64,000 nt of DNA, from NCBI RefSeq assembly GCF_003860565.1, contig NZ_CP034157.1, positions 682,001-746,000 of the forward strand, in the 5' to 3' direction. This stretch comes from Cloacibacterium normanense. GTDB lineage: Bacteria; Bacteroidota; Bacteroidia; Flavobacteriales; Weeksellaceae. The notes under the pieces were generated by a model that saw only the letters and a program-made list of their open reading frames with translations, ran no database searches and had not been told where the DNA came from. The position numbers and the translations under genes are program-made. The first letter of the stretch is position 1. Each line of letters opens with the position of its first letter. This document shows positions 1 to 64,000 of the stretch, in pieces.

Positions 1-88
1 TAGTCTTTTTAATTCTATAAACATGACATTTGTCATATTTTTTGTCATTCCGCTCAGATTTATATAGTTTTACACCAAATTAAAAACA

Positions 89-352
89 ATGGCTCTACAA
101 GACCAAAATACTCCGAAAACTCCTGAAGAACAGAAAGAAGAATACAAAAAAAATCCTATGCGCTTGTACGGAATTTATTCTTCCATCGTGTTTCAGATGT
201 TGGCCATCATTGCTTTAGGATTTTGGGGCGGGAAGAAAATTAATGATTATCTAGAATTGCCCAATGATTTATTAACCGTTGCCATTGGTTTATCAGGATT
301 AGGATTAGCCTTGTACAGTACCTTAAAACAATTAGAAAATATAAACAAATAA
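89..352 (+). CDS. AtpZ/AtpI-type ATP synthase accessory membrane protein
   Basis: This 87-residue protein has a charged N-terminus and two hydrophobic segments (about residues 31-48 and 60-78), separated by a short loop carrying GGKKIND. That is the AtpI/AtpZ architecture usually found at the head of F-type ATP synthase operons, where it is thought to help c-ring assembly or cation supply. The next gene starts 5 bases after its stop and atpB follows, so it belongs to the operon. A weak promoter (TTTG at 41, TATAGTTT at 63) lies just upstream. The family is inferred from size, topology and position. Confidence 0.8.
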   Translation: MALQDQNTPKTPEEQKEEYKKNPMRLYGIYSSIVFQMLAIIALGFWGGKKINDYLELPNDLLTVAIGLSGLGLALYSTLKQLENINK

Positions 353-357
353 TACGC

Positions 358-729
358 ATGAAACAGTCTACCTCTTGGTTATACATTGTTCTATTTATTT
401 TGGTCTTTTTTTTACATTTTGCGATATGGCAACTTTATGTAAATGACTTTCAAGTGATATTTATTCGCTATTATCTTTTCTTAACTATTTTATTTATGAT
501 GGTCATTACCATTATGTCTATTGTCAAAAAGATTTATCCAGAGTATATCGGTTTTACTTTTATGGGGCTCATGCTCTTTAAGTTGAGTGTTATGTTCTTG
601 GTAATGAATAAGTTACAATTATCCGAAGTGCCATATCACAAGTATCATTTTATACCGCCTTACTTGGTTTCTTTACTGTTAGAAACTTTGTTCGCAATCG
701 GTTTATTGAAAGAACAAAAAAATAACTAA
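358..729 (+). CDS. Small four-helix membrane protein of the ATP synthase locus (DUF6168-like)
   Basis: The 123-residue protein is almost entirely hydrophobic, with four predicted membrane segments (about residues 6-28, 32-55, 62-82 and 95-115). Bacteroidota commonly carry such a small polytopic protein between atpZ and atpB; I recall it as DUF6168, but that name is from memory. It may play the part of AtpI. No catalytic motif is visible. It is almost contiguous with the upstream accessory gene and is followed by a strong promoter for atpB. Confidence 0.6.
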   Translation: MKQSTSWLYIVLFILVFFLHFAIWQLYVNDFQVIFIRYYLFLTILFMMVITIMSIVKKIYPEYIGFTFMGLMLFKLSVMFLVMNKLQLSEVPYHKYHFIPPYLVSLLLETLFAIGLLKEQKNN

Positions 730-736
730 TTCATAC

Positions 737-767
737 TTTGTTAATTTGTTTTTTTATCATATTTTTG
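737..767 (+). promoter_or_regulatory. Bacteroidota-type promoter for atpB and the downstream atp genes
   Basis: A TTTG box at 737-740 and TATTTTTG at 760-767 are separated by exactly 19 bases, a full match to TTTG-N19-TAnnTTTG. It is 26 bases upstream of the atpB start, so the structural subunits can be transcribed independently of the two accessory genes. Confidence 0.75.
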
Positions 768-793
768 CAAAACTTTTAAAATAACATAAATCA

Positions 794-1954
794 ATGCTGA
801 AAAGAGGAGTTTTATTAATCGGTTTTTTATCTACATTTTCACTTTCTTTAGCGCAACATCACGAAGCTGCAGCAGAAACTAAACCTGCTACAGAAACCAA
901 AGTGGTAAGTGCCGAAGAAGCAGAAAAAGAACAAATAAAGAAAGAAAATAAGGAGTTTATAGACCATCACTTGTTAGATGCTCACAGCTTTGATATTATG
1001 GTGGAAAAGAAAGCAGACGGTACAGAACACCACATCGGTTTTCCACTTCCTGTTATTTTCTATGATGAAGCAAACGGTCTTCATGCATTCATGAGTTCAA
1101 AATTTCACCACGGTAAAGAATTGAAAGATGCTCATGGCAAAAAATACAACGTAGTAGAAAGCAAAGGTGCAAACTACGCTCTTTACCACGAAAAAATTGT
1201 AAAAACAGACGCTTCTGGTGCTATTACTTTAGATGACCACGGTCACGCTACCAATGCAAAAGTTTTAGACTTATCTATCACGAAAAGTGTTTTAATGATT
1301 CTATGTGCATCATTATTGATGATTGTAATTTTTGGTTCTATGGCTAGAAATTATAAGAAATCACCAATTCCTACAGGTGCAGGTAAATTATTCGAACCAC
1401 TGGTAATCTTCATCAGAGATGAGATTGCGATTCCAAACATCGGACCGAAATATCACAAATATATTTCTTATTTATTGACTATTTTCTTCTTCATTTTATT
1501 CCTGAACGTATTTGGTTTATTACCTTTCGGGATTAATGTAACAGGGAATTTAGCCATTACAGCTGCTTTAGCAATTTTTACCTTCATCATTACACAGTTT
1601 ACGGCAAACAGAAACTATTGGCAACACATCTTCTGGATGCCAGGTTTACCGTTCTTAATGAAATTGGTAATGATTCCTATCGAATTAATCGGGATGATTA
1701 TTAAGCCGTTTGCATTGTTAATACGTCTCTTTGCAAACATGTCAGCAGGTCACATCGTAATTATGTCATTAATTGCAATGATTTATTACTTCCAAAATGT
1801 AATTGCAGGCGTTGCATTCCCATTCTTAACATTTGTATTGTATTTATTAGAGATATTAGTAGCATTCTTACAAGCGTATATCTTCACCATGCTTTCTGCG
1901 GTTTACTTCGGAATGGCTAATGAAGAACACCACCACGAAGAAGCTCATCACTAA
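794..1954 (+). CDS. atpB: F0F1 ATP synthase subunit a
   Basis: The 386-residue protein starts with a signal peptide-like segment ending in LSLAQ. A hydrophilic His/Glu/Lys-rich region of about 130 residues follows, then the five or six helices of subunit a. The essential half-channel arginine is visible in LLIRLFANMSAGH. The periplasmic extension makes it longer than the usual 240-280 residues, as is common in Bacteroidota. It forms the proton channel with the c-ring. It ends in a His-rich tail. atpE follows after 130 bases of low-complexity repeats. Confidence 0.95.
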   Translation: MLKRGVLLIGFLSTFSLSLAQHHEAAAETKPATETKVVSAEEAEKEQIKKENKEFIDHHLLDAHSFDIMVEKKADGTEHHIGFPLPVIFYDEANGLHAFMSSKFHHGKELKDAHGKKYNVVESKGANYALYHEKIVKTDASGAITLDDHGHATNAKVLDLSITKSVLMILCASLLMIVIFGSMARNYKKSPIPTGAGKLFEPLVIFIRDEIAIPNIGPKYHKYISYLLTIFFFILFLNVFGLLPFGINVTGNLAITAALAIFTFIITQFTANRNYWQHIFWMPGLPFLMKLVMIPIELIGMIIKPFALLIRLFANMSAGHIVIMSLIAMIYYFQNVIAGVAFPFLTFVLYLLEILVAFLQAYIFTMLSAVYFGMANEEHHHEEAHH

Positions 1955-2084
1955 TAAGAACCAAGTGAAAAGAGCCAAGATAAAAGAGTTAAGAGCCAAG
2001 TAGAAAGTTATCATTTTGAACTCGTAACTCGGATCTCGAAACTCAAAACATAAAAGTAGAAACTAATTTTTAAAATTATATATT
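1955..2084. repeat. Low-complexity 'word' repeat between atpB and atpE
   Basis: The spacer has repeated words: AAGAGCCAAG and AGAGTTAAGAGCCAAG at about 1971-2002, then AACTCGTAACTCGGATCTCGAAACTC at about 2020-2045 (given as its repeating parts AACTCG, GATCTCG, AAACTC). It has no open frame and no strong hairpin. Similar degenerate word arrays occur at four or more other intergenic sites in this window with different words. Confidence 0.5.
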
Positions 2085-2279
2085 ATGGAAATTCCAAAAC
2101 TAGTAGGTGCAGGTTTAGTAGTAATCGGAGCAGGTTTAGGTATCGGTAAAATCGGTGCTGCTGCTTTAGAAGGTATGGCTCGTCAGCCAGAACAAGCTGG
2201 TAAATTACAAACTGCAATGCTTATTGCTGCTGCACTAGTTGAAGGTCTTGCATTTGCTGCATTATTTGCTGTAAACTAA
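2085..2279 (+). CDS. atpE: F0F1 ATP synthase subunit c
   Basis: The 64-residue hairpin protein has a glycine-rich first helix (GAGLVVIGAGLGIGKIG), the polar loop RQPEQ, and the ion-binding glutamate in ALVEGLAFAAL in the second helix. The Glu without the Na+-type Gln/Ser-Thr set suggests proton coupling. It is slightly shorter than typical (70-80 residues). It forms the rotating c-ring. The adjacent downstream hairpin may favour its expression over that of later genes. Confidence 0.95.
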   Translation: MEIPKLVGAGLVVIGAGLGIGKIGAAALEGMARQPEQAGKLQTAMLIAAALVEGLAFAALFAVN

Positions 2280-2293
2280 GACTCAAAAAAATA

Positions 2294-2330
2294 GCACTCA
2301 CCCGTAACGGTTGGTTACGGGAAGTGTTTT
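2294..2330 (+). terminator. Hairpin between atpE and atpF, leaky terminator or mRNA stabiliser
   Basis: CCCGTAAC (2301-2308) pairs perfectly with GTTACGGG (2314-2321), and CACT/AGTG extends the stem; four or five T follow. It sits inside the operon, immediately after the gene whose product is needed in the highest copy number. Confidence 0.6.
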
Positions 2331-2364
2331 TAAAAATTAAATAAAAAAAATATATAAAAATCTT

Positions 2365-2862
2365 ATGGGATTATTAGAGAATTTTTCGTCAGGTTTGTTC
2401 ATCATTCAGTCAGTTATTTTCTTGATACTTCTTTTCGTGTTAGGAAAATTTGCATGGAAACCTATCCTTACTGCTTTAAATGAGAGAGAAGTTTCTATTC
2501 AAGACGCTATTAACCAAGCTAAATTGGCTAAAGAAGAAGTTGCAAATCTTAAAGCAGACAATGAGAGAATCATCCGCGAAGCTAAAGCTGAACGTGATGC
2601 CATCTTAAAAGAAGCAAGAGAGTTAAAAGACAAAATCGTAGGTGAAGCAAAAGACCTTGCAAAATCTGAAGGAGACAAAATGATTGAACAAGCAAAACAA
2701 TCAATCAATGCTGAGAAAAATGCAGCGATGGCTGATATCAAAAATCAAATTGGTTCTCTTTCTGTAGAAATTGCAGAAACTATTCTAAAACAAAAATTAG
2801 ATAATGCTGATGCTCACAACGCATTAGTTGAAAAAATCATTAATAAATCTAACTTAAATTAA
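2365..2862 (+). CDS. atpF: F0F1 ATP synthase subunit b
   Basis: This 165-residue protein has one N-terminal membrane helix (about residues 9-30) followed by a long, heptad-like charged coiled coil rich in Lys/Glu/Ala, ending in the delta-interacting tail. It is the peripheral stalk joining subunit a to F1. It is separated from atpH by one base, indicating translational coupling. Length and architecture are typical. Confidence 0.93.
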   Translation: MGLLENFSSGLFIIQSVIFLILLFVLGKFAWKPILTALNEREVSIQDAINQAKLAKEEVANLKADNERIIREAKAERDAILKEARELKDKIVGEAKDLAKSEGDKMIEQAKQSINAEKNAAMADIKNQIGSLSVEIAETILKQKLDNADAHNALVEKIINKSNLN

Positions 2863-2863
2863 T

Positions 2864-3403
2864 ATGCTAACCTCTAAAGTAGCGAAAAGATATGCACAAG
2901 GTTTACTAGACTTTACTCAAGAGTCTGGGAACACGGCTTCTATTTTTTCGGAAATGAAAGATGTAGTAAAGATTTTTAATGAATCTAAAGAATTAAAAAA
3001 CTTCTTTGCTTCGCCAATCATTGACGCTAAAAAGAAAACCAAAGCAGCCTTAGAAATCTTTGCTCAGTTTTCACAATTAAGTAAGAATCTCATTACTTTG
3101 GTGATTAAACAAGGTAGAGAAAGTCATCTGCAGCATATAGCACAAGAGTTTATCAATAAAGTAGAAGACTTACAAGGCGTACAGAGAGTTACCTTAACCG
3201 TAGCTTCTGAACTGTCTCAGAAAAATGTAGAAGACATTGTAAAATCTTCATCTTTAGTAGACCATACTAAAAATTACGACCTAAATGTGGTAGTAAACCC
3301 TGAAATTATTGGCGGTTATATTTTAAGAGTAGGAGACCAACAGGTGGATACTTCTGTAAGAACTAAACTAAGCCAAGTGAAAAAAGAATTTCAATTAAAT
3401 TAA
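2864..3403 (+). CDS. atpH: F0F1 ATP synthase subunit delta
   Basis: The 179-residue soluble protein starts with the family pattern [13 protein letters not shown] and ends with the beta-sheet region [19 protein letters not shown], both typical of subunit delta (OSCP). It caps the F1 alpha3beta3 ring and links it to the b stalk. It lies between atpF (one base upstream) and atpA (16 bases downstream) in the standard order. Confidence 0.93.
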
Positions 3404-3419
3404 GTTAAAAAACCATAAA

Positions 3420-4997
3420 ATGGCAGAAATAAATCCGGCTGAAGTTTCAGCAATTTTAAAACAACAGTTAGCCAACTTTGATACACAAACAAATGTAGAA
3501 GAAGTGGGTACAGTATTACAAATTGGAGACGGTATCGCTCTAGTTTACGGTTTAGAAAACGTACAATACGGTGAATTGGTAAAATTCGAATCAGGAATTG
3601 AAGGTATTGTATTAAACCTTGCAGAAGACAATGTAGGTGTTGCACTTCTTGGAGAATCTAAAAGAGTAAAAGAAGGAGATACTGTAAGAAGAACCGAAAG
3701 AATCTCTTCTATTAAAGTAGGAGAAGGTCTTTTAGGAAGAGTAGTAGATACTCTAGGTAATCCTATCGATGGTAAAGGTCCTGTAACCGGAGATCTTTAT
3801 GAAATGCCACTAGAAAGAAAAGCTCCAGGAGTAATTTTCCGTCAACCGGTAAATGAACCACTTCAGACAGGTATCGTAGCAATTGACTCTATGATTCCAA
3901 TCGGAAGAGGACAAAGAGAGTTGATCATCGGAGATAGACAAACTGGTAAAACTACCGTTGCTATCGACACTATTTTGAACCAAAAAGAATTTTATGATGC
4001 TGGTGAGCCTGTATTTTGTATCTACGTTGCTGTAGGTCAAAAAGGTTCTACTGTAGCACAAATCGTAAAAACTTTAGAAGATAAAGGAGCTTTAGCTTAT
4101 ACCGTAGTGGTAGCAGCAAACGCTTCAGACCCTTCTCCAATGCAGGTATACGCACCAATGGCGGGAGCTGCAATCGGAGAATTTTTTAGAGACACTGGTA
4201 GACCAGCATTAATCGTTTATGATGATTTATCTAAACAAGCAGTAGCTTACCGTGAGCTTTCTCTATTATTAAGAAGACCACCAGGTCGTGAAGCATATCC
4301 TGGAGACGTTTTCTACCTTCACTCAAGATTATTAGAAAGAGCTGCTAAAGTAATTAAAGATGATACCATCGCTTCTCAAATGAACGATTTACCAGAATCA
4401 TTAAAACCAATGGTAAAAGGAGGTGGTTCATTAACGGCTCTTCCAATCATCGAAACTCAAGCAGGTGACGTATCAGCATATATTCCTACCAACGTAATTT
4501 CTATTACAGACGGACAGATCTTCTTAGAGTCAGATTTATTCAACTCTGGGGTGAGACCAGCGATTAACGTAGGTATTTCTGTATCGAGAGTAGGTGGTAA
4601 CGCTCAGATTAAGTCTATGAAAAAAGTTTCTGGTACATTGAAACTTGACCAAGCGCAGTACAAAGAATTAGAAGCTTTTGCTAAATTTGGTTCTGACTTA
4701 GATGCTGCTACTATGGCAGTTATCGCAAAAGGAGAAAGAAACGTAGAAATTCTTAAACAACCAGTAAACTCTCCACTACCTGTAGAATCACAAGTAGCGA
4801 TGATTTACGCAGGAACTGAAAACTTATTAAGAAACGTTCCTGTAAGAAAAGTAAGAGAATTCCAAGTAGAATACGTAGACTTCTTAAAAAACAAACACCC
4901 AGAAGTAATGGCTGCTCTTAAATCTGGTAAGATTGATGACAGTTTAACAGGTGTTCTTAAGCAAGTAGCTACAGATTTAGCTTCTAAATATAACTAA
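3420..4997 (+). CDS. atpA: F0F1 ATP synthase subunit alpha
   Basis: The 525-residue protein has the beta-barrel N-terminal domain, the P-loop GDRQTGKT near residue 172, and the alpha-subunit signature [14 protein letters not shown]. It is the regulatory nucleotide-binding subunit of F1. The start ATG lies 16 bases after atpH. All key residues seem intact. The catalytic beta subunit is not encoded in this window. Confidence 0.97.
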
Positions 4998-5082
4998 AAT
5001 TAGTTGATGGTTTTTGGTTGATAGTTGACGGAATTTTCTAAGACTAGCAACCAACAACCGACAACCAACAACTAAACTAAAT
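4998..5082. repeat. Imperfect inverted word repeat between atpA and atpG
   Basis: The left arm (about 5000-5028) is built of TTAGTTGATGG / TTGGTTGATAGTTG words and the right arm (about 5048-5075) of CAACCAACAACCGACAACC words. The right arm is roughly the reverse complement of the left at about three of four positions. It would form a long imperfect hairpin in the atp transcript. Confidence 0.55.
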
Positions 5083-5940
5083 ATGGCAAATTTAAAAGAA
5101 ATTAGAGGAAGAATAACTTCTATTTCATCTACAATGCAGATTACAAGTGCAATGAAAATGGTTTCGGCTGCGAAACTGAAAAAAGCACAAGATGCCATTG
5201 TAATGTTAAGACCTTATTCTGAAAAACTTCAAGAAATCATTCAGAATGTAAGCGCAAGCTCTGATTCTGATAACGTTTCTGCTTTTGCACAAAAGAGAGA
5301 GGTGAAAAAAGTACTATACATCGCTATTACTTCTAATAGAGGTTTGGCAGGTGCTTTTAACTCATCTATTATCAAAGAATTAAATCACAGAATTTCTAAT
5401 TCTGCTGTAGAAGTAGAAGTGTTAACCATCGGGAAAAAAGTTTTTGATGCTGTAAAGAAAAACAGAACAGTATATGATAATCAAAGTGCCATCTTTGATC
5501 ATGTGAGTTTTGAAAAAGTATCAAAAGTGACTTCTGCTGTGATGAAGGATTTCAGCCAAGGAAAATTTGATGAAGTACATCTAATTTATAATAAATTTTT
5601 AAATGCTGCTAATCAAGAAGTAAAAACTGAACAGCTATTACCAATATCAATGCCGGAAACTGATGGTAATGCAAACAGTGATTATATCTTTGAGCCCAAC
5701 AGAAACGAGATTTTGGATAGCCTAATTCCTAAATCTATTAAAACGCAAGTGTACAAAGCAGTGCTAGATTCTATCGCATCTGAACATGGAGCGAGAATGA
5801 CAGCGATGCACAAAGCGACTGATAACGCACAAGCACTTAAAAATGATTTGGTAATTTTCTATAACAAAGCGCGTCAAGCTGCGATTACCAATGAAATTTT
5901 AGAAATCGTTTCTGGTGCAGAAGCACTTAAAAATAGCTAA
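5083..5940 (+). CDS. atpG: F0F1 ATP synthase subunit gamma
   Basis: The 285-residue protein opens with NLKEIRGRITSISSTMQIT and KMVSAAKLKKAQ, the coiled-coil N-terminus of gamma. It closes with SEHGARMTAMHKATDNA and the C-terminal coiled coil. It is the central shaft of F1. It is the last gene of this operon and a good intrinsic terminator follows 27 bases later, so the beta and epsilon genes must be elsewhere. Confidence 0.96.
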   Translation: MANLKEIRGRITSISSTMQITSAMKMVSAAKLKKAQDAIVMLRPYSEKLQEIIQNVSASSDSDNVSAFAQKREVKKVLYIAITSNRGLAGAFNSSIIKELNHRISNSAVEVEVLTIGKKVFDAVKKNRTVYDNQSAIFDHVSFEKVSKVTSAVMKDFSQGKFDEVHLIYNKFLNAANQEVKTEQLLPISMPETDGNANSDYIFEPNRNEILDSLIPKSIKTQVYKAVLDSIASEHGARMTAMHKATDNAQALKNDLVIFYNKARQAAITNEILEIVSGAEALKNS

Positions 5941-5966
5941 GAAATATTTCTTTTATACGATAAATG

Positions 5967-5999
5967 AAAGGGTGTCAACTCAGGTTGATGCCCTTTTTT
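5967..5999 (+). terminator. Intrinsic terminator of the atp operon
   Basis: AAAGGGTGTCAAC (5967-5979) pairs with GTTGATGCCCTTT (5984-5996), allowing two G-T pairs, around a 4-base loop. It is followed by T residues. Confidence 0.85.
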
Positions 6000-6199
6000 A
6001 TGAGGATGAATATAATAAGTTCATTTTATGAGTTCACTATAGACATTTAATTTTGTTTATAATGATTAACTTTACTTAGTTTTTCTTATCCAAAGGAAAT
6101 TAGTTAAAAAGAATAAAACTAAAAATTAAAATACGTAATTAAGCGTATTGTATATCATGGGGTTTGGGTGTACTTTTGAACTGTAGATTTAAATAAAGC

Positions 6200-6217
6200 A
6201 TTACACAAAAGTGTAAT
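6200..6217. promoter_or_regulatory. Palindromic operator upstream of the putative small RNA
   Basis: ATTACAC (6200-6206), AAAA, GTGTAAT (6211-6217) is a perfect 7-bp inverted repeat. Its last base is the first T of the TTG box of the next promoter, a position suited to repression or activation. The binding protein is unknown. Confidence 0.5.
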
Positions 6218-6247
6218 TGATTCATAAAATAAATCGTTTTAAATTTG
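6217..6247 (+). promoter_or_regulatory. Promoter of the putative small RNA
   Basis: TTG at 6217-6219 and TAAATTTG at 6240-6247 are 20 bases apart, matching the Bacteroidota consensus. No protein-coding frame follows; a hairpin and T-run end the unit at about 6338. The predicted start of transcription is about 6251. Confidence 0.65.
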
Positions 6248-6250
6248 CAC

Positions 6251-6338
6251 CGTAATAACCCAAAACACAAATGATGATAAATTTTCTACTGCAGTAAAAT
6301 TAAGGTTATTATGTAAACTGCAGTAGAAATTTTTTTTT
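6251..6338 (+). ncRNA. Putative small RNA with an H-type pseudoknot and intrinsic terminator
   Basis: Stem A pairs 6251-6260 (CGTAATAACC) with 6304-6313 (GGTTATTATG) over 10 positions with one G-U. Stem B pairs 6283-6295 (TTTCTACTGCAGT) with 6317-6329 over 13 positions. The four arms alternate A-B-A'-B', so the second arm of A lies in the loop of B: a pseudoknot. Nine T residues follow stem B directly. A consensus promoter sits at the predicted 5' end and no open frame of any size overlaps. I do not recognise the family. It could also be an attenuated leader, but the next gene has its own promoter. Confidence 0.55.
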
Positions 6339-6385
6339 ACAACAGGAAGTAGTAATTTTCTTCATATTTCGATTTTTAGACCAAA

Positions 6386-6413
6386 AAAAGGGTGCGTTTA
6401 CGCACTCTTTTTT
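6386..6413 (+). terminator. Second terminator upstream of the CNNM gene
   Basis: AAAAGGGTGCG (6386-6396), TTTA, CGCACTCTTTT (6401-6411) forms a stable stem with one G-T pair, followed by more T residues. It could be a back-up terminator for the upstream RNA. No gene lies between the two terminators. Confidence 0.75.
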
Positions 6414-6440
6414 ATTAAACTTTTATATTAAAAATAATCA

Positions 6441-6448
6441 TATATTTG
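6441..6448 (+). promoter_or_regulatory. -7 box of the CNNM/hemolysin-family gene
   Basis: TATATTTG matches TAnnTTTG and lies 31 bases before the start codon. No clear TTTG is visible at the expected upstream distance. Confidence 0.5.
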
Positions 6449-6479
6449 CATAGATTAATCAATTCACAATTTTTTATAA

Positions 6480-7823
6480 ATGGATTACGATAGTGTCGTC
6501 AAACTTCTTATTGCATTATTACTTGTATTATTAAACGGGTTTTTCGTAGCGGCGGAATTCTCCATCGTTAAGGTTCGTTATTCTCAGATTCAAATCAAGG
6601 CTGCCGAAGGAAACAAAATGGCGAAACAAGCCGAACACATCATCAAACATTTAGATGCTTATTTATCTGCTACACAATTAGGGATTACCTTAGCTTCATT
6701 AGCATTAGGTTGGGTAGGAGAAAGCGCTCTGGAACATGTTTTCCATGGGGTATTCTCTTATTTCAATATCAATATTGCACCTACTATGATTACGACAATT
6801 TCTGTAGTAACCAGTTTTTTAATCATTACCGTAATGCATATTGTTTTTGGGGAGTTAGTGCCTAAATCTATTGCCATTAGAAAATCAGAAGCCACTACCT
6901 TATTCATTTCTGCACCATTAAGATTATTCTACAATATTTTCAAACCATTTATTTGGTTAATGAATTTATTCTCAAATGCTTTTTTGAAATTAATAGGAAT
7001 CCATCCTGCTTCCGAACATGATATTCACTCTACAGAAGAACTTCAATTGTTGGTAAAACAATCAGCTGATAGTGGAGAAATAGAAGAAGAAAACTACGAA
7101 ATCATTAAAAATGCTTTTGATTTTACAGACCACACTGCAAAACAAGTGATGGTGCCTCGTCAAAATATTATTTCTATTGATATAGAAGATGATAAAGAAG
7201 AAATTCTAAAACAAATCATCGATTGTGGATATTCTAGAATTCCAGTGTTTCAAAACTCGATTGATAACATTATAGGACTTTTCTACACCAAGGAAATCAT
7301 GAGAGAATACATCAAAAACAAAGACCTTGATTTAAAAGAGTTTTTGAGAGAAGCATTCTTCGTGGTAGGAAGTAAAAAGATTTCAGATTTATTAAATGTT
7401 TTCCAACAAAAGAAACAGCATTTAGCCATCGTTATCGATGAATTTGGAGGTACAGAAGGTATTCTTACTTTAGAAGATATTTTAGAAGAATTGGTAGGCG
7501 AAATCCAAGATGAAGAGGATGATGAAGATAAAATTGTAGACCAAGTAGGCGAAAACGTTTTCTGGGTAAAAGCAACTCAACCTTTAGAAGAAATTAACGA
7601 GTGTTTGCCGAAAGAATTATCAGAAGTTGGTGAATACAATACTTTAGCTGGATTTATCCTGCATCAATTAGAAGATATTCCAGAAGAAAATCAAGAGTTC
7701 GATATCGATGATTATCATTTCAAAATTTTGAAAATGAATAATAAGTCGGTAGAACTGGTAGAATTGGTCTACGAACCAAAAGATATTGTAGATGACTTAA
7801 CCGAAGAAATTAGCGAAATCTAA
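6480..7823 (+). CDS. CNNM/CorC-type (hemolysin C family) membrane protein with CBS domains
   Basis: The 447-residue protein has a CNNM membrane domain (about residues 1-190, four helices, opening NGFFVAAEFSIVKVR). A CBS pair follows (about 205-335, with VMVPRQNIISID and AIVIDEFGGTEGILTLEDILEELVGEI), then a C-terminal CorC_HlyC domain. Relatives are magnesium or cobalt transport/efflux factors; the older 'hemolysin' label is usually not functional. Some flavobacterial relatives (GldE) act in gliding, which cannot be decided here. It has its own promoter, and clpS follows 39 bases later. Confidence 0.85.
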   Translation: MDYDSVVKLLIALLLVLLNGFFVAAEFSIVKVRYSQIQIKAAEGNKMAKQAEHIIKHLDAYLSATQLGITLASLALGWVGESALEHVFHGVFSYFNINIAPTMITTISVVTSFLIITVMHIVFGELVPKSIAIRKSEATTLFISAPLRLFYNIFKPFIWLMNLFSNAFLKLIGIHPASEHDIHSTEELQLLVKQSADSGEIEEENYEIIKNAFDFTDHTAKQVMVPRQNIISIDIEDDKEEILKQIIDCGYSRIPVFQNSIDNIIGLFYTKEIMREYIKNKDLDLKEFLREAFFVVGSKKISDLLNVFQQKKQHLAIVIDEFGGTEGILTLEDILEELVGEIQDEEDDEDKIVDQVGENVFWVKATQPLEEINECLPKELSEVGEYNTLAGFILHQLEDIPEENQEFDIDDYHFKILKMNNKSVELVELVYEPKDIVDDLTEEISEI

Positions 7824-7862
7824 TTAATCTCAACCTTTACCTCAAAGTTAACTTCAATCAAA

Positions 7863-8150
7863 ATGAAATTTTACGATAATCCTCAAAGAGAATATCAGGA
7901 AGAAGTAGCGCTTCTAGAACAGGAAGACGAAGTCTACAAATTAGTGCTGCATAATGATGATGTAAACACTTTTGATTTCGTAATAGAGTGTTTAATCGAA
8001 ATTTGTAAACATACGCTAGAACAAGCCGAACAATGCACCATTTTGGTACATTACAAAGGCAAATGCACCGTGAAAACAGGTAGCATGGAACTTCTAAAAC
8101 CCATGCACGAAAAATTAATTTCCAGAGGTCTTACTTCTGAGATTGTATAA
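7863..8150 (+). CDS. clpS: ATP-dependent Clp protease adaptor ClpS
   Basis: The 95-residue protein carries the ClpS core: LVLHNDDVNTFDFVIECLIEICKHT, then the AEQCTILVHYKGKCTVKTG region and a final helix. ClpS delivers N-degron substrates to ClpA/ClpC-ClpP. Its N-terminal tail is short and acidic, as in the family. A strong hairpin terminator follows at once. The 39-base gap to the CNNM gene contains the word CAACCTTTACCTCAA, also seen upstream of the lipid kinase gene. Confidence 0.92.
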   Translation: MKFYDNPQREYQEEVALLEQEDEVYKLVLHNDDVNTFDFVIECLIEICKHTLEQAEQCTILVHYKGKCTVKTGSMELLKPMHEKLISRGLTSEIV

Positions 8151-8152
8151 AT

Positions 8153-8189
8153 AAAAAAACTCGTTCCAAAATTTCGGAACGAGTTTTTT
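8153..8189 (+). terminator. Terminator after clpS
   Basis: CTCGTTCC (8160-8167) pairs with GGAACGAG (8176-8183), flanked by an A-run and a T-run, so it may work in both directions. Confidence 0.88.
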
Positions 8190-8272
8190 GTTATCAAATT
8201 TTCTTTAACCTAAAAACGAAATTTAATAGTTGTTCTATTTGTACAATTTTAATTTTTGAAATTGACAAGCTT

Positions 8273-8408
8273 ATCAATTGCGTCGGGCTTTAGCCCGATG
8301 AAAAAGTAAAAAAAAATAAATGGCTTTAGCCAAAACCTAGATAAAATTTGGCTAAAGCCAATCTTGTATTGGATTAAAAAAAACGGGCTAAAGCCCGTTC
8401 CAATTGAT
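8273..8408. repeat. Nested palindromic REP-like element
   Basis: ATCAATTG (8273-8280) and CAATTGAT (8401-8408) are outer arms. Just inside are CGGGCTTTAGCCCG (8284-8297) and CGGGCTAAAGCCCG (8384-8397), each a palindrome and each the inverse of the other. Further inside are TGGCTTTAGCCA (8321-8332) and TTGGCTAAAGCCAA (8348-8361). The outer units are two inverted copies of ATCAATTG-N3-CGGGCTTTAGCCCG. The whole 136 bp can fold into one long hairpin or four small ones. It lies between converging genes and fills this 297-base gap together with the clpS terminator. It resembles REP/BIME elements mobilised by RAYT transposases; no such gene is in the window. Confidence 0.75.
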
Positions 8409-8447
8409 ATATTAAAGTGATGGATTTAATGGTATTTTGAATTAAGA

Positions 8448-10649
8448 TTAGAATTTCACCTTAAAAACTTTCGTTTCCCCATTTCTAATCACGGTAACTT
8501 CTTTTTCGTCTCCAGCATTGAGTTTTGATAGACAATCCATATAAGAATAAACTTCTGTGATTTTGCAATCTCCAATTTGGGTAAGAATATCTCCAGACTG
8601 AATTCCTGCAAGTGCAGCAGGTCTGTTATCAGTAACACCGTCAATGTGCAAACCATCTTTAGAATCTGCATAACTTGGCATAATTCCCAGTGTTACTTTG
8701 TATTTTGGGACAGATTTGGTAGAAGTAGTTTTAGTCTTTGTAAACGGAATTTCAGATTTCTGAGAAAGTTCATTCGCAATACCAAATACATAATTGGTAA
8801 TAGTTTTTACGCCATCGAAATTTATTTTATCACTGTCATCACTTGGTTTGTGATAGTCTGCATGCGTTCCCGTAAACAAGAATAAAACAGGAATATCTTT
8901 CAGATAGAAGCTGGTATGATCAGAAGGACCAATTCCAGATTCATCAAGTGTAATATTATAACCTGCAGGTTTCACTTTTTTTACCAAATCTGGGAAAATA
9001 GGAGAGGAACCTACACCTCCTACCGTAAGGTTTTTATCTTTGTCTAATCTTCCTACCATATCCATATTAATCATGGTCACTACATTAGGATATTGAGATT
9101 TTACATTTTCTGCAAATTTTTTAGAGCCAATCAGTCCGTCTTCTTCCGCTGAGAAAAGTGCAAAAACGTAATTTACTTTTTCCTGAGTCTTATTTTTGGC
9201 AAAAATTCTCGCCAATTCCATCACTGCCGAAACGCCAGAAGCATTATCATCTGCACCATTGTGAATTTGTCCGTCAGAATTCATCAGCGTTGATTGATGA
9301 TGTTGGTTTAATCCTAAATGGTCGTAATGTGCGCCAATGACAATCGTTTTAGCGGCTTTATTGTCTAAATATCCTATCACGTTGGTTCCTTTACTTGGAG
9401 TAGAAGAATTTTCATCGTGTGGATTGAGTTTAATGGAATATTCAAACGGCTGTAAATGGGTTTTAAGACCTAATTTTTTAAAATATTTCTGAATATAATT
9501 GGCGGCTTTTTGCTCTCCTTCACTTCCTGCTAATCTGCCTTGTAATTCGTCACTGGCAAGAAAACTAAGATGATTTTTAAGTTGAGTTTCGTTTACATTT
9601 TCTGCTTCATCTGTGTCTACCCAATCTGCGATGAAAACATTGGTTTCTCTCGGTTTAGACTGATTTCTATTGCTGCTGAAAACCAATTTTTTCCCATCTT
9701 TAGAAAACATCGGGAACGCATTGAATTCACTTTCGTAGGTGATTTGTTTCAGATTTTTTCCTTCTAAATCTATGGTGTACAACTGGAAATCATAACCTCT
9801 CGTAGAATGATGATTACTGGAGAAAATAATTTTCTTATCATTTGGAGTGAAATATGGCGCCCAATTCGCTTTTCCAAGGTGTGTAATTTGTTTTAAATCT
9901 GTTCCATCAGCATTGATGGTGTAGATTTCCATATTGGTAGGAGCAACGAGATTTTGAGCCAAATAATCTTTGTATTCTTTAATTTCGGCAACGGTTTTTG
10001 GTCGAGAAGCACGGAATACAATTTTTTTAGAATCATGAGAAAAAAACGCACCACCATCATATCCTAAACCGAACGTAAGTTGTTTCAGATTTTTCCCGTC
10101 AATATCCATCGTCCAGAGTTCTAAATCGCCAGTTCTGGTAGAAGTGAAAACAATTTTTTTACCGTCTGGAGAAACCACCGCTTCTGCATCATAACCAGGA
10201 ACATCTGTCAATTTTTTAACAATTTTACCGCTCAAATCTGCCATATAAATGTCAAATTCTGGATAAATAGCCCAAAGATATTTTCCGTCTTTAGAAACAG
10301 GCGGAGCTGGACAAGCGTTGCTCGCTTCATGCGTAGAAGCGTAGAGAATATGTTGGTTATCTGGCATAAAGAAAGAGCAAGTAGTTCTTCCTTTTCCTGT
10401 AGAAATTAATTGTAAATTATCAGATTTTTTAGAATAATCCTTCGATAAATCATAGGCGAAAATCTGGTCACATTCTGCTCCCAAATTTTTATTGGTGACT
10501 TGCATCGTCAGGAATTTTCCATTGGGCGAGAAATACGCTTCGGCATTATCTCCACCATCAGTCAATTGCTGAATGTTTCTAAGATTTCTTTCTTGTGAAA
10601 ATAAGAAAACACTGTTAAGCAGTGCAAGAACGATTACATTTTTCTTCAT
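8448..10649 (-). CDS. Secreted M28 family metallopeptidase with TolB-like propeller and PDZ domain
   Basis: The start is placed at MKKNVIVLALLNSVFLFSQ, a clean signal peptide, rather than at an upstream ATG inside the tamL end, giving 733 residues. Repeats of the PD40/TolB type (FSPNGKFL, VSPDGKKIVFTSTRTGDLELW and similar) span about residues 25-340. An M28 aminopeptidase domain follows, with all zinc-site motifs: GAHYDHLG, NGADDNASG, SAEEDGLIGS, NMDMVGRL and GTHADYHKPSDDSD. A PDZ domain ends the protein (GIQSGDILTQIGDCKI). It probably cleaves peptides in the periplasm or outside the cell. It follows tamL by 10 bases and is likely cotranscribed. Confidence 0.88.
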   Translation of the reverse strand: MKKNVIVLALLNSVFLFSQERNLRNIQQLTDGGDNAEAYFSPNGKFLTMQVTNKNLGAECDQIFAYDLSKDYSKKSDNLQLISTGKGRTTCSFFMPDNQHILYASTHEASNACPAPPVSKDGKYLWAIYPEFDIYMADLSGKIVKKLTDVPGYDAEAVVSPDGKKIVFTSTRTGDLELWTMDIDGKNLKQLTFGLGYDGGAFFSHDSKKIVFRASRPKTVAEIKEYKDYLAQNLVAPTNMEIYTINADGTDLKQITHLGKANWAPYFTPNDKKIIFSSNHHSTRGYDFQLYTIDLEGKNLKQITYESEFNAFPMFSKDGKKLVFSSNRNQSKPRETNVFIADWVDTDEAENVNETQLKNHLSFLASDELQGRLAGSEGEQKAANYIQKYFKKLGLKTHLQPFEYSIKLNPHDENSSTPSKGTNVIGYLDNKAAKTIVIGAHYDHLGLNQHHQSTLMNSDGQIHNGADDNASGVSAVMELARIFAKNKTQEKVNYVFALFSAEEDGLIGSKKFAENVKSQYPNVVTMINMDMVGRLDKDKNLTVGGVGSSPIFPDLVKKVKPAGYNITLDESGIGPSDHTSFYLKDIPVLFLFTGTHADYHKPSDDSDKINFDGVKTITNYVFGIANELSQKSEIPFTKTKTTSTKSVPKYKVTLGIMPSYADSKDGLHIDGVTDNRPAALAGIQSGDILTQIGDCKITEVYSYMDCLSKLNAGDEKEVTVIRNGETKVFKVKF

Positions 10650-10659
10650 ATGCGTTTTT

Positions 10660-13221
10660 TTAGAAAGGATAACCAATCGAGAAGTTGAAAGTTGGCTTAA
10701 ATGGTTTTATTTTGTCAAATACCCATCTTTCGCCTTTTGGCTGATTTGGGTCGTGTAATTTGTAGGCTAAATCTATTCTTACGGTAATGTAGGCTACATG
10801 CATTCTCAGACCGAAACCAGAACCCAATCCCATTTGAGAAATAAATTTATTGAACTTAAATTCATCGCCAATTCCTGAATCTTTGGTGCTCCAAATGTTT
10901 CCAGCATCTGCAAAAACGGCTCCTTCAAACATTTCATTAAATGGATATCTGTATTCTATGTTGGTGGTCAATTTTACGTTATCCATCATATAAGCTCTCA
11001 CTTTTTGGTCGATTTGTGTATCGGCAGGACCTAATCCTCCAAAAGCAATCCAAGCTCTGATGTCATTACTTCCGCCATTGAAATACGAACGGATAAATGG
11101 CATGTTGCTAGAATTTCCATAAGGAATCCCTACACCAATAAATTGTCTTACAATAAACTGTGATTTGTTTTTGAAAGTGAAATATTTTCTCGCATCAATA
11201 TCGAATTTCACAAACTGAGAAATCGGAATGCCGAAAATGGTTTTGCTATTCGTTAAAACCCCAGAATCCGTATTGTTTTTACTGAAAATACTCAATAAAT
11301 TCCCAGCCAATTCTACTTTAGCATCCAAAAAGAATGGGTTTTGATAGCCTTTTTTCCCGATTTCATTATAGATATAATTGTAAGCCAAAGAATTGATGAG
11401 AACGTCTTGAGTTAATCGGTCTTTTTTAATGGTAGACTGTCTGAAATTGAGCAATAAATCTAAACCAGTTGGCGAAAGACTATTCGCAAAACCTGTATCA
11501 TTAAGCAATAATCTAGATTTGGCTTCAGTGTCTAAATTAATAGCACCTGGATTATAGATATCATAGAGATTAAAAATTCCGTCTTTAATATCTCCTTCCG
11601 TTTTGAATAAATCATAATATTTATCCTTATTTCGAGTAAATGAAAACTGAGTGTTAAAAACAGATAATCGATGAGAAATCACTTCATTCACCGTGATAAA
11701 ATAATTCAATCCAGCGTTCACGTTGATTCTGTCCATTCCAATATTATTCTGTACAGAAGCACCTAAATTCACTGTAGAAACAGGCGAATATTTGTTTGGG
11801 ACGAATTTTTCGGTGTTAAAAGGCAAGAGCAATCTTGGGAAATTCAACCCAAATTGAAGGGAATATTCAGAAGCGTTAAACAACGCATTAGGATTTTTTT
11901 CATCGAAAACGGTACCAAAAGTTCCAGAAACACTTCCCGTAAAGTTTTCGGCGCCACCAAAAATATTTCTCGCCGTTAATTCTGCTGATGGCGAAAAGCC
12001 AAGATTCAAAATTTGAGAATAATGTAAATCGAGCGCCGTTTTAAAATTGTATTTCGGTAACGGAATGAGTTTGTATTTTACATTGATAATTGTATCATTC
12101 GGATTGCTGTATTTGTCTGGAGAAGCTTTATAACTGGCAATGCTGAAATTATTAAGCGCTAGGAAATTTCTTTTGGTAAGGTCTAGATTTTTTTGGTTGT
12201 AAATTTCACCTTTTTTAAGCGTAATAGGTCTCCAAAGTGCTTTAACCTTGTATTGGTCATCTATTCTTTTGATGATGGCATTTTCGTATTCTTTTACGTC
12301 TACATTGGCAGTGTCGGTAAGTTTTTCTAAATATTGAATTTCTACGTTACCTATAGTATACTGTTTATAAGGTGTTTTTAGCGTGTCTTTCAAAATATCC
12401 ATGGTGAGTGGAACTTGCTTTCTGCTTTGCAAAGTGTCTGCCGTAAAATAAATTTCTCCACCATCTCTATTGAAGCTATAATAACCTTTTTCTTGCATGA
12501 GTTCGGTAATTCTTTTGACCTCGTCTTCTAATTTTTCTTGGTCTAGAATAGCTCCAGATTTTACTTTAGATTCTGTAATTTTTTGTTCGTAAATATTTCG
12601 GATGTTTTCGTAGGGAATATTGTAGTAATATCCGTTGATATAAGTAGGATCTTTGTACGTGATTTTGTAATTGGCTTGTGCTTTTTTTGCTGCAGAATCT
12701 AGTTTATGAGAAAAATCGACATGAGCGTCCCAGAATCCTTTATACACCAAGAATTTTTTAATAGAATTGGCACTGGTTTCGGTTTTTCCTTGCTCTAAAA
12801 TAATAGGTGGTTTTCCTAAAGAATGCCAAACTCTGTTCCAAAACAAACTATTGCCCTTCAATTCTGGATGATTGTATTTCACATAAAGAGAATCTCTGAG
12901 TTTTTGATTTCTCATTTGTCTCGGAAACGTTTGATACTCGTTTAGAATGCTGTCATATTTCGCATTCGCCATGTTATAAATCCATAAACGAGTAGGGAAC
13001 AAATAGAGGTCTTTTTTATTGGGTTTTTGACTGACAAAATTCGGGATTTCTTCATCGAAATCTTTTCGGTCTACATATTCAAAATTATTTTTGGTCAATA
13101 AATACTCACCATTCGGAACTTTCTTGGTACTGTTACAAGCGTAAAGAAACCAAACCAGGATTGCAAAAGATAAAAATATGTGGTATTTTTGAAAATATTT
13201 AAAAAAATGCTTACTGCTCAT
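10660..13221 (-). CDS. tamL: BamA/TamA-like outer-membrane lipoprotein (TamL)
   Basis: Starting at MSSKHFFKYF the protein is 853 residues long with a signal peptide and lipobox (LYAC, Cys29), then the typical STKKVPNGEYLLTKN opening. POTRA-like segments lie at about residues 30-420. A C-terminal 16-strand Omp85 barrel ends in FNFSIGYPF. The family signature is seen in FNGGSNDIRAW. Bacteroidota pair this lipidated protein with TamB for outer-membrane biogenesis. An open frame extends 45 codons further upstream, but that part lies inside the divergent methyltransferase gene and lacks a signal peptide. The chosen start overlaps the start of that gene by 15 bases. Confidence 0.85.
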   Translation of the reverse strand: MSSKHFFKYFQKYHIFLSFAILVWFLYACNSTKKVPNGEYLLTKNNFEYVDRKDFDEEIPNFVSQKPNKKDLYLFPTRLWIYNMANAKYDSILNEYQTFPRQMRNQKLRDSLYVKYNHPELKGNSLFWNRVWHSLGKPPIILEQGKTETSANSIKKFLVYKGFWDAHVDFSHKLDSAAKKAQANYKITYKDPTYINGYYYNIPYENIRNIYEQKITESKVKSGAILDQEKLEDEVKRITELMQEKGYYSFNRDGGEIYFTADTLQSRKQVPLTMDILKDTLKTPYKQYTIGNVEIQYLEKLTDTANVDVKEYENAIIKRIDDQYKVKALWRPITLKKGEIYNQKNLDLTKRNFLALNNFSIASYKASPDKYSNPNDTIINVKYKLIPLPKYNFKTALDLHYSQILNLGFSPSAELTARNIFGGAENFTGSVSGTFGTVFDEKNPNALFNASEYSLQFGLNFPRLLLPFNTEKFVPNKYSPVSTVNLGASVQNNIGMDRINVNAGLNYFITVNEVISHRLSVFNTQFSFTRNKDKYYDLFKTEGDIKDGIFNLYDIYNPGAINLDTEAKSRLLLNDTGFANSLSPTGLDLLLNFRQSTIKKDRLTQDVLINSLAYNYIYNEIGKKGYQNPFFLDAKVELAGNLLSIFSKNNTDSGVLTNSKTIFGIPISQFVKFDIDARKYFTFKNKSQFIVRQFIGVGIPYGNSSNMPFIRSYFNGGSNDIRAWIAFGGLGPADTQIDQKVRAYMMDNVKLTTNIEYRYPFNEMFEGAVFADAGNIWSTKDSGIGDEFKFNKFISQMGLGSGFGLRMHVAYITVRIDLAYKLHDPNQPKGERWVFDKIKPFKPTFNFSIGYPF

Positions 13222-13935
13222 AAAATAAAAGTTTTTCAGTCTCTGGACAAAAAGAAGTTCAGACAAAAATACAATTTGTTTTTGGTTGAAGGTAACAAAA
13301 TAATCCAAGAGTTGAAACATTCTTCTTACAAAATTCAAGAAATTTTTTCTATTCAACCCGAAGATTTATCCTTTCCCGAAACAGAAATTCATCCTATTAC
13401 AGAACGTGAACTGAAGAAAATTAGTTTTCTGCAAACACCAAAAGATTCTGTAGCGGTAGTAGAATTGCCTTCTCCTGAAATGCTAGAGCAACAGAAAATA
13501 CAGATTATTTTAGACGGAATTCAAGACCCGGGAAATCTGGGAACCATCATCAGATTGGCAGATTGGTTCGGAATTGAGCAGGTGATTTGCAGTCAAGACA
13601 CTGTAGATGTGTACAATCCAAAAGTGATTCAGTCGACCAAAGGTTCTTTTGCTAGAATCAATGTGGTATATACCGATTTAACAGAATATTTGGCGAAAAC
13701 AGACGCAGTAAATATCGGTACAGACATGGTGGGCGAAAATATTTATCACTTTGATTTTCCTGAGAAATTCAATCTTATATTAGGCAATGAAGGAAACGGA
13801 ATGCGACCAGAAGTTGAAAAATTGGTTTCCCAAAACATTACCATTCCACGATTCGGACAAAAACAATCTACCGAAAGCCTCAATGTTTCGATGGCGACAG
13901 GAATCATTCTAGGGCAGATTTTTTCTAAAATTTAG
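13207..13935 (+). CDS. TrmH/SpoU family RNA methyltransferase
   Basis: Starting at ATG 13207 (MLTAHKIKV) the protein is 242 residues. The N-terminal substrate-binding region has KKKFRQKYNLFLVEGNKIIQEL. The knotted SPOUT domain shows all three motifs: LDGIQDPGNLGTIIRLADWF, NLILGNEGNGMRPEV and QSTESLNVSMATGIILGQI. It methylates ribose in rRNA or tRNA using S-adenosylmethionine; the target is not predictable. A GTG start nine codons upstream is possible. It is head-to-head with tamL with overlapping starts. Confidence 0.9.
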   Translation: MLTAHKIKVFQSLDKKKFRQKYNLFLVEGNKIIQELKHSSYKIQEIFSIQPEDLSFPETEIHPITERELKKISFLQTPKDSVAVVELPSPEMLEQQKIQIILDGIQDPGNLGTIIRLADWFGIEQVICSQDTVDVYNPKVIQSTKGSFARINVVYTDLTEYLAKTDAVNIGTDMVGENIYHFDFPEKFNLILGNEGNGMRPEVEKLVSQNITIPRFGQKQSTESLNVSMATGIILGQIFSKI

Positions 13936-14002
13936 AAATGAGGGATTAGGATTTAGAAATTAGTTTTGAGAAAAATGTTTATCTTTAAAAGCTAATTTTA
14001 TG

Positions 14003-14028
14003 TCAACCTTTACCTCAACCTTTACCTC
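14003..14028. repeat. Tandem CAACCTTTACCT word repeat
   Basis: Two adjacent copies of the 12-mer CAACCTTTACCT (14004-14015 and 14016-14027) lie directly before the lipid kinase gene. One copy of the same word with its flanks (TCAACCTTTACCTCAA) is at 7830-7845 before clpS. Confidence 0.5.
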
Positions 14029-14033
14029 TTTTA

Positions 14034-14963
14034 ATGCCAAAAATCGCCTTTTTCATCAATCCTACGATTAGGCATTTCAAGAAAATTGAAATCGACATTC
14101 AGCATCATTTTCTCAATCAAGACTATCAGTTTTTTATTTCAGAATATTCTGGGCATTTTTTAACCTTGCCAAAAAGAGCGGTGGAAGAAGGTTTTACCCA
14201 TTTTATAGCAGTAGGTGGAGATGGAACACTGAATGAGATTGTGAATGGCTTAATAGAAGCGTTTCGTACAGAAAATGGCTATGATTGGGAAAGGATTTCT
14301 CAGATAAAAATTGGAATTTTACCATCAGGAAGTGGTAACGATTTTATCAAAAATCTAGGTTATACAACCATTGACGAATTGCAATCGCTTATTGCAAAAG
14401 ATTCCTCTGCGCTTGTAGATGTGGGTTTTGCGGAATTTTTGAACCGAGAAAAACAAAAAGCAGAACGTTTTTTCATCAATGTTTCAGATGTAGGAATTGG
14501 GGGAGAAGTAGTCATCAGTAAAGAAAGATTGCCTTTGGTTTTTCCGGGCGATGTGAATTATTTCATCGCCATTATTTCTACTTTTTTAATGTACAAAAAG
14601 AAGACCATCAAGGTCACCGCCAAAGATTTTACGTGGCAAGGAAAAGTGCTGAATTATGTAGTAGCCAATGCCAAATATTTTGGGAATGCTATAGGAATTG
14701 CGCCTCATGCAGAGATTTCTGATGGCGAATTTGCTATTACCAATGTGGGAGACATCAGCTTGTTAGATTACTTCAAAAATATTGGAACGGCTAAAAAATG
14801 CAAAAAAATCAATCATCCACAAGTTTCTTATACTTCGGCTCAGGAAGTTTTCATTGAAAATGCAGATGGTCTAGCTTTAACCATTGATATGGACGGAGAA
14901 TTCATCGGTTATGCACCGGTAAAATTCACTTGTCTCCAAGAAAAACTGCGTTTTTTGAAGTAA
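14034..14963 (+). CDS. Diacylglycerol kinase family lipid kinase
   Basis: The 309-residue protein has the DAGK catalytic signatures FINPTIRH at the N-terminus, VGGDGTLNEIVNGL near residue 61 and ILPSGSGNDFIKNLG near residue 102, plus a C-terminal beta domain with AIGIAPHAEISDGEF. Relatives (YegS, DgkB, LCB5-like) phosphorylate diacylglycerol or related lipids with ATP. The substrate cannot be chosen from sequence. The gene converges with mscS; only 3 bases separate the stops. Confidence 0.87.
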   Translation: MPKIAFFINPTIRHFKKIEIDIQHHFLNQDYQFFISEYSGHFLTLPKRAVEEGFTHFIAVGGDGTLNEIVNGLIEAFRTENGYDWERISQIKIGILPSGSGNDFIKNLGYTTIDELQSLIAKDSSALVDVGFAEFLNREKQKAERFFINVSDVGIGGEVVISKERLPLVFPGDVNYFIAIISTFLMYKKKTIKVTAKDFTWQGKVLNYVVANAKYFGNAIGIAPHAEISDGEFAITNVGDISLLDYFKNIGTAKKCKKINHPQVSYTSAQEVFIENADGLALTIDMDGEFIGYAPVKFTCLQEKLRFLK

Positions 14964-14966
14964 AAA

Positions 14967-15824
14967 TTATTCTTTTACTGTTTTTCGTTCATCATCAGGA
15001 TTGGGGGAATTTTCCTCGATTTTAATATCTTGTTTTTTGATGTAATGAATAACTTTGAACAAAATTTCAGATTTTAAACTGTTTCCGGGCGCGTTTACAT
15101 CAGTCGTTTTGAACCAATAAGCACCACGCAATTTTATTTTTTCGCCATCTATTTCCTGTACATAAACACTTGCATGAGGATTTTTCTCTACTTCTTCAAA
15201 CGAATTGATGATGTACAAAATATCCTTCATCACTTTTTCTAAATCTTCGGAATAATCTACATTAATGAAGAATTCACTTCTCAAAAGTTGGTTGTACGTG
15301 AAATTTTCAAGTGGATTTTTAAGAATAATAGAATTGGGAATGAAAACATCTTTTCCGTCAAGAGTTTTAATATTGGTTTCTCTGAGCGACATTTTTTTAA
15401 CTCTGCCTCTCATGCCTTGTACTTCGATTAAATCGCCTATTCTAAAAGGTCTTCTAAACGCCATAAGAATACCTGCCAAGAAATTTTCGCCAATATCTTT
15501 TAAGGCAAAACCTACAATAAAAGTGGTGAGCGCAGTTCCTGCCAGAATTTTATCGGTAATGTTTCCGTAGCCCAAAATCCCCAAACAAACAATAATCAGA
15601 AAGATGGTAAGGATAAAAGAAACGATATTCACCAAGAAATCTGTTACGATAGAATCTTTTGATTTTTCGTCTATGAATTTAGTAACAACTTTTGAAAATA
15701 GTTTAATGGCGAAAATTCCCGCAATAAAAACCAAAATTGCCAACAAAATTGCAGGCAATTGACCAAGGAAATTTTCCCATGAATGTTGTATTGTACTGCT
15801 GAAATCTACAAATTCCTTTTCCAT
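14967..15824 (-). CDS. Small-conductance mechanosensitive channel (MscS family)
   Basis: The 285-residue protein has three membrane segments (about residues 20-45, 60-85 and 88-115). The MscS core follows, with GFALKDIGENFLAGILMAFRRPFRIGDLIEVQGMRG split into pore helix and beta domain, and a C-terminal alpha/beta domain. It releases solutes on osmotic down-shock. The gene starts one base after the preceding hypothetical gene ends, in a minus-strand cluster with a holin-like protein. It ends in a charged, probably disordered tail. Confidence 0.9.
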   Translation of the reverse strand: MEKEFVDFSSTIQHSWENFLGQLPAILLAILVFIAGIFAIKLFSKVVTKFIDEKSKDSIVTDFLVNIVSFILTIFLIIVCLGILGYGNITDKILAGTALTTFIVGFALKDIGENFLAGILMAFRRPFRIGDLIEVQGMRGRVKKMSLRETNIKTLDGKDVFIPNSIILKNPLENFTYNQLLRSEFFINVDYSEDLEKVMKDILYIINSFEEVEKNPHASVYVQEIDGEKIKLRGAYWFKTTDVNAPGNSLKSEILFKVIHYIKKQDIKIEENSPNPDDERKTVKE

Positions 15825-15825
15825 A

Positions 15826-16329
15826 TTATAAAATTTCTTCTAGGCTTTTTAAAACTTCACGTTCTTCGTATTCTTCTAATTTTTCTCTTAAAAATTTTAA
15901 AACAAAGGGAGCCAAATAAATAAGCGCAATGCCGATTAATTTTTTCTTCCAACTGGTATGATAGAGGTTTTTCTTCGCAAAATTGGTCACTACGGCTGCC
16001 AATCCTATTTTGATGGCATTTTCGGCGATGCTTCCTACAACGTTTTGAGTATTGATACCTATTTTTTCTTCGCCGTATTGGTTAACTTTTGTTTTAATAT
16101 AATTTTCGGAAACGCCACCTGTTGCAAAACTTAGAATTTCTGCGGGTTTTAGTTTTAATCGGTGTTCTCCGTTTTCGTCTGTCTTATCGACTAAAAATTG
16201 GTCGGTGAATCCATGAGTGATGGCACTTAAACTTTCTTTAGGATTTTTAAATGCTGCGATATCTTCTAACTCGGCAATTTCTTTTCTTAAAGTTTCCTTG
16301 CGTTTTCTTAAGTCTTCTAAGTTTTTCAT
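15826..16329 (-). CDS. Conserved-type hypothetical protein with a C-terminal membrane segment
   Basis: I do not recognise this 167-residue protein. It starts with a charged coiled coil (about residues 1-24, KRKETLRKEIAELEDI). A mixed middle follows, then hydrophobic segments at about 106-122 and 134-150 separated by KKNLYHTSWKKKL, and another charged coil at the end. It lies 11 bases after the holin-like gene and one base before mscS, so a role with these envelope proteins is likely. No function is assigned. Confidence 0.65.
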   Translation of the reverse strand: MKNLEDLRKRKETLRKEIAELEDIAAFKNPKESLSAITHGFTDQFLVDKTDENGEHRLKLKPAEILSFATGGVSENYIKTKVNQYGEEKIGINTQNVVGSIAENAIKIGLAAVVTNFAKKNLYHTSWKKKLIGIALIYLAPFVLKFLREKLEEYEEREVLKSLEEIL

Positions 16330-16340
16330 GTCATGGAATT

Positions 16341-16652
16341 TTAATCGTTAAACAGCATTTCTATGGCCTTGTTGGTAATGATTTTTTTAATGTAATTTCT
16401 CATTAAAAAGACCAATAAAATGAGCAATAAATAGAATCCTGCAAGAATGAGGAAGCCATAAGCAAAGTTGTGGAGCCAATTTCCTAAGAATAAACCTAAA
16501 CTCACGTTTAACAAAAAGATAAAGAAAATGGCAAGAACAGAGATAATCATTACAGGTACTGAAACTCCAATAATTTTAAGAGATTTCTCGGTAGCATCTA
16601 GCTTTACGAGTTCTATTTTTTTTTCTGCGTAATCTTTGATGAGGTCTATCAT
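16341..16652 (-). CDS. Holin-superfamily-III-like small membrane protein
   Basis: The 103-residue protein has an amphipathic N-terminal helix (LIKDYAEKKIELVKLDATEKS), two long hydrophobic helices (about 28-52 and 60-85) and a basic tail. This matches the putative Holin-X / 'phage holin family' group widespread in non-phage genomes next to YtxH proteins. Nothing else here is phage-like, so lysis is unlikely; an envelope stress role is an inference. Confidence 0.65.
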   Translation of the reverse strand: MIDLIKDYAEKKIELVKLDATEKSLKIIGVSVPVMIISVLAIFFIFLLNVSLGLFLGNWLHNFAYGFLILAGFYLLLILLVFLMRNYIKKIITNKAIEMLFND

Positions 16653-16674
16653 GGCAAATTTCTTTGTTTAAAGG

Positions 16675-16709
16675 TACAAAAAAAGGAACTTTTATGATAA
16701 GTTCCTTTA
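16675..16709 (-). terminator. Terminator of the ytxH-like gene
   Basis: AAAGGAACTT (16682-16691) pairs with AAGTTCCTTT (16699-16708). On the minus strand a T-run follows, so it separates the ytxH-like gene from the holin/mscS cluster. Confidence 0.8.
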
Positions 16710-16734
16710 TAAAATTTTATAAAAACTTTATAGA

Positions 16735-17079
16735 TTATTTTAAAGCATCTAGCTCTGTTTCTACTTCTTTTACTACTCCCGAAGCTTTATTGGCTGCGGT
16801 ATGTTTGTATTTTTCGTAGCTATCTTTTACGCTAGAAACTACTTTATCTAAATTTTCTTTTGCCTTGTCAGATAGATTTCCGTATTCCGACTTTACTTTT
16901 TCAGATACTTTATCGTATTCGTCTAAAGCTTGATCTTTCAAATCATTCGCTTTAGCTTTTAGTTTTTTTCTGGTTTCTTTACCTTCTTCTGGAGCGTAAA
17001 GCATTCCTAGAACTACACCTACTGCAGCACCTGCTAAAAGTCCTGCAATAATTCCTGCTGTATTTTTACCTTTTCCCAT
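16735..17079 (-). CDS. YtxH domain protein
   Basis: The 114-residue protein has a glycine/alanine membrane segment (IIAGLLAGAAVGVVLGML) followed by YAPEEGKETRKKLKAKAND, the YtxH signature. A Lys/Asp/Ser-rich amphipathic helix makes up the rest. Family members are general-stress membrane proteins of unknown mechanism. A TATATTTG box lies at 17151-17144 upstream, and a terminator follows. The product is abundant in many relatives, but that is not visible here. Confidence 0.82.
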   Translation of the reverse strand: MGKGKNTAGIIAGLLAGAAVGVVLGMLYAPEEGKETRKKLKAKANDLKDQALDEYDKVSEKVKSEYGNLSDKAKENLDKVVSSVKDSYEKYKHTAANKASGVVKEVETELDALK

Positions 17080-17143
17080 TTTGTAATAATTTAGTGTTAA
17101 TAATTTATTTTCGTTTACCTCTTCATTCTCACAACTTCTATAC

Positions 17144-17151
17144 CAAATATA
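17144..17151 (-). promoter_or_regulatory. -7 box of the ytxH-like gene
   Basis: On the minus strand this reads TATATTTG, a match to TAnnTTTG, 65 bases upstream of the start codon. No properly spaced TTTG is obvious. Confidence 0.4.
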
Positions 17152-17202
17152 AGGAAAATTTTCACAAATTTATGTTAAAATTGTATGAATAGATTCTATT
17201 TA

Positions 17203-17877
17203 TTATTTCGAAATATGTGATAGAATCAATGCTATGGTTTCTTCTTTGTTCAGTAAAGTATTGTCTATCAAGATGGCGTCATCTGCTTTTTTTAGTGGAG
17301 CTACCGCTCTTTCGCTATCGATTTTATCTCTGGTTTTTAGGTTTTCGTAAACTTCTTCTCTAGAAATATCTACGCCAGAATGTTGCAGTTCTAGATGTCT
17401 TCTTTTGGCTCTTTCTTCTGGACTGGCGGTGATGAAAAATTTATAATCTGCATTAGGCAAAATAACGGTTCCTATGTCTCTTCCGTCCATAATTACACCA
17501 CCTTTTTGAGCTAAATTTCGTTGAAAATCAAGTAAAAAAGCTCTCACTTCTGCCTGTTTTGCAACGAGGCTTACATGGTCAGAAACTCTAGGTTCACGAA
17601 TTTCTTTATCAATGTTTTTGCCATTGAGGAAAAGCTCTAAAACGCCATTATTTAAAATAAATTCCAAATGAATTTGGTCAAATTTTTCAAAGAGTGACTT
17701 TATGTCTATTTCTTGGCTGTCATTAAGGCAGTTTTCTAATGCAAAGAAAGTAATTCCGCGATAGAGTGCACCTGTATCTATGTGAATAAGATCTAATTTT
17801 TTTGCTATTTTTTTAGAAATAGAACTTTTTCCGGTAGATGAAAATCCGTCAATAGCAATAACTGGTTTTTTGTTCAT
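17203..17877 (-). CDS. cmk: (d)CMP kinase
   Basis: The 224-residue protein has the P-loop IDGFSSTGKSSISKKIAKKL at the N-terminus, IDTGALYRGITFFAL, the CMP-binding region with MDGRDIGTVILPNADYKFF, and the lid SPEERAKRRHLEL. It phosphorylates CMP and dCMP with ATP. In related genomes I recall porQ directly upstream of cmk; here four accessory genes separate them. Confidence 0.93.
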   Translation of the reverse strand: MNKKPVIAIDGFSSTGKSSISKKIAKKLDLIHIDTGALYRGITFFALENCLNDSQEIDIKSLFEKFDQIHLEFILNNGVLELFLNGKNIDKEIREPRVSDHVSLVAKQAEVRAFLLDFQRNLAQKGGVIMDGRDIGTVILPNADYKFFITASPEERAKRRHLELQHSGVDISREEVYENLKTRDKIDSERAVAPLKKADDAILIDNTLLNKEETIALILSHISK

Positions 17878-18037
17878 GCTACAAATTTCGTTAAAGTTTT
17901 TTGAATTTGAAAATTACTAAAAGAAAAACCTTTTATCTGGTTTCTGTATTTAGAGAAGAATAAAAGAGTTGGGATTTATGTTTTTGGGAAGTTTTTTTTA
18001 ATGAGTTGTGGAATGTTTACTTATGTTAGATGTAGTG

Positions 18038-18576
18038 TTATTTTTTTTGCACATTTTTCATAACAAAATTAATCAATTCATTTTTCTCGATTTCTTTCAT
18101 TGGTTTTAAGTCAAGGAGATATTCATAAGAGTCTTTTATGTTAAATTGTGAAAGAAAAGGCAATCATCTAAATAGTGAAAACTTTTAATTGCGTTCCAAT
18201 TTACAGTAGTTTCAGTCAAATCAGTTTTAAAATTTAAAAAATCATCATTAATGCTAATTTTGCTTGATTTTAATTTCTCAATATTTTCAAAATATATTTT
18301 TTTCTGACTTCTATATTTAAAATAATGATTTCCAATATAAAAAAGAATTATTATTGAAATTGTTAATAGAACGTAAATTGTATTCTGATTAAATCGTGAA
18401 GATTTTTCAAATTCTGGATAGAAAAATAGAAGTTGTTGAAGACAAGTAATAATTATAAGTACTATACAGAAAAACAATAATTGGATATTTGTAAAAGATT
18501 TTTTCCATCTTGACTTCCAGTAAACTTTATTTTTCCTAAATATAGATTCAGATGTTTGATTTAATTCTAAGTTCAT
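18038..18576 (-). pseudogene. YcxB-like membrane protein gene interrupted by a frameshift
   Basis: The intact part (146 codons, 18576 to 18136) has two membrane helices (about residues 33-53 and 65-85). It then has the YcxB-like pattern ISINDDFLNFKTDLTETTVNWNAIKSFHYLDDC and stops at once. Another reading frame continues from the same point (PFLSQFNIKDSYEYLLDLK, then MKEIEKNELINFVMKNVQKK) to a stop at 18038, which completes the expected domain end. One inserted or lost base near 18158 explains this. It could be a real mutation or a sequencing error. The family call is tentative. It lies downstream of parE. Confidence 0.6.
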
Positions 18577-18601
18577 TCGGCGGTTTTTGTTAGGTGTAAT
18601 T

Positions 18602-18901
18602 CTAATCTTTTAATCTATTTTTCAAATCCATTTCAGCTCCCAGAATTCTCTCGATTTCAATTTCTTGAAGGTTCAGAATACGATAGAAAATAATATGTTT
18701 ATGAGCTAAAAATCCAAATATTTCTGAATCAATTTCTGGGTATTTCTTTCCAATATTCGGGTTTTCAGAAATCATCTCACAATAATGAATGATTTCGTTG
18801 TAATATTGGTCAGCTTGATTTTCAGACCAAAATTCAAAAGTATATTCATAAATTTTAGAAAGATCTTCTACTGCCTTATTCGTAAAGAAATATTTAGCCA
18901 T
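18602..18901 (-). CDS. parE: RelE/ParE family toxin
   Basis: The 99-residue protein begins MAKYFFTNKAVEDLSKIYEYT, then FWSENQADQYYNEI and NPNIGKKYPEI, and ends with HIIFYRIL and IERILGAEMDLKNRL, the ParE fold pattern. ParE toxins inhibit DNA gyrase; relatives called RelE cleave mRNA, and ParE is favoured by the ParD partner. It overlaps the antitoxin gene by 8 bases and is probably translated from the same mRNA. Confidence 0.88.
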   Translation of the reverse strand: MAKYFFTNKAVEDLSKIYEYTFEFWSENQADQYYNEIIHYCEMISENPNIGKKYPEIDSEIFGFLAHKHIIFYRILNLQEIEIERILGAEMDLKNRLKD

Positions 18902-19145
18902 TATTTTTCATTTTGGCTTTAAGTGATTCTAAATGAGTTTTAGGATTAAAATCTTTTGCAATTCCGCTTTCAATTCCTTCACGAATTGCATCTTTAAGAA
19001 TTTGAACTTTATGTTCTTCTTCTTCTAATAATCTTAATCCAGCACGAATGACTTCGCTTGCGTTTTTATATCTTCCTTGAGCAACTTTTGAGTCAACAAA
19101 TTCCTCAAAATAATTTCCCAAAGAAACAGAGGTGTTACGTCCCAT
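18894..19145 (-). CDS. parD: ParD-type antitoxin
   Basis: The 83-residue protein has the ribbon-helix-helix start NTSVSLGNYFEEFVDSKVAQGRYKNASEVIRAGLRLLEEEE, given here as its parts NTSVSLGNYF and GRYKNASEVIRAGLRLLEEE, and a charged toxin-binding tail with GIAKDFNPKTHLESLKAKM. It neutralises ParE and represses the operon. A palindrome sits in its promoter. Confidence 0.9.
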   Translation of the reverse strand: MGRNTSVSLGNYFEEFVDSKVAQGRYKNASEVIRAGLRLLEEEEHKVQILKDAIREGIESGIAKDFNPKTHLESLKAKMKNNG

Positions 19146-19172
19146 TTTTCTTAATTTTTAAATTAATTAATT

Positions 19173-19204
19173 CAAAATTACCAAAAATTGGTAATATTTA
19201 CAAA
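19173..19204 (-). promoter_or_regulatory. parDE promoter with embedded operator
   Basis: On the minus strand TTTG (19204-19201) and TAATTTTG (19180-19173) are 20 bases apart, a full consensus. The palindrome ATTACCAAAAATTGGTAAT (19177-19195) covers the start of the -7 box and most of the spacer, the right place for ParD autorepression. The leader before parD is about 24 bases. Confidence 0.72.
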
Positions 19205-19249
19205 TTTAACTCAGCAAATTTCTATTCGCATTTCAAAGTTTTGGTTATG

Positions 19250-19287
19250 AAAAAACAAACCTCGCTTAAAAATACTTAAACGAAGTT
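19250..19287 (-). terminator. Terminator of the DUF4365 gene
   Basis: AACCTCGCTTAA (19258-19269) pairs with TTAAACGAAGTT (19276-19287) with two G-T pairs. On the minus strand it is followed by TGTTTTTTC. It isolates the DUF4365 gene from parDE. Confidence 0.65.
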
Positions 19288-19358
19288 AAAATTTTATGTT
19301 TTAGAAAATTATTTTTTGAAAAATGGGAATGGTGGAATAGTTATGGCCGTTCCGCGCT

Positions 19359-20798
19359 TTAAATAACAGATGATCTAATGTGAAAAATTGGAGCATTACA
19401 ATCTTCATCATCAAGGCTAATACTTTCCCATTCTTTCCCGGCGTCAAATTCTAATTCACAATATTCTAAATAACAAACATGAGCATTGAATATTTTCATC
19501 ATTGAAATAACAGCAATTGGATATAAGACCATTTCGTCAAAATCATAGGCTAATTCAATTATACTTTCAGATTCATCATATAGATTAATAAATGTCTTAA
19601 ACATTCTCCAAGATTTATCTTTACTTTCATCTAAATGATTGGTTCTTCCAATTTCTTCTTTAATTCTTTTATATAAAGATCTCCAATATTCTTCTAATTC
19701 GTTTTGCATTACTGGAATGAATTTAGATTTCTTTATACCAGCATCTACATAAATTTCAGACCAAATATACTCATCTGTTTCTGTATATATTTCATTATAA
19801 CTATTATTTTCAATATAGTATTTTAAATACTCAGTTAGACTTTGATAACAACTTATCTCAAAGGCTCCCTCTTTAGTTTTAATGTATATAATATGATCTA
19901 ATGCTTGTGCTTCATATTGTTTTCTTGAAAGGTTGCTATGTAATTCAAATGCTTTTAAAAAGGCCGAATAATTAGGGACATCATTACCGCTATTTCTATA
20001 GTCAAAGATAAATTCTTGAACGTTTTCAATATTATTATTAACGATAGACTTGACTTCTGTAACTAACTTATCAAAAGACCTAGCACTTTTGTTCATTTTT
20101 TCAAACCGGGAATGAATATATCTTTTAAATTCAAGTAGTGAATAATAATATTGGGATTCCCAGTTCAAGAATGATTCTTCTTCATCCCATTCATTTTTTT
20201 TTGGTTTATAAAATAAATTGAGTTCTATAGTATTCTTTCCATAACAAATGTTTATATGAATTGAGTCTGCTTTTTCGTGAGATTTACTATAATTTATTGT
20301 TAGTTCATCGTGACTTTTTTTTAAAGAAGGTAAATTAGTAATATTTAGTCGCTCATTATTTTGAAAATTGAATAATGTATTTGCTATTATTCCTTTTGAT
20401 TCTTCATTCAAAATATTTTCAAGAGGAATATCTAGCTTCCAATTTTTAGTAGTTTTTGTAATGAACTTATTATTGTATTCCTGCCAGTAAATTTTATCTG
20501 AGCTACTTTCTTGAAGTATTATAAGTAATGGATAATTTTCAATAATAGCGTTCCAGTAATGATAGTGTCTTTCTGAAAAATAAAATGTCAAGAAGTTTCT
20601 CTTCCGTTGGAAATTGCTTTCTCCACCTTTGATTTGTAATCCGAAAATATTTACTTTACCATTTTCGTCCATTGGTGTTTCTACAATTGCATCAACTCCT
20701 AAATCAACTACGGGTTGTTCTCGAAAAATCCAACCAAATTCGGTGAAAAATTTCGCTGTATCGTATATGGCTTTTCTTTCGGTTCTAAAATGATTCAA
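19359..20798 (-). CDS. DUF4365 protein with a predicted PD-(D/E)XK nuclease-like N-terminus
   Basis: The 479-residue protein begins with a region of about 150 residues that I recognise as DUF4365. It has a helix with ERKAIYDTAKFFTEFGW, then VDLGVDAIVE (Asp36) and FGLQIKGG (Gln55, Lys57). The D...QxK layout matches the restriction-endonuclease fold. The remaining 330 residues are charged and helix-rich (for example KMNKSARSFDKLVTEVKSI and EYWRSLYKRIKEEIGRT) and I do not recognise them. There is no signal peptide. It has its own promoter region and terminator, and lies beside a toxin-antitoxin pair in AT-rich DNA. An anti-phage role is plausible but unproven. Confidence 0.7.
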   Translation of the reverse strand: MNHFRTERKAIYDTAKFFTEFGWIFREQPVVDLGVDAIVETPMDENGKVNIFGLQIKGGESNFQRKRNFLTFYFSERHYHYWNAIIENYPLLIILQESSSDKIYWQEYNNKFITKTTKNWKLDIPLENILNEESKGIIANTLFNFQNNERLNITNLPSLKKSHDELTINYSKSHEKADSIHINICYGKNTIELNLFYKPKKNEWDEEESFLNWESQYYYSLLEFKRYIHSRFEKMNKSARSFDKLVTEVKSIVNNNIENVQEFIFDYRNSGNDVPNYSAFLKAFELHSNLSRKQYEAQALDHIIYIKTKEGAFEISCYQSLTEYLKYYIENNSYNEIYTETDEYIWSEIYVDAGIKKSKFIPVMQNELEEYWRSLYKRIKEEIGRTNHLDESKDKSWRMFKTFINLYDESESIIELAYDFDEMVLYPIAVISMMKIFNAHVCYLEYCELEFDAGKEWESISLDDEDCNAPIFHIRSSVI

Positions 20799-20814
20799 CT
20801 GTAAAATTTATTGT

Positions 20815-20880
20815 TTAAGTAAGCGATAATTTTTTAATAAATTTCAAATAACAGTTCGGCAAATTTGCGAACTTACTTAA
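20815..20880. repeat. Nested inverted repeats in the leader of the DUF4365 gene
   Basis: Outer arms TTAAGTAAG (20815-20823) and CTTACTTAA (20872-20880) enclose a hairpin at 20853-20873, in which AGTTCG/CGAACT flank the palindrome GCAAATTTGC. A minus-strand -7 box TATATTTG lies at 20890-20883, so the structure would be in the 5' leader or act as an operator. Confidence 0.5.
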
Positions 20881-20931
20881 TCCAAATATACAAAAGTTTC
20901 CTTTCTATTCGTTTTCTAAAATCTAAAATAA

Positions 20932-21930
20932 TCAACGTCTATTCCCAGAAAGTTCTACCAAATCCAGCATTAAGCCAATTTGGTTCACATTGTCGGCGTT
21001 GTGATAACGAACATGGGAATAATCAAACTTAAAAGAAGAGATTTTGATTCCAAAACCAAAACTCAATCCAGAGAAATTTCTTTGGTCCAGAACCGCAAGT
21101 TCGTTTCCGCGTTTTACATTATAACCCATTCTAATGTTGAAGGCTTGTTCAGGAAACAATTCGATTCCGCCAGAAAGATGGTCCATCAATTTTCTACCAA
21201 AACCAACTTCTTTTCCATTAATATCATACGATTGAGAAATATTGAATTGTTGCAAATCATGATAAGTAATGGTGTAAGCCAAAGGAAATTCTGGCAAAAT
21301 TCTGGTGTAACCGATATCTGCTCGGAAAGGCAATTGTTCTTTGATTCCGTTGTAAGATTTGATTTGATAACCAAAATTTCTGAAAACCAAAGCTACCGTT
21401 TCTTTGGATTGTTCGTTGTGATAAGTCACTCCAGCATTGGCAGAAATGGCAGAAGAAGTATAATTGTCGATTTTAGAAGTCAGGTAATTCACATTGGCAC
21501 CAATCGTGAAATCATCATCAAACTGATAGGCATAACCTACGCCAAGTGAAGCATCCATTGCAGAAAATTCGCCATTTACATTCCCGAATTCATCAGTTCT
21601 GGGGGTTTTTCCGAAGTCCAAAACTCTAGCATTGACGGAAATGAAATGTCCTGCCGTTAAATCTTTCACGTAATTAATGCTTCCTAAATGAGAACCCGCA
21701 ATGTAAGAACCGTAATTAATCCCGATTCTATTGTCCATGTCTAGATTCATCAAAGCAGGATTGATGGCTGCAAAATTCACGTCATAATCACGTACAGAAA
21801 CCGCATCACCACCTAAAACAGCTTGTCTGGCAGAAACGGGAACATTGAGAAAAGGATAAACCTTGGTTCCAGTTTGTGCAGAAGCCCATAATGCGAATAA
21901 ACAGAAAGATGTGGTAAATAGTTTCTTCAA
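20932..21930 (-). CDS. porQ: Type IX secretion system protein PorQ
   Basis: The protein has a signal peptide (KKLFTTSFCLFALWASAQ) and the PorQ-like opening FLNVPVSARQAVLGGDAVSV with INPALMN. Beta-barrel strands (FADL/PorV-related) follow, ending DLVELSGNRR. PorQ is an outer-membrane T9SS component needed for handling sorting-tail proteins in Porphyromonas. I place the start at TTG 21930 (333 residues). The only upstream ATG (21978) lies before a consensus -7 box (TATTTTTG, 21957-21950) and would add a sequence that spoils the signal peptide. It is divergent from pyrH. Confidence 0.85.
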   Translation of the reverse strand: MKKLFTTSFCLFALWASAQTGTKVYPFLNVPVSARQAVLGGDAVSVRDYDVNFAAINPALMNLDMDNRIGINYGSYIAGSHLGSINYVKDLTAGHFISVNARVLDFGKTPRTDEFGNVNGEFSAMDASLGVGYAYQFDDDFTIGANVNYLTSKIDNYTSSAISANAGVTYHNEQSKETVALVFRNFGYQIKSYNGIKEQLPFRADIGYTRILPEFPLAYTITYHDLQQFNISQSYDINGKEVGFGRKLMDHLSGGIELFPEQAFNIRMGYNVKRGNELAVLDQRNFSGLSFGFGIKISSFKFDYSHVRYHNADNVNQIGLMLDLVELSGNRR

Positions 21931-21949
21931 AATTTCAATTATAACTTTG

Positions 21950-21957
21950 CAAAAATA
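21950..21957 (-). promoter_or_regulatory. -7 box of porQ
   Basis: The minus strand reads TATTTTTG here. The implied start of transcription (about 21946) is downstream of the ATG at 21978, which supports the TTG start at 21930. Confidence 0.55.
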
Positions 21958-22028
21958 ATTTATTTTACACTTTAACAAAAATTAAATGTGAAAACATAAT
22001 TCTATTAACGAAATTCTTTACGATTCAT

Positions 22029-22036
22029 TATATTTG
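22029..22036 (+). promoter_or_regulatory. -7 box of pyrH
   Basis: TATATTTG matches TAnnTTTG and lies 66 bases upstream of the start codon. No good TTTG is seen at the usual distance. Confidence 0.5.
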
Positions 22037-22075
22037 CAGTAAATTTATTTTTTGCCTCAAATCTATACTTTTTGA

Positions 22076-22810
<735 letters not shown>

Positions 22811-22839
22811 TGTGTAACTTATCAAATTTTCAATATACA

Positions 22840-23394
22840 ATGGAAGAATTAAACATGATTATGGATATGGTAAAGCAAGAAATGGATGCTGCAATTAAGC
22901 ACCTTGATCACGCTTTCCAAAAAATTAGAGCAGGTAGAGCTTCTACGTCTATGGTTCAAGATGTTGTGGTAGAATATTACGGAGCAATGTCGCCTATCAA
23001 TCAAGTTGCGAATGTATCTGTTCCAGATGCGATGACGATTTCTATTCAACCATGGGATAGATCAGCGATTAACGCCATTGAAAAAGCGATTATCAATTCT
23101 AACCTTGGTTTTGCGCCTTCTAACAATGGAGATACAATTATTCTAAACGTTCCGCCATTAACTGAAGAAAGACGTAGAGATTTGGCAAAACAAGCGAAAG
23201 CGGAAACCGAGCAGACCAAAGTAACCATCAGAAATGCTAGACAAGATGGTATGAAAGAACTTAAAAAATTAGATGGCGTTTCTGAAGACATCATCAAAGA
23301 TACAGAAGCTAAAATCCAAGAACTGACAGACAAGTATGTGAAATTAGCAGACGAACATCTTAAAGCAAAAGAAACAGATATTTTCAAAATCTAA
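22840..23394 (+). CDS. frr: Ribosome recycling factor
   Basis: The 184-residue protein starts at MEELNMIMDMVKQEMD. It has the RRF core HLDHAFQKIRAGRASTSMV, the head domain with VPDAMTISIQPWDRSAI, and PPLTEERRRDLAKQAKAE with the final helix. It splits post-termination ribosomes with EF-G. An ATG ten codons upstream overlaps the pyrH stop but adds non-conserved sequence. Its transcription terminator is now split by an insertion sequence. Confidence 0.95.
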   Translation: MEELNMIMDMVKQEMDAAIKHLDHAFQKIRAGRASTSMVQDVVVEYYGAMSPINQVANVSVPDAMTISIQPWDRSAINAIEKAIINSNLGFAPSNNGDTIILNVPPLTEERRRDLAKQAKAETEQTKVTIRNARQDGMKELKKLDGVSEDIIKDTEAKIQELTDKYVKLADEHLKAKETDIFKI

Positions 23395-23415
23395 TGCTAT
23401 AAACATAAGCAAAAC

Positions 23416-23432
23416 AAAAAACTCCAGAATTT
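23416..23432 (+). terminator. Left half of the frr terminator, separated by the IS
   Basis: AAAAAACTCCAGAA and TTT end here at the IS. The right half (TTCTGGAGTTTTTTT) resumes after the IS. Removing the IS and one TTT copy restores CTCCAGAATTTTCTGGAG followed by a T-run. Confidence 0.8.
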
Positions 23433-23476
23433 TGGACTGCCCCCAAAAAGTTAGACACTTTTTAGGGGTATTTTTT

Positions 23477-24001
23477 ATGGGAAAAAGTAAATATTCAGTA
23501 GACTTTAAATTAAAAGCTATAAAGAGATATCACAAAGGGGACATTGGAACAGACGATTTAGGAAAACGCATTGGAGTTTGTGGTTCCTTGGTTCGTAAAT
23601 GGATAAAATTTTATGAACTTTATGGAGTTTCAGGACTTGTTCGGCTTTCCAATACGCATTACACAAAAGATTTTAAATTAAAGATTTTATCAGTAATTGA
23701 GAAAGAGAATTTAAGTTTAAAAGAAGCGTCGAGAAGGTTTAATATTCCTGCGGAGTCCAGTATTCTTAGTTGGCAGCGTAATTACAAAAAAAATGGTATT
23801 TTAGGTTTAGAAAACAGACCCAGAGGAAGACCTAAAACCATGAGTAATTACAAGCGAAAAAAAAAGAAAACAGGCAAACCCTTAACAAGGGAGGAAAAAC
23901 TGTTGGAGAGGATTTATTATTTAGAAGCCGAGAACGCCATTTTAAAAAAGTTAGACGCCTTAATTCAGGAAAGGAAAAATCCAAAGCCATCGAAGAGTTA
24001 A
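23477..24001 (+). CDS. IS3-family transposase OrfA
   Basis: The 174-residue protein starts at MGKSKYSVDFK. It contains two helix-turn-helix units (FKLKAIKRYHKGDIGTDDLGK with SLVRKWIKFY, and FKLKILSVIEKENLSLKEA with SILSWQRNYKK), a basic RGRPK linker and a C-terminal leucine-zipper-like helix (LLERIYYLEAENAILKKLDAL). It binds the inverted repeats. Upstream codons within the same frame lie in the terminal repeat and are unlikely to be used. Confidence 0.88.
   Translation: MGKSKYSVDFKLKAIKRYHKGDIGTDDLGKRIGVCGSLVRKWIKFYELYGVSGLVRLSNTHYTKDFKLKILSVIEKENLSLKEASRRFNIPAESSILSWQRNYKKNGILGLENRPRGRPKTMSNYKRKKKKTGKPLTREEKLLERIYYLEAENAILKKLDALIQERKNPKPSKS
23944..23950 (+). promoter_or_regulatory. Programmed -1 frameshift heptamer A_AAA_AAG
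   Basis: AAAAAAG is read in the OrfA frame as TTA AAA AAG, the classic slippery heptamer of IS3-family elements. A -1 shift continues in the OrfB frame without a stop (VRRLNSGKEKSKAIEELRQ) into the catalytic part, giving an OrfAB fusion of about 450 residues. Confidence 0.8.
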
Positions 24002-24042
24002 GGCAGGACTTTGATTTAGCAGTACTGCTGCATTGTACATCG

Positions 24043-24831
24043 ATGGCAAGAAGCAGTTTTTATTACTATCAAAAACGCTTTCAAATGAAAGATAAATATG
24101 CGGAAATAAAAGAAATGATTAATCAGATTTATCATCGTCACAAAGGAAGGTTGGGCTATAGAAGAATTACTTTGCTTTTGAAAGAAAAAGGAATTTTGAT
24201 TAATCACAAAACTGTTTTACGACTTATGAAAACATTAGGATTAAAGAGTATTATCCGAGTGAAGAAATATAAATCTTACAAGGGAGAGCAAGGGAAAATT
24301 GCGCCCAATGTTCTACAGAGGAATTTCAAATCGGACACTCCTAATCAGAAATGGGCAACCGATGTTACAGAGTTTAATGTATCGGGTAATAAACTTTACC
24401 TATCTCCAATCATCGATTTATTTAATGGTGAAATTGTCAGTTTTGACTTATCTGAAAGACCTGTGTTTAGCCAAATCATCAGAATGCTAAAGAAATCATT
24501 CAGAAAAGTAAAATCTACACAAAACATCATTCTACATTCTGATCAAGGTTGGCAATATCAAATGAAACATTACCAAAACTTGTTAAAAGAAAAAGGTATT
24601 ATTCAAAGTATGTCCCGAAAAGGAAACTGTTTGGACAATGCGGTGATAGAAAACTTTTTTGGAACGATAAAATCAGAAATGTTTTATACCAGAAAGTTTG
24701 GTTCCATTCAGGAACTTAAGATCGAAATAGTGAAGTACATTCACTATTACAACAATGATAGAATAAGACTCAATCTCAAAGGAAAGAGTCCGGTACAGTA
24801 CCGAACTCTTTCCTTTGAGAATATTGTTTAA
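24043..24831 (+). CDS. IS3-family transposase OrfB (DDE integrase core)
   Basis: The frame shown begins at ATG 24043 (262 residues), but the conserved region starts further upstream and is most likely made as an OrfAB fusion. It has the HTH_21 region YHRHKGRLGYRRITLLL and the rve/DDE core: WATDVTEF (first Asp), LHSDQGWQYQ (second Asp) and GNCLDNAVIENFFGTIKSE (Glu). The end (LKGKSPVQYRTLSFE) is encoded by a 45-bp near-perfect palindrome. The catalytic triad is intact. Confidence 0.92.
   Translation: MARSSFYYYQKRFQMKDKYAEIKEMINQIYHRHKGRLGYRRITLLLKEKGILINHKTVLRLMKTLGLKSIIRVKKYKSYKGEQGKIAPNVLQRNFKSDTPNQKWATDVTEFNVSGNKLYLSPIIDLFNGEIVSFDLSERPVFSQIIRMLKKSFRKVKSTQNIILHSDQGWQYQMKHYQNLLKEKGIIQSMSRKGNCLDNAVIENFFGTIKSEMFYTRKFGSIQELKIEIVKYIHYYNNDRIRLNLKGKSPVQYRTLSFENIV
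24775..24819. repeat. 45-bp near-perfect inverted repeat inside the orfB 3' end
   Basis: The arm 24775-24796 (starting CTCAAAGGAAAGAGT) and the arm 24798-24819 (ending ACTCTTTCCTTTGAG) are inverse at 21 of 22 positions with a single base between them. The whole lies in the transposase reading frame, 12 bases before its stop codon. Confidence 0.85.
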
Positions 24832-24859
24832 TTTTGTCTAAACTTTTGGGTGCAGTCTA

Positions 24860-24877
24860 TTTTCTGGAGTTTTTTTA
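24860..24877 (+). terminator. Right half of the frr terminator
   Basis: TTTTCTGGAG followed by seven T residues completes the hairpin begun at 23416. With the IS present the two arms are 1.4 kb apart and cannot work as a normal terminator. Confidence 0.8.
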
Positions 24878-24890
24878 TTATAAAATCTTG

Positions 24891-24939
24891 AATCTCATAT
24901 CTAGAATCTCATATCTAGAATCTCACATCTAGAATCTAG
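24891..24939. repeat. Tandem 14-bp word repeat AATCTCATATCTAG
   Basis: Three adjacent copies at 24891-24904, 24905-24918 and 24919-24932 (the last with one change, CACATC for CATATC) are followed by a partial AATCTAG. They fill the gap between the IS-split terminator and the end of lptF. No spacers exist, so this is not a CRISPR array. Confidence 0.8.
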
Positions 24940-24941
24940 AC

Positions 24942-26396
24942 CTATTGATACCTTTCATGCTCTCTTTCTTTCACAAACTTGCTCCAAAGAGGCTTGGTCA
25001 GTGCTTTGTATTTTTCTACATCGAAAACTTGAGAATCGGTAAGCGCTTTATACGTGAGCCAAACGCCAAAAGGAAATAAAACCAAATTAGAAAGCCAAGC
25101 TCCGAAATAAGGATTGAGTTTTCCTTTCCATGTAATATTTTCTACGGTCAAATTCATCACATAGAAGACAATAAAAATGATAATTGCAATCACCACAGGT
25201 AAACCTACACCTCCTTTTCTGATAATAGAACCCAAACTTGCGCCAATCATAAAGAAAATAAGACACGTCACGGAATAAGCAATAATCCCTTGCTGATACA
25301 TGATAATCTTATTGTAATATTTTACAATATCTAAGATTTGGGTGTCCTTATTCTTTTTTTCGTTTTGTAGAAAAGAAATTTTAGTATAGGCTTGATAGAG
25401 AACTTCTAGTTTTTTATCTTCTTTTAATTTTTCTATCGCAAAAGGTTCTGTTGGTTTGGCAGGATTTTTAATTTTGTCGATGTAAGTCACATAATTATTG
25501 GTTTGTCCTACCATTTCAGAGTTAATGGAATTAAAACTAAAATCGTTTTCTTTCTTAACTTTTACAATCGTTTTATTAATCTCTTTATAATTTTGAAAAC
25601 GGTAATCGTCTGTAATTTTTTCGTCTTCTATGGCTTTGTTGATGACATCACTCACATCAAAATGCTGAACCAGAGAATCAAATTTTACCGATTGACCAGG
25701 CTGTTTCAGTCGTTCTAAATAATTTTTATCTTGAATATTATCTTCGAAAATATAGCCATCATATAAAACCAATTTCAAATAATTTCTATTCGCAGCAGGT
25801 GTAAATTCACCTTTTTTAGCAATGATAGTTCTTTGGTCTTCATAAGCATTGGCCACTTTGTGCACAAAAACGCCTTCTAAATGTTCGCCGTTTTCCCCAT
25901 AAATTTTGTCAAATTTTACTGTTGCTCCAGGCAATGAGTTGATGAATTGTCCCGCGGTAAAGTTGATGGCGGGTTTTGTAGCGGCAATATTGTACATCAT
26001 GTTTTTGGCCTTCCTCTGAAAATCTGGAATCACATTATTCGAAAACACAAAAAGCATGATAGAAAGTAAAGAAACGATGGCAAATAAAGGCATCATAATT
26101 CTGGTGAGGGAAATTCCCGCAGATTTCATGGCGGCGAGTTCATAGCGTTCCCCGAAATCTCCAAAAGTCATAATGGAAGCCAAAAGAATCGTGAGTGGTA
26201 ATACCATTTTGACAACGTTTACACTCAGATAAAACAAGAATTTTACAATTTCCCAATTGCTTAAGCCTTTTCCTGTAAACTGCGAAAGCTGAATCCATAC
26301 AATATTCACCATAAAGATGAAAAACAGCACGCTGAAAATAAATAGAAACGGCCCGAAAAAGGTTTTTATAATATATTGATCGAGTTTCTTTAACAT
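24942..26396 (-). CDS. LptF/LptG family lipopolysaccharide export permease
   Basis: The 484-residue protein starts LKKLDQYIIKTFFGPFLFIF. It has three N-terminal membrane helices, a large periplasmic jellyroll-like insert (about residues 130-360) and three C-terminal helices, the YjgP/YjgQ layout. It forms the permease that extracts LPS toward the LptC/A bridge. It is longer than the usual 350-370 residues because of the insert (about residues 260-340), as in other Bacteroidota. Its -7 box almost abuts the start codon. Confidence 0.88.
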   Translation of the reverse strand: MLKKLDQYIIKTFFGPFLFIFSVLFFIFMVNIVWIQLSQFTGKGLSNWEIVKFLFYLSVNVVKMVLPLTILLASIMTFGDFGERYELAAMKSAGISLTRIMMPLFAIVSLLSIMLFVFSNNVIPDFQRKAKNMMYNIAATKPAINFTAGQFINSLPGATVKFDKIYGENGEHLEGVFVHKVANAYEDQRTIIAKKGEFTPAANRNYLKLVLYDGYIFEDNIQDKNYLERLKQPGQSVKFDSLVQHFDVSDVINKAIEDEKITDDYRFQNYKEINKTIVKVKKENDFSFNSINSEMVGQTNNYVTYIDKIKNPAKPTEPFAIEKLKEDKKLEVLYQAYTKISFLQNEKKNKDTQILDIVKYYNKIIMYQQGIIAYSVTCLIFFMIGASLGSIIRKGGVGLPVVIAIIIFIVFYVMNLTVENITWKGKLNPYFGAWLSNLVLFPFGVWLTYKALTDSQVFDVEKYKALTKPLWSKFVKEREHERYQ

Positions 26397-26400
26397 TTGC

Positions 26401-26408
26401 CAAAATTA
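26401..26408 (-). promoter_or_regulatory. -7 box of lptF, nearly leaderless
   Basis: The minus strand reads TAATTTTG here, ending 4 bases before the lptF ATG (26396). Transcription would start at about 26397, so the mRNA would have almost no leader. No TTTG box is seen at the right distance, so confidence is limited. Confidence 0.4.
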
Positions 26409-26410
26409 TG

Positions 26411-26444
26411 AAAAAGTCACAAAAGGAATGGCTTTTGTGACTTT
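26411..26444 (-). terminator. Terminator between lolA and lptF
   Basis: AAAGTCACAAAAG (26413-26425) and CTTTTGTGACTTT (26432-26444) form a perfect 13-bp stem with a 6-base loop. On the minus strand a T-run follows. Confidence 0.85.
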
Positions 26445-26466
26445 AATTTAACTTATTTTTTGAAAA

Positions 26467-27096
26467 TTATAATTCTGTAATGAGGTAATTCTTGTACTTG
26501 TTTTTATCAAAGCTAAAAGTAGAAGCACTTAAACTTTGGTTTTCTTTGTATTGATTTACGGTAATCACGGCTAAATCATTGCCTGATGAAGTCTGTATAA
26601 TTTTAGCAATCTGCTTTTTAGGCGTATTGATGTACAAAACCACACTTTTTACTCCATTATCTTTTACAGGAACCATTTTGATGAGGTCTAGGCCGCCACT
26701 TTTTCCTGCATAAGTTACGGTGTAGCCTGTTTTGTATTCATCAAGATAATTGATAGGGGAAAGCGCTTTTTCTGAACCATTCGGTTGAGCAATTGTCACT
26801 TCTTGGTCTTCTTTAGAAATGTTGTACACTTTTTTTCCGTCAAAAATCTGCTCATTTCCCATAATATTGAGTTTATATTGAGAAGGAGTAGAGTAGAAGA
26901 TTCCCGTTTCGGTTTTGCTCACTTTTCCAGTTCCCGTTCCGTAAGAAAACTTGAAGTACGTATTTTTCTTGGCTTTATAATTTTTAGAAACGGTTTCTAA
27001 AATAGTTTTGGCTTTAGCATCTACTTTTTGCGCAAATGAAAAGGTAAAACTTCCAACCAAAGCACTTGCTAATATAATCTTGTTAAAATATTTCAT
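26467..27096 (-). CDS. lolA: LolA-like outer-membrane lipoprotein carrier protein
   Basis: Starting at MKYFNKIILASALVGSFTFSFAQ, a signal peptide, the protein is 209 residues. The LolA-like half-barrel pattern follows: AKTILETVSKNYKAKKNTYFKF, GIFYSTPSQYKLNIMGNEQIFDGKKVYNI and the late INTPKKQIAKIIQ. LolA carries lipoproteins across the periplasm. The upstream in-frame ATG would add 16 residues without purpose. It lies downstream of an unknown gene and ftsK, the order often seen in Flavobacteriia. Confidence 0.83.
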   Translation of the reverse strand: MKYFNKIILASALVGSFTFSFAQKVDAKAKTILETVSKNYKAKKNTYFKFSYGTGTGKVSKTETGIFYSTPSQYKLNIMGNEQIFDGKKVYNISKEDQEVTIAQPNGSEKALSPINYLDEYKTGYTVTYAGKSGGLDLIKMVPVKDNGVKSVVLYINTPKKQIAKIIQTSSGNDLAVITVNQYKENQSLSASTFSFDKNKYKNYLITEL

Positions 27097-27147
27097 GTTT
27101 TTATTTTTAATGATTCTTGGTGTAGATTTCAAAAAGCGAGCCAAGTA

Positions 27148-27519
27148 TTAGTATGGTTTTGATAAATTATCAATTTTAATACTTTTTAATTTTTTATAGG
27201 AAATTTTAAGAAAATCTTCGATATTATTTTCGATAACTTCAAAATTTTTTTCTTCTACTAAATAATCAATCCACTGTATTCTATCTTCAATATGATTGTA
27301 AGTCCACGCAACTAATGTCAAATTCCATTTTTTAGAATTTATACCATCTATTTCAAAATTTGGTTGAATTAAAATTGCTTTGTTTATGCCGTTTTCAATC
27401 CAATCAATTCTTCTTTCTTCAAAATAATTTTGAGGAAAAGGTCTGTCAATTGTTAATTGTGCAAAAATGTTTTTTGCGAAAATTTTTAAAGTTTTATCTA
27501 TGTTTACAAAAATACTCAT
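27148..27519 (-). CDS. Hypothetical protein between ftsK and lolA
   Basis: I do not recognise this 123-residue soluble protein (start MSIFVNIDKTLK). It is acidic/basic balanced, with an aromatic-rich middle (KKWNLTLVAWTYNHIEDRIQWIDYLVEE) and no signal peptide or membrane segment. It is on the same strand as ftsK and lolA. The codon choice is more AT-rich than its neighbours, so it could be a late arrival. Confidence 0.6.
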   Translation of the reverse strand: MSIFVNIDKTLKIFAKNIFAQLTIDRPFPQNYFEERRIDWIENGINKAILIQPNFEIDGINSKKWNLTLVAWTYNHIEDRIQWIDYLVEEKNFEVIENNIEDFLKISYKKLKSIKIDNLSKPY

Positions 27520-27522
27520 AAT

Positions 27523-27555
27523 ATAACATCCAGCATCCATCATCCCACTTCCAGC
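27523..27555. repeat. CATCC/CATCA word repeat before ftsK's end
   Basis: The gap reads as variations of ACATCCAGC, ATCCATCAT and CCCACTTCC. The related words CATCCAACATCCATCAC occur at 34925-34941 after the hydrolase gene. Confidence 0.45.
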
Positions 27556-27559
27556 AAAA

Positions 27560-29983
27560 TTACTTCCTCAATTCCTCCAAGAAACTTTCCAGAGAATTTA
27601 AATCAGAAATCATGACTTCTCTTGCTTTTGCACCGTTAAAACCTCCTACAATTCCTGCAGCTTCTAATTGATCCATAATTCTACCAGCTCTGTTATAGCC
27701 CAATTTTAATTGTCTCTGAAGCATAGAAGTAGAACCTTGTTGTGTAGAAACAATAATTCTCGCCGCTTCTTCGAAGAGTTGGTCTTTTTCATTCGGGTCA
27801 AAACTTCCCACTGTAGAAGTGGTTTCTTCCCCTGAATATTCCGGCAACATAAATGCAGAGGCGTAACCTTTTTGTTCGCCAATGTATTCTGCAATTTTTT
27901 CCACTTCTGGAGTATCTACAAATGCACATTGCAATCTCAATAAGTCATTTCCGTTAAAATACAACATGTCACCTTTTCCTATCAATTGTTCTGCACCTGT
28001 AGAATCTAAAATCGTTCTGGAATCTACAGAAGAAATAACTCTAAAGGCTGCTCTCGCTGGGAAATTGGCTTTAATCATCCCTGTAATCACGTTTACAGAC
28101 GGTCTTTGCGTCGCTACAATCAAGTGAATTCCTACTGCTCTTGCCAATTGAGCTAATCTGGCAATTGGGAGTTCTACTTCTTTTCCTGCCGTCATGATAA
28201 GATCTGCAAATTCGTCTACCACAAGAACGATGTAAGGCATGTAACGGTGACCGTTTTCAGGATTCAATTTGCGCTCCGTGAATTTCTTATTGTATTCCTT
28301 AATATTTTTACAAAAAGCATTTTTCAGCAAATCATAACGCGTATCCATCTCTATACAAAGAGAATTCAACGTGTTAATCACTTTATGCGTATCCGTAATA
28401 ATAGCGTCTTCACCATCTGGAAGTTTTGCCAAGTAATGTCTTTCAATTTTAGAATACAATGAAAGTTCTACTTTTTTAGGGTCTACCATCACAAATTTCA
28501 ATTCTGATGGATGCTTTTTGTAAAGTAGGGAAGTAAGAATGGCGTTAATCCCAACAGATTTTCCCTGTCCAGTTGCTCCCGCCATCAATAAGTGAGGCAT
28601 TTTGGCTAAATCTGCCACGAAAACTTCGTTAGAAATCGTTTTCCCGAAAACTACTGGCAAATCCATATCTGCATTTTGGAATTTCGGCGAAGAAATAACA
28701 CTTCGCATAGAAACCATCGAAGGATTTTTACGCGGAACTTCTATTCCTATCGTTCCTTTTCCTGGCATCGGTGCGATAATTCTGATGCCAAGAGCAGATA
28801 AATTCAAGGCGATGTCATCTTGTAATTTTTTGATGGCAGCTACTCTGATTCCCGCTTCTGGAACGATTTCGTAAAGCGTAACCGTTGGACCGATGGTTGC
28901 TTTAATTTCTGCGATGCCTACGTTGAAGTTTTTCAGTAAGCCAACGATTTTATTTTTATTTTCTTCGAGTTCGTCTTTATTGATGGCGATTTCTTCGTTG
29001 CCATATTCTCTTAAAAGTTCAATTTTTGGCATTTGGAAATTCGCCAAATCCAATTTATGGTCATACAAACCGTGTTTGTCTACCAAATCCTTAGCTTTTC
29101 TTTCAGAATCGTCTAAATCTTCCTTCACTTCTTCAATGCTGAAAGCAATATTGTCTGCAGGCTTTTCTTCTTTTTGAAAACTAAAACCTGTAGGTTCTAA
29201 ATCTTTTTTAACTGGAATATTGATGGGACTTTCAGCTACAACTGGCGGCGCTTCAAAACCTGTCTGGTTAGGCGTTTTAATGGTTTCAAAAGTTTCTGCT
29301 TTTGGAGCTTCAACTTCCGAAGTGACTTTTAGATTTTCAAAATGAGGTTCTTCTTTCAGTTCTTTGTCTGCTTCGAAATCTTCATCTGCATCATAATCTG
29401 GGGCAAATTTATCTTTAATAGAATCGATTTGATTTTTAATAGAACTCGGTCTTAGATTAAATTCTAAAACAAAATAAAGGATAATAGCCGCTAAAAGCGT
29501 CATCCACAATCCGAAATCACCAATAATAGAAGCCAAATATTCTTGAATTTCATTCCCGAAAACACCACTTAATGTTCCGTTTCCTTTGGTGATGGCGCCC
29601 ATAAGAATAGGGAGCCAACAAAGGAAAAAGAGAGAGTGGGAAAGGGTTTTCCAGATTTTAAAATAGTTTTTCTTCAAGATTTGGAAACCTAAAACCATCA
29701 TCAAAAAAGCCACAATGAAAGCAGCAATCCCGATACTGTCGAAAATAAAAATATTCCCGAGCCAATCTCCCACTTTTCCAAAAATATTAGAAGATTTAAT
29801 GCTTTTATCCAACATTGCACCGGTCTGACTTTGGTTAGCCTTCCAGTTCAGTAAATAAGATGCAAAAGATAGTGCAAACACTACCGATAAAAACAAAAAT
29901 AAAAGTCCGAAAAAAATTCTGGGTTTAGAGAGCGTCTTGCTTTCTTCTACCTCTTGTCTATTGTTAGATGCTAATTTTGCCAT
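27560..29983 (-). CDS. ftsK: DNA translocase FtsK
   Basis: The 807-residue protein has four N-terminal membrane helices (within about residues 25-175) and a shorter than usual acidic/proline linker. The motor domain has MAGATGQGKSVGINAI (Walker A, about residue 470) and VLVVDEFADLIM (Walker B). The C-terminal gamma winged helix is GSTSMLQRQLKLGYNRAGRI. It pumps chromosome ends toward dif at division. The start lies about 15 bases from a minus-strand TACCTTTG box. Confidence 0.95.
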   Translation of the reverse strand: MAKLASNNRQEVEESKTLSKPRIFFGLLFLFLSVVFALSFASYLLNWKANQSQTGAMLDKSIKSSNIFGKVGDWLGNIFIFDSIGIAAFIVAFLMMVLGFQILKKNYFKIWKTLSHSLFFLCWLPILMGAITKGNGTLSGVFGNEIQEYLASIIGDFGLWMTLLAAIILYFVLEFNLRPSSIKNQIDSIKDKFAPDYDADEDFEADKELKEEPHFENLKVTSEVEAPKAETFETIKTPNQTGFEAPPVVAESPINIPVKKDLEPTGFSFQKEEKPADNIAFSIEEVKEDLDDSERKAKDLVDKHGLYDHKLDLANFQMPKIELLREYGNEEIAINKDELEENKNKIVGLLKNFNVGIAEIKATIGPTVTLYEIVPEAGIRVAAIKKLQDDIALNLSALGIRIIAPMPGKGTIGIEVPRKNPSMVSMRSVISSPKFQNADMDLPVVFGKTISNEVFVADLAKMPHLLMAGATGQGKSVGINAILTSLLYKKHPSELKFVMVDPKKVELSLYSKIERHYLAKLPDGEDAIITDTHKVINTLNSLCIEMDTRYDLLKNAFCKNIKEYNKKFTERKLNPENGHRYMPYIVLVVDEFADLIMTAGKEVELPIARLAQLARAVGIHLIVATQRPSVNVITGMIKANFPARAAFRVISSVDSRTILDSTGAEQLIGKGDMLYFNGNDLLRLQCAFVDTPEVEKIAEYIGEQKGYASAFMLPEYSGEETTSTVGSFDPNEKDQLFEEAARIIVSTQQGSTSMLQRQLKLGYNRAGRIMDQLEAAGIVGGFNGAKAREVMISDLNSLESFLEELRK

Positions 29984-30301
29984 AATGTGATAACACGCAA
30001 AGGTAATATTTTATATGAAAAATGAAAACATTTGAAATCGTTTTTAATTCTAAAAATAGTAACTTTTTAGCTAGAAATAGCATTTAATTTTCTGATATTG
30101 AGGTCTTCAAATAGAAAATGAGGATTCGTCTTTTAAGAGATTGAATTTTTATACAGAGAAATCAAATGGTTCAATGCATCAAAGAAGTAAAAAAAGCAAA
30201 AATTTTATAAAAATTTTAACACTGTTATAGATAAAATCCAACTATCAAAATTCGCTAATTCAATTTATAGAATGTATTTTTGTGCAGTTTAAAAATCTAT
30301 A
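29984..30301. other. 318-base divergent intergenic region of ftsK and ccsBA
   Basis: It holds a minus-strand -7 box TACCTTTG (30005-29998) for ftsK and a plus-strand TATTTTTG (30275-30282) for ccsBA, with TTCG at 30251-30254 near the expected upstream position. The middle is AT-rich; I see no gene, hairpin or repeat in it. Confidence 0.55.
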
Positions 30302-33300
30302 ATGAAAAAACTGATTAATATTCTGATTTCTACGAGAACAATGGCTGTTTTATTGTTCGTTTATGCTTTTGCAATGGCTTATGCCACTTTTGTAGAAAAC
30401 GATTACGGAACACCCACTGCCAAAGCTTTAATCTATGAAGCAAAATGGTTCGAAGTAGTAATGATTTTACTTATCCTCAACTTTATTGGTAATATTAATA
30501 GATACAGACTTTGGAAAAGAGAAAAATGGCCGTTATTGGTGTTTCACTTGGCTTTTATCTTTATTTTTATTGGGGGTGCAATTACCCGTTACATCAGTTA
30601 CGAAGGGCAAATGCACATCAGAGAAGGAGAAACTTCTAATGAAATTATTACTGATAAAAATTTCTTTAAAATTCAAATCGAAAGAGGAGGCGACCGTCTA
30701 AGCTATGCTGAAATTCCATACATGATGGCTTCTCAAGAACCACTCATTGCGAAAATTATTCCACACAGATTTAAGGCAAAGTATGATTTTAATGGGGAAC
30801 TTGTTCAGGTAGAACAATTAGAATATATTCAGAGAAAAAAAGACAGTTTAGTTGTTAGCGATTCAGGAAAAGAATATCTTCATTTGGTTTCAACCAATGA
30901 TAATGGAAGAGAAGATATTTATTTAGGTTCTGGTGATGTAAAAAGCATCAATGGATTCCTAGTTTCTTTCAACAAAGGAATAGAAGGTGCAGTAGAATTC
31001 AAACAGGAAAACGGAAACCTATTCATCAAAACACCTGTAGAAGCCAATTATATGACCATGGCAACTCAAGCGACTGGTGTGACCAAGAAAGATGAGTTTC
31101 AACCATTGGCTTTGAGAAGTCTTTATACCATCGAAAATTTAAAATTGGTAGTTCCAGAACCTTTGAAAAAAGGAAACCTAATTGCCTATTCTGGAGATAA
31201 AAAAAGAGACCAAAATGTTCCTGATATGTTAAAAGTTTTGGTAAAAGGTCCTAAAACAGAACAAACCATCGATTTGTCAGTAGAAAAGGGAAATCCCAAC
31301 GCCTTTAAACAAATGACAATTGACGGATTAAACATCATTCTTGGGTTCGGACCGAAAGTGTATCAAACTCCATTTGCTTTGAAATTAGATGATTTTGTGA
31401 TGGAAACTTACCCAGGAAGTGATTCTCCATCTGCGTATGAATCTCACGTTCAAATTGTAGACGAAGGCAAACAAACGCCTTATAAAATTTATATGAACCA
31501 CGTTTTAAACCACAAAGGATACAGATTCTTCCAAGCGAGTTTTGATCCAGACAGACAAGGAACTGTACTGTCGGTAAACCACGATTTTTGGGGAACTTTG
31601 GTAACATATATTGGCTACGCATTCTTGTTTTTAGGATTATTTGTAGCACTTTTCTGGAAAGGAACACACTTTTGGAAACTGAACCAATCTCTAAAAGACA
31701 TGGCGAAAAAGAAAGTAGCGATTTTCCTTTTATTGTTCTCAATGGTGGGGTTAAATGCTCAAGAGCATCAACATAAAGAAGGAGATGTACATGCTGAAGC
31801 TGCGCCAACTGCTCAACCGCAAAGTGTGCCTCAACAAATGGTTCATGCTGAAATTTCTAAAGAGCATGCTGATAAATTCGGGTATCTTCTCGTACAAGGT
31901 TTTGACGGAAGAATAGAACCGATGAATACTCAAGCATTAGATGTTTTGAGAAAATTAGCCAAAAAAGAAAAATGGGGAGAATTGAACGCGAACCAGTGGT
32001 TTTTGTCGATTAACATCAATCCGATGGCTTGGATGAATGATAAAATCATCAAAATAGGAACAAAAGGTGGCGAAGAATTAAAGAAAAAAACCAAAGCCAA
32101 CGAAGATGGCTATACTTCTATGATGAATCTTTTCGTAACCGATGCGATGGGAATGCCGAAGTTCATTTTAGAAGAAGATTTCAATACGGCTTTTAGAAAA
32201 AAACCTGCGGAACAAAGCAATTATGATAAAGAAGTGATTTCTGTAAACGAAAGAGTACAAGTTTTCTACGGATTGCTTTCTGGACAATATTTTAGAGTTG
32301 TTCCTATTCAAAACGACCCTAATCATACGTGGAACTCTTGGCTAGATGCAGAGCAAAAAGCAGATCCACAAGCACAAAACGTGATTGCACCTTATTTCAT
32401 CAGCGTAGTAGATGCTTCTAGAAATGGAGATTGGACAAAAGCAGACGAAGCGCTAACCAAAATTCAAGAATATCAAAAAACTTGGGGTAAAAATGTACTT
32501 CCTGATGAGAGCAAAGTGAGTCTTGAAGTTTTTATGAACAAAGCTAATCTAAACTTTTGGTTATTGATTTTCTATACCATGATTGGTGGTTTATTAATCG
32601 TTTTAGGATTTATAGAACTTTTCAAACCGAATAAAATATTACACAAAGTAATCAAATCTATCATTTACATCGGAGTAGTAGGGTATTTCCTTCACTTCTT
32701 AGGATTAATTGGTAGATGGTACATTTCTGGTCACGCTCCTTGGAGTAATGGTTACGAAGCCATTGTATTTATTTCTTGGGTGGGAATTTCAGCAGGTTTA
32801 ATGCTGTATAGAAATGCGAATGCACTCATTCCAGCTGCAGGATTTATGGTGGCGGTAATCATGATGGGATTTGCGCATGGAGGTTCTCAATTAGACCCTC
32901 AAATCACACCATTAGTACCAGTATTGAAATCATATTGGTTAATTATTCACGTTGCGATTATTACCAGCAGTTATGGTTTCTTCGCTTTGTCGATGATTAT
33001 TGCAGTGATTTCATTGTTTTTCTATATTATTTCAAGTAAAAATACATTTGATAAACACGATCATTCTACAATAAAAGAATTAACCATCGTTTCAGAAATG
33101 TCCCTAACCATTGGATTATTTGCATTAACTGTTGGGAATTTCTTAGGGGGAATTTGGGCAAATGAATCTTGGGGTAGATATTGGAGCTGGGATCCGAAAG
33201 AAACTTGGGCATTCATCTCTATCATTGTGTACGCATTTGTATTGCACATGAGATTGGTTCCAGGTTTGAGAGGGAAATATGCCTTCCACTTAATGACCAT

Positions 33301-33481
33301 GTTCGCATTCTGCAGTATGGTAATGACCTATTTTGGAGTGAATTATTACCTTTCTGGATTGCATTCTTATGCAGCAGGAGATCCTATTCCTGTTCCAGCT
33401 TGGGTGTACATCAGTATTGGAGTAATGACGGCATTAGGATTAGGTGCTTATTACAAGTACAAAAAATTGACTGCAAAGTAA
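30302..33481 (+). CDS. ccsBA: Cytochrome c biogenesis fusion protein CcsBA (ResB-CcsA)
   Basis: The 1059-residue protein joins a ResB/CcsB part to a CcsA part. The first covers about residues 1-470, with membrane helices near 15-35, 50-70, 80-95 and 435-460 and a periplasmic beta region. A second hydrophobic segment near 475 (KKKVAIFLLLFSMVGLNAQ) starts a periplasmic section of about 280 residues. The CcsA part has about eight helices and the haem-handling motif ANESWGRYWSWDPKETWAF. It exports haem and attaches it to c-type cytochromes (system II). Such fusions are normal in Bacteroidota. Confidence 0.92.
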   Translation: MKKLINILISTRTMAVLLFVYAFAMAYATFVENDYGTPTAKALIYEAKWFEVVMILLILNFIGNINRYRLWKREKWPLLVFHLAFIFIFIGGAITRYISYEGQMHIREGETSNEIITDKNFFKIQIERGGDRLSYAEIPYMMASQEPLIAKIIPHRFKAKYDFNGELVQVEQLEYIQRKKDSLVVSDSGKEYLHLVSTNDNGREDIYLGSGDVKSINGFLVSFNKGIEGAVEFKQENGNLFIKTPVEANYMTMATQATGVTKKDEFQPLALRSLYTIENLKLVVPEPLKKGNLIAYSGDKKRDQNVPDMLKVLVKGPKTEQTIDLSVEKGNPNAFKQMTIDGLNIILGFGPKVYQTPFALKLDDFVMETYPGSDSPSAYESHVQIVDEGKQTPYKIYMNHVLNHKGYRFFQASFDPDRQGTVLSVNHDFWGTLVTYIGYAFLFLGLFVALFWKGTHFWKLNQSLKDMAKKKVAIFLLLFSMVGLNAQEHQHKEGDVHAEAAPTAQPQSVPQQMVHAEISKEHADKFGYLLVQGFDGRIEPMNTQALDVLRKLAKKEKWGELNANQWFLSININPMAWMNDKIIKIGTKGGEELKKKTKANEDGYTSMMNLFVTDAMGMPKFILEEDFNTAFRKKPAEQSNYDKEVISVNERVQVFYGLLSGQYFRVVPIQNDPNHTWNSWLDAEQKADPQAQNVIAPYFISVVDASRNGDWTKADEALTKIQEYQKTWGKNVLPDESKVSLEVFMNKANLNFWLLIFYTMIGGLLIVLGFIELFKPNKILHKVIKSIIYIGVVGYFLHFLGLIGRWYISGHAPWSNGYEAIVFISWVGISAGLMLYRNANALIPAAGFMVAVIMMGFAHGGSQLDPQITPLVPVLKSYWLIIHVAIITSSYGFFALSMIIAVISLFFYIISSKNTFDKHDHSTIKELTIVSEMSLTIGLFALTVGNFLGGIWANESWGRYWSWDPKETWAFISIIVYAFVLHMRLVPGLRGKYAFHLMTMFAFCSMVMTYFGVNYYLSGLHSYAAGDPIPVPAWVYISIGVMTALGLGAYYKYKKLTAK

Positions 33482-33491
33482 TATAAAATTC

Positions 33492-33526
33492 AAACCTTTA
33501 TCTTTAATTTTGATAAAGGTTTTTTA
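33492..33526 (+). terminator. Terminator after ccsBA
   Basis: AAACCTTTATC (33492-33502) and GATAAAGGTTT (33512-33522) form a perfect stem followed by T residues. Confidence 0.85.
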
Positions 33527-33538
33527 ATAATAATTTTA

Positions 33539-33901
33539 ATGGAAAAGAAATATAAAATTCAGAAAAATCCTTTTGTAGTGCCTACTACAGATGGTAAATT
33601 AATTCAAGAACATTGGGGAAATTCTACAGGGAATGCTCAGATTTCTATTGCACATATGGTTGCGCCACCACATTGGAGCGAACCGCATCAAACGCCAGAA
33701 TTTGATGAATTTACCATCATTATGAGAGGAAAAAAACAGTTTGAAATAGATGGGGAAACAATAGTTTTAGAAGCTGGACAAAGCATTTTAATCCAAAAAG
33801 GGGCAAGAATTCGTTACAGCAACCCTTTCGAAGAAGAATGCGAATATTTAGCCATCTGTTTGCCTGCTTTCTCTATGGATTTGGTAAATAGAGAAGAATA
33901 A
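33539..33901 (+). CDS. Cupin domain protein
   Basis: The 120-residue protein is a single cupin. Motif 1 is the PPHWSEPHQTPEFDEFTIIMRG region, with two histidines and a glutamate as possible metal ligands. A GQSILIQKGARIRYSNP motif 2 region follows. The function is unknown; small cupins bind metals, sugars or ethanolamine-like ligands. The last 60 bases of the gene and the next 43 are duplicated directly downstream. Confidence 0.82.
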   Translation: MEKKYKIQKNPFVVPTTDGKLIQEHWGNSTGNAQISIAHMVAPPHWSEPHQTPEFDEFTIIMRGKKQFEIDGETIVLEAGQSILIQKGARIRYSNPFEEECEYLAICLPAFSMDLVNREE

Positions 33902-34046
33902 AATATTCAAAATTACACCCTTTAGGGAAGGGGAAAATGATTTTGAATATTTAGCCATTTGTTTGCCTGCTTTTTCTATGGATTTGGTGAATAGAGAAGG
34001 ATAAAGTATTCAAAACTACGCTTTATAGAAAAGAGAAATAATTTTG
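33842..34046. repeat. Tandem duplication of about 103 bp including the cupin gene end
   Basis: Copy 1 (33842-33944) contains the last 60 bases of the cupin gene. Copy 2 (33945-about 34046) repeats it at an offset of 103 bases with scattered changes, including the stop codon and the AT-rich trailer. The second copy has no start codon and is not a gene. Confidence 0.85.
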
Positions 34047-34140
34047 AGAAAGATTTTTTATGGATAAAAGATATAAAAATTCACGAAAAATTAATTCTAT
34101 TTATTGCATAATATTATATTTTTGTAAAAAAGTTAAAAAT

Positions 34141-34920
34141 TTGATTTCATATACCATTTATCAAAATTCTGAAAGTGCAGAATGGGTGACCTTTGTTCAT
34201 GGAGCAGGAGGAAGTTCCTCTATTTGGTTCAAACAAATTCGCGAATTTCAGAAGAAATTTAATGTCTTATTGCTCGATTTACGAGGACACGGAAGTTCTA
34301 ATAAATTAAAGGCTAAGAAATACACCTTTCAATCCATTGCACATGATATTTTAGAAGTTATCGACCATCTTAAAATCAAAAGTTCTCATTTTGTGGGGAT
34401 TTCTTTAGGTTCTATTGTGATTCGTCAGTTGGCAGAAATGCGTCCAGAACGTGTAAAATCTATGGTAATGGGAGGAGCCATCCTGAAAATGAATTTCCGT
34501 TCGCAGATTCTAATGAAAATCGGCAATATTTTTAAATACATTTTACCATATTTGGTTTTGTATCGTCTTTTTGCCTTCATTATTATGCCTAAGAAAAACC
34601 ATAAGTCTTCTCGAAATCTCTTTATCAATGAGGCAAAGAAATTATACCAAAAAGAGTTCATTAAGTGGTTTAAATTGACCACAGAAATTAACCCAGTTCT
34701 GCGTTGGTTCAGACAAAAGGAACTGAATATTCCTACTTTTTATGTGATGGGAGAAGAGGATTATATGTTTTTGCCATCGGTGAAAGAAGTGGTAAAAAAC
34801 CACGAAAAATCATCGAGTTTATTGGTGATAGAAAACTGCGGTCATGTAGTCAATGTAGATGCTCCACACGTTTTTAACAGCAAAGTGATACGATTTTTAG
34901 AATCCCTCAAAAGATCTTAA
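34141..34920 (+). CDS. Alpha/beta hydrolase
   Basis: The protein has TFVHGAGGSSSIWFKQI (oxyanion loop), LLLDLRGHGSS, the nucleophile elbow FVGISLGSIV (Ser) and the late catalytic FYVMGEEDYMF (Asp) and ENCGHVVNVDAP (His). The fold is clear and the substrate unknown. I choose the TTG at 34141 (259 residues) because a TATTTTTG box at 34117-34124 lies inside a longer frame that starts with ATG at 34060. That 27-codon extension is Lys/Ile/Tyr-rich and unlike the family. Confidence 0.83.
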   Translation: MISYTIYQNSESAEWVTFVHGAGGSSSIWFKQIREFQKKFNVLLLDLRGHGSSNKLKAKKYTFQSIAHDILEVIDHLKIKSSHFVGISLGSIVIRQLAEMRPERVKSMVMGGAILKMNFRSQILMKIGNIFKYILPYLVLYRLFAFIIMPKKNHKSSRNLFINEAKKLYQKEFIKWFKLTTEINPVLRWFRQKELNIPTFYVMGEEDYMFLPSVKEVVKNHEKSSSLLVIENCGHVVNVDAPHVFNSKVIRFLESLKRS

Positions 34921-35025
34921 ATTCATCCAACATCCATCACTTGTTTTAACTTTGTTAAAACATAGCGCCTTAAAAACATGAGAATAATAAAAGAATAAAA
35001 TAGCGCCTTTGCGTTAAAAAATATC

Positions 35026-35057
35026 AATCTACAAAATTACTTTTGTAGATTTTTTTT
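35026..35057 (+). terminator. Terminator after the hydrolase gene
   Basis: ATCTACAAAA (35027-35036) and TTTTGTAGAT (35041-35050) form a perfect 10-bp stem with a TTAC loop and a T-run. The gap before it holds AT-rich words such as GCGCCTTTGCGTTAAAAA. Confidence 0.85.
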
Positions 35058-35100
35058 ATGGTCAAACTTCCAAAATACAGGATATTTTAAAAATAATTCT

Positions 35101-35108
35101 TATTTTTG
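35101..35108 (+). promoter_or_regulatory. -7 box of the Lrp/AsnC regulator
   Basis: TATTTTTG lies 22 bases before the start codon at 35131 and matches TAnnTTTG. Confidence 0.5.
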
Positions 35109-35130
35109 ACTTCATTTTTAGATAAAATTT

Positions 35131-35592
35131 ATGAAGTCACTCGATAAATTAGATTACAAAATCCTCAATATTCTGCAAGAAGATAACACGATTGCCATCA
35201 AAGATTTGGCAGAAAGAATCGGTTTATCTTTTACACCCACTTACGAAAGAGTAAAGTCTCTCAAAAACAATGGAATTATCAAAAAATATGTAGCCATCGT
35301 AGATAGAGAAAAAGTAGGGTATGAACTGGTGGCGTATTGCAACGTAACCATCAAAAATAAATCAGTCGAAATTTTGAGAGATTTCGAGGAAAAACTCAAT
35401 AAATGTCCTGAAATAGTAGAAGTAGTGAGTGTTTCTGGAGTGTATGATTACATGATTAAAATTGTAACCAAAAACATCAAAGAATACAATGATTTTGTAG
35501 AAAAAACATTTACCAATTATCCGCACATCGGAGATTATCACAGCAGTATTGTACTGTGTACGGTAAAAGAAGAAACCAAAATTTTCTTGTAA
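35131..35592 (+). CDS. Lrp/AsnC family transcriptional regulator
   Basis: The 153-residue protein has an N-terminal winged helix (LDYKILNILQEDNTIAIKDLAERIGLS) and a C-terminal RAM/AsnC ligand-binding domain (YCNVTIKNKSVEI, VVSVSGVYDYMIKIV, YHSSIVLCTV). Such proteins form octamers and respond to amino acids. It is a single-gene unit with its own promoter and a terminator. Targets are unknown. Confidence 0.9.
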   Translation: MKSLDKLDYKILNILQEDNTIAIKDLAERIGLSFTPTYERVKSLKNNGIIKKYVAIVDREKVGYELVAYCNVTIKNKSVEILRDFEEKLNKCPEIVEVVSVSGVYDYMIKIVTKNIKEYNDFVEKTFTNYPHIGDYHSSIVLCTVKEETKIFL

Positions 35593-35613
35593 AATTTTTG
35601 AAATAAAAGATAG

Positions 35614-35645
35614 AAAGTCACATCATCACGATGTGACTTTTTTGA
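35614..35645 (+). terminator. Terminator after the Lrp/AsnC gene
   Basis: AAAGTCACATC (35614-35624) and GATGTGACTTT (35630-35640) pair perfectly around a 5-base loop and are followed by T residues. It lies between converging genes. Confidence 0.85.
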
Positions 35646-35666
35646 TGGAATATGTTTTTGATGAAT

Positions 35667-36275
35667 TTAAAATTCTAATCCTAAATTTTTAAGTTCGGTT
35701 TCTAAATTCATTTTTTCATTCACATGAACTGTAATGAAATCTAAACTTTTTGCCGTTTCGATGTTGTGGAAATTATCGTCAATAAAAACAGATTCTTCGG
35801 CTTTTATTTGATAACGGTCGAGGAGAACTTCCCAAATTTTAGGATTCGGTTTGATGAGTTTTTCTTCGCCAGAAACTACAATTTTTCCTTCAAAAACATT
35901 GAAGAATTCATAATTAGCCAAAGCGTAAGGGAAAAACTCTGCCGACCAATTCGTGAGCCCGAAAAGTTCATATTTTCCTTTTAATTTTTGTAAAACACTC
36001 ACGTTTTCTGGAATGTCTGAACGCAACATGATGTGCCAGTTTTCATAATATGCCAATATCTCTTTTTCCCATTCTGGATGCTTAGAAATAAGCAAAGCAT
36101 TGGCTTCGGCTACGCTTCTGCCTCGGTCTTGTTCCGCATTCCATTCATTGGTGGCAATATTTCCCAAGAAATATTCCATTTTTTCGTCGTCATTGAAATA
36201 ATCTCTGAAAAAATAACGCGGGTCCCAATCCATAACCACACCGCCAAAATCAAAGATGATATTTTTGATATTCAT
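35667..36275 (-). CDS. HAD family hydrolase
   Basis: The 202-residue protein has the HAD motifs IIFDFGGVVMDWDP (nucleophile Asp9), FGLTNWSAEFF, EKLIKPNPKIWEVLLDRY (Lys) and VFIDDNFHNIETAKSLDF. It has a helical cap of the HAD-IA type like YihX. It is a probable sugar- or nucleotide-phosphate phosphatase; the substrate is unknown. It follows the restriction-endonuclease-like gene by 12 bases on the same strand. Confidence 0.9.
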   Translation of the reverse strand: MNIKNIIFDFGGVVMDWDPRYFFRDYFNDDEKMEYFLGNIATNEWNAEQDRGRSVAEANALLISKHPEWEKEILAYYENWHIMLRSDIPENVSVLQKLKGKYELFGLTNWSAEFFPYALANYEFFNVFEGKIVVSGEEKLIKPNPKIWEVLLDRYQIKAEESVFIDDNFHNIETAKSLDFITVHVNEKMNLETELKNLGLEF

Positions 36276-36287
36276 GTTTTTCTTATT

Positions 36288-36722
36288 TTAAAATTCTACA
36301 TTTTCGAAATGATAGTTTCCATTTTCAAATCTCGCAGCAATATGCTGTAAACCATTGCTCAAAATAATTTTTTCAGCACCAATCACCGAATTGTATCGGG
36401 CAATTTGCTCAAAAGTTTGTTCGGTAAGGGTAATGTGCGGTGCTTTGAGTTCTACCAAAATTTTAGGAGCTGTTTTTTCGGTAATCAAGAGGTCTATTCT
36501 CTTGATGGTTCCGTTTAATTCTAGTTTTTTTTCGAGAATTAATGCAGATTTTGCATACTTTTTTACCTGGGTGAAATAGTTTACGAAATGCTGTCTTACC
36601 CACTCTTCAGGAGTGAGAACCAACCAAGATTTCCTTACCATATCATAAATAAAAAACGTATCTTTGTCTCGCTTGATATCAAAAACAAAATCTTCTTTAA
36701 AATTTAATTTCGGCAGCTGCAT
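36288..36722 (-). CDS. Small protein with a type I restriction HsdR N-terminal-like domain
   Basis: The 144-residue protein matches the HSDR_N_2 pattern: a helical start with TPEEWVRQHFVNYF, then KRIDLLITEK and ILVELKAPHITL (the D...ExK core of the restriction-endonuclease fold), then EQIARYNSVIGAEKIILSNGL. There is no helicase or methylase partner. In Bacteroidota I recall it as a stand-alone gene head-to-head with holA, as here (4 bases between the starts). Function unknown. Confidence 0.8.
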   Translation of the reverse strand: MQLPKLNFKEDFVFDIKRDKDTFFIYDMVRKSWLVLTPEEWVRQHFVNYFTQVKKYAKSALILEKKLELNGTIKRIDLLITEKTAPKILVELKAPHITLTEQTFEQIARYNSVIGAEKIILSNGLQHIAARFENGNYHFENVEF

Positions 36723-36726
36723 TCAG

Positions 36727-37758
36727 ATGAAAGAATTAGAACAGATTTTCAAACATATTAAAAATAGGGAATTTTTACCCATCTACTTTTTCCATGGCGA
36801 AGAAGCTTTTTTTATAGACGCAGCTGTAAAAGCATTAGAAAATGATGTGCTTACAGAAGACGAAAAAGCTTTTAACCAAACCGTAGTCTATGGCAAAGAT
36901 ACCAATTATAATGATATTTTGGCACTTTCTAGACAGTATCCTATGATGGGAGACAAGCAACTCATCATCGTAAAAGAAGCACAAGACTTAAAATTAAATG
37001 AAGACGAATCTAGAATTTTAGAAAACTACGCCACAAATCCTGTGGAATCTACCATTCTGGTCTTTGCACACAAGCATAAAAAAGTAGACAGCCGAAAAAA
37101 AGTGTTCAAAGTTCTAGACAAAGCAAATATGCTCTTTCACAGCGAACCTGTAAAAGATTATAACTTGGCGAAATGGATAGAAGACGAATCTAAAAGCCTT
37201 CAAATAAAACTAGCGCCAGGAATTGCTCAACTATTGGCAGATTACTTGGGAAATGACCTTTCTAGAATTTCCAATGAGCTCAATAAAATGAAATTGGTGC
37301 TAAAAGAAGGAGAAGTTTTAGACGGTAAACTCGTAGAAACGCACATTGGGATTTCTAAGGAATTTAATGTTTTTGAATTGCAAAAAGCACTCGGAAAAAA
37401 AGACAGCAATCAAGCCTTCAAAATTGCGTATTACATGGGAAAAAATCCCAAAACCAATCCTATTGTCATGACCATAGGAAATCTCTATAATTTTTTCAGC
37501 AATGTAGTGATGTATCATACCGTAGCGAATCAAGGCCAAAGTCTCATCGCATCAGCATTGGGTGTGAATCCATTTTTTGTGAAAGATTATGCAGAAGCGG
37601 CGAGAAATTATCCGTTGAAATTTTCGACCAGAGTTATCTCCGTTTTGAGGGAAATTGATTTAAAATCAAAAGGTCTAGGTGCGGTAAATATGGAGGAAAG
37701 TGAACTCTTAAAAGAAATGGTCTACAAAATTGTAAACATTGATAAAATCAAAAGCTAA
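36727..37758 (+). CDS. holA: DNA polymerase III subunit delta
   Basis: The 343-residue protein starts at MKELEQIFKHIKNREFLPIYFFHGEE, given as parts MKELEQIFKHIKN and FLPIYFFHGEE. It has the clamp-loader delta layout: an AAA-like N-terminal domain without a true P-loop, GDKQLIIVKEAQDL, LADYLGNDLSRISNELNKM and a helical C-terminus. It opens the sliding clamp. An upstream ATG in the same frame lies inside the divergent gene and is rejected. Confidence 0.9.
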   Translation: MKELEQIFKHIKNREFLPIYFFHGEEAFFIDAAVKALENDVLTEDEKAFNQTVVYGKDTNYNDILALSRQYPMMGDKQLIIVKEAQDLKLNEDESRILENYATNPVESTILVFAHKHKKVDSRKKVFKVLDKANMLFHSEPVKDYNLAKWIEDESKSLQIKLAPGIAQLLADYLGNDLSRISNELNKMKLVLKEGEVLDGKLVETHIGISKEFNVFELQKALGKKDSNQAFKIAYYMGKNPKTNPIVMTIGNLYNFFSNVVMYHTVANQGQSLIASALGVNPFFVKDYAEAARNYPLKFSTRVISVLREIDLKSKGLGAVNMEESELLKEMVYKIVNIDKIKS

Positions 37759-37760
37759 AA

Positions 37761-38723
37761 ATGATTAAAAATATCTGGAAACAAATCATTTTACTCATTC
37801 TTCGTTTACAAGGCGAAGCAGATACCAGTCGGTACAAAGTCATTAAAACCAAAAATAATATTTTGGTTTCTCTAAGAAACGAATTCAAAAATTTTTTACT
37901 CATCACCATCGGTGTATTTTCTGCAGGTTTTGGTTTCAAAGGATTTCTTTTGACCAATAAATTTATAGATGGTGGCGCAACTGGGATTTCGTTGTTGGTT
38001 TCTGCATTGACAGAAATTCCGATTTATTACTTAATTCCGCTCATCAACTTGCCTTTCATTATTATGGGGCACAAAACGGTGGGAATCAATTTTGCAGTAA
38101 AAACGGCGCTTGCAATTGGTGGATTGGCTTTGGTTTTAGCCAACGTAGACTTCCCAAATGTGACCAATGATAATATTTTAGTGGCGGTTTTTGGTGGTTT
38201 CTTTTTAGGAGCAGGAATCGGTTTGTCTATTAGAGGAGGTGCTGTAATTGACGGAACTGAAGTTTTAGCATTATATTTAAGTAAAAAATTAGGGACGACT
38301 ATTGGAGACGTCATTATCATCATCAATGTAATGATTTTCTCTGCTGCAGCGTACTTTTTAGGCGTTGAGATCGCTTTGTATTCCATGATTACGTATTTGT
38401 CTGCTTCTAAAACACTCGATTTTATTGTAGAAGGAATTGAAGAATACATTGGGGTAACCATCGTTTCTTCAAAATGTGATGAGATTAAAGAAATGATTTA
38501 CAATAAATTAGGAAGAGGAGTTACCGTTTATAATGGTAAAAAAGGTTTTGGAAAACGAGGAATGAAAGAAGACAATGATATTATTTTTACCGTGATTACT
38601 CGTTTAGAAGTGAGCAAACTGACCACGGAATTAGAGAAAATTGCGCCTACCGCATTCGTGGTGATGCACACGGTAAAAGATACCAAAGGTGGAATGATTA
38701 AGAAAAGACCATTGAAACATTAA
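37761..38723 (+). CDS. YitT family membrane protein
   Basis: The 320-residue protein has five membrane helices (about residues 45-195), with FKGFLLTNKFIDGGATGISLL and GLSIRGGAVIDGTEVLAL, the repeats of the DUF161/YitT family. A C-terminal DUF2179 cytoplasmic domain follows (GVTIVSSKCDEIKEMIYNK, DIIFTVITRLEVSKL). The transport substrate is unknown. It starts 2 bases after holA. The N-terminus is about 40 residues longer than usual. Confidence 0.85.
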   Translation: MIKNIWKQIILLILRLQGEADTSRYKVIKTKNNILVSLRNEFKNFLLITIGVFSAGFGFKGFLLTNKFIDGGATGISLLVSALTEIPIYYLIPLINLPFIIMGHKTVGINFAVKTALAIGGLALVLANVDFPNVTNDNILVAVFGGFFLGAGIGLSIRGGAVIDGTEVLALYLSKKLGTTIGDVIIIINVMIFSAAAYFLGVEIALYSMITYLSASKTLDFIVEGIEEYIGVTIVSSKCDEIKEMIYNKLGRGVTVYNGKKGFGKRGMKEDNDIIFTVITRLEVSKLTTELEKIAPTAFVVMHTVKDTKGGMIKKRPLKH

Positions 38724-38869
38724 TTTCAACCTTTCATCATATAAAAATTTTCAAAATTGGAAAGTCAAATCAAAAATTGCTTTCATTGAAAAAATTCATC
38801 AGCGAATCATCATCAAAACAATAAAATTCACGAAATTTGCAACTCAAAAAATAACAACCCTTATATTCT

Positions 38870-39811
38870 ATGGAAAATAATATATTAGATTGCGTGATTG
38901 TAGGTTCTGGACCATCTGGTTATACTGCTGCTATTTATGCAGCCAGAGCAGATTTAAAACCTGAATTATACACTGGTTTAGAGCCAGGAGGTCAGTTGAC
39001 GACTACCACCGAAGTAGAAAACTTCCCAGGTTATCCAAACGGAATTACAGGTCCTGAAATGATGATGGATTTGCAAAAACAAGCCGAAAGATTCGAAACC
39101 AAAGTACACTATGAAATGATTACGAAAGTAGAATTTTCTAAAGAAGTAGGGGGTGTTCATAAACTTTGGGCAGGCGAAAAAGAAATTTTAGCAAAAACAG
39201 TGATTATTTCTACAGGAGCTACTGCAAAATATTTAGGTCTAGAAGATGAGAAAAAATATTCTGGAGGTGGAGTTTCTGCTTGTGCTACTTGCGACGGATT
39301 TTTCTATAGAGGCAAAGATGTAATCGTAGTAGGAGCAGGAGATACTGCAGCAGAAGAGGCTACTTATCTTTCTAAATTGTGTAACAAAGTAACCATGTTG
39401 GTAAGAAAAGACCATTTCAGAGCTTCTAAAGCAATGATTCATAAGGTAAACAATACACCTAATATCGAAGTGAAATTCAATCATGAATTAATTGCTATCG
39501 AAGGCGAAAACAGTTTAGTAGAAAGAGCAGTGGTCATCAATAACCAAACGCAAGAAACGTCTAAGATTGATGTTCACGGTATTTTCATCGCGATTGGTCA
39601 CAAACCGAATACTGATGTTTTTGCGGGTCAAATTACCTTAGACGAAAACGGTTACATCATCACCGAAGGAAAATCTTCTAAAACCAATTTACCAGGCGTT
39701 TTTGCAGCAGGAGATGTACAAGACCACATCTACAGACAAGCGATTACAGCAGCAGGTTCTGGTTGTATGGCAGCCATAGATGCTGAACGTTATTTATCAG
39801 AATTAGAATAA
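38870..39811 (+). CDS. trxB: Thioredoxin-disulfide reductase
   Basis: The 313-residue protein has the FAD-binding VGSGPSGYTAAIYAARA, the redox centre CATC (Cys138, Cys141) in SACATCDGFFYRGK, NADPH-binding VVGAGDTAAEEATYLSKL and the final FAAGDVQDHIYRQAITAAG. It reduces thioredoxin with NADPH. The fluoride channel gene follows after 5 bases. Confidence 0.95.
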   Translation: MENNILDCVIVGSGPSGYTAAIYAARADLKPELYTGLEPGGQLTTTTEVENFPGYPNGITGPEMMMDLQKQAERFETKVHYEMITKVEFSKEVGGVHKLWAGEKEILAKTVIISTGATAKYLGLEDEKKYSGGGVSACATCDGFFYRGKDVIVVGAGDTAAEEATYLSKLCNKVTMLVRKDHFRASKAMIHKVNNTPNIEVKFNHELIAIEGENSLVERAVVINNQTQETSKIDVHGIFIAIGHKPNTDVFAGQITLDENGYIITEGKSSKTNLPGVFAAGDVQDHIYRQAITAAGSGCMAAIDAERYLSELE

Positions 39812-39816
39812 TTCTT

Positions 39817-40182
39817 TTGAAAACCTTAGTTTACATATTTTTAGGAGGCGGATTAGGGAGTGTAATGCGGTATTTGGTATCGTTTTACACTTCCAAATTC
39901 CTTTCTATTGGGAGTTTTCCTCTCGGAACATTCTTGGTAAACCTCATCGGATGCTTTTTAATAGGTCTTTTTTCGTCTTATTTTATTAAAGTAGACAATT
40001 CCCTTAAATTTCTATTGATTACGGGTTTTTGTGGTGGTTTTACCACGTTTTCTACTTTCGCAGCAGAAAACTATTCTTTATTACAAAATCAAAATTATAT
40101 CGTGCTTATTTCTTATGTTTTATTGAGCATAATCTTAGGAATTATAGCAGTAATATTAGGTTTTCAGGCAGCAAGTAATTAA
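39817..40182 (+). CDS. crcB: Fluoride channel CrcB/Fluc
   Basis: The 121-residue protein begins at a TTG codon and has four membrane helices. The family motifs are GGGLGSVMRYLVS, GTFLVNLIGCFLIGLF and TGFCGGFTTFSTFAAE. It lets fluoride leave the cell as a dual-topology dimer. It is 5 bases after trxB and probably cotranscribed. I see no fluoride riboswitch here. Confidence 0.92.
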   Translation: MKTLVYIFLGGGLGSVMRYLVSFYTSKFLSIGSFPLGTFLVNLIGCFLIGLFSSYFIKVDNSLKFLLITGFCGGFTTFSTFAAENYSLLQNQNYIVLISYVLLSIILGIIAVILGFQAASN

Positions 40183-40240
40183 TTTTTGATGTTGAAAATT
40201 AATGCGTTATAAAAAATGTAGAAAAATCTAAAAAAATAAT

Positions 40241-40271
40241 TTTGTCATAATTTAAAAAGGTCCTATATTTG
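40241..40271 (+). promoter_or_regulatory. Promoter of tRNA-Ser
   Basis: TTTG (40241-40244) and TATATTTG (40264-40271) are exactly 19 bases apart, a perfect Bacteroidota consensus, about 29 bases upstream of the mature tRNA. Confidence 0.8.
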
Positions 40272-40299
40272 CACCACTGAAAACGAGATAATCGTTTCT

Positions 40300-40384
40300 G
40301 GAGAAATGGCAGAGTGGTCGATTGCGGCAGTCTTGAAAACTGTTGACTGTAACAGGTCCGGGGGTTCGAATCCCTCTTTCTCCG
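40300..40384 (+). tRNA. tRNA-Ser (anticodon UGA)
   Basis: The acceptor stem pairs GGAGAAA (40300-40306) with TTTCTCC (40377-40383), with discriminator G at 40384. The D-arm (GCAGAGTGGTCGATTGC), anticodon loop CTTGAAA with TGA at 40334-40336, a long variable arm and the TTCGAAT loop of the T-arm are all present. CCA is not encoded. The variable arm makes it a class II tRNA, as expected for serine. Confidence 0.96.
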
Positions 40385-40409
40385 CTAAGTAAAATATAAA
40401 TTTTACCAA

Positions 40410-40446
40410 AACCCTTTAAAATGTAAGTTTTAAAGGGTTTTTTGTT
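40410..40446 (+). terminator. Terminator of tRNA-Ser
   Basis: AACCCTTTAAAA (40410-40421) and TTTTAAAGGGTT (40428-40439) form a perfect 12-bp stem followed by a T-run. Confidence 0.88.
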
Positions 40447-40789
40447 TTTAGTAATATCATAAATAACTAAAATAATTCAATCTGTAAGGGTGTAATTTAA
40501 GTTAAAAAAAATCAGAAAATTGTCTATCACTATCTGATAGTTTTCTGATAAATAAAAACATATCATAATATCTTCTTCCGATATTAAAGCAGATTGACAA
40601 TTAAACTGGTACATTAAAGTGTAATAGTTTAAGATTTGAAAAAATCAATATCACTTGGATAGCCATCATTATTAGGCTTTTTCTATCTTTTTTGCTCAGA
40701 TTAATTAAAATTTAAACGGTTCTAATAAATTCTAATTTAAAACTTTCATTTAAATCTAATCTTTTTTAAATTCGCTGAAAATTATTTCA
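40447..40789. other. 343-base AT-rich gap upstream of the SusR-like gene
   Basis: It contains several short inverted repeats (CTATCTGATAG near 40529, AATATC/GATATT near 40567-40585). A weak promoter-like pair lies close to the next gene: TTTC at 40744-40747 and TAAATTCG at 40767-40774, 19 bases apart. I see no gene. Confidence 0.4.
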
Positions 40790-42430
40790 ATGATTTATCT
40801 TAAAATAAAAAAATATTGTTTTATTTTTTTTATTCTTGGAACTTTGTTTTCTTGTAAAAAAACTGATTCTCATCCTGATATTAATGAGAAACTTTTGCGA
40901 ATATTAGATGATAAAATAAAGCACAAAAAATATTATGAAATTAAGAAAAAGAATCATATTCAAAAGTTAAAAAAAGAGGCTCTGCTATACAAAAATAATG
41001 ATAGCATATCTTATCATCTTAATAATCTTATTGTAGAAGAATATCTAGGTTACCAATGTGATTCTGCATATATATATTCTGATAAGAATAAAGAAATAGC
41101 CATCAGGAATAATAACGAAATTTGGTTATATAAAAATTTATTACAAAGATCAGTATTACTATCTACCACTGGGTTATTTGTGGAATCGAAAGAAATTTTG
41201 GATCATATAAATCCTGAAGCTCTACCTTCACCATTAAGATTTTCTTATAATTCTGCTTATGAGTGCCTTTATTCTAATCTTTCTGATTACAGTGGAGGAG
41301 ATAGTCCTTATAATAAAATTTACAAAAATAAATTGGCAGCTTATTATAATTCTGCATATAGAGCTTTAAAACCAAGTGACCCATTTTATTATCTTTTTTT
41401 AAGCCATAAAAATAGGATTGATAATAATTGGAAGCTTTCAGGTCAAAATATTGACGAATTTTTGAAAACTACAAAACCAGGGACTAGATTACATGCGATA
41501 GGGAGCTTTTGTAAGGCTGTAATAGATGGTAAACTTGGTAATATAGAATCTCAGGAAAGATGCTTGATATATTCTGCAATCTCTGATATAGAATCTTCTA
41601 CTAAAGAAAATCGCTCTATGCAAGATTTAGCAAGTATTTTATACCAAAAAGGTGAGACTGTTAGGGCTTATAAATATATACAATCTTCTCTAGAAGATGC
41701 TAATTTTTATAATGCAAGGTTCAGAAATATACAAATAAGTAAAGTGCAGCCTATTATTGAAGAGACTTATCTTCAAACTATAAATACCCAAAATAAACAA
41801 TTGAGATGGTCTATCTTTTTAATTAGTATTCTATTTGCAGGACTTGGTATTACAATGTATTTTATTTACAAACAACTTAAAATGATTGCTAAATCAAGAA
41901 ATGAGCTTTCTAATACCAATTCTGTTTTAAAATCATTAAATAATAAATTAGATGAAGCCAATCATATAAAAGAGGAGTATATTGCATTTTTTATTAGACA
42001 AAACTCAAATTATTTAGAAAAATTTGAAAGATATAAAAAGCTAATTTCCATTAGATTATCCACAGGTCAGTTAGATAAATTATCAGCAATGGTTAATGAT
42101 AAAAAAAATGAGGAAATGGATTTGAATGAATTATATCATAATTTTGACCAAGCATTTTTAAGAATATATCCAAATTTTGTAAATGAAGTAAACAAGCTTT
42201 TAAGAAAAGAAGATGTGTATAACTTAAAAGAGGGAACTCTTAATACAGAGCTTAGAATTTTTGCACTCATTAGACTTGGTATTAATGATACGAATCAAAT
42301 CTCAGAGTTTTTAAGATATTCTTTACGAACAATTTACAATTATAGGAGTAAGGTAAAGGCTAAATCGGTGATTGAAAATGATGAATTTGAAGCTAAAATT
42401 ATGCAAATAGGGTCTATTATTACATCATAG
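40790..42430 (+). CDS. SusR-like membrane-bound transcriptional regulator (DUF6377 type)
   Basis: The 546-residue protein has an N-terminal anchor or lipobox-like segment (ending LFSC), a helix-rich sensor part of about 300 residues resembling TPR repeats, and a membrane helix (about 342-365, IFLISILFAGLGITMYFIY). A coiled coil follows (NELSNTNSVLKSLNNKLDEA), and the protein ends in a LuxR-like helix-turn-helix region (RLGINDTNQISEFLRYSLRTIYNYRSK, given as parts RLGINDTNQISEF and SLRTIYNYRSK). This is the plan of SusR, which activates the starch system on sensing maltose. It heads the polysaccharide locus and likely controls it. Confidence 0.83.
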   Translation: MIYLKIKKYCFIFFILGTLFSCKKTDSHPDINEKLLRILDDKIKHKKYYEIKKKNHIQKLKKEALLYKNNDSISYHLNNLIVEEYLGYQCDSAYIYSDKNKEIAIRNNNEIWLYKNLLQRSVLLSTTGLFVESKEILDHINPEALPSPLRFSYNSAYECLYSNLSDYSGGDSPYNKIYKNKLAAYYNSAYRALKPSDPFYYLFLSHKNRIDNNWKLSGQNIDEFLKTTKPGTRLHAIGSFCKAVIDGKLGNIESQERCLIYSAISDIESSTKENRSMQDLASILYQKGETVRAYKYIQSSLEDANFYNARFRNIQISKVQPIIEETYLQTINTQNKQLRWSIFLISILFAGLGITMYFIYKQLKMIAKSRNELSNTNSVLKSLNNKLDEANHIKEEYIAFFIRQNSNYLEKFERYKKLISIRLSTGQLDKLSAMVNDKKNEEMDLNELYHNFDQAFLRIYPNFVNEVNKLLRKEDVYNLKEGTLNTELRIFALIRLGINDTNQISEFLRYSLRTIYNYRSKVKAKSVIENDEFEAKIMQIGSIITS

Positions 42431-42518
42431 TGTTTACTTTTTTATATAAAGGTTTATTTTTTAAGTAATTGATTTTCAGTATTTTTATTTATTTTTTTTT
42501 ATAAATTATTTACCTAAG

Positions 42519-42547
42519 GCTTACAATTCTAAATTGTGAGCTTTTTT
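42519..42547 (+). terminator. Terminator after the SusR-like gene
   Basis: GCTTACAATT (42519-42528), CTA, AATTGTGAGC (42532-42541) pair with one G-T and are followed by six T. Confidence 0.82.
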
Positions 42548-42581
42548 CTTGCTTTAAGGGGAATAAATTAGCAACATAAAA

Positions 42582-42595
42582 TTAACAGATGTTAA
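42582..42595. promoter_or_regulatory. Palindrome upstream of the polysaccharide operon
   Basis: TTAACAGATGTTAA is a perfect inverted repeat (TTAACA-GA-TGTTAA) 38 bases upstream of the first structural gene, with another TTAACA at about 42603. No clear -7 box follows, as expected for an activator-dependent promoter. It is a candidate SusR-type binding site. Confidence 0.45.
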
Positions 42596-42632
42596 TACTA
42601 TTTTAACAATCTAAAACTAATTCTTTCACATT

Positions 42633-45122
42633 ATGAGAAATCATTATATTTTTAAAATCATTAGTTGTATTATTCTTTTTTTATTTTCAGCTAATCATTC
42701 TTACAAATCTCAAAATCCTTACAAAGCACCTCTCTATTGGAATCCTTATGAATATCATATTACGAGAGAAATGGCAGGTGTTCAGGATAATTATCTTAGT
42801 GAACAAGCTTTATCTGATAACATTAATTGGCTAGAGCAAAACCTAAAATCTTATGGATATAATATGGTTTGTATGGACGGATGGGGTGATACAAGTCAAA
42901 TTAATGAAAATGGCTACAGGAAAAGTCATTCATCTCATTGGCAGCATGATTATGCATGGTGGTCACAATATCTACAGAGTAAAGGTATGACGCTTGGAAT
43001 GTATGAAAACCCTCTTTGGTTACATGTGGATGCTAATGATACTAACAAGAAAATTGTAGGAACTAATATTAACGTTTCATCTCTTCTTGATGCCAATGAA
43101 AATTCATTATGGTTCAAATGGGTGCAGGTGGATAGACAAGGAGCTGAAGAATATGTAAAAGGATATGTAAAATATTATGCTGATATGGGCATTAAATATT
43201 TGCGTGTAGATTTTCTTTCTTGGTTTGAGTCTGGATATGACAGAAATCTAGGAACAGTAGGCCCACAAAGAACAAAAGCTCAATATGAAAAAGCTTTAAG
43301 ATGGATGCGTGAAGCCTGTGATGCAAACGGGGTATATTTGAGTTTAGTAATGCCGAATCTTTTTAATACAGCAGAATTAGAAAAACAATATGGTCATCTT
43401 TTTAGAATTAATGAGGATGCAGGCGAAGGTACTTGGTATAAATTTAGTGATAAAGACAGAGGTCATCGTTATACTACTTGGTCACAATATGCCAATGCAT
43501 TTGATGGATTTATCTATTGGTCTCAGGTAACGGGAAGTAATAAAGTACAATTAGATGGAGACTTTCTTAGAATCAATACTTTTGCGAACGATACAGAAAA
43601 ACGAAGTGTAATCTCATTGAATATTCTAGCTGGGGGTCCTGTTACAATTGCCGATCAATATGATACCATCGGGAATGACCTTTGGTTATACCAAAATACA
43701 GAATTATTAGAACTGAATACTGCAAAATTTGTAGGAAAACCATTAAGCAATGATCCAACCAATTCTAATAGCCAAATATGGAGAGGGCAATTGAGTAATG
43801 GAGATTGGATTATTGGTTTTTTTAATAGAGAAAATACGCCACAAGTACGTTCTATGGATTTTCTCAATCAGCTAGGTGTTTCTGGACAAGTGATGGTAAG
43901 AGATCTTTGGCAGCACTCTAATTTGGGTAAGATGAGTAATATTTCTCTAACAGTACCTCCGCACGGATGTGTTGTCTTAAAGTTAACAAAAAATTCTTCA
44001 GAATCATGTAATAGCCAAACAATTACTTTCCCAACAATTCAGAATAAAGATGCAAACGATTCTCCTTTTTCTCCATCAGCGACATCTTCCGCCGGTCTGC
44101 CTATAATCTACGAAGTTACTTCAGGACCTGCGAAAATTGTAAATAATCAAATCGAACTAACTGGAATTAATGGTATTGTTTATGTGCAAGCAAAACAATC
44201 AGGAGGTAATGGATATTGTGCTGCATTTCCACAATTACAGAGTTTCAATGTATCTGGTGGCCATTATTCCCAAATGTATGTAGGTGGTTCTTTTAATAAT
44301 TGGAATCTTAAGCAAATGACTTCTGAAAATGGTATCTGGAAATTAAAGAACCAAGTGTTTTTGGCGGGAGATTATGAATTAAAATTTGCGAACACAAACA
44401 ACTTCACTGGTCAGGATTGGGGTAATTCTAATGGATTAAATGGAACGGCTCAACAAACAACAGGAGGAGGGGCTAATATCGTTTTTACCATAACAAATCC
44501 AGGAACTTATACCATAGATTTTAATGATATTACCCTACAATATAATATTACATTTACGCCGAATCATCAGCTTAATATGTATGTAGGTGGTAGTTTTAAT
44601 AATTGGGGACTTCAGCAGATGACTCTTCAAAATGATGAATGGACTAAAAATAATATACCTTTTTTAGTTGGGAATTACGAGCTAAAATTTGCTAATACAT
44701 CTGATTGGTCAGGAAATGATTGGGGAGATGAAAATGGCCTTTCTGGTTTTGCCAAGTTAACTACTGGTGGTGGTGCAAATATCAAATTTAATATTGAAAC
44801 TGCGGGTAACTATAATATTAAATTCAATGATATGACTTTGTATTATAAAATTTATGATGCTAGTACTCTTTCTGTTAATGACATATTAAAGAAAGGGGTG
44901 CAGATATATCCTAATCCAGCAGAAAACAGCTTTTTTATTTTGTCTGAAAAAGATGCAGTAAAAAGATATGAAATTTATGATATGAGTGGGAGGATGATAA
45001 AATCTGAAAATACTATTTGCACAAAATGCGATATCAATATTTCAGGTATTGCAAGAGGAAATTATATACTGAATGTTTATTTCGGTAATCAAATCGTGGG
45101 GCAAAAATTAATTATAAAATAA
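42633..45122 (+). CDS. Secreted clan GH-D (GH27/GH36-like) glycoside hydrolase with two SusE-like modules and T9SS sorting tail
   Basis: The 829-residue protein has a signal peptide, then a TIM barrel (about residues 35-360) with YNMVCMDGWGDTSQ and GMTLGMYENPLW. The probable nucleophile is in IKYLRVDFLSW (Asp193) and the probable acid/base in RINEDAGEGTW (Asp262). A beta domain follows. Two tandem repeats of 101 residues (from about 548 and 649, each starting MYVGGSFNNW) resemble SusE/F or X25 starch-binding modules. The end (IYPNPAENSFF...GNYILNVY) is a T9SS type A sorting domain, so it should reach the cell surface or medium. Isomaltodextranase-like activity is a guess from context; alpha-galactosidase remains possible. 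Confidence 0.78.
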   Translation: MRNHYIFKIISCIILFLFSANHSYKSQNPYKAPLYWNPYEYHITREMAGVQDNYLSEQALSDNINWLEQNLKSYGYNMVCMDGWGDTSQINENGYRKSHSSHWQHDYAWWSQYLQSKGMTLGMYENPLWLHVDANDTNKKIVGTNINVSSLLDANENSLWFKWVQVDRQGAEEYVKGYVKYYADMGIKYLRVDFLSWFESGYDRNLGTVGPQRTKAQYEKALRWMREACDANGVYLSLVMPNLFNTAELEKQYGHLFRINEDAGEGTWYKFSDKDRGHRYTTWSQYANAFDGFIYWSQVTGSNKVQLDGDFLRINTFANDTEKRSVISLNILAGGPVTIADQYDTIGNDLWLYQNTELLELNTAKFVGKPLSNDPTNSNSQIWRGQLSNGDWIIGFFNRENTPQVRSMDFLNQLGVSGQVMVRDLWQHSNLGKMSNISLTVPPHGCVVLKLTKNSSESCNSQTITFPTIQNKDANDSPFSPSATSSAGLPIIYEVTSGPAKIVNNQIELTGINGIVYVQAKQSGGNGYCAAFPQLQSFNVSGGHYSQMYVGGSFNNWNLKQMTSENGIWKLKNQVFLAGDYELKFANTNNFTGQDWGNSNGLNGTAQQTTGGGANIVFTITNPGTYTIDFNDITLQYNITFTPNHQLNMYVGGSFNNWGLQQMTLQNDEWTKNNIPFLVGNYELKFANTSDWSGNDWGDENGLSGFAKLTTGGGANIKFNIETAGNYNIKFNDMTLYYKIYDASTLSVNDILKKGVQIYPNPAENSFFILSEKDAVKRYEIYDMSGRMIKSENTICTKCDINISGIARGNYILNVYFGNQIVGQKLIIK
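44274..44879 (+). repeat. Two tandem 303-bp module-encoding repeats
   Basis: Copies starting at ATGTATGTAGGTGG (44274 and 44577) encode the two binding modules of the secreted hydrolase. They are clearly homologous in protein but diverged in DNA. Confidence 0.75.
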
Positions 45123-45135
45123 AAATCTCTCATAA

Positions 45136-47925
45136 ATGAAACTAAACTATTTGAGTAGTACAATTGCAATTGCTGCTTTATATCTTTCTGGAAGCCTATA
45201 TGCACAGAAATCTGATACATTGAAAGAAAAGACAATAGAAGAGGTAGTAGTAATTGGCTATGGAAAAGCAAAAGCAAAAGATTTAACAGGATCAGTTTCT
45301 TTAATTAATCTTAACAAAACAGGGAATCAACCAGTTGCCGATATTGGGCAAGCAATTCAAGGACGTGCATCAGGGGTAACTGTTATTAACTCAGGAGAAC
45401 CTGGTAGTAACGTTACTTTCCGAATTCGTGGAACTGGAACTATACAGAATAACAATCCATTGATTGTGGTAGATGGGATGCCTTTAAATGGAGGCCTTAA
45501 TCAGATTAATATGAGTGATGTAGAATCTATTAACATTCTTAAAGACGCTTCTTCTACCGCAATTTATGGTTCTAGAGGTGCTAATGGTGTTGTAATGATT
45601 ACTACCAAAAGAGGTGCGAAAGGTGGTATTCTTAATTTTGATACTTTTACTGGAGTTCAGAGTGTGAGTAATATGATTAAGGTTTTGGATGCTTCGCAGT
45701 ATGCACAACTTAATAATGAAATGCTTGCAAATGGCGGTTTGACGCCAAATCCTGAGTTTGCAAATCCATCTTCTCTAGGTGCTGGTACCAATTGGTTAGG
45801 AGCACTTTTTAATCCATCTATTCTTTCTAGTTATTCACTTTCTTATGGTGATAGGTCAGAGAAAAGTAATCTATATGTTTCTACTAGTTATTTTAATCAG
45901 AAGGGTGTTGTTCTTAATACCAATTATGACCGTTATATTGTTCAGATAAACGGGGATACAAAGCTAAAATCTTTCCTTAAGGTAGGAAATAGTGTAAAAT
46001 TACAACACGATATTAAGAAAAATGGCTCTTATGACATCAAAGGAACTATTCTTTCTCTTCCTACAAGACCAATTTATGATGCTAATGGTAATTGGGCAGG
46101 ACCAGGAAGTAATCCATTATTGTACGGAGATATAGATAATCCTATTGGTAAGGCTACAATTGTTGAAAACTCTACCAAAGGTTATAATATCCAAGGAAAT
46201 ATTTATGCAGAAGCAGAAATTATTAAGGATTTAAAATTCAAATCCTTAGGCGGTATTGAAACCAATATTTGGTATAATAGGACTTGGTCTCCTAAATACA
46301 GTTGGGGAGTAAAATCCCAAGAAAATTCTTATTTATTTGAAGGTTCTAATAGAAGTATAACTTTGCTTTGGGACAATACTCTTACTTATGACAAGACAAT
46401 TGGTAAGCATCACATCAATGCGGTAGTTGGAAGCAGTGCGCAAAATAATAAATACAATTATTTGAGTGCATCGGTTCAAAAATTTGCTAGCGATAATACA
46501 CAGCAAATTGATAATGGTATTTTACAACCTGTACAACACGGGAATGCTTCAGAATGGGCAATTATGTCATACTTGGGACGTGTGAACTATAATTTTGCAA
46601 ATAAATACTATGTAACGGCTACTATACGTAGAGATGGATCTTCTAGATTCGGGATGGATAATAGATGGGGTTGGTTTCCTTCTGCTGCTTTGGCTTGGAG
46701 AATTTCTAATGAAAATTTCTTAAAAAATTCTAATGTAATTAATAATCTAAAACTAAGGCTAGGTTATGGTATTACAGGAAATCAAGAGATCGGTAACTAT
46801 TCTTTTTCTTCTTCTTATAATACCTATCTGTACAATTTTAATAATTCTTATGTAAGTGCTGTTTTACCCACTGTTTTACCAAACCCAAATGTTAAGTGGG
46901 AAGGGCAGGAGCAATATAATGCTGGTTTTGATTTGGATCTTTTCAATAATAGAATCAGTTTAATTGTAGATGGCTATGTTAAAAATACTAATGATATGCT
47001 GGTTCCAATGTCTGTTCCCGTAACTTCCGGATATTCTGATGTTTACGTACCTTCGATCAATGCCGGTAAAATTCAAAATAAAGGTTTTGAAGTTACTTTA
47101 TCTACTAAAAATATCATCAAAAATGATTTTAAGTGGTCTTCAGATGCTGTTTTTTCATATAATAAGAATAATGTAGTAAATATTAATAGTGATACTCCTA
47201 TCATTACGGCAAGTGGAGGTTTTAATAGTGCCATAGGTCTCATTAAGGAGGGGTATCCTGTAAATGTTTTCTACGGATATATTACTGATGGTATATTTCA
47301 GAATCAAGATGAGGTAGATCGTCATGCCGTTCAGATGCCTGGATCAAATTCAGCTACCAGTACTGCACCAGGAGATATTAGATTTAAAGATCTTAATAAT
47401 GACGGTGTTATCAATGATAAAGATCGTACAGTAATTGGAAATCCTAACCCAAAATTTACCTTCTCTTTAAACAATACCTTCAATTATAAGAATTTTGATT
47501 TAACTATATTCTTACAAGGAAGCTATGGTAATGATATTTTCAATGCCAACAGAATGTACACAGAGGCAATGTCTATTATTCAAAACCAAAGTACAGCAGT
47601 TCTAGGCAGATGGACAGGCGAGGGAACAAGTAACAATATTCCGAGAGCAATTTATGGTGATCCTAACCAGAACTCAAGAGTGAGTGACAGATATATAGAA
47701 GATGGTTCATACCTTAAAATTAAAAATATTAATCTAAGTTATACACTTCCAAAAGCCGTATTCGGACAAAATTTTAATTCTGTTAAAATATTTGTTTCGG
47801 CACAAAACCTTGTCACTTGGACGAAATATTCGGGTTTTGACCCCGAAGTTCCAGTAAATGGGATAGATAATGGGACTTATCCTATTACAAGAACAGTTTC
47901 TTTAGGTTTAAATATAGGATTTTAA
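45136..47925 (+). CDS. susC: SusC/RagA family TonB-dependent outer-membrane transporter
   Basis: The 929-residue protein has a signal peptide (ending GSLYAQ) followed almost at once by the TonB box region KTIEEVVVIGYGKAKAKDLTG. The plug has GRASGVTVINSGEPGSNVTFRIRG-type motifs, SSTAIYGSRGANGVVMITTKRG (parts SSTAIYGSRG and GVVMITTKRG) and a 22-strand barrel ending SLGLNIGF. It imports bound oligosaccharides with SusD. The usual N-terminal carboxypeptidase-regulatory-like domain (about 80 residues) is missing. It is 13 bases downstream of the hydrolase gene and 12 upstream of susD. Confidence 0.94.
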   Translation: MKLNYLSSTIAIAALYLSGSLYAQKSDTLKEKTIEEVVVIGYGKAKAKDLTGSVSLINLNKTGNQPVADIGQAIQGRASGVTVINSGEPGSNVTFRIRGTGTIQNNNPLIVVDGMPLNGGLNQINMSDVESINILKDASSTAIYGSRGANGVVMITTKRGAKGGILNFDTFTGVQSVSNMIKVLDASQYAQLNNEMLANGGLTPNPEFANPSSLGAGTNWLGALFNPSILSSYSLSYGDRSEKSNLYVSTSYFNQKGVVLNTNYDRYIVQINGDTKLKSFLKVGNSVKLQHDIKKNGSYDIKGTILSLPTRPIYDANGNWAGPGSNPLLYGDIDNPIGKATIVENSTKGYNIQGNIYAEAEIIKDLKFKSLGGIETNIWYNRTWSPKYSWGVKSQENSYLFEGSNRSITLLWDNTLTYDKTIGKHHINAVVGSSAQNNKYNYLSASVQKFASDNTQQIDNGILQPVQHGNASEWAIMSYLGRVNYNFANKYYVTATIRRDGSSRFGMDNRWGWFPSAALAWRISNENFLKNSNVINNLKLRLGYGITGNQEIGNYSFSSSYNTYLYNFNNSYVSAVLPTVLPNPNVKWEGQEQYNAGFDLDLFNNRISLIVDGYVKNTNDMLVPMSVPVTSGYSDVYVPSINAGKIQNKGFEVTLSTKNIIKNDFKWSSDAVFSYNKNNVVNINSDTPIITASGGFNSAIGLIKEGYPVNVFYGYITDGIFQNQDEVDRHAVQMPGSNSATSTAPGDIRFKDLNNDGVINDKDRTVIGNPNPKFTFSLNNTFNYKNFDLTIFLQGSYGNDIFNANRMYTEAMSIIQNQSTAVLGRWTGEGTSNNIPRAIYGDPNQNSRVSDRYIEDGSYLKIKNINLSYTLPKAVFGQNFNSVKIFVSAQNLVTWTKYSGFDPEVPVNGIDNGTYPITRTVSLGLNIGF

Positions 47926-47937
47926 ATAATAATTACA

Positions 47938-49416
47938 ATGAAAAAGATAAAAATTGCATTATATGCATTACTTACACTTACTATGGTAAATTGTAGTGAT
48001 GATTTTCTAGATAAAACACAGCCAGATACTATTAATACAGGTAATTATCCTAAGACAGGAGAAGAACTTATCACTTTAGTTAATGGTGCTTATCAACCAT
48101 TACAACGCCCGAAGCTTTATAACATGAGAATGTGGACCAGTGATATTTTTGCAGGCAACAGTATTGTAGGAGCTGGTGGTGGAGATGATGGGTTGGAAAC
48201 TACACAACTTTCCAATTTTGTTACAAGTACAGATAATCAAGGTGTTTTAGACCTATGGAGAGGTCCTTGGCCAGGTATTCTTTCTTCAAATATAATTATT
48301 AAAACCGCACCTGCACTTAATATTGATGAAACCATTAAAAACAGATGTTTAGGTCAAGCCTATTTTTTGCGCGCTCATTATTACTTTATTCTAGTAAGGT
48401 TTTTTGGTGATGTTCCCTTGGTAACTGAACCACAAGACGTAAATGGAGATTTGTATCCAGCAAGAGCTCCTAAAACGGAAATTTATAAATTAATTATTTC
48501 AGATTTAGAAAAGGCAATTCAATTTTTGCCTACCAAACAGCAATATGGCGATAGTGATAAAGGCAGAGCTACTAAAGGTGCTGCTATTGGGGCATTAGCA
48601 AAAGTATATCTCACACTAGGGCAATGGCAAAAGGTAGTAGACCTTACAACACAGCTAGAAGGTATGGGATATGCATTAAATACAGACTATTCTGATAATT
48701 TCAATATAAATAAAGAAAACTCTGTAGAGTCTCTTTTCGAGGTACAATATGCTTCTGATGGTGGTTATGATTTTTGGAGTAACGAGAATCAAGCTTCTTG
48801 GACAAGTACCTTTATGGGACCACGCGGCGCTAATTTTGTCGCTGGAGGTTGGGGCTGGAATCAGCCTACCCAAGAATTTGTAAATAGTTATGAAGCAGGA
48901 GATAAGAGAAAAGAAAAAACTATTTTCTACGAAGGTTGCCCAAATTATGACGGCAAAGAATACAAAGCCAATTATTCTCTTACAGGATATAATGTTAAAA
49001 AATTTTTAGTGCCTTTATCAGCTTTTCCTTCATATGATAATAGTCCTCTTAATTTTCCAATTATGAGATATTCGGAAGTTTTATTGATGAAAGCAGAAGC
49101 TCTTAACGAACTAGGGCAAACTTCACTTGCAATCGTTCCATTGAATTTGGTGAGAGGAAGAGCTGGTTTAGCAGCTGTAACGTCAGGACTTTCACAAACT
49201 GCTTTTCGTGATAAAGTATTGCATGAAAGAAGAATGGAATTGGCATTTGAGGGACAAAGATGGTTTGATCTAATTCGTGTAAATGATGGTCAGTACGGAT
49301 TGAATTTTCTTCACTCTATAGGAAAAACTAATGCATCAACTAAGCACCTTCTTCTTCCTATTCCTCAGATAGAAAGAGACAGAAACCCTAACCTTACTCA
49401 AAATCCTGGATATTAA
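47938..49416 (+). CDS. susD: SusD/RagB family glycan-binding lipoprotein
   Basis: The 492-residue protein has a lipoprotein signal (lipid-attached Cys19 in MVNCSDDFLD). The TPR-rich SusD fold is marked by AYFLRAHYYFILVRFFGDVPLV, GRATKGAAIGALAKVYL and the final LVRGRAGL with ERRMELAFEGQRWFDLIR. It forms the lid of the SusC transporter and binds glycan at the surface. Aromatic residues near GGWGWNQPTQEF may line the binding site. Confidence 0.94.
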   Translation: MKKIKIALYALLTLTMVNCSDDFLDKTQPDTINTGNYPKTGEELITLVNGAYQPLQRPKLYNMRMWTSDIFAGNSIVGAGGGDDGLETTQLSNFVTSTDNQGVLDLWRGPWPGILSSNIIIKTAPALNIDETIKNRCLGQAYFLRAHYYFILVRFFGDVPLVTEPQDVNGDLYPARAPKTEIYKLIISDLEKAIQFLPTKQQYGDSDKGRATKGAAIGALAKVYLTLGQWQKVVDLTTQLEGMGYALNTDYSDNFNINKENSVESLFEVQYASDGGYDFWSNENQASWTSTFMGPRGANFVAGGWGWNQPTQEFVNSYEAGDKRKEKTIFYEGCPNYDGKEYKANYSLTGYNVKKFLVPLSAFPSYDNSPLNFPIMRYSEVLLMKAEALNELGQTSLAIVPLNLVRGRAGLAAVTSGLSQTAFRDKVLHERRMELAFEGQRWFDLIRVNDGQYGLNFLHSIGKTNASTKHLLLPIPQIERDRNPNLTQNPGY

Positions 49417-49427
49417 AAAACACTATT

Positions 49428-50882
49428 ATGAAAACAATCAATCATATAAAAAACTGGAAAAAATCAATTTTTTGGATTATTCCTATGTTGTTGTTGGGTA
49501 TTATAGCATGTAGAGAAGAACTTAATCAAGAAAATTTTGAAACAAGTGAACTATCTGTAAAAACCTCAGAAATAACAAAACTTTTGCCCAATATGTACAA
49601 TTCTAAATTTACATTTAGCTGGACTGCAGGCAATAATCAAGGAACTAACTCTGCCATTACATATAAACTTGAGTTAGATAAAAAAGAAAATAATTTTTCA
49701 AATCCTCAAACTTTTGAAATTGGCAAAAATATTTATTCTTATGATCTTCTTATAGGTGATCTTAATTCATTATTGATAAATAAATTTGGCGCAAATCCAG
49801 ATAAATCTATTATAATGCAGGTTAGAATTACAGCTACTTTCGGAGATACTTCTGTAGAACCGCAGACTGCTATTACAGATTTTACACTTACTCCTTTTAA
49901 ACCTTTTACAAATACTTTATATATAGTGGGTGATGCAACTCCAAATGGTTGGGATATCACCAAAGCAACAGCACTTACGAGGAGTTCTAGTAATCCTGCG
50001 GAATTTACCTACTACGGACAACTAAAGCAAGGGAATTTTAAATTTGCAGTAAATCAAAATAGCTGTTGGTGTCAAGATTTTTATAATAAAGATGCAAATG
50101 ATGATACCAAAATAATTTACAATGAAGGCGGAAATGGGGTAGATTTACAATGGACAATTGATAATGCGAGTTTATATAAAATTACAGTAAATCTAATTAC
50201 ACAAAGCATTAAAATTGAAAAAATGAGTGGTCCCCAGTTTAATGATATTTGGATTGTAGGTGATGCATCCCCAAGCGGATGGGATGTTAATAATCCAGTT
50301 GCTTTCAAACAAGATCTTACAAACCCTTTTATTTTTACTTTAGAATGTAGCCTTAATGAAGGAAATTTTAAACTTTTGACTGGTACAAAAGGTGATTGGT
50401 GTGGTGAATGGTATCGTCCTTTGGTAGATAATCAGGATTTATCTGCTACAGGTGTAGAGCAAAACTCAGGCTGTACAAATGATAACAAATGGAAAGTTAC
50501 ATCAGCAAGTGCAGGCAGATATAAAATAACGCTTAATACTGCTAGTAATAGTATAAAATTTGAGCCTGTAAATATCTATTTGATTGGTGATGCTACTCCT
50601 AACGGCTGGAATATGGGAAGTCTTACTCCTATGCAGAAAAATGGTAGCGTTTATACTTGGACAGGTCAACTCAATCCTGGAGAATTTAAGTTTACTAAAT
50701 TCAATTCCAATTGGTGTGATGGAACTGAGATAATAGCCGAAACAGCTAATCAGACTATTGCAAATACAGCTTTTAAATTAAGAGATAATTGTCAAGGAGA
50801 TGATAATAAATGGAAAGTTTCAGCTTCTGGTACCTATACTATAACCTTAAATTTAGATACTAATTCGCTTGAAATTAAGTAG
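49428..50882 (+). CDS. susE: SusE/SusF-like surface glycan-binding lipoprotein
   Basis: The 484-residue protein has a lipobox (GIIAC, Cys28), an Ig-like SusE N-terminal domain (about 35-150) and three repeats of a starch-binding-type module. The repeats start at GDATPNGWD, GDASPSGWD and GDATPNGWN and have the conserved FKF/FKL and WKV strands. This is one module more than the SusE of B. thetaiotaomicron (two) and equal to SusF (three). It binds alpha-glucan at the cell surface. It is 11 bases after susD, and a hairpin terminator follows. Confidence 0.88.
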   Translation: MKTINHIKNWKKSIFWIIPMLLLGIIACREELNQENFETSELSVKTSEITKLLPNMYNSKFTFSWTAGNNQGTNSAITYKLELDKKENNFSNPQTFEIGKNIYSYDLLIGDLNSLLINKFGANPDKSIIMQVRITATFGDTSVEPQTAITDFTLTPFKPFTNTLYIVGDATPNGWDITKATALTRSSSNPAEFTYYGQLKQGNFKFAVNQNSCWCQDFYNKDANDDTKIIYNEGGNGVDLQWTIDNASLYKITVNLITQSIKIEKMSGPQFNDIWIVGDASPSGWDVNNPVAFKQDLTNPFIFTLECSLNEGNFKLLTGTKGDWCGEWYRPLVDNQDLSATGVEQNSGCTNDNKWKVTSASAGRYKITLNTASNSIKFEPVNIYLIGDATPNGWNMGSLTPMQKNGSVYTWTGQLNPGEFKFTKFNSNWCDGTEIIAETANQTIANTAFKLRDNCQGDDNKWKVSASGTYTITLNLDTNSLEIK

Positions 50883-50895
50883 TTTTTCACACTTT

Positions 50896-50928
50896 ATCGC
50901 ATGGCTATCTTAGCCATGTGATTTTTTT
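50896..50928 (+). terminator. Hairpin terminator between susE and the GH31 gene
   Basis: ATCGCATGGCTA (50896-50907), TCT, TAGCCATGTGAT (50911-50922) form a 12-bp stem with two G-T pairs and a T-run. It would end or reduce transcription after the binding/transport genes. Confidence 0.8.
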
Positions 50929-50968
50929 AAATTAAAATTTTGATAATAATCATTTTGAAAATTAAATC

Positions 50969-53446
50969 ATGAACAAAAGGTTATTTTATATACTTATAAT
51001 ATCGTTGTTCTCTTCAAAAATGCTATTTGCAACCGAATGTACATCTTATACCAAGAAAGGAAACCAGGTGACATTCAATGGCAAGGATGGTTCTAAACTT
51101 TCTTTGACAATGAATAGCAATTCTGTTATAAAAATATGGTTCGATAAATCAGGGAAATTAACTCGAACCAATCCTTCTTTTGCTGTGGTTAATGAGAAAC
51201 TTGAAAATATTGGAGATATCGGTGTTAATGAAGAATCCTCAGCATACGAAATTTTTACCTCAAAACTTCGTATACGGATCAATAAAAATCCAATGCAGAT
51301 TCAGATTTTTGATAAGTATCAGAAACTGATTTACAGCGATTTCAAAGACCAAGGGCACGTTTCCGATGCCAAAGGTGTAAAAGCCTGCAAGGTTCTTCGG
51401 AGTGATGAGCAGTTTTTCGGATTAGGTGAAAAAACTGGAACGCTTAACCGCAGAGGAAAAAATTACAAAATGTGGAATAGTGATCGCCCTTGTTATAGCG
51501 TTACCGAAGACCCGATTGCAAAGAGTATTCCGTTTTTTATGAGCAGTTACCGTTATGGAATTTTTCTGGATAATACTTATAAAACTGAATTCAAGTTTGG
51601 AACTGAATCGTCAGATTTTTACTCATTCGAAGCTCCAGATGGCGCATTTGTCTATTATTTTATTTATGGAAAAGATTACAAAGAGATTCAGCAACAATAC
51701 ATTGCACTGACTGGGCAGCCGATTATGCCTCCAAAATGGGCTTTGGGTTTTGCACAAAGTCGCGGACTTTATACAAAAGAGAATCAGGCATTAGAAGTTG
51801 CGGCAGAATTTCGTAAAAGAAAAATCCCGATTGATATTATTTATCAGGACATCGGTTGGACTCAAAACCTTCAAGATTTTGAATGGAGAAAAGGCAATTA
51901 TACCAATCCAAAAGCAATGCTCAAAAAACTGAAGGATAATGGTTTTAAAATGATTGTTTCTCAAGATCCTGTTGTTTCTCAGAAGGATAATAAACAGTGG
52001 GCAGAAGCTGATAAGCTAGGGTATTTTGTGAAAGATGTCCGTACCAACAAGGCTTACGATATGCCGTGGCCGTGGGGCGGGAATTGTGGAGTAGTAGATT
52101 TTACCATTCCCGAAGTTGCCGACTGGTGGGGGAAATATCAACAAAAACCTATTGATGATGGAATCAGCGGTTTCTGGACAGATATGGGAGAACCAGCGTG
52201 GAGCAACGAAGAAGATACTGACCGCCTGAATATGAAACACCGCATCGGGATGCACGATGAAATTCACAATATTTATGGTTTGACCTGGGACAAAGTGGTA
52301 AAAGAGCAGTTTGAAAAAAGAAATCCCAATCAGCGTATTTTTCAGATGACACGTTCAGCTTATGCCGGATTGCAGCGTTATACATTTGGCTGGACTAATG
52401 ATAGCGGAAGCGGAAGTGATGTTCTGGATGGCTGGGCGCAAATGGAAAATCAGGTTGCCGTTGGTATTTCCGCAGGTTTGGGAGGAATCCCGTTCTGGAC
52501 AACCGATATTTCTGGCTATTGTGGTGATATAACAGATTATCCTGCAATGGCAGAACTCTATACAAGATGGATGCAGTTTGGTATATTTTGTCCATTAAGT
52601 AGAGCACATCATGAAGGAGATAATGCCGTAGAACCTTGGATGTTTGGCGAAGTGGCAGAGAAAAATACTAAAGCAGCGATAGAATTGAAATACAAGTTGT
52701 TCCCATATCTTTATACCTATTCCAGAAAGGCACACGACACCGGATTGCCAATTACCAGAGGCCTTTTTATGGAATATCCTAACGATGCGGAAGCAGCAAA
52801 AATCGATAATCAGTTTATTTTTGGGGAAGAATTATTAGTGGCTCCTGTTCTCAAAAAAGGCGAACGTGTAAAACGAGTTTACCTTCCTGAAGGTGAATGG
52901 ATCGATTTTAACGATAAAAAAACCGAATATCTGGGTGGCGAAAAATTGCCTTACAAAGCACCGCTCAATACCATTCCGATTTTTGTGAAAAAAGGATCGA
53001 TTATTCCGATGATGCCCATTATGCAATATATTGGCGAGAAGAGAGATTATCCTGTAACATTCCATATTTTTCCCAATTATGAAGATGAAAAAGCAAGTTT
53101 CACATTGTATGAAGATGAGGGCGAAAATCAGGATTATCTCAAAGGTATTTTTTCATTAACATACATCGTTTGTACCACCGTCTCCAGTGGTTTTAATATC
53201 GATATTTCACCTGAGGATAAAGGTTTTTATCAATCTGATAAAAGAAATTTTGTACTTAGCATCCTAACGGATAAAAAACCAACTTCGGTTTCCATCAACG
53301 GAAATGCGGCAACATTGGTTCCGTTAGAAAAATTAAATATCGATAATGATTTCTCACAACAATGGAGCTGGGATGAAAACGGAAAAAAATTGCTATTGAA
53401 AACACCGGATCAAAGAAAGAAAATAAATATTAAAATAAATAATTAA
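50969..53446 (+). CDS. GH31 family alpha-glucosidase
   Basis: The 825-residue protein has a signal peptide (ending LFATE), an N-terminal beta-sandwich and a catalytic barrel. The barrel has DIIYQDIGWTQNLQDFEW, the nucleophile motif GFWTDMGEPAW (Asp405) and the acid/base region FGWTNDSGSGSD (Asp478), plus GIPFWTTDISGYCGD. C-terminal beta domains follow (EELLVAPVLKKGERVKRVYLPEG). It releases glucose or cleaves alpha-1,6/1,3/1,4 links from oligosaccharides, probably in the periplasm. Codon use is clearly more GC-rich than in susC-susE, as in the next gene. Confidence 0.92.
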   Translation: MNKRLFYILIISLFSSKMLFATECTSYTKKGNQVTFNGKDGSKLSLTMNSNSVIKIWFDKSGKLTRTNPSFAVVNEKLENIGDIGVNEESSAYEIFTSKLRIRINKNPMQIQIFDKYQKLIYSDFKDQGHVSDAKGVKACKVLRSDEQFFGLGEKTGTLNRRGKNYKMWNSDRPCYSVTEDPIAKSIPFFMSSYRYGIFLDNTYKTEFKFGTESSDFYSFEAPDGAFVYYFIYGKDYKEIQQQYIALTGQPIMPPKWALGFAQSRGLYTKENQALEVAAEFRKRKIPIDIIYQDIGWTQNLQDFEWRKGNYTNPKAMLKKLKDNGFKMIVSQDPVVSQKDNKQWAEADKLGYFVKDVRTNKAYDMPWPWGGNCGVVDFTIPEVADWWGKYQQKPIDDGISGFWTDMGEPAWSNEEDTDRLNMKHRIGMHDEIHNIYGLTWDKVVKEQFEKRNPNQRIFQMTRSAYAGLQRYTFGWTNDSGSGSDVLDGWAQMENQVAVGISAGLGGIPFWTTDISGYCGDITDYPAMAELYTRWMQFGIFCPLSRAHHEGDNAVEPWMFGEVAEKNTKAAIELKYKLFPYLYTYSRKAHDTGLPITRGLFMEYPNDAEAAKIDNQFIFGEELLVAPVLKKGERVKRVYLPEGEWIDFNDKKTEYLGGEKLPYKAPLNTIPIFVKKGSIIPMMPIMQYIGEKRDYPVTFHIFPNYEDEKASFTLYEDEGENQDYLKGIFSLTYIVCTTVSSGFNIDISPEDKGFYQSDKRNFVLSILTDKKPTSVSINGNAATLVPLEKLNIDNDFSQQWSWDENGKKLLLKTPDQRKKINIKINN

Positions 53447-53453
53447 TTAATAG

Positions 53454-55613
<2,160 letters not shown>

Positions 55614-55716
55614 TCTAAGGATTTAGTTTTCAATGATTAATTTGATTTAGCAACATTTATAGATATTTGGTATACAAATTTTTTTATTATGTTTTAATAC
55701 CAATATAAAATTTTAT

Positions 55717-55814
55717 ATACAACGATAGAGAAAGTGCAAAAAAAACACTCGTGTCAGAGTGGTTGGACTTACTCTATCGTTGTATCACAGATGTCGCGGA
55801 TTTGTAATCTGTGA
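55717..55814. repeat. Inverted-repeat element, MITE- or REP-like
   Basis: ATACAACGATAGAG (55717-55730) and CTCTATCGTTGTAT (55772-55785) are perfect 14-bp inverted repeats around 41 bases. Joined to them, TCACAGAT (55785-55792) and ATCTGTGA (55807-55814) form a second hairpin with GTCGCGGATTTGTA between. I see no coding capacity and no clear target duplication. Confidence 0.7.
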
Positions 55815-55827
55815 CCAGTAATAAGTG

Positions 55828-55860
55828 AAAACGCTAACTGTAAAAAGGTTAGCGTTTTTT
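55828..55860 (+). terminator. Terminator downstream of the polysaccharide locus
   Basis: AAAACGCTAAC (55828-55838) and GTTAGCGTTTT (55848-55858) form a perfect 11-bp stem followed by T residues. Confidence 0.85.
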
Positions 55861-55955
55861 GTTATAAAGATTTAAATACTGTTTCAATTCTGCGTGTAAT
55901 ATCATATCCATTACTTAACATTTACAAATGATAAAATCGACAAAATCTATCTACT

Positions 55956-55979
55956 TTAGTTCGTTTTGTTCCGAACTAA
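55956..55979. promoter_or_regulatory. Palindromic operator of the RND efflux operon
   Basis: TTAGTTCG (55956-55963), an 8-base spacer, and CGAACTAA (55972-55979) form a perfect inverted repeat 31 bases before the regulator gene. TTTG in the spacer (55965-55968) and TAAATTAG (55984-55991) look like promoter boxes, though only 15 bases apart. It fits autorepression by the MarR-like protein. Confidence 0.6.
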
Positions 55980-56010
55980 TTGGTAAATTAGCGCCTCAAT
56001 TCATTTCTAA

Positions 56011-56472
56011 ATGAAAAATAGCCTACAAATAGAGCCTCAAGTATATCAAGAATTAGTAGATTTCTATGGTCAACTCTTTGATATGCCACCACTTTCTGCA
56101 AAAATTTACGCTTACCTTGCTTTCGACTTCGAAAGAAAAGGATTATGCTTTGATGATTTGGTAGAAACTTTCTGTGCGAGCAAAAGTTCAATATCTGCTA
56201 GCATTAATTTTTTGCTCAATGCAGAACTCATCAAATCACTCAATAAAATCGATGAAAGAAAGAGATATTTTCTCATCAACGAAAGCTTTATCAACATCAG
56301 ATTCGAAGAAATTGTCATGCGCATGAAACGAGAAATCAAAATTTTAGACCAATTAAGTGAGTTTAGAAGAACTCAGGTCAATAATACCGAGTACGAAAAA
56401 CGATACTCACTTTATAAATCCCTTTTAGAAAAAAACATTGCCAATATTCAGGAAACATTAGACAAATTATAA
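56011..56472 (+). CDS. GbsR/MarR family transcriptional regulator
   Basis: The 153-residue protein has the winged-helix pattern MPPLSAKIYAYLAFDFERKGLCFDDLVETF with SKSSISASINFLLNAELIKSL (recognition helix) and KIDERKRYFLIN (wing), then a long dimerisation coiled coil. Members often repress an adjacent efflux operon. The adaptor gene starts 3 bases after its stop, so it is cotranscribed with the pump. Confidence 0.85.
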   Translation: MKNSLQIEPQVYQELVDFYGQLFDMPPLSAKIYAYLAFDFERKGLCFDDLVETFCASKSSISASINFLLNAELIKSLNKIDERKRYFLINESFINIRFEEIVMRMKREIKILDQLSEFRRTQVNNTEYEKRYSLYKSLLEKNIANIQETLDKL

Positions 56473-56475
56473 ATT

Positions 56476-57678
56476 ATGAAAAAATTGAATCATATGAAAA
56501 ATATTTTTTTACTCCTCATCTTATCACTCCTATCGGTCATTTCTTGTAAAAAACAAGAAGAGAAAAAAGACGGACCAAAACCTTATCCCGTAATCAGTGT
56601 AGAAACCAGAAACGTAACAGGATATGATGTCTATCCTGCTGCGATAAAAGGAGTGGTAAATAATGATGTTCGTGCAAAAATTCAAGGATATATTACTCAG
56701 GTTTTAGTAGATGAAGGCCAATATGTAACCGCTGGTCAACCGCTGTTCAGACTAGAGACCAACATGCTAAGCGAAAATGCAGATGCTGCAAAATCTGGAA
56801 TTACTGCGGCACAAGCCAATGTTTCTGCGGCGAGAGCAGCTGTAAATGCTGCGCAAGTAGAAGTAAATAAATTAAAACCTCTCGTTGAAAAAAATATCAT
56901 CAGCAACGTACAATTGCAGACGGCTTTAGCAAATTTAGCAAGAGCACAAGCACAATTGTCACAAGCAGTGGCTTCTCAGCAACAAGCATCTGCCAATTAT
57001 AAATCAGTACAAGCGAATATCAATTATTCCATCATCAGAGCGCCTATTTCAGGAATTGTAGGGAAACTGCCACTGAAAGTTGGAAGTTTAGTTGGCCCTT
57101 CGGATGCTACACCATTGACTACCATTTCAGATACCCGTTCTGTATATGCATATTTCTCAATGAATGAAAAAGAATATTTAGATTTCTTAGAAAAATCTTA
57201 CGGAGCTACAGTGCCTGAGAAAATCAAAAATCTACCCAACGTAGAACTGGAATTAGCCAATGGAAGTATGTATCCAGAAAAAGGAAGAATAGAAGTGGTA
57301 ACAGGTCAGATTGATCCAGCTACAGGAACCATTCAGTTCAGAGTAGGTTTTCCTAATCCTTCTAAATTACTCACCAACGGAAACAGTGGAGCCATCAGAT
57401 TTCCTAAATTCTATGACAATACTCTAGTGGTTCCAGAAAGTGCTACCTATGAGCAACAAGGAATGGTTTACCTATTCAAAGTAGAAAAAGATACCGCTAA
57501 AAATACAGTTATTGAAGTTCAGGACAGAATTAATAACATGGTCATCATTAAATCTGGTGTAAACAAAGGTGACAAAGTAGTAGCTGCAGGAATTGGCGGA
57601 CTAAAACCAGGAACGGCAATTATTCCGAAGCCTGCAAAATTTGATAGTATTGTACAATCTATAAAACCGCTTTTCTAA
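56476..57678 (+). CDS. RND efflux periplasmic adaptor (AcrA/MexA-type lipoprotein)
   Basis: The 400-residue protein has a lipoprotein signal (VISC, Cys24) and the biotinyl-lipoyl half VNNDVRAKIQGYITQVLVDEGQYVTAGQPLF (parts VRAKIQGYI and VDEGQYVTAGQPLF). A helical hairpin rich in Ala/Gln follows, then the second lipoyl half SIIRAPISGIVGKL and the membrane-proximal domain. It connects the inner-membrane pump with the outer-membrane channel. The stop overlaps the pump start by one base. Confidence 0.92.
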   Translation: MKKLNHMKNIFLLLILSLLSVISCKKQEEKKDGPKPYPVISVETRNVTGYDVYPAAIKGVVNNDVRAKIQGYITQVLVDEGQYVTAGQPLFRLETNMLSENADAAKSGITAAQANVSAARAAVNAAQVEVNKLKPLVEKNIISNVQLQTALANLARAQAQLSQAVASQQQASANYKSVQANINYSIIRAPISGIVGKLPLKVGSLVGPSDATPLTTISDTRSVYAYFSMNEKEYLDFLEKSYGATVPEKIKNLPNVELELANGSMYPEKGRIEVVTGQIDPATGTIQFRVGFPNPSKLLTNGNSGAIRFPKFYDNTLVVPESATYEQQGMVYLFKVEKDTAKNTVIEVQDRINNMVIIKSGVNKGDKVVAAGIGGLKPGTAIIPKPAKFDSIVQSIKPLF

Positions 57679-60600
57679 TGATAAAGAATTTCATCAACAG
57701 ACCGGTTTTATCAACCGTAATTTCTATTCTCATCGTTATTTTAGGGGTGCTGGGATTGATGGCTTTACCCGTGACTCAATATCCAGATATCGCACCGCCT
57801 ACAGTAAGCGTATCGGCAAATTATACAGGAGCCAATGCAGAAACGGTGATGAAAAGTGTAGTAGTGCCGTTAGAAGAACAAATCAACGGGGTAGAAGGAA
57901 TGAGTTATATTACTTCTTCTGCAGGAAATGATGGTTCGGCGAACATTCAGATATTTTTTAAACAAGGAGTAAACCCAGATATTGCTGCGGTAAACGTGCA
58001 GAATAGAGTAGCCAGAGCTACACCGCTTTTGCCAAGCGAAGTAACGCGTTCTGGAGTGGTAACACAAAAACAACAGACCAGTGCGCTTATGTACCTCTCT
58101 TTTTACTCAGAAAATAAAAAAATAGATGATGTTTATCTTCAAAATTATTTGAATATCAATGTCATTCCAAACATTAAAAGGATTAATGGAGTAGGTGATG
58201 CTAACGTAATGGGTGGGAAGAATTATTCCATGAGAATTTGGCTAGACCCAAATAAACTAGCTGCTTATGGATTGAATCCTACAGATGTTACCGCAGCGAT
58301 AAACGAACAGAGTAGAGAAGCGGCAGCAGGTTCTATCGGTCAAAACAGTGGAAGTTCTTTTGAATACATCATCAAATACGTTGGGAAATACAACAGCAAA
58401 GAACAGTATGATAATATCATCATTAAGTCTTTAGGAAACGGACAAAACCTCATGCTGAAAGATGTGGCCAAAGTAGAATTGGCCGCACAATCTTATACAG
58501 GAAGAGGGGAAAACGGAAATTCTCCAGCCATCAGTATGGGGATTTTCCAAACGCCGGGTTCTAATGCACAAGACATCATTAATGACATCAAAGCTTATCT
58601 AAAAACAGCCGAAAGCGACTTCCCAGAAGGGATTCATTATACGGTGAACTTTGACACCAATGAATTTCTGGATGCCTCTATCGAAAAAGTAGTCCATACC
58701 TTAATTGAAGCGTTTATCTTGGTATTCATCGTGGTATTTATTTTCTTGCAAGATTTCCGTTCTACATTGATTCCGGCAATTGCAGTTCCCGTATCGATTA
58801 TTGGAGCGTTTTTCTTCCTGAATCTTCTGGGATATTCTTTGAATTTATTGACGCTTTTTGCCTTGGTTTTAGCGATTGGTATTGTGGTAGATGACGCCAT
58901 CGTAGTAGTAGAAGCAGTACACGCCAAAATGGAACACGGCATCAGCGATGCCAAAAAAGCAACCATAGAAGCCATGCACGAAATTACAGGAGCAATTATC
59001 TCGATTACTTTGGTAATGGCAGCCGTTTTCATTCCCGTGACTTTTATTGAAGGACCTACAGGTGTGTTCTATAAACAGTTTGGGATTACCTTAATCGTGG
59101 CGATTTTAATCTCAGCAATCAACGCATTAACATTGAGTCCAGTGTTGTGTTCTTTATTTTTGAAACCTCAACATCATGATAAAGAATACGAAGAAAAAAC
59201 CACCATGGGAAAATTCTTCCACAGATTTAATGCAGGTTTCAAAGCATCTACAGATCGTTATGGGAGAGCATTTGTGTATCTCATTAGACACAAGAAAGTG
59301 ACCGTTATTATTTTTGCCATTACCATGGGAATTTTATGGTGGGCAAATGCTTCCATGAAAAAAGGTTTCGTTCCGAATGAAGACCGCGGAATCATCTTTA
59401 CAGATGTTCAACTTCCAGCAGGGGCTTCCATGGAAAGAACGTATAACGCATTGAAGGCAATTCAACAAAAAGCCTTACAAATTCCAGGAGTGAAAAACGT
59501 AACCATTTCTACAGGAAGAGGTTTCTTATCAGGAAACGGAAGCAATAATGGTTTGGCGTTCATCAGACTAAAACCTTTTGAAGAAAGAACCAGTGACGAC
59601 GAAAAAATAGAAAACATCACCAAAAAACTCTTCGGAATGGCAGCTACCGTTCCAGATGCGAAAGTAGTGTTTTTCCAACCGCCTTCTGTTCCAGGTTTTG
59701 GAAGCAGTGCAGGTTTTGAAGCGGTTTTATTGGATAAATCGGGTGGTGATTATGCAGATTTAGACAAAGTGACGCAAGAATTCATCGGAAAACTCATAGA
59801 AAGACCCGAAATTGAATTTGCGCAGACTTCTTTTAACACCAAGTATCCTCAGTATCAAATGTCGATTAATGTTCCAGTTGCAGAGCAATCTGGCGTTTCG
59901 GTGACAGATATTTTGAATACCATGCAAGGTTACATCGGTGGAATTTATGCGGCAGATTTTACCAAATATGGAAAACAGTTTAGAGTGATGGTACAAGCTT
60001 TACCAGATGCCAGAAAATCTCCTGAAAGTTTAAATGCCTTGTACGTAAAAACCAAATCTGGAGTGATGGCGCCGATTTCTCAGTTTGTAACCTTAGAAAA
60101 AGCTTATGGCCCGCAATCAGTAAGCCGTTACAACTTATTCACTTCCGTGAAAATTACTGGGTCTAATGCACCGGGTTACAGTACCGGAGACGCAATTAGA
60201 GCAGTACAGGAAGTAGCAGATGGTGCACTCAACCAAAACTATGAAGTAGAATTTACAGGTTTGTCAAGAGAAGAATTAGCTTCTGGCTCTCAAACACTGT
60301 TGATATTCCTCTTAAGTTTGGTATTTGTGTATTTCATTTTAGCAGCGCAATATGAAAGTTATATCTTACCGCTAATTGTGATTATTTCCCTTCCATTAGG
60401 AGTGATGGGAGCGTTCTTAGGTCAAAAATTAGCAGGCTTAGAAAACAATATTTACTTCCAGATTGCCTTAATCATGTTGGTAGGTTTATTGGCGAAAAAT
60501 GCCATTCTAATTGTAGAATTTGCAGTGCAAAGACGTCATCACGGTGAAACCTTAGTCATGTCTGCTATCAATGCAGCTAAAGCGAGATTAAGACCGATTT

Positions 60601-60821
60601 TAATGACTTCTTTTGCGTTTATTTTTGGTTTATTGCCTCTGATTTTCGCAACAGGAATTGGAGCCGTAGGAAACCGTTCGATTGCAACAGGAGCAGCCGT
60701 AGGTTTATTGATAGGTACATTTTTAGGATTGGTGGTAATTCCTGTATTATTCGTGATTTTCCAATATTTACAAGAAAAAATCACGCCGCCTAAAAAACTG
60801 GAAATAAATCTGTCTGAATAA
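57678..60821 (+). CDS. RND multidrug efflux permease (AcrB/HAE1 type)
   Basis: The 1047-residue protein has the start FINRPVLSTVISILIVILG, LPVTQYPDIAPPTVSVSA, 12 membrane helices and two large periplasmic loops. The proton relay is complete: IVVDDAIVVVEAV carries the double Asp in helix 4 and GLLAKNAILIVEFA the Lys in helix 10. This predicts export of hydrophobic drugs rather than metals. It is flanked by adaptor and outer-membrane genes. Confidence 0.95.
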   Translation: MIKNFINRPVLSTVISILIVILGVLGLMALPVTQYPDIAPPTVSVSANYTGANAETVMKSVVVPLEEQINGVEGMSYITSSAGNDGSANIQIFFKQGVNPDIAAVNVQNRVARATPLLPSEVTRSGVVTQKQQTSALMYLSFYSENKKIDDVYLQNYLNINVIPNIKRINGVGDANVMGGKNYSMRIWLDPNKLAAYGLNPTDVTAAINEQSREAAAGSIGQNSGSSFEYIIKYVGKYNSKEQYDNIIIKSLGNGQNLMLKDVAKVELAAQSYTGRGENGNSPAISMGIFQTPGSNAQDIINDIKAYLKTAESDFPEGIHYTVNFDTNEFLDASIEKVVHTLIEAFILVFIVVFIFLQDFRSTLIPAIAVPVSIIGAFFFLNLLGYSLNLLTLFALVLAIGIVVDDAIVVVEAVHAKMEHGISDAKKATIEAMHEITGAIISITLVMAAVFIPVTFIEGPTGVFYKQFGITLIVAILISAINALTLSPVLCSLFLKPQHHDKEYEEKTTMGKFFHRFNAGFKASTDRYGRAFVYLIRHKKVTVIIFAITMGILWWANASMKKGFVPNEDRGIIFTDVQLPAGASMERTYNALKAIQQKALQIPGVKNVTISTGRGFLSGNGSNNGLAFIRLKPFEERTSDDEKIENITKKLFGMAATVPDAKVVFFQPPSVPGFGSSAGFEAVLLDKSGGDYADLDKVTQEFIGKLIERPEIEFAQTSFNTKYPQYQMSINVPVAEQSGVSVTDILNTMQGYIGGIYAADFTKYGKQFRVMVQALPDARKSPESLNALYVKTKSGVMAPISQFVTLEKAYGPQSVSRYNLFTSVKITGSNAPGYSTGDAIRAVQEVADGALNQNYEVEFTGLSREELASGSQTLLIFLLSLVFVYFILAAQYESYILPLIVIISLPLGVMGAFLGQKLAGLENNIYFQIALIMLVGLLAKNAILIVEFAVQRRHHGETLVMSAINAAKARLRPILMTSFAFIFGLLPLIFATGIGAVGNRSIATGAAVGLLIGTFLGLVVIPVLFVIFQYLQEKITPPKKLEINLSE

Positions 60822-60837
60822 TTTAAAAACGTAGTTT

Positions 60838-62244
60838 ATGAAAATAACAATCCATAAAATCATTCTTATATTTTTCGTGAGTTTTTTGGTGGTGTCTTGT
60901 CACACAAGACAGAATTACCAAAGAGCTAACGATGTGGTAGACGAAAAGCTTTTCAGAACAGATGCTTTGCCAAAAGATAGTCTAAGCATGGCAAATCTCT
61001 CTTGGAAAGAAATTTTTACCGATGCTGTTTTGCAAAATCACATCGCCAAAGCTTTAGAAAATAATCTAGACATAAGAATCGCTTTGCAAAATATTGCGAG
61101 TGCAGAAGCCTATCTAAAACAGTCAAAAGCAGCGTATCAACCTACCATTTCTGTAGGACCTGATTATTCTTTTAATACTTCTTCGCTGAATACGCAGTTT
61201 GGACAAATTGTGGGAGAAAGAAGATACATCAATCAATTTGATATTACGGCAAATCTAGGTTGGGAACTCGACCTTTGGGGAAAACTAAAAGGTCAAGAAA
61301 AAGCGCAATATGCAGCATATTTGAGTTCTGTTGCAGCGCATCAAAATGTAAAAAGCAATTTGGTGGCTTCTATTGCGACAGCGTATTATCAACTCTTAGC
61401 TTTTGATGAACAGAAGAAAATTTTCAGCAATACCATAGAAATTCGCAAAAAGAATTTAGAAACCACCAAAGCATTAAAAGAAGCCGGAATTGTTTCGGAA
61501 GTGGCGGTTCAACAAAGTGAAGCATTGGTGTATAACGCAGAAGCTTCTTTGGTGACTTTAGACGTTCAAATTCAGATGTTAGAAAATACCATTTCTTTGT
61601 TAATGGGTGAACCTTCTCACGAAATCGAAAGAACATCACTCAGTACCCAGAATTTTGCACTCAATACAGATGTAGGTTATCCAAGTGCACTTTTGGCGAA
61701 TCGTCCTGATGTAAAACAGGCAGAATTTAACCTCATCAATGCTTTTGAACTCACCAATGCTGCGAAAGCACAATTTTACCCTAGTCTTAGAATCACAGGA
61801 AGTACAGGAGTACAATCGGTAGATATTGACAAGTTATTCAGTGCCAATTCTGTTTTTGCCAATGTTTTGGTAGGTTTGGCTCAACCGATTTTGAACAAAA
61901 GACAAATCAGAACCAATTACGAAGTAAGTCTTGCGAATCAGGAAAGAGCTTATCTAAATTTCAGAAAAACGATTCTCAATGCAGGTAATGAAGTTTCGGA
62001 TGCGTTGAAAATGTATAATGCTCAAGACCAATTTATCGCTTTTAAGAAAAAAGAATTATCAGCGTATGATAAATCGGTAGAGTTTTCTCAGGAATTGGTG
62101 AATTACGGAATGGCGAATTATTTAGAAGTGTTGAATGCCAACGTAAATAAACTCAATGCCGAAATTAACATTGCCAATGCTCAATATACCAAATTACAAG
62201 CAGGAGTAGAATTATACCGCGCTTTAGGTGGCGGTTGGAGATAA
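60838..62244 (+). CDS. RND efflux outer-membrane factor (TolC/OprM-type lipoprotein)
   Basis: The 468-residue protein has a lipobox (VVSC, Cys21) and two OEP repeats with LSWKEIFTDAVLQNHIAKALENNLDIRIALQN (parts LSWKEIFTDAVLQ and NNLDIRIALQN), GWELDLWGKLKGQEKAQYAA and LLANRPDVKQAEFNLINAFELTNAAKAQFYPSLRI (parts LLANRPDVKQAEF and AQFYPSLRI). It forms the trimeric exit duct. A terminator follows, which closes the operon. Confidence 0.93.
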   Translation: MKITIHKIILIFFVSFLVVSCHTRQNYQRANDVVDEKLFRTDALPKDSLSMANLSWKEIFTDAVLQNHIAKALENNLDIRIALQNIASAEAYLKQSKAAYQPTISVGPDYSFNTSSLNTQFGQIVGERRYINQFDITANLGWELDLWGKLKGQEKAQYAAYLSSVAAHQNVKSNLVASIATAYYQLLAFDEQKKIFSNTIEIRKKNLETTKALKEAGIVSEVAVQQSEALVYNAEASLVTLDVQIQMLENTISLLMGEPSHEIERTSLSTQNFALNTDVGYPSALLANRPDVKQAEFNLINAFELTNAAKAQFYPSLRITGSTGVQSVDIDKLFSANSVFANVLVGLAQPILNKRQIRTNYEVSLANQERAYLNFRKTILNAGNEVSDALKMYNAQDQFIAFKKKELSAYDKSVEFSQELVNYGMANYLEVLNANVNKLNAEINIANAQYTKLQAGVELYRALGGGWR

Positions 62245-62267
62245 GAAATTGTTTTGAAATTTTTGTT

Positions 62268-62302
62268 AAAAAGGCGTTCAATGCTATGTTGAGCGCTTTT
62301 TT
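62268..62302 (+). terminator. Terminator of the efflux operon
   Basis: AAAAAGGCGTTCAA (62268-62281) and TTGAGCGCTTTTTT (62289-62302) pair with two G-T positions around a 7-base loop. Confidence 0.82.
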
Positions 62303-62360
62303 ATGCTGAAAATGAGAGGGTTTAGTCTTTTTTGAATTCAATGGTAAAGTCATTTAAAAT

Positions 62361-62391
62361 TTTGTAAATTGCAGAAGGTAAAATATTTTTG
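62361..62391 (+). promoter_or_regulatory. Promoter of the Crp/Fnr gene, nearly leaderless
   Basis: TTTG (62361-62364) and TATTTTTG (62384-62391) are exactly 19 bases apart. The start codon follows after 2 bases (62394), so transcription would begin on or next to the ATG. Confidence 0.7.
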
Positions 62392-62393
62392 CG

Positions 62394-62996
62394 ATGAGTT
62401 TTATTATAGATCAAGAATTTAGTTTTAACACAAATGCTGAGTTAAAAAAATACAAAAAAGATGAGCTTATCCAAAGCGAAGGAAATTATTCGCATTCGTT
62501 TTATTATTTGGTAAAAGGAGAACTTTCTGTCTTTCACTTTACCGAAGAAGGTAAAGAATTTTTGCAACACAAAGTGTTTGACCAAAGTTTTTTCGGGGAG
62601 CCAGCGGTTCTGTTAGGGAGACCTTTTCCGGGAAATGTAGTGGTGACTTCAGAATGTGCAGAAGTTTACAAAATCAACAAAGATAATTTCCTCAATTATC
62701 TGAAACAAAAACCAGACTTACTCATAGAATTTACCAAGTCTATTGCCGAAAAATCCATTAGCAAAAGCAATTCTATTAAAAATATTGTTTTCCTGAATCC
62801 TGAGAACAGAATTTTCAGCCAACTCTGCGATTATAAAAAGCAAAAAAGCTGTGGCGAAGAAAAAATTCTGATAAACATCACCCGAAAAGAACTTTCGAAC
62901 ATGACGGGTCTCAGAACCGAAACCATCATCAGAACCGTAAAAAAAATGGAAAGAGATGGCAAGTTAGAAATCAGAAATGGTAAAATTTATTTCTAG
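62394..62996 (+). CDS. Crp/Fnr family transcriptional regulator
   Basis: The 200-residue protein has a cyclic-nucleotide-binding-like barrel (YYLVKGELSVFHFTEEGKEFL, FGEPAVLLGRPFPGNVV), a dimer helix and a winged helix with ITRKELSNMTGLRTETIIRTVKKM. There is no N-terminal cysteine cluster, so an FNR-type Fe-S cluster is unlikely; the PFPGN loop differs from the cAMP-binding consensus. It may respond to redox or nitrogen-oxide signals, by neighbourhood only. A CRP-like palindrome follows the gene. Confidence 0.88.
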   Translation: MSFIIDQEFSFNTNAELKKYKKDELIQSEGNYSHSFYYLVKGELSVFHFTEEGKEFLQHKVFDQSFFGEPAVLLGRPFPGNVVVTSECAEVYKINKDNFLNYLKQKPDLLIEFTKSIAEKSISKSNSIKNIVFLNPENRIFSQLCDYKKQKSCGEEKILINITRKELSNMTGLRTETIIRTVKKMERDGKLEIRNGKIYF

Positions 62997-63000
62997 CCGC

Positions 63001-63016
63001 TGTGATTACAGTCATA
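63001..63016. promoter_or_regulatory. CRP/FNR-like palindrome between the regulator and the membrane protein
   Basis: TGTGA-TTACAG-TCATA matches TGTGA-N6-TCACA in nine of ten arm positions and lies 34 bases before the next start codon. It is a likely site for the adjacent Crp/Fnr protein. Confidence 0.5.
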
Positions 63017-63049
63017 GAATGAGCGTTTTAATTTCTCTAATTTTAGGGC

Positions 63050-64000
63050 ATGAAAAATCAAGCATTCTTACTTAAGTTTTCTATTTTCAGTTTTGTAATC
63101 GTTGCGATTTTAGGCGTATTGATGCGCTATAAAATTGCCTTTTCTTTGCCTTTTGTAGAACAAAAACATCTGCAAGAAGCGCATTCTCATTTTGCTTTTT
63201 ACGGCTTCATCACTTCTTGCATTTACATTTTAGTAGCACAATATCTAAGCAAAACCGTAGAAGAAATTCAGATGAAAAAATACCAAATATTGATTGGGGT
63301 TAATTTTTTCGCTTCTTACGGAATGCTGTTGAGTTTTCTCTATGCAGGATATTATTGGTTGTCCATCATTTTTTCCACCATCGCTTTGCTGAATAGTTTT
63401 GTGTACTATTTTTTCTTGTACAGAGACCTTAAAAACCTTCAGGAAACCTCCAAAATTTGGTTTTTAGCGGCTTTTTTCTTTGCCGTATTGTCTTCATTAG
63501 GTGTTTTTACATTGAGTTATATGATGGCGAGTAAAAATGTGGTACAGGAATTATATTTAGCGTCTACCTATTTTTATCTGCATTTTCAGTACAACGGATT
63601 TTTTATTTTTTCATGTTTAGGTTTGCTCTTTTATCACCTGAAAGAAAAAGGAATTCTGATCAGTTCAAAAGAAAACAGAAATATATTTTGGTTGTTGTTT
63701 ATAGGTTGTTTCGTAGGCTTTGGTTTATCGGTTTTATGGTTGAAACTGCCTGTTTGGATTTATCTAGTCATTGTTTTAGCAACACTTGCTCAAACTCATG
63801 GCGCTTTTGTGTTTTTTAAATGGATAAAAAATCAATGGCCAAAGATAAAAACCACTACCAATGCTTTACAGAGATTTGTTTTCATCTATGTAGGCTTTGC
63901 TTTTGCGGTGAAAATTTTATTGCAGTTGGGTTCTGTCATTCCAGCGGTTTCTCAATTTGCGTTTGGTTTTAGAAACGTGGTAATTGCGTATTTACACTTG
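63050..64000 (+). CDS. Polytopic membrane protein, cut by the window end
   Basis: The open frame (317 codons to the edge, no stop) starts MKNQAFLLKFSIFSFVIVAIL and has about nine hydrophobic helices. The piece KHLQEAHSHFAFYGFITSCIY resembles the helix around a haem-ligand histidine in haem-copper oxidase or NorB/NnrS-like proteins. Later parts include YLHFQYNGFFIFSCLGL and LATLAQTHGAFVFFKW, again with spaced histidines. A role in respiration or nitric oxide handling is an inference. The C-terminus is unseen. Confidence 0.65.
   Translation, partial: MKNQAFLLKFSIFSFVIVAILGVLMRYKIAFSLPFVEQKHLQEAHSHFAFYGFITSCIYILVAQYLSKTVEEIQMKKYQILIGVNFFASYGMLLSFLYAGYYWLSIIFSTIALLNSFVYYFFLYRDLKNLQETSKIWFLAAFFFAVLSSLGVFTLSYMMASKNVVQELYLASTYFYLHFQYNGFFIFSCLGLLFYHLKEKGILISSKENRNIFWLLFIGCFVGFGLSVLWLKLPVWIYLVIVLATLAQTHGAFVFFKWIKNQWPKIKTTTNALQRFVFIYVGFAFAVKILLQLGSVIPAVSQFAFGFRNVVIAYLHL

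Follow-up and report, generated by a model that had tools for sequence, protein, structure and literature searches.

The Gac/Rsm systems (GacS/GacA with RsmX/Y/Z or CsrB/C) combine a LuxR-type regulator, an upstream palindrome and more than one small RNA. Here we describe a predicted small-RNA gene, sRNA1, which lies in an intergenic region between two genes of the sewage bacterium Cloacibacterium normanense, within a 64-kb window (the whole stretch of DNA that was analysed). The locus resembles Gac/Rsm in that a LuxR-type response regulator is found with a partner kinase and in that a predicted operator is common to the promoters of sRNA1 and a second unit, sRNA2. It differs in four respects: the regulator scores 92.9 bits against a GacA model with a cut-off of 280; no GGA is seen by eye in 6252-6338, the single copy at 6345-6347 falling in the read-through part; the Cloacibacterium regulator seems to control both its own expression and a small protein gene; and one of the Cloacibacterium RNA genes has a second promoter.

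Several other small RNAs share some features with this locus. RydC of Salmonella and E. coli shares with sRNA1 a short length, an intrinsic terminator and a possible pseudoknot (PMC4337610), but the RydC pseudoknot is conserved and required for stability, whereas that of sRNA1 is confined to the four closest genomes. The E. coli RNAs RrA/RrB/RrF are described as lying behind rRNA operons (PMC8144298, in part), whereas the anti-start element of sRNA1 lies behind a small-RNA promoter. The Rfp RNAs of Flavobacterium psychrophilum, for example Rfp18, are like sRNA1 in being stand-alone and having TAnnTTTG promoters, a likeness drawn from their description only; the available part of that report mentions neither a regulator nor an operator for these RNAs (PMC9723704). 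FopS of Bacteroides offers a parallel in the Bacteroidota of related small RNAs present in several copies (PMC11697453, in part), but its model, RF04319, reaches 18.9 bits here, below its cut-off of 56. A search of the whole window with Rfam 15 returned only a tRNA at the gathering cut-off, and the best weak matches at sRNA1 (Termite-leu, 24.1 with a cut-off of 51; SraG, 24.2 with a cut-off of 50) point to no fitting family. Within the accessible portions of the literature on Cloacibacterium and on flavobacterial and Bacteroidetes small RNAs we found nothing on this locus, and the exact operator string gave no literature match.

Our main reading, to which we assign a probability of roughly 0.6, is that the locus is a Cloacibacterium small-RNA gene with two tandem promoters and two terminators, the first promoter (P1) being activated by a NarL-type regulator. 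It builds on observed conservation, operator sharing, promoter register, terminators and complementarities, and it predicts transcription, activation rather than repression, read-through and target contact.

Anatomy and conservation of the sRNA1 gene

A sequence-only reading of this DNA had described an operator-like palindrome, a promoter and a transcript with two sets of pairing arms, and a script together with reading of the letters recovered all of these motifs and pairings where they had been placed (Table 1). In F. psychrophilum the -7 box is given at -12 to -5 (PMC9723704, in part), and taking this flavobacterial placement for P1 sets the predicted start at ~6252 and yields an RNA of ~87 nt with a nine-T end. 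A promoter of its own and an intrinsic terminator, as used to recognise small-RNA genes, bound a conserved non-coding stretch here. The description of the region as free of open frames is correct for long frames and fails for a mini-frame at 6271-6297. Also overlooked were a second promoter upstream (6130-6178) and a conserved element with a second terminator downstream (6347-6413).

Table 1. Features of the sRNA1 locus and of units behind the same operator (window positions unless a locus is named).
Feature	Position	Strand	Description
Second palindrome, AATACG-N8-CGTATT	6130-6149	.	Overlaps P2 TTG; probable operator for a regulator other than that of P1
Promoter P2	6148-6178	+	TTG 6148-6150, N20, TACTTTTG 6171-6178; start predicted ~6183
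Palindrome, ATTACAC-AAAA-GTGTAAT	6200-6217	.	Overlaps P1 TTG; probable operator of NarL-type response regulator
Promoter P1	6217-6247	+	TTG 6217-6219, N20, TAAATTTG 6240-6247; start predicted ~6252
5' arm of loop complementarity	6251-6260	+	10 pairs with 6304-6313, one G-U
Predicted sRNA1	6252-6338	+	~87 nt from P1, ~156 nt from P2; inferred from promoter and terminator
Unpaired conserved motif, AAAACACAAATGATGA	6262-6277	+	Candidate seed; core AAACACAAAT common to sRNA2
Mini-frame, MMINFLLQ*	6271-6297	+	Enters terminator stem; peptide differs among relatives
Terminator 1	6283-6338	+	Stem 6283-6295 / 6317-6329 (13 pairs), loop containing 3' pseudoknot arm 6304-6313, nine T 6330-6338
36-nt anti-start element, AAGTAGTAATTTTCTTCATATTTCGATTTTTAGACC	6347-6382	+	Predicted to be reached only via terminator 1 read-through
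Terminator 2, GGGTGCG-TTTA-CGCACTC, T6	6390-6413	+	Folds in long transcript; found by simple scan on minus strand only
sRNA2 unit	L034:8350-8490	-	Directly behind kinase gene; operator, promoter, terminator ACGTCTTAGCAATAAGGCGTTTTTTT
24-aa frame, MRTIKLRFKKFLHRLLEYYSVKET	L040, genome 379683; L035:5520-5700	-	Behind same operator (one mismatch) and promoter

A DNA search of 59 genomes located the sRNA1 unit at the same place in six of the seven Cloacibacterium genomes, G000-G005 (G000 being the genome of the window and G001-G006 the other genus members), with matches to G003, G004, G002, G001 and G005 at E values from 1.8e-66 to 6.7e-5; the remaining short matches, except for operator copies, were put aside. 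Identity between G000 and either G001 or G005 is 70-71% over the aligned part of the unit. The G002 alignment shows a degenerate P1 palindrome and a TTG changed to TAA, yet the RNA body is kept. G006 is without the RNA body and still has, in line, an operator-like palindrome, the promoter TATTTTTG, the 36-nt element and terminator 2. Outside the genus, inspection by eye of the 260 bases that precede the neighbouring transporter gene at 22 loci of other genera revealed no such unit. At E 1e-5 the plasmid and phage collections yielded no relative; two matches to Staphylococcus plasmids were weak (E values of 0.02 and 0.2) and judged to be chance. The sequence upstream of the unit in G001 and G005 is not the atpG end and the unit is nevertheless present, so sRNA1 is a gene of its own rather than an atpG tail. 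Conservation across the genus and the small regulon of the P1 palindrome support the proposal that this is a regulated, self-terminated and stand-alone RNA gene.

The pattern TTG-N19-21-TAnnTTTG occurs only 14 times on the two strands of the 64 kb, and two of these occurrences, P1 and P2, fall in the sRNA1 intergenic region, each with the centre of its palindrome 31.5 bp before its own -7 box. The P2 pattern, TTG-N20-TAnnTTTG, is kept in 6/6 loci with a spacer of exactly 20 bases, including G001 and G005 despite their different upstream sequence. Its palindrome, AATACG-N8-CGTATT, was found once in the window with 0.00 expected. Among 296 fetched loci, 28 have an exact copy: 27 of them overlap one another at the sRNA1 gene and come from G000, G001, G002, G003 and G005, and the other is L073. 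One arm of the palindrome is broken in G004.

The probable P1 operator and its candidate regulator

The core of the P1 palindrome, TTACAC-N4-GTGTAA, has three exact sites in the 2.76-Mb genome (one for a reversed control; 0.00 expected in shuffled windows). The two copies outside sRNA1 flank a gene cluster that encodes a NarL-type regulator with Response_reg and GerE (LuxR-type) domains, a lipoprotein, a membrane protein and a HisKA_3 kinase. One of these copies belongs to the regulator's own promoter and the other to the second small-RNA-like unit, sRNA2. Behind the sRNA2 operator come TTG-N20-TACTTTTG, a stretch of ~85 nt and an intrinsic terminator, and the unit with its terminator was identified in all seven genus genomes, with the TTG lost and the operator kept in G004 and G006. 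The 24-aa frame located behind the same operator has the same length in G000, G003, G004 and G006, has diverged in G005 and gave no Pfam match; the motif used did not pick it up in G002.

A combined operator and promoter pattern matched 15 times, in 8 of 320 family genomes, against one for a reversed-pattern control. Thirteen of these matches are in six of the seven genus genomes, and two of the other 313 family genomes are positive. In two Chryseobacterium genomes (L052:3915-3958 and L058:4298-4341) the palindrome-promoter pattern adjoins the gene of a 252/259-aa protein with a LuxR-like end (by eye), reading away.

We also examined regulator orthologues, defined as the 10 of 26 regulator-like matches in a protein search that had at least 57% identity. 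Eight of the 10 have an operator-like palindrome 62-69 bases before the regulator ATG, and these palindromes run into ATTG or CTTG; no palindrome was seen at the regulator's own promoter in G004 and G006. Two further orthologues also carry the operator and are not independent, since both were found via the operator pattern itself. The upstream regions of two paralogues, L081 and L083, contain no such palindrome. Outside the genus the operator letters shift to ACCC-N4-G(G/A)GT or similar at an unchanged position, and this form has nine matches in 8 of 320 genomes (control, one), of which two are regulator promoters (G203 and G224) and one is the G006 remnant. A Bacteroidetes MAG, found via the pattern, has the Cloacibacterium form of the operator before another NarL-type regulator. 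A relaxed search that allowed three mismatches returned 181 sites against 128 for the control and was discarded as too noisy.

The presence of the operator at the regulator's own promoter, at those of its orthologues and in the MAG thus makes the NarL-type regulator the best candidate, and it is likely the activator of P1 through the palindrome at 6200-6217. An operator centred ~43 bp before the start is typical of activators, and the P1 palindrome is centred ~43 bp before the predicted start. From this position, and from the loss of the TTG with retention of the operator in the sRNA2 units of G004 and G006, we infer activation rather than repression.

Terminator 1, its loop and the mini-frame

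The region 6245-6340 folds with a z-score of -2.8, and one of 200 shuffles folds as well. Terminator 1 is not in the list of a simple terminator scan because its loop is longer than the scan permits. An alignment of the six sRNA1 copies shows all 13 stem pairs in G000, G002, G003 and G004, 11 in G005 and nine in G001. The stem shows one compensatory replacement, of G-C by A-U, and one substitution of A-U by G-U, each common to G001 and G005; being shared by these two genomes, the compensatory pair perhaps represents a single event. In the same alignment the pairing of the 5' end with the loop is 10/10 in G000, G002, G003 and G004, 4/10 in G001 and 3/10 in G005.

The sequence-only reading had described an H-type pseudoknot in this RNA, to be checked by covariation. 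Covariation supports the terminator stem weakly, through the one compensatory pair. Among the six aligned rows no convincing compensatory change was found in the 5'-end/loop pairing, where the sole doubly changed cell is in the G001 row, at a loop that is not confidently alignable. With full pairing in only four of six rows and no covariation, the pseudoknot is not supported as a defining feature; since the 10/10 pairing is restricted to four close genomes, it may be a property of one sub-lineage.

A related proposal is a switch resembling the RydC pseudoknot, whereby base pairing between the 5' end and the terminator loop would govern how the RNA terminates or how stable it is. The pairing itself is stronger than chance in some genomes: a 10-pair run between the 5' end and the loop of G000 arises in 0.25% of 2000 shuffled loops (P 0.0025, for a spot preselected by the sequence-only reading), its duplex energy of -11.7 kcal/mol is equalled by 0.15% of 2000 shuffled loops, and G002 has 11 pairs (P 0.008 by run and 0.012 by energy). 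We nonetheless consider the switch unlikely, as the pairing is not retained in G001 and G005, in which shuffled sequences do as well as the best alternative runs (P 0.125 and 0.10), the sRNA2 terminator loop in G000 is too small for such pairing, and a 10-bp helix with three bases between its arms would be sterically tight. A pseudoknot switch is thus not supported. The gene itself looks real and is probably regulated, and its anatomy is fuller than first described.

The mini-frame raises a different possibility, in which AAACACAAATGATG would serve as a translation start and a ribosome covering the terminator stem would cause read-through into the 36-nt element. By eye, the ATG is retained in 6/6 sRNA1 copies with a frame running into the stem; the conserved motif AAACACAAAYG falls at the ATG of a frame of at least 58 aa in 7 of 25 other G000 sites; and the start score of the second mini-frame ATG ranks at the 36th percentile among sampled real starts and at the 92nd among all ATGs. 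Such translational attenuation is nevertheless very improbable: peptides and stops vary among the sRNA1 copies, an open frame of ~8 codons is common by chance, the sRNA2 units of G004 and G006 retain the motif without an ATG, ACACAAATG is present in 0/159 sampled starts, and the majority of other motif sites are not at gene starts.

Candidate contacts of the predicted short and long RNAs

The motif core, AAACACAAAT, is present exactly or with one change in sRNA1 of six genomes and sRNA2 of seven. The longest word common to sRNA1 and sRNA2 has 11 letters in G000 (55 of 3000 shuffles have one as long) and 13 in G001 (2 of 3000); in G002 and G005, which have a change in one copy, it does not reach significance. 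Across the G000 genome AAACACAAAYG has 27 sites, compared with four for the reversed pattern, and a comparable excess is seen in the other six genomes.

Inspection of these sites revealed that many are next to intrinsic terminators. Twelve of the 25 G000 sites outside both RNA genes (L137-L159) adjoin a terminator, compared with 9 of 72 for permuted words; three have the sRNA1 orientation and nine read CRTTTGTGTTT directly before the hairpin. In G001 the proportion is 12 of 18 (L160-L176; five in the sRNA1 orientation and seven as the complement), the test having covered 18 of the 22 sites outside both RNA genes. The neighbour test was our own script, which did not recognise the hairpin at L137; this hairpin has no loop and is obvious to the eye. 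The idea that the motif mostly precedes gene starts was rejected, most sites having no such position and terminators being the commoner neighbour. Ten terminator-proximal G000 sites, nine from the script and L137 by eye, are complementary to sRNA1 over 12-16 bases and to sRNA2 over 11-18, with 11-base runs present by construction as the sites were chosen for an 11-letter complement. A trans-acting role, which the sequence-only reading had offered as one possibility, appears plausible from these complementarities, and we tentatively suggest that the short RNAs could make contact with the ends of messages, immediately ahead of terminators.

A TAnnTTTG box is found shortly upstream of the motif at L144 and L152, and a terminator behind it at L144 and L147. 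Further small RNA genes are thus possible at these loci.

A competing explanation that merits serious, if again tentative, consideration is that AAACACAAAYG is a dispersed terminator-flanking repeat with no role as a seed, and that sRNA1 and sRNA2 function elsewhere, as a regulator decoy, through protein binding or through the downstream element only. The motif adjoins terminators in both orientations, and because copies in the sRNA1 orientation also precede terminators (3 of 25 in G000 and 5 of 18 in G001) it may be such a repeat; the excess of 27 over 4 sites in G000, with its counterparts in the other six genomes, and the many family genomes matched by short motif-like stretches fit this explanation as well. 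On the other hand, no part of the sRNA1 body is better preserved between G000 and G001/G005 than the motif, every one of the seven sRNA2 copies has the motif with no more than a single core change, and pairing at several terminator-side sites exceeds the 11 letters searched for, reaching 16 with sRNA1 and 18 with sRNA2.

The second candidate contact involves the 36-nt element, which is identical at 36/36 positions in 6/6 genomes. It is antisense to translation starts, clearly in three species and more weakly in two; in two species this is absent. Its pairing with the start of a DUF3570 gene comprises 20 pairs in a row in G001 (duplex energy -32.8) and 19 in G005 (-31.6), and its pairing with the start of the lipoprotein gene of the sensor cluster has a duplex energy of -30.0 in G002 and -24.0 in G000 and G003. 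The best duplex energy against 362 sampled starts is -22.0, these being ATG frames of at least 120 aa drawn from the window together with 20 stretches of 20 kb sampled in three genomes. DUF3570 has no match in G000 and G003 at E 1e-10, and the DUF3570 genes of G002, G004 and G006 pair with the element no better than shuffles. The lipoprotein starts of G004, G005 and G006 are not outstanding, and that of G001 ranks 30th of 362. For G000, G003, G004 and G006 the element's best non-self match is not a gene start, and we found no element target conserved across all species.

The element pairs with G000 starts at a mean energy of -10.8, compared with -8.0 for its reverse complement; part of the antisense signal is thus start-likeness, since the element outpairs its reverse complement with starts generally. 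The long RNA may also be rare, as terminator 1 looks strong in G000. Antisense action of the element on the starts of some species is, on this evidence, plausible without being favoured.

G001 and G005 have a cluster of thioredoxin-like, ApbE, DUF4266 and DUF3570 genes (L212 and L214). An intergenic stretch that is 84% like the element, with no gene start, is conserved between G000 (L213, G000:C1:1075995-1076038) and G006 (L215).

A further possibility is that the element acts on the minus strand, as the promoter and start of a tiny gene that reads back over sRNA1. This strand has TCTAAAAATCGAAATATGAAGAAAATT with TTTG just upstream, and its start score is at the 47th percentile of sampled real starts. 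A minus-strand gene seems quite unlikely, given that the minus strand of the region has no TTG-N19-21-TAnnTTTG, only about seven codons are alike while the remainder differs between species (by eye), and a terminator lies directly upstream on that strand.

Returning to the main reading, we propose that the NarL-type regulator binds 6200-6217 and turns on P1, and that the same regulator would control its own operon, sRNA2 and the 24-aa protein, with P2 adding a second signal through its separate operator. Most transcripts would end at terminator 1 and give an RNA of ~87 nt, in which the unpaired stretch AAAACACAAAUGAUGA, with its core common to sRNA2, is a candidate seed complementary to message ends before terminator hairpins. 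Read-through would add the 36-nt element, antisense to translation starts and covering a start codon. The likeliest target of the element would be the lipoprotein gene of the sensor operon in G000, G002 and G003, which would form a feedback loop, and the DUF3570 gene in G001 and G005.

A more ambitious version, which we regard as rather unlikely, is a two-input small-RNA gene with two targeting modules, one pairing with a terminator-side tag and the other being the anti-start element. P1 would be turned on by the sensor system and P2 by a second regulator, and the shared tag before many terminators would amount to a 3'-end code read by regulator-controlled RNAs. The released element would repress the lipoprotein gene (G000, G002 and G003) or the DUF3570 gene (G001 and G005), and would have switched targets between species with its own sequence unchanged. 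The element could have begun as a gene start copied in inverted orientation; its minus strand encodes MKKITTS, which resembles the G001/G005 target.

Flavobacterial small RNAs whose upstream regulator is named seem to have received little study, the literature that we found being the F. psychrophilum Rfp set and work in Bacteroides. Because the regulator, operator, two RNA genes, small protein and candidate contacts of Cloacibacterium can all be read from sequence, the predicted circuit from sensor to RNA would be directly testable.
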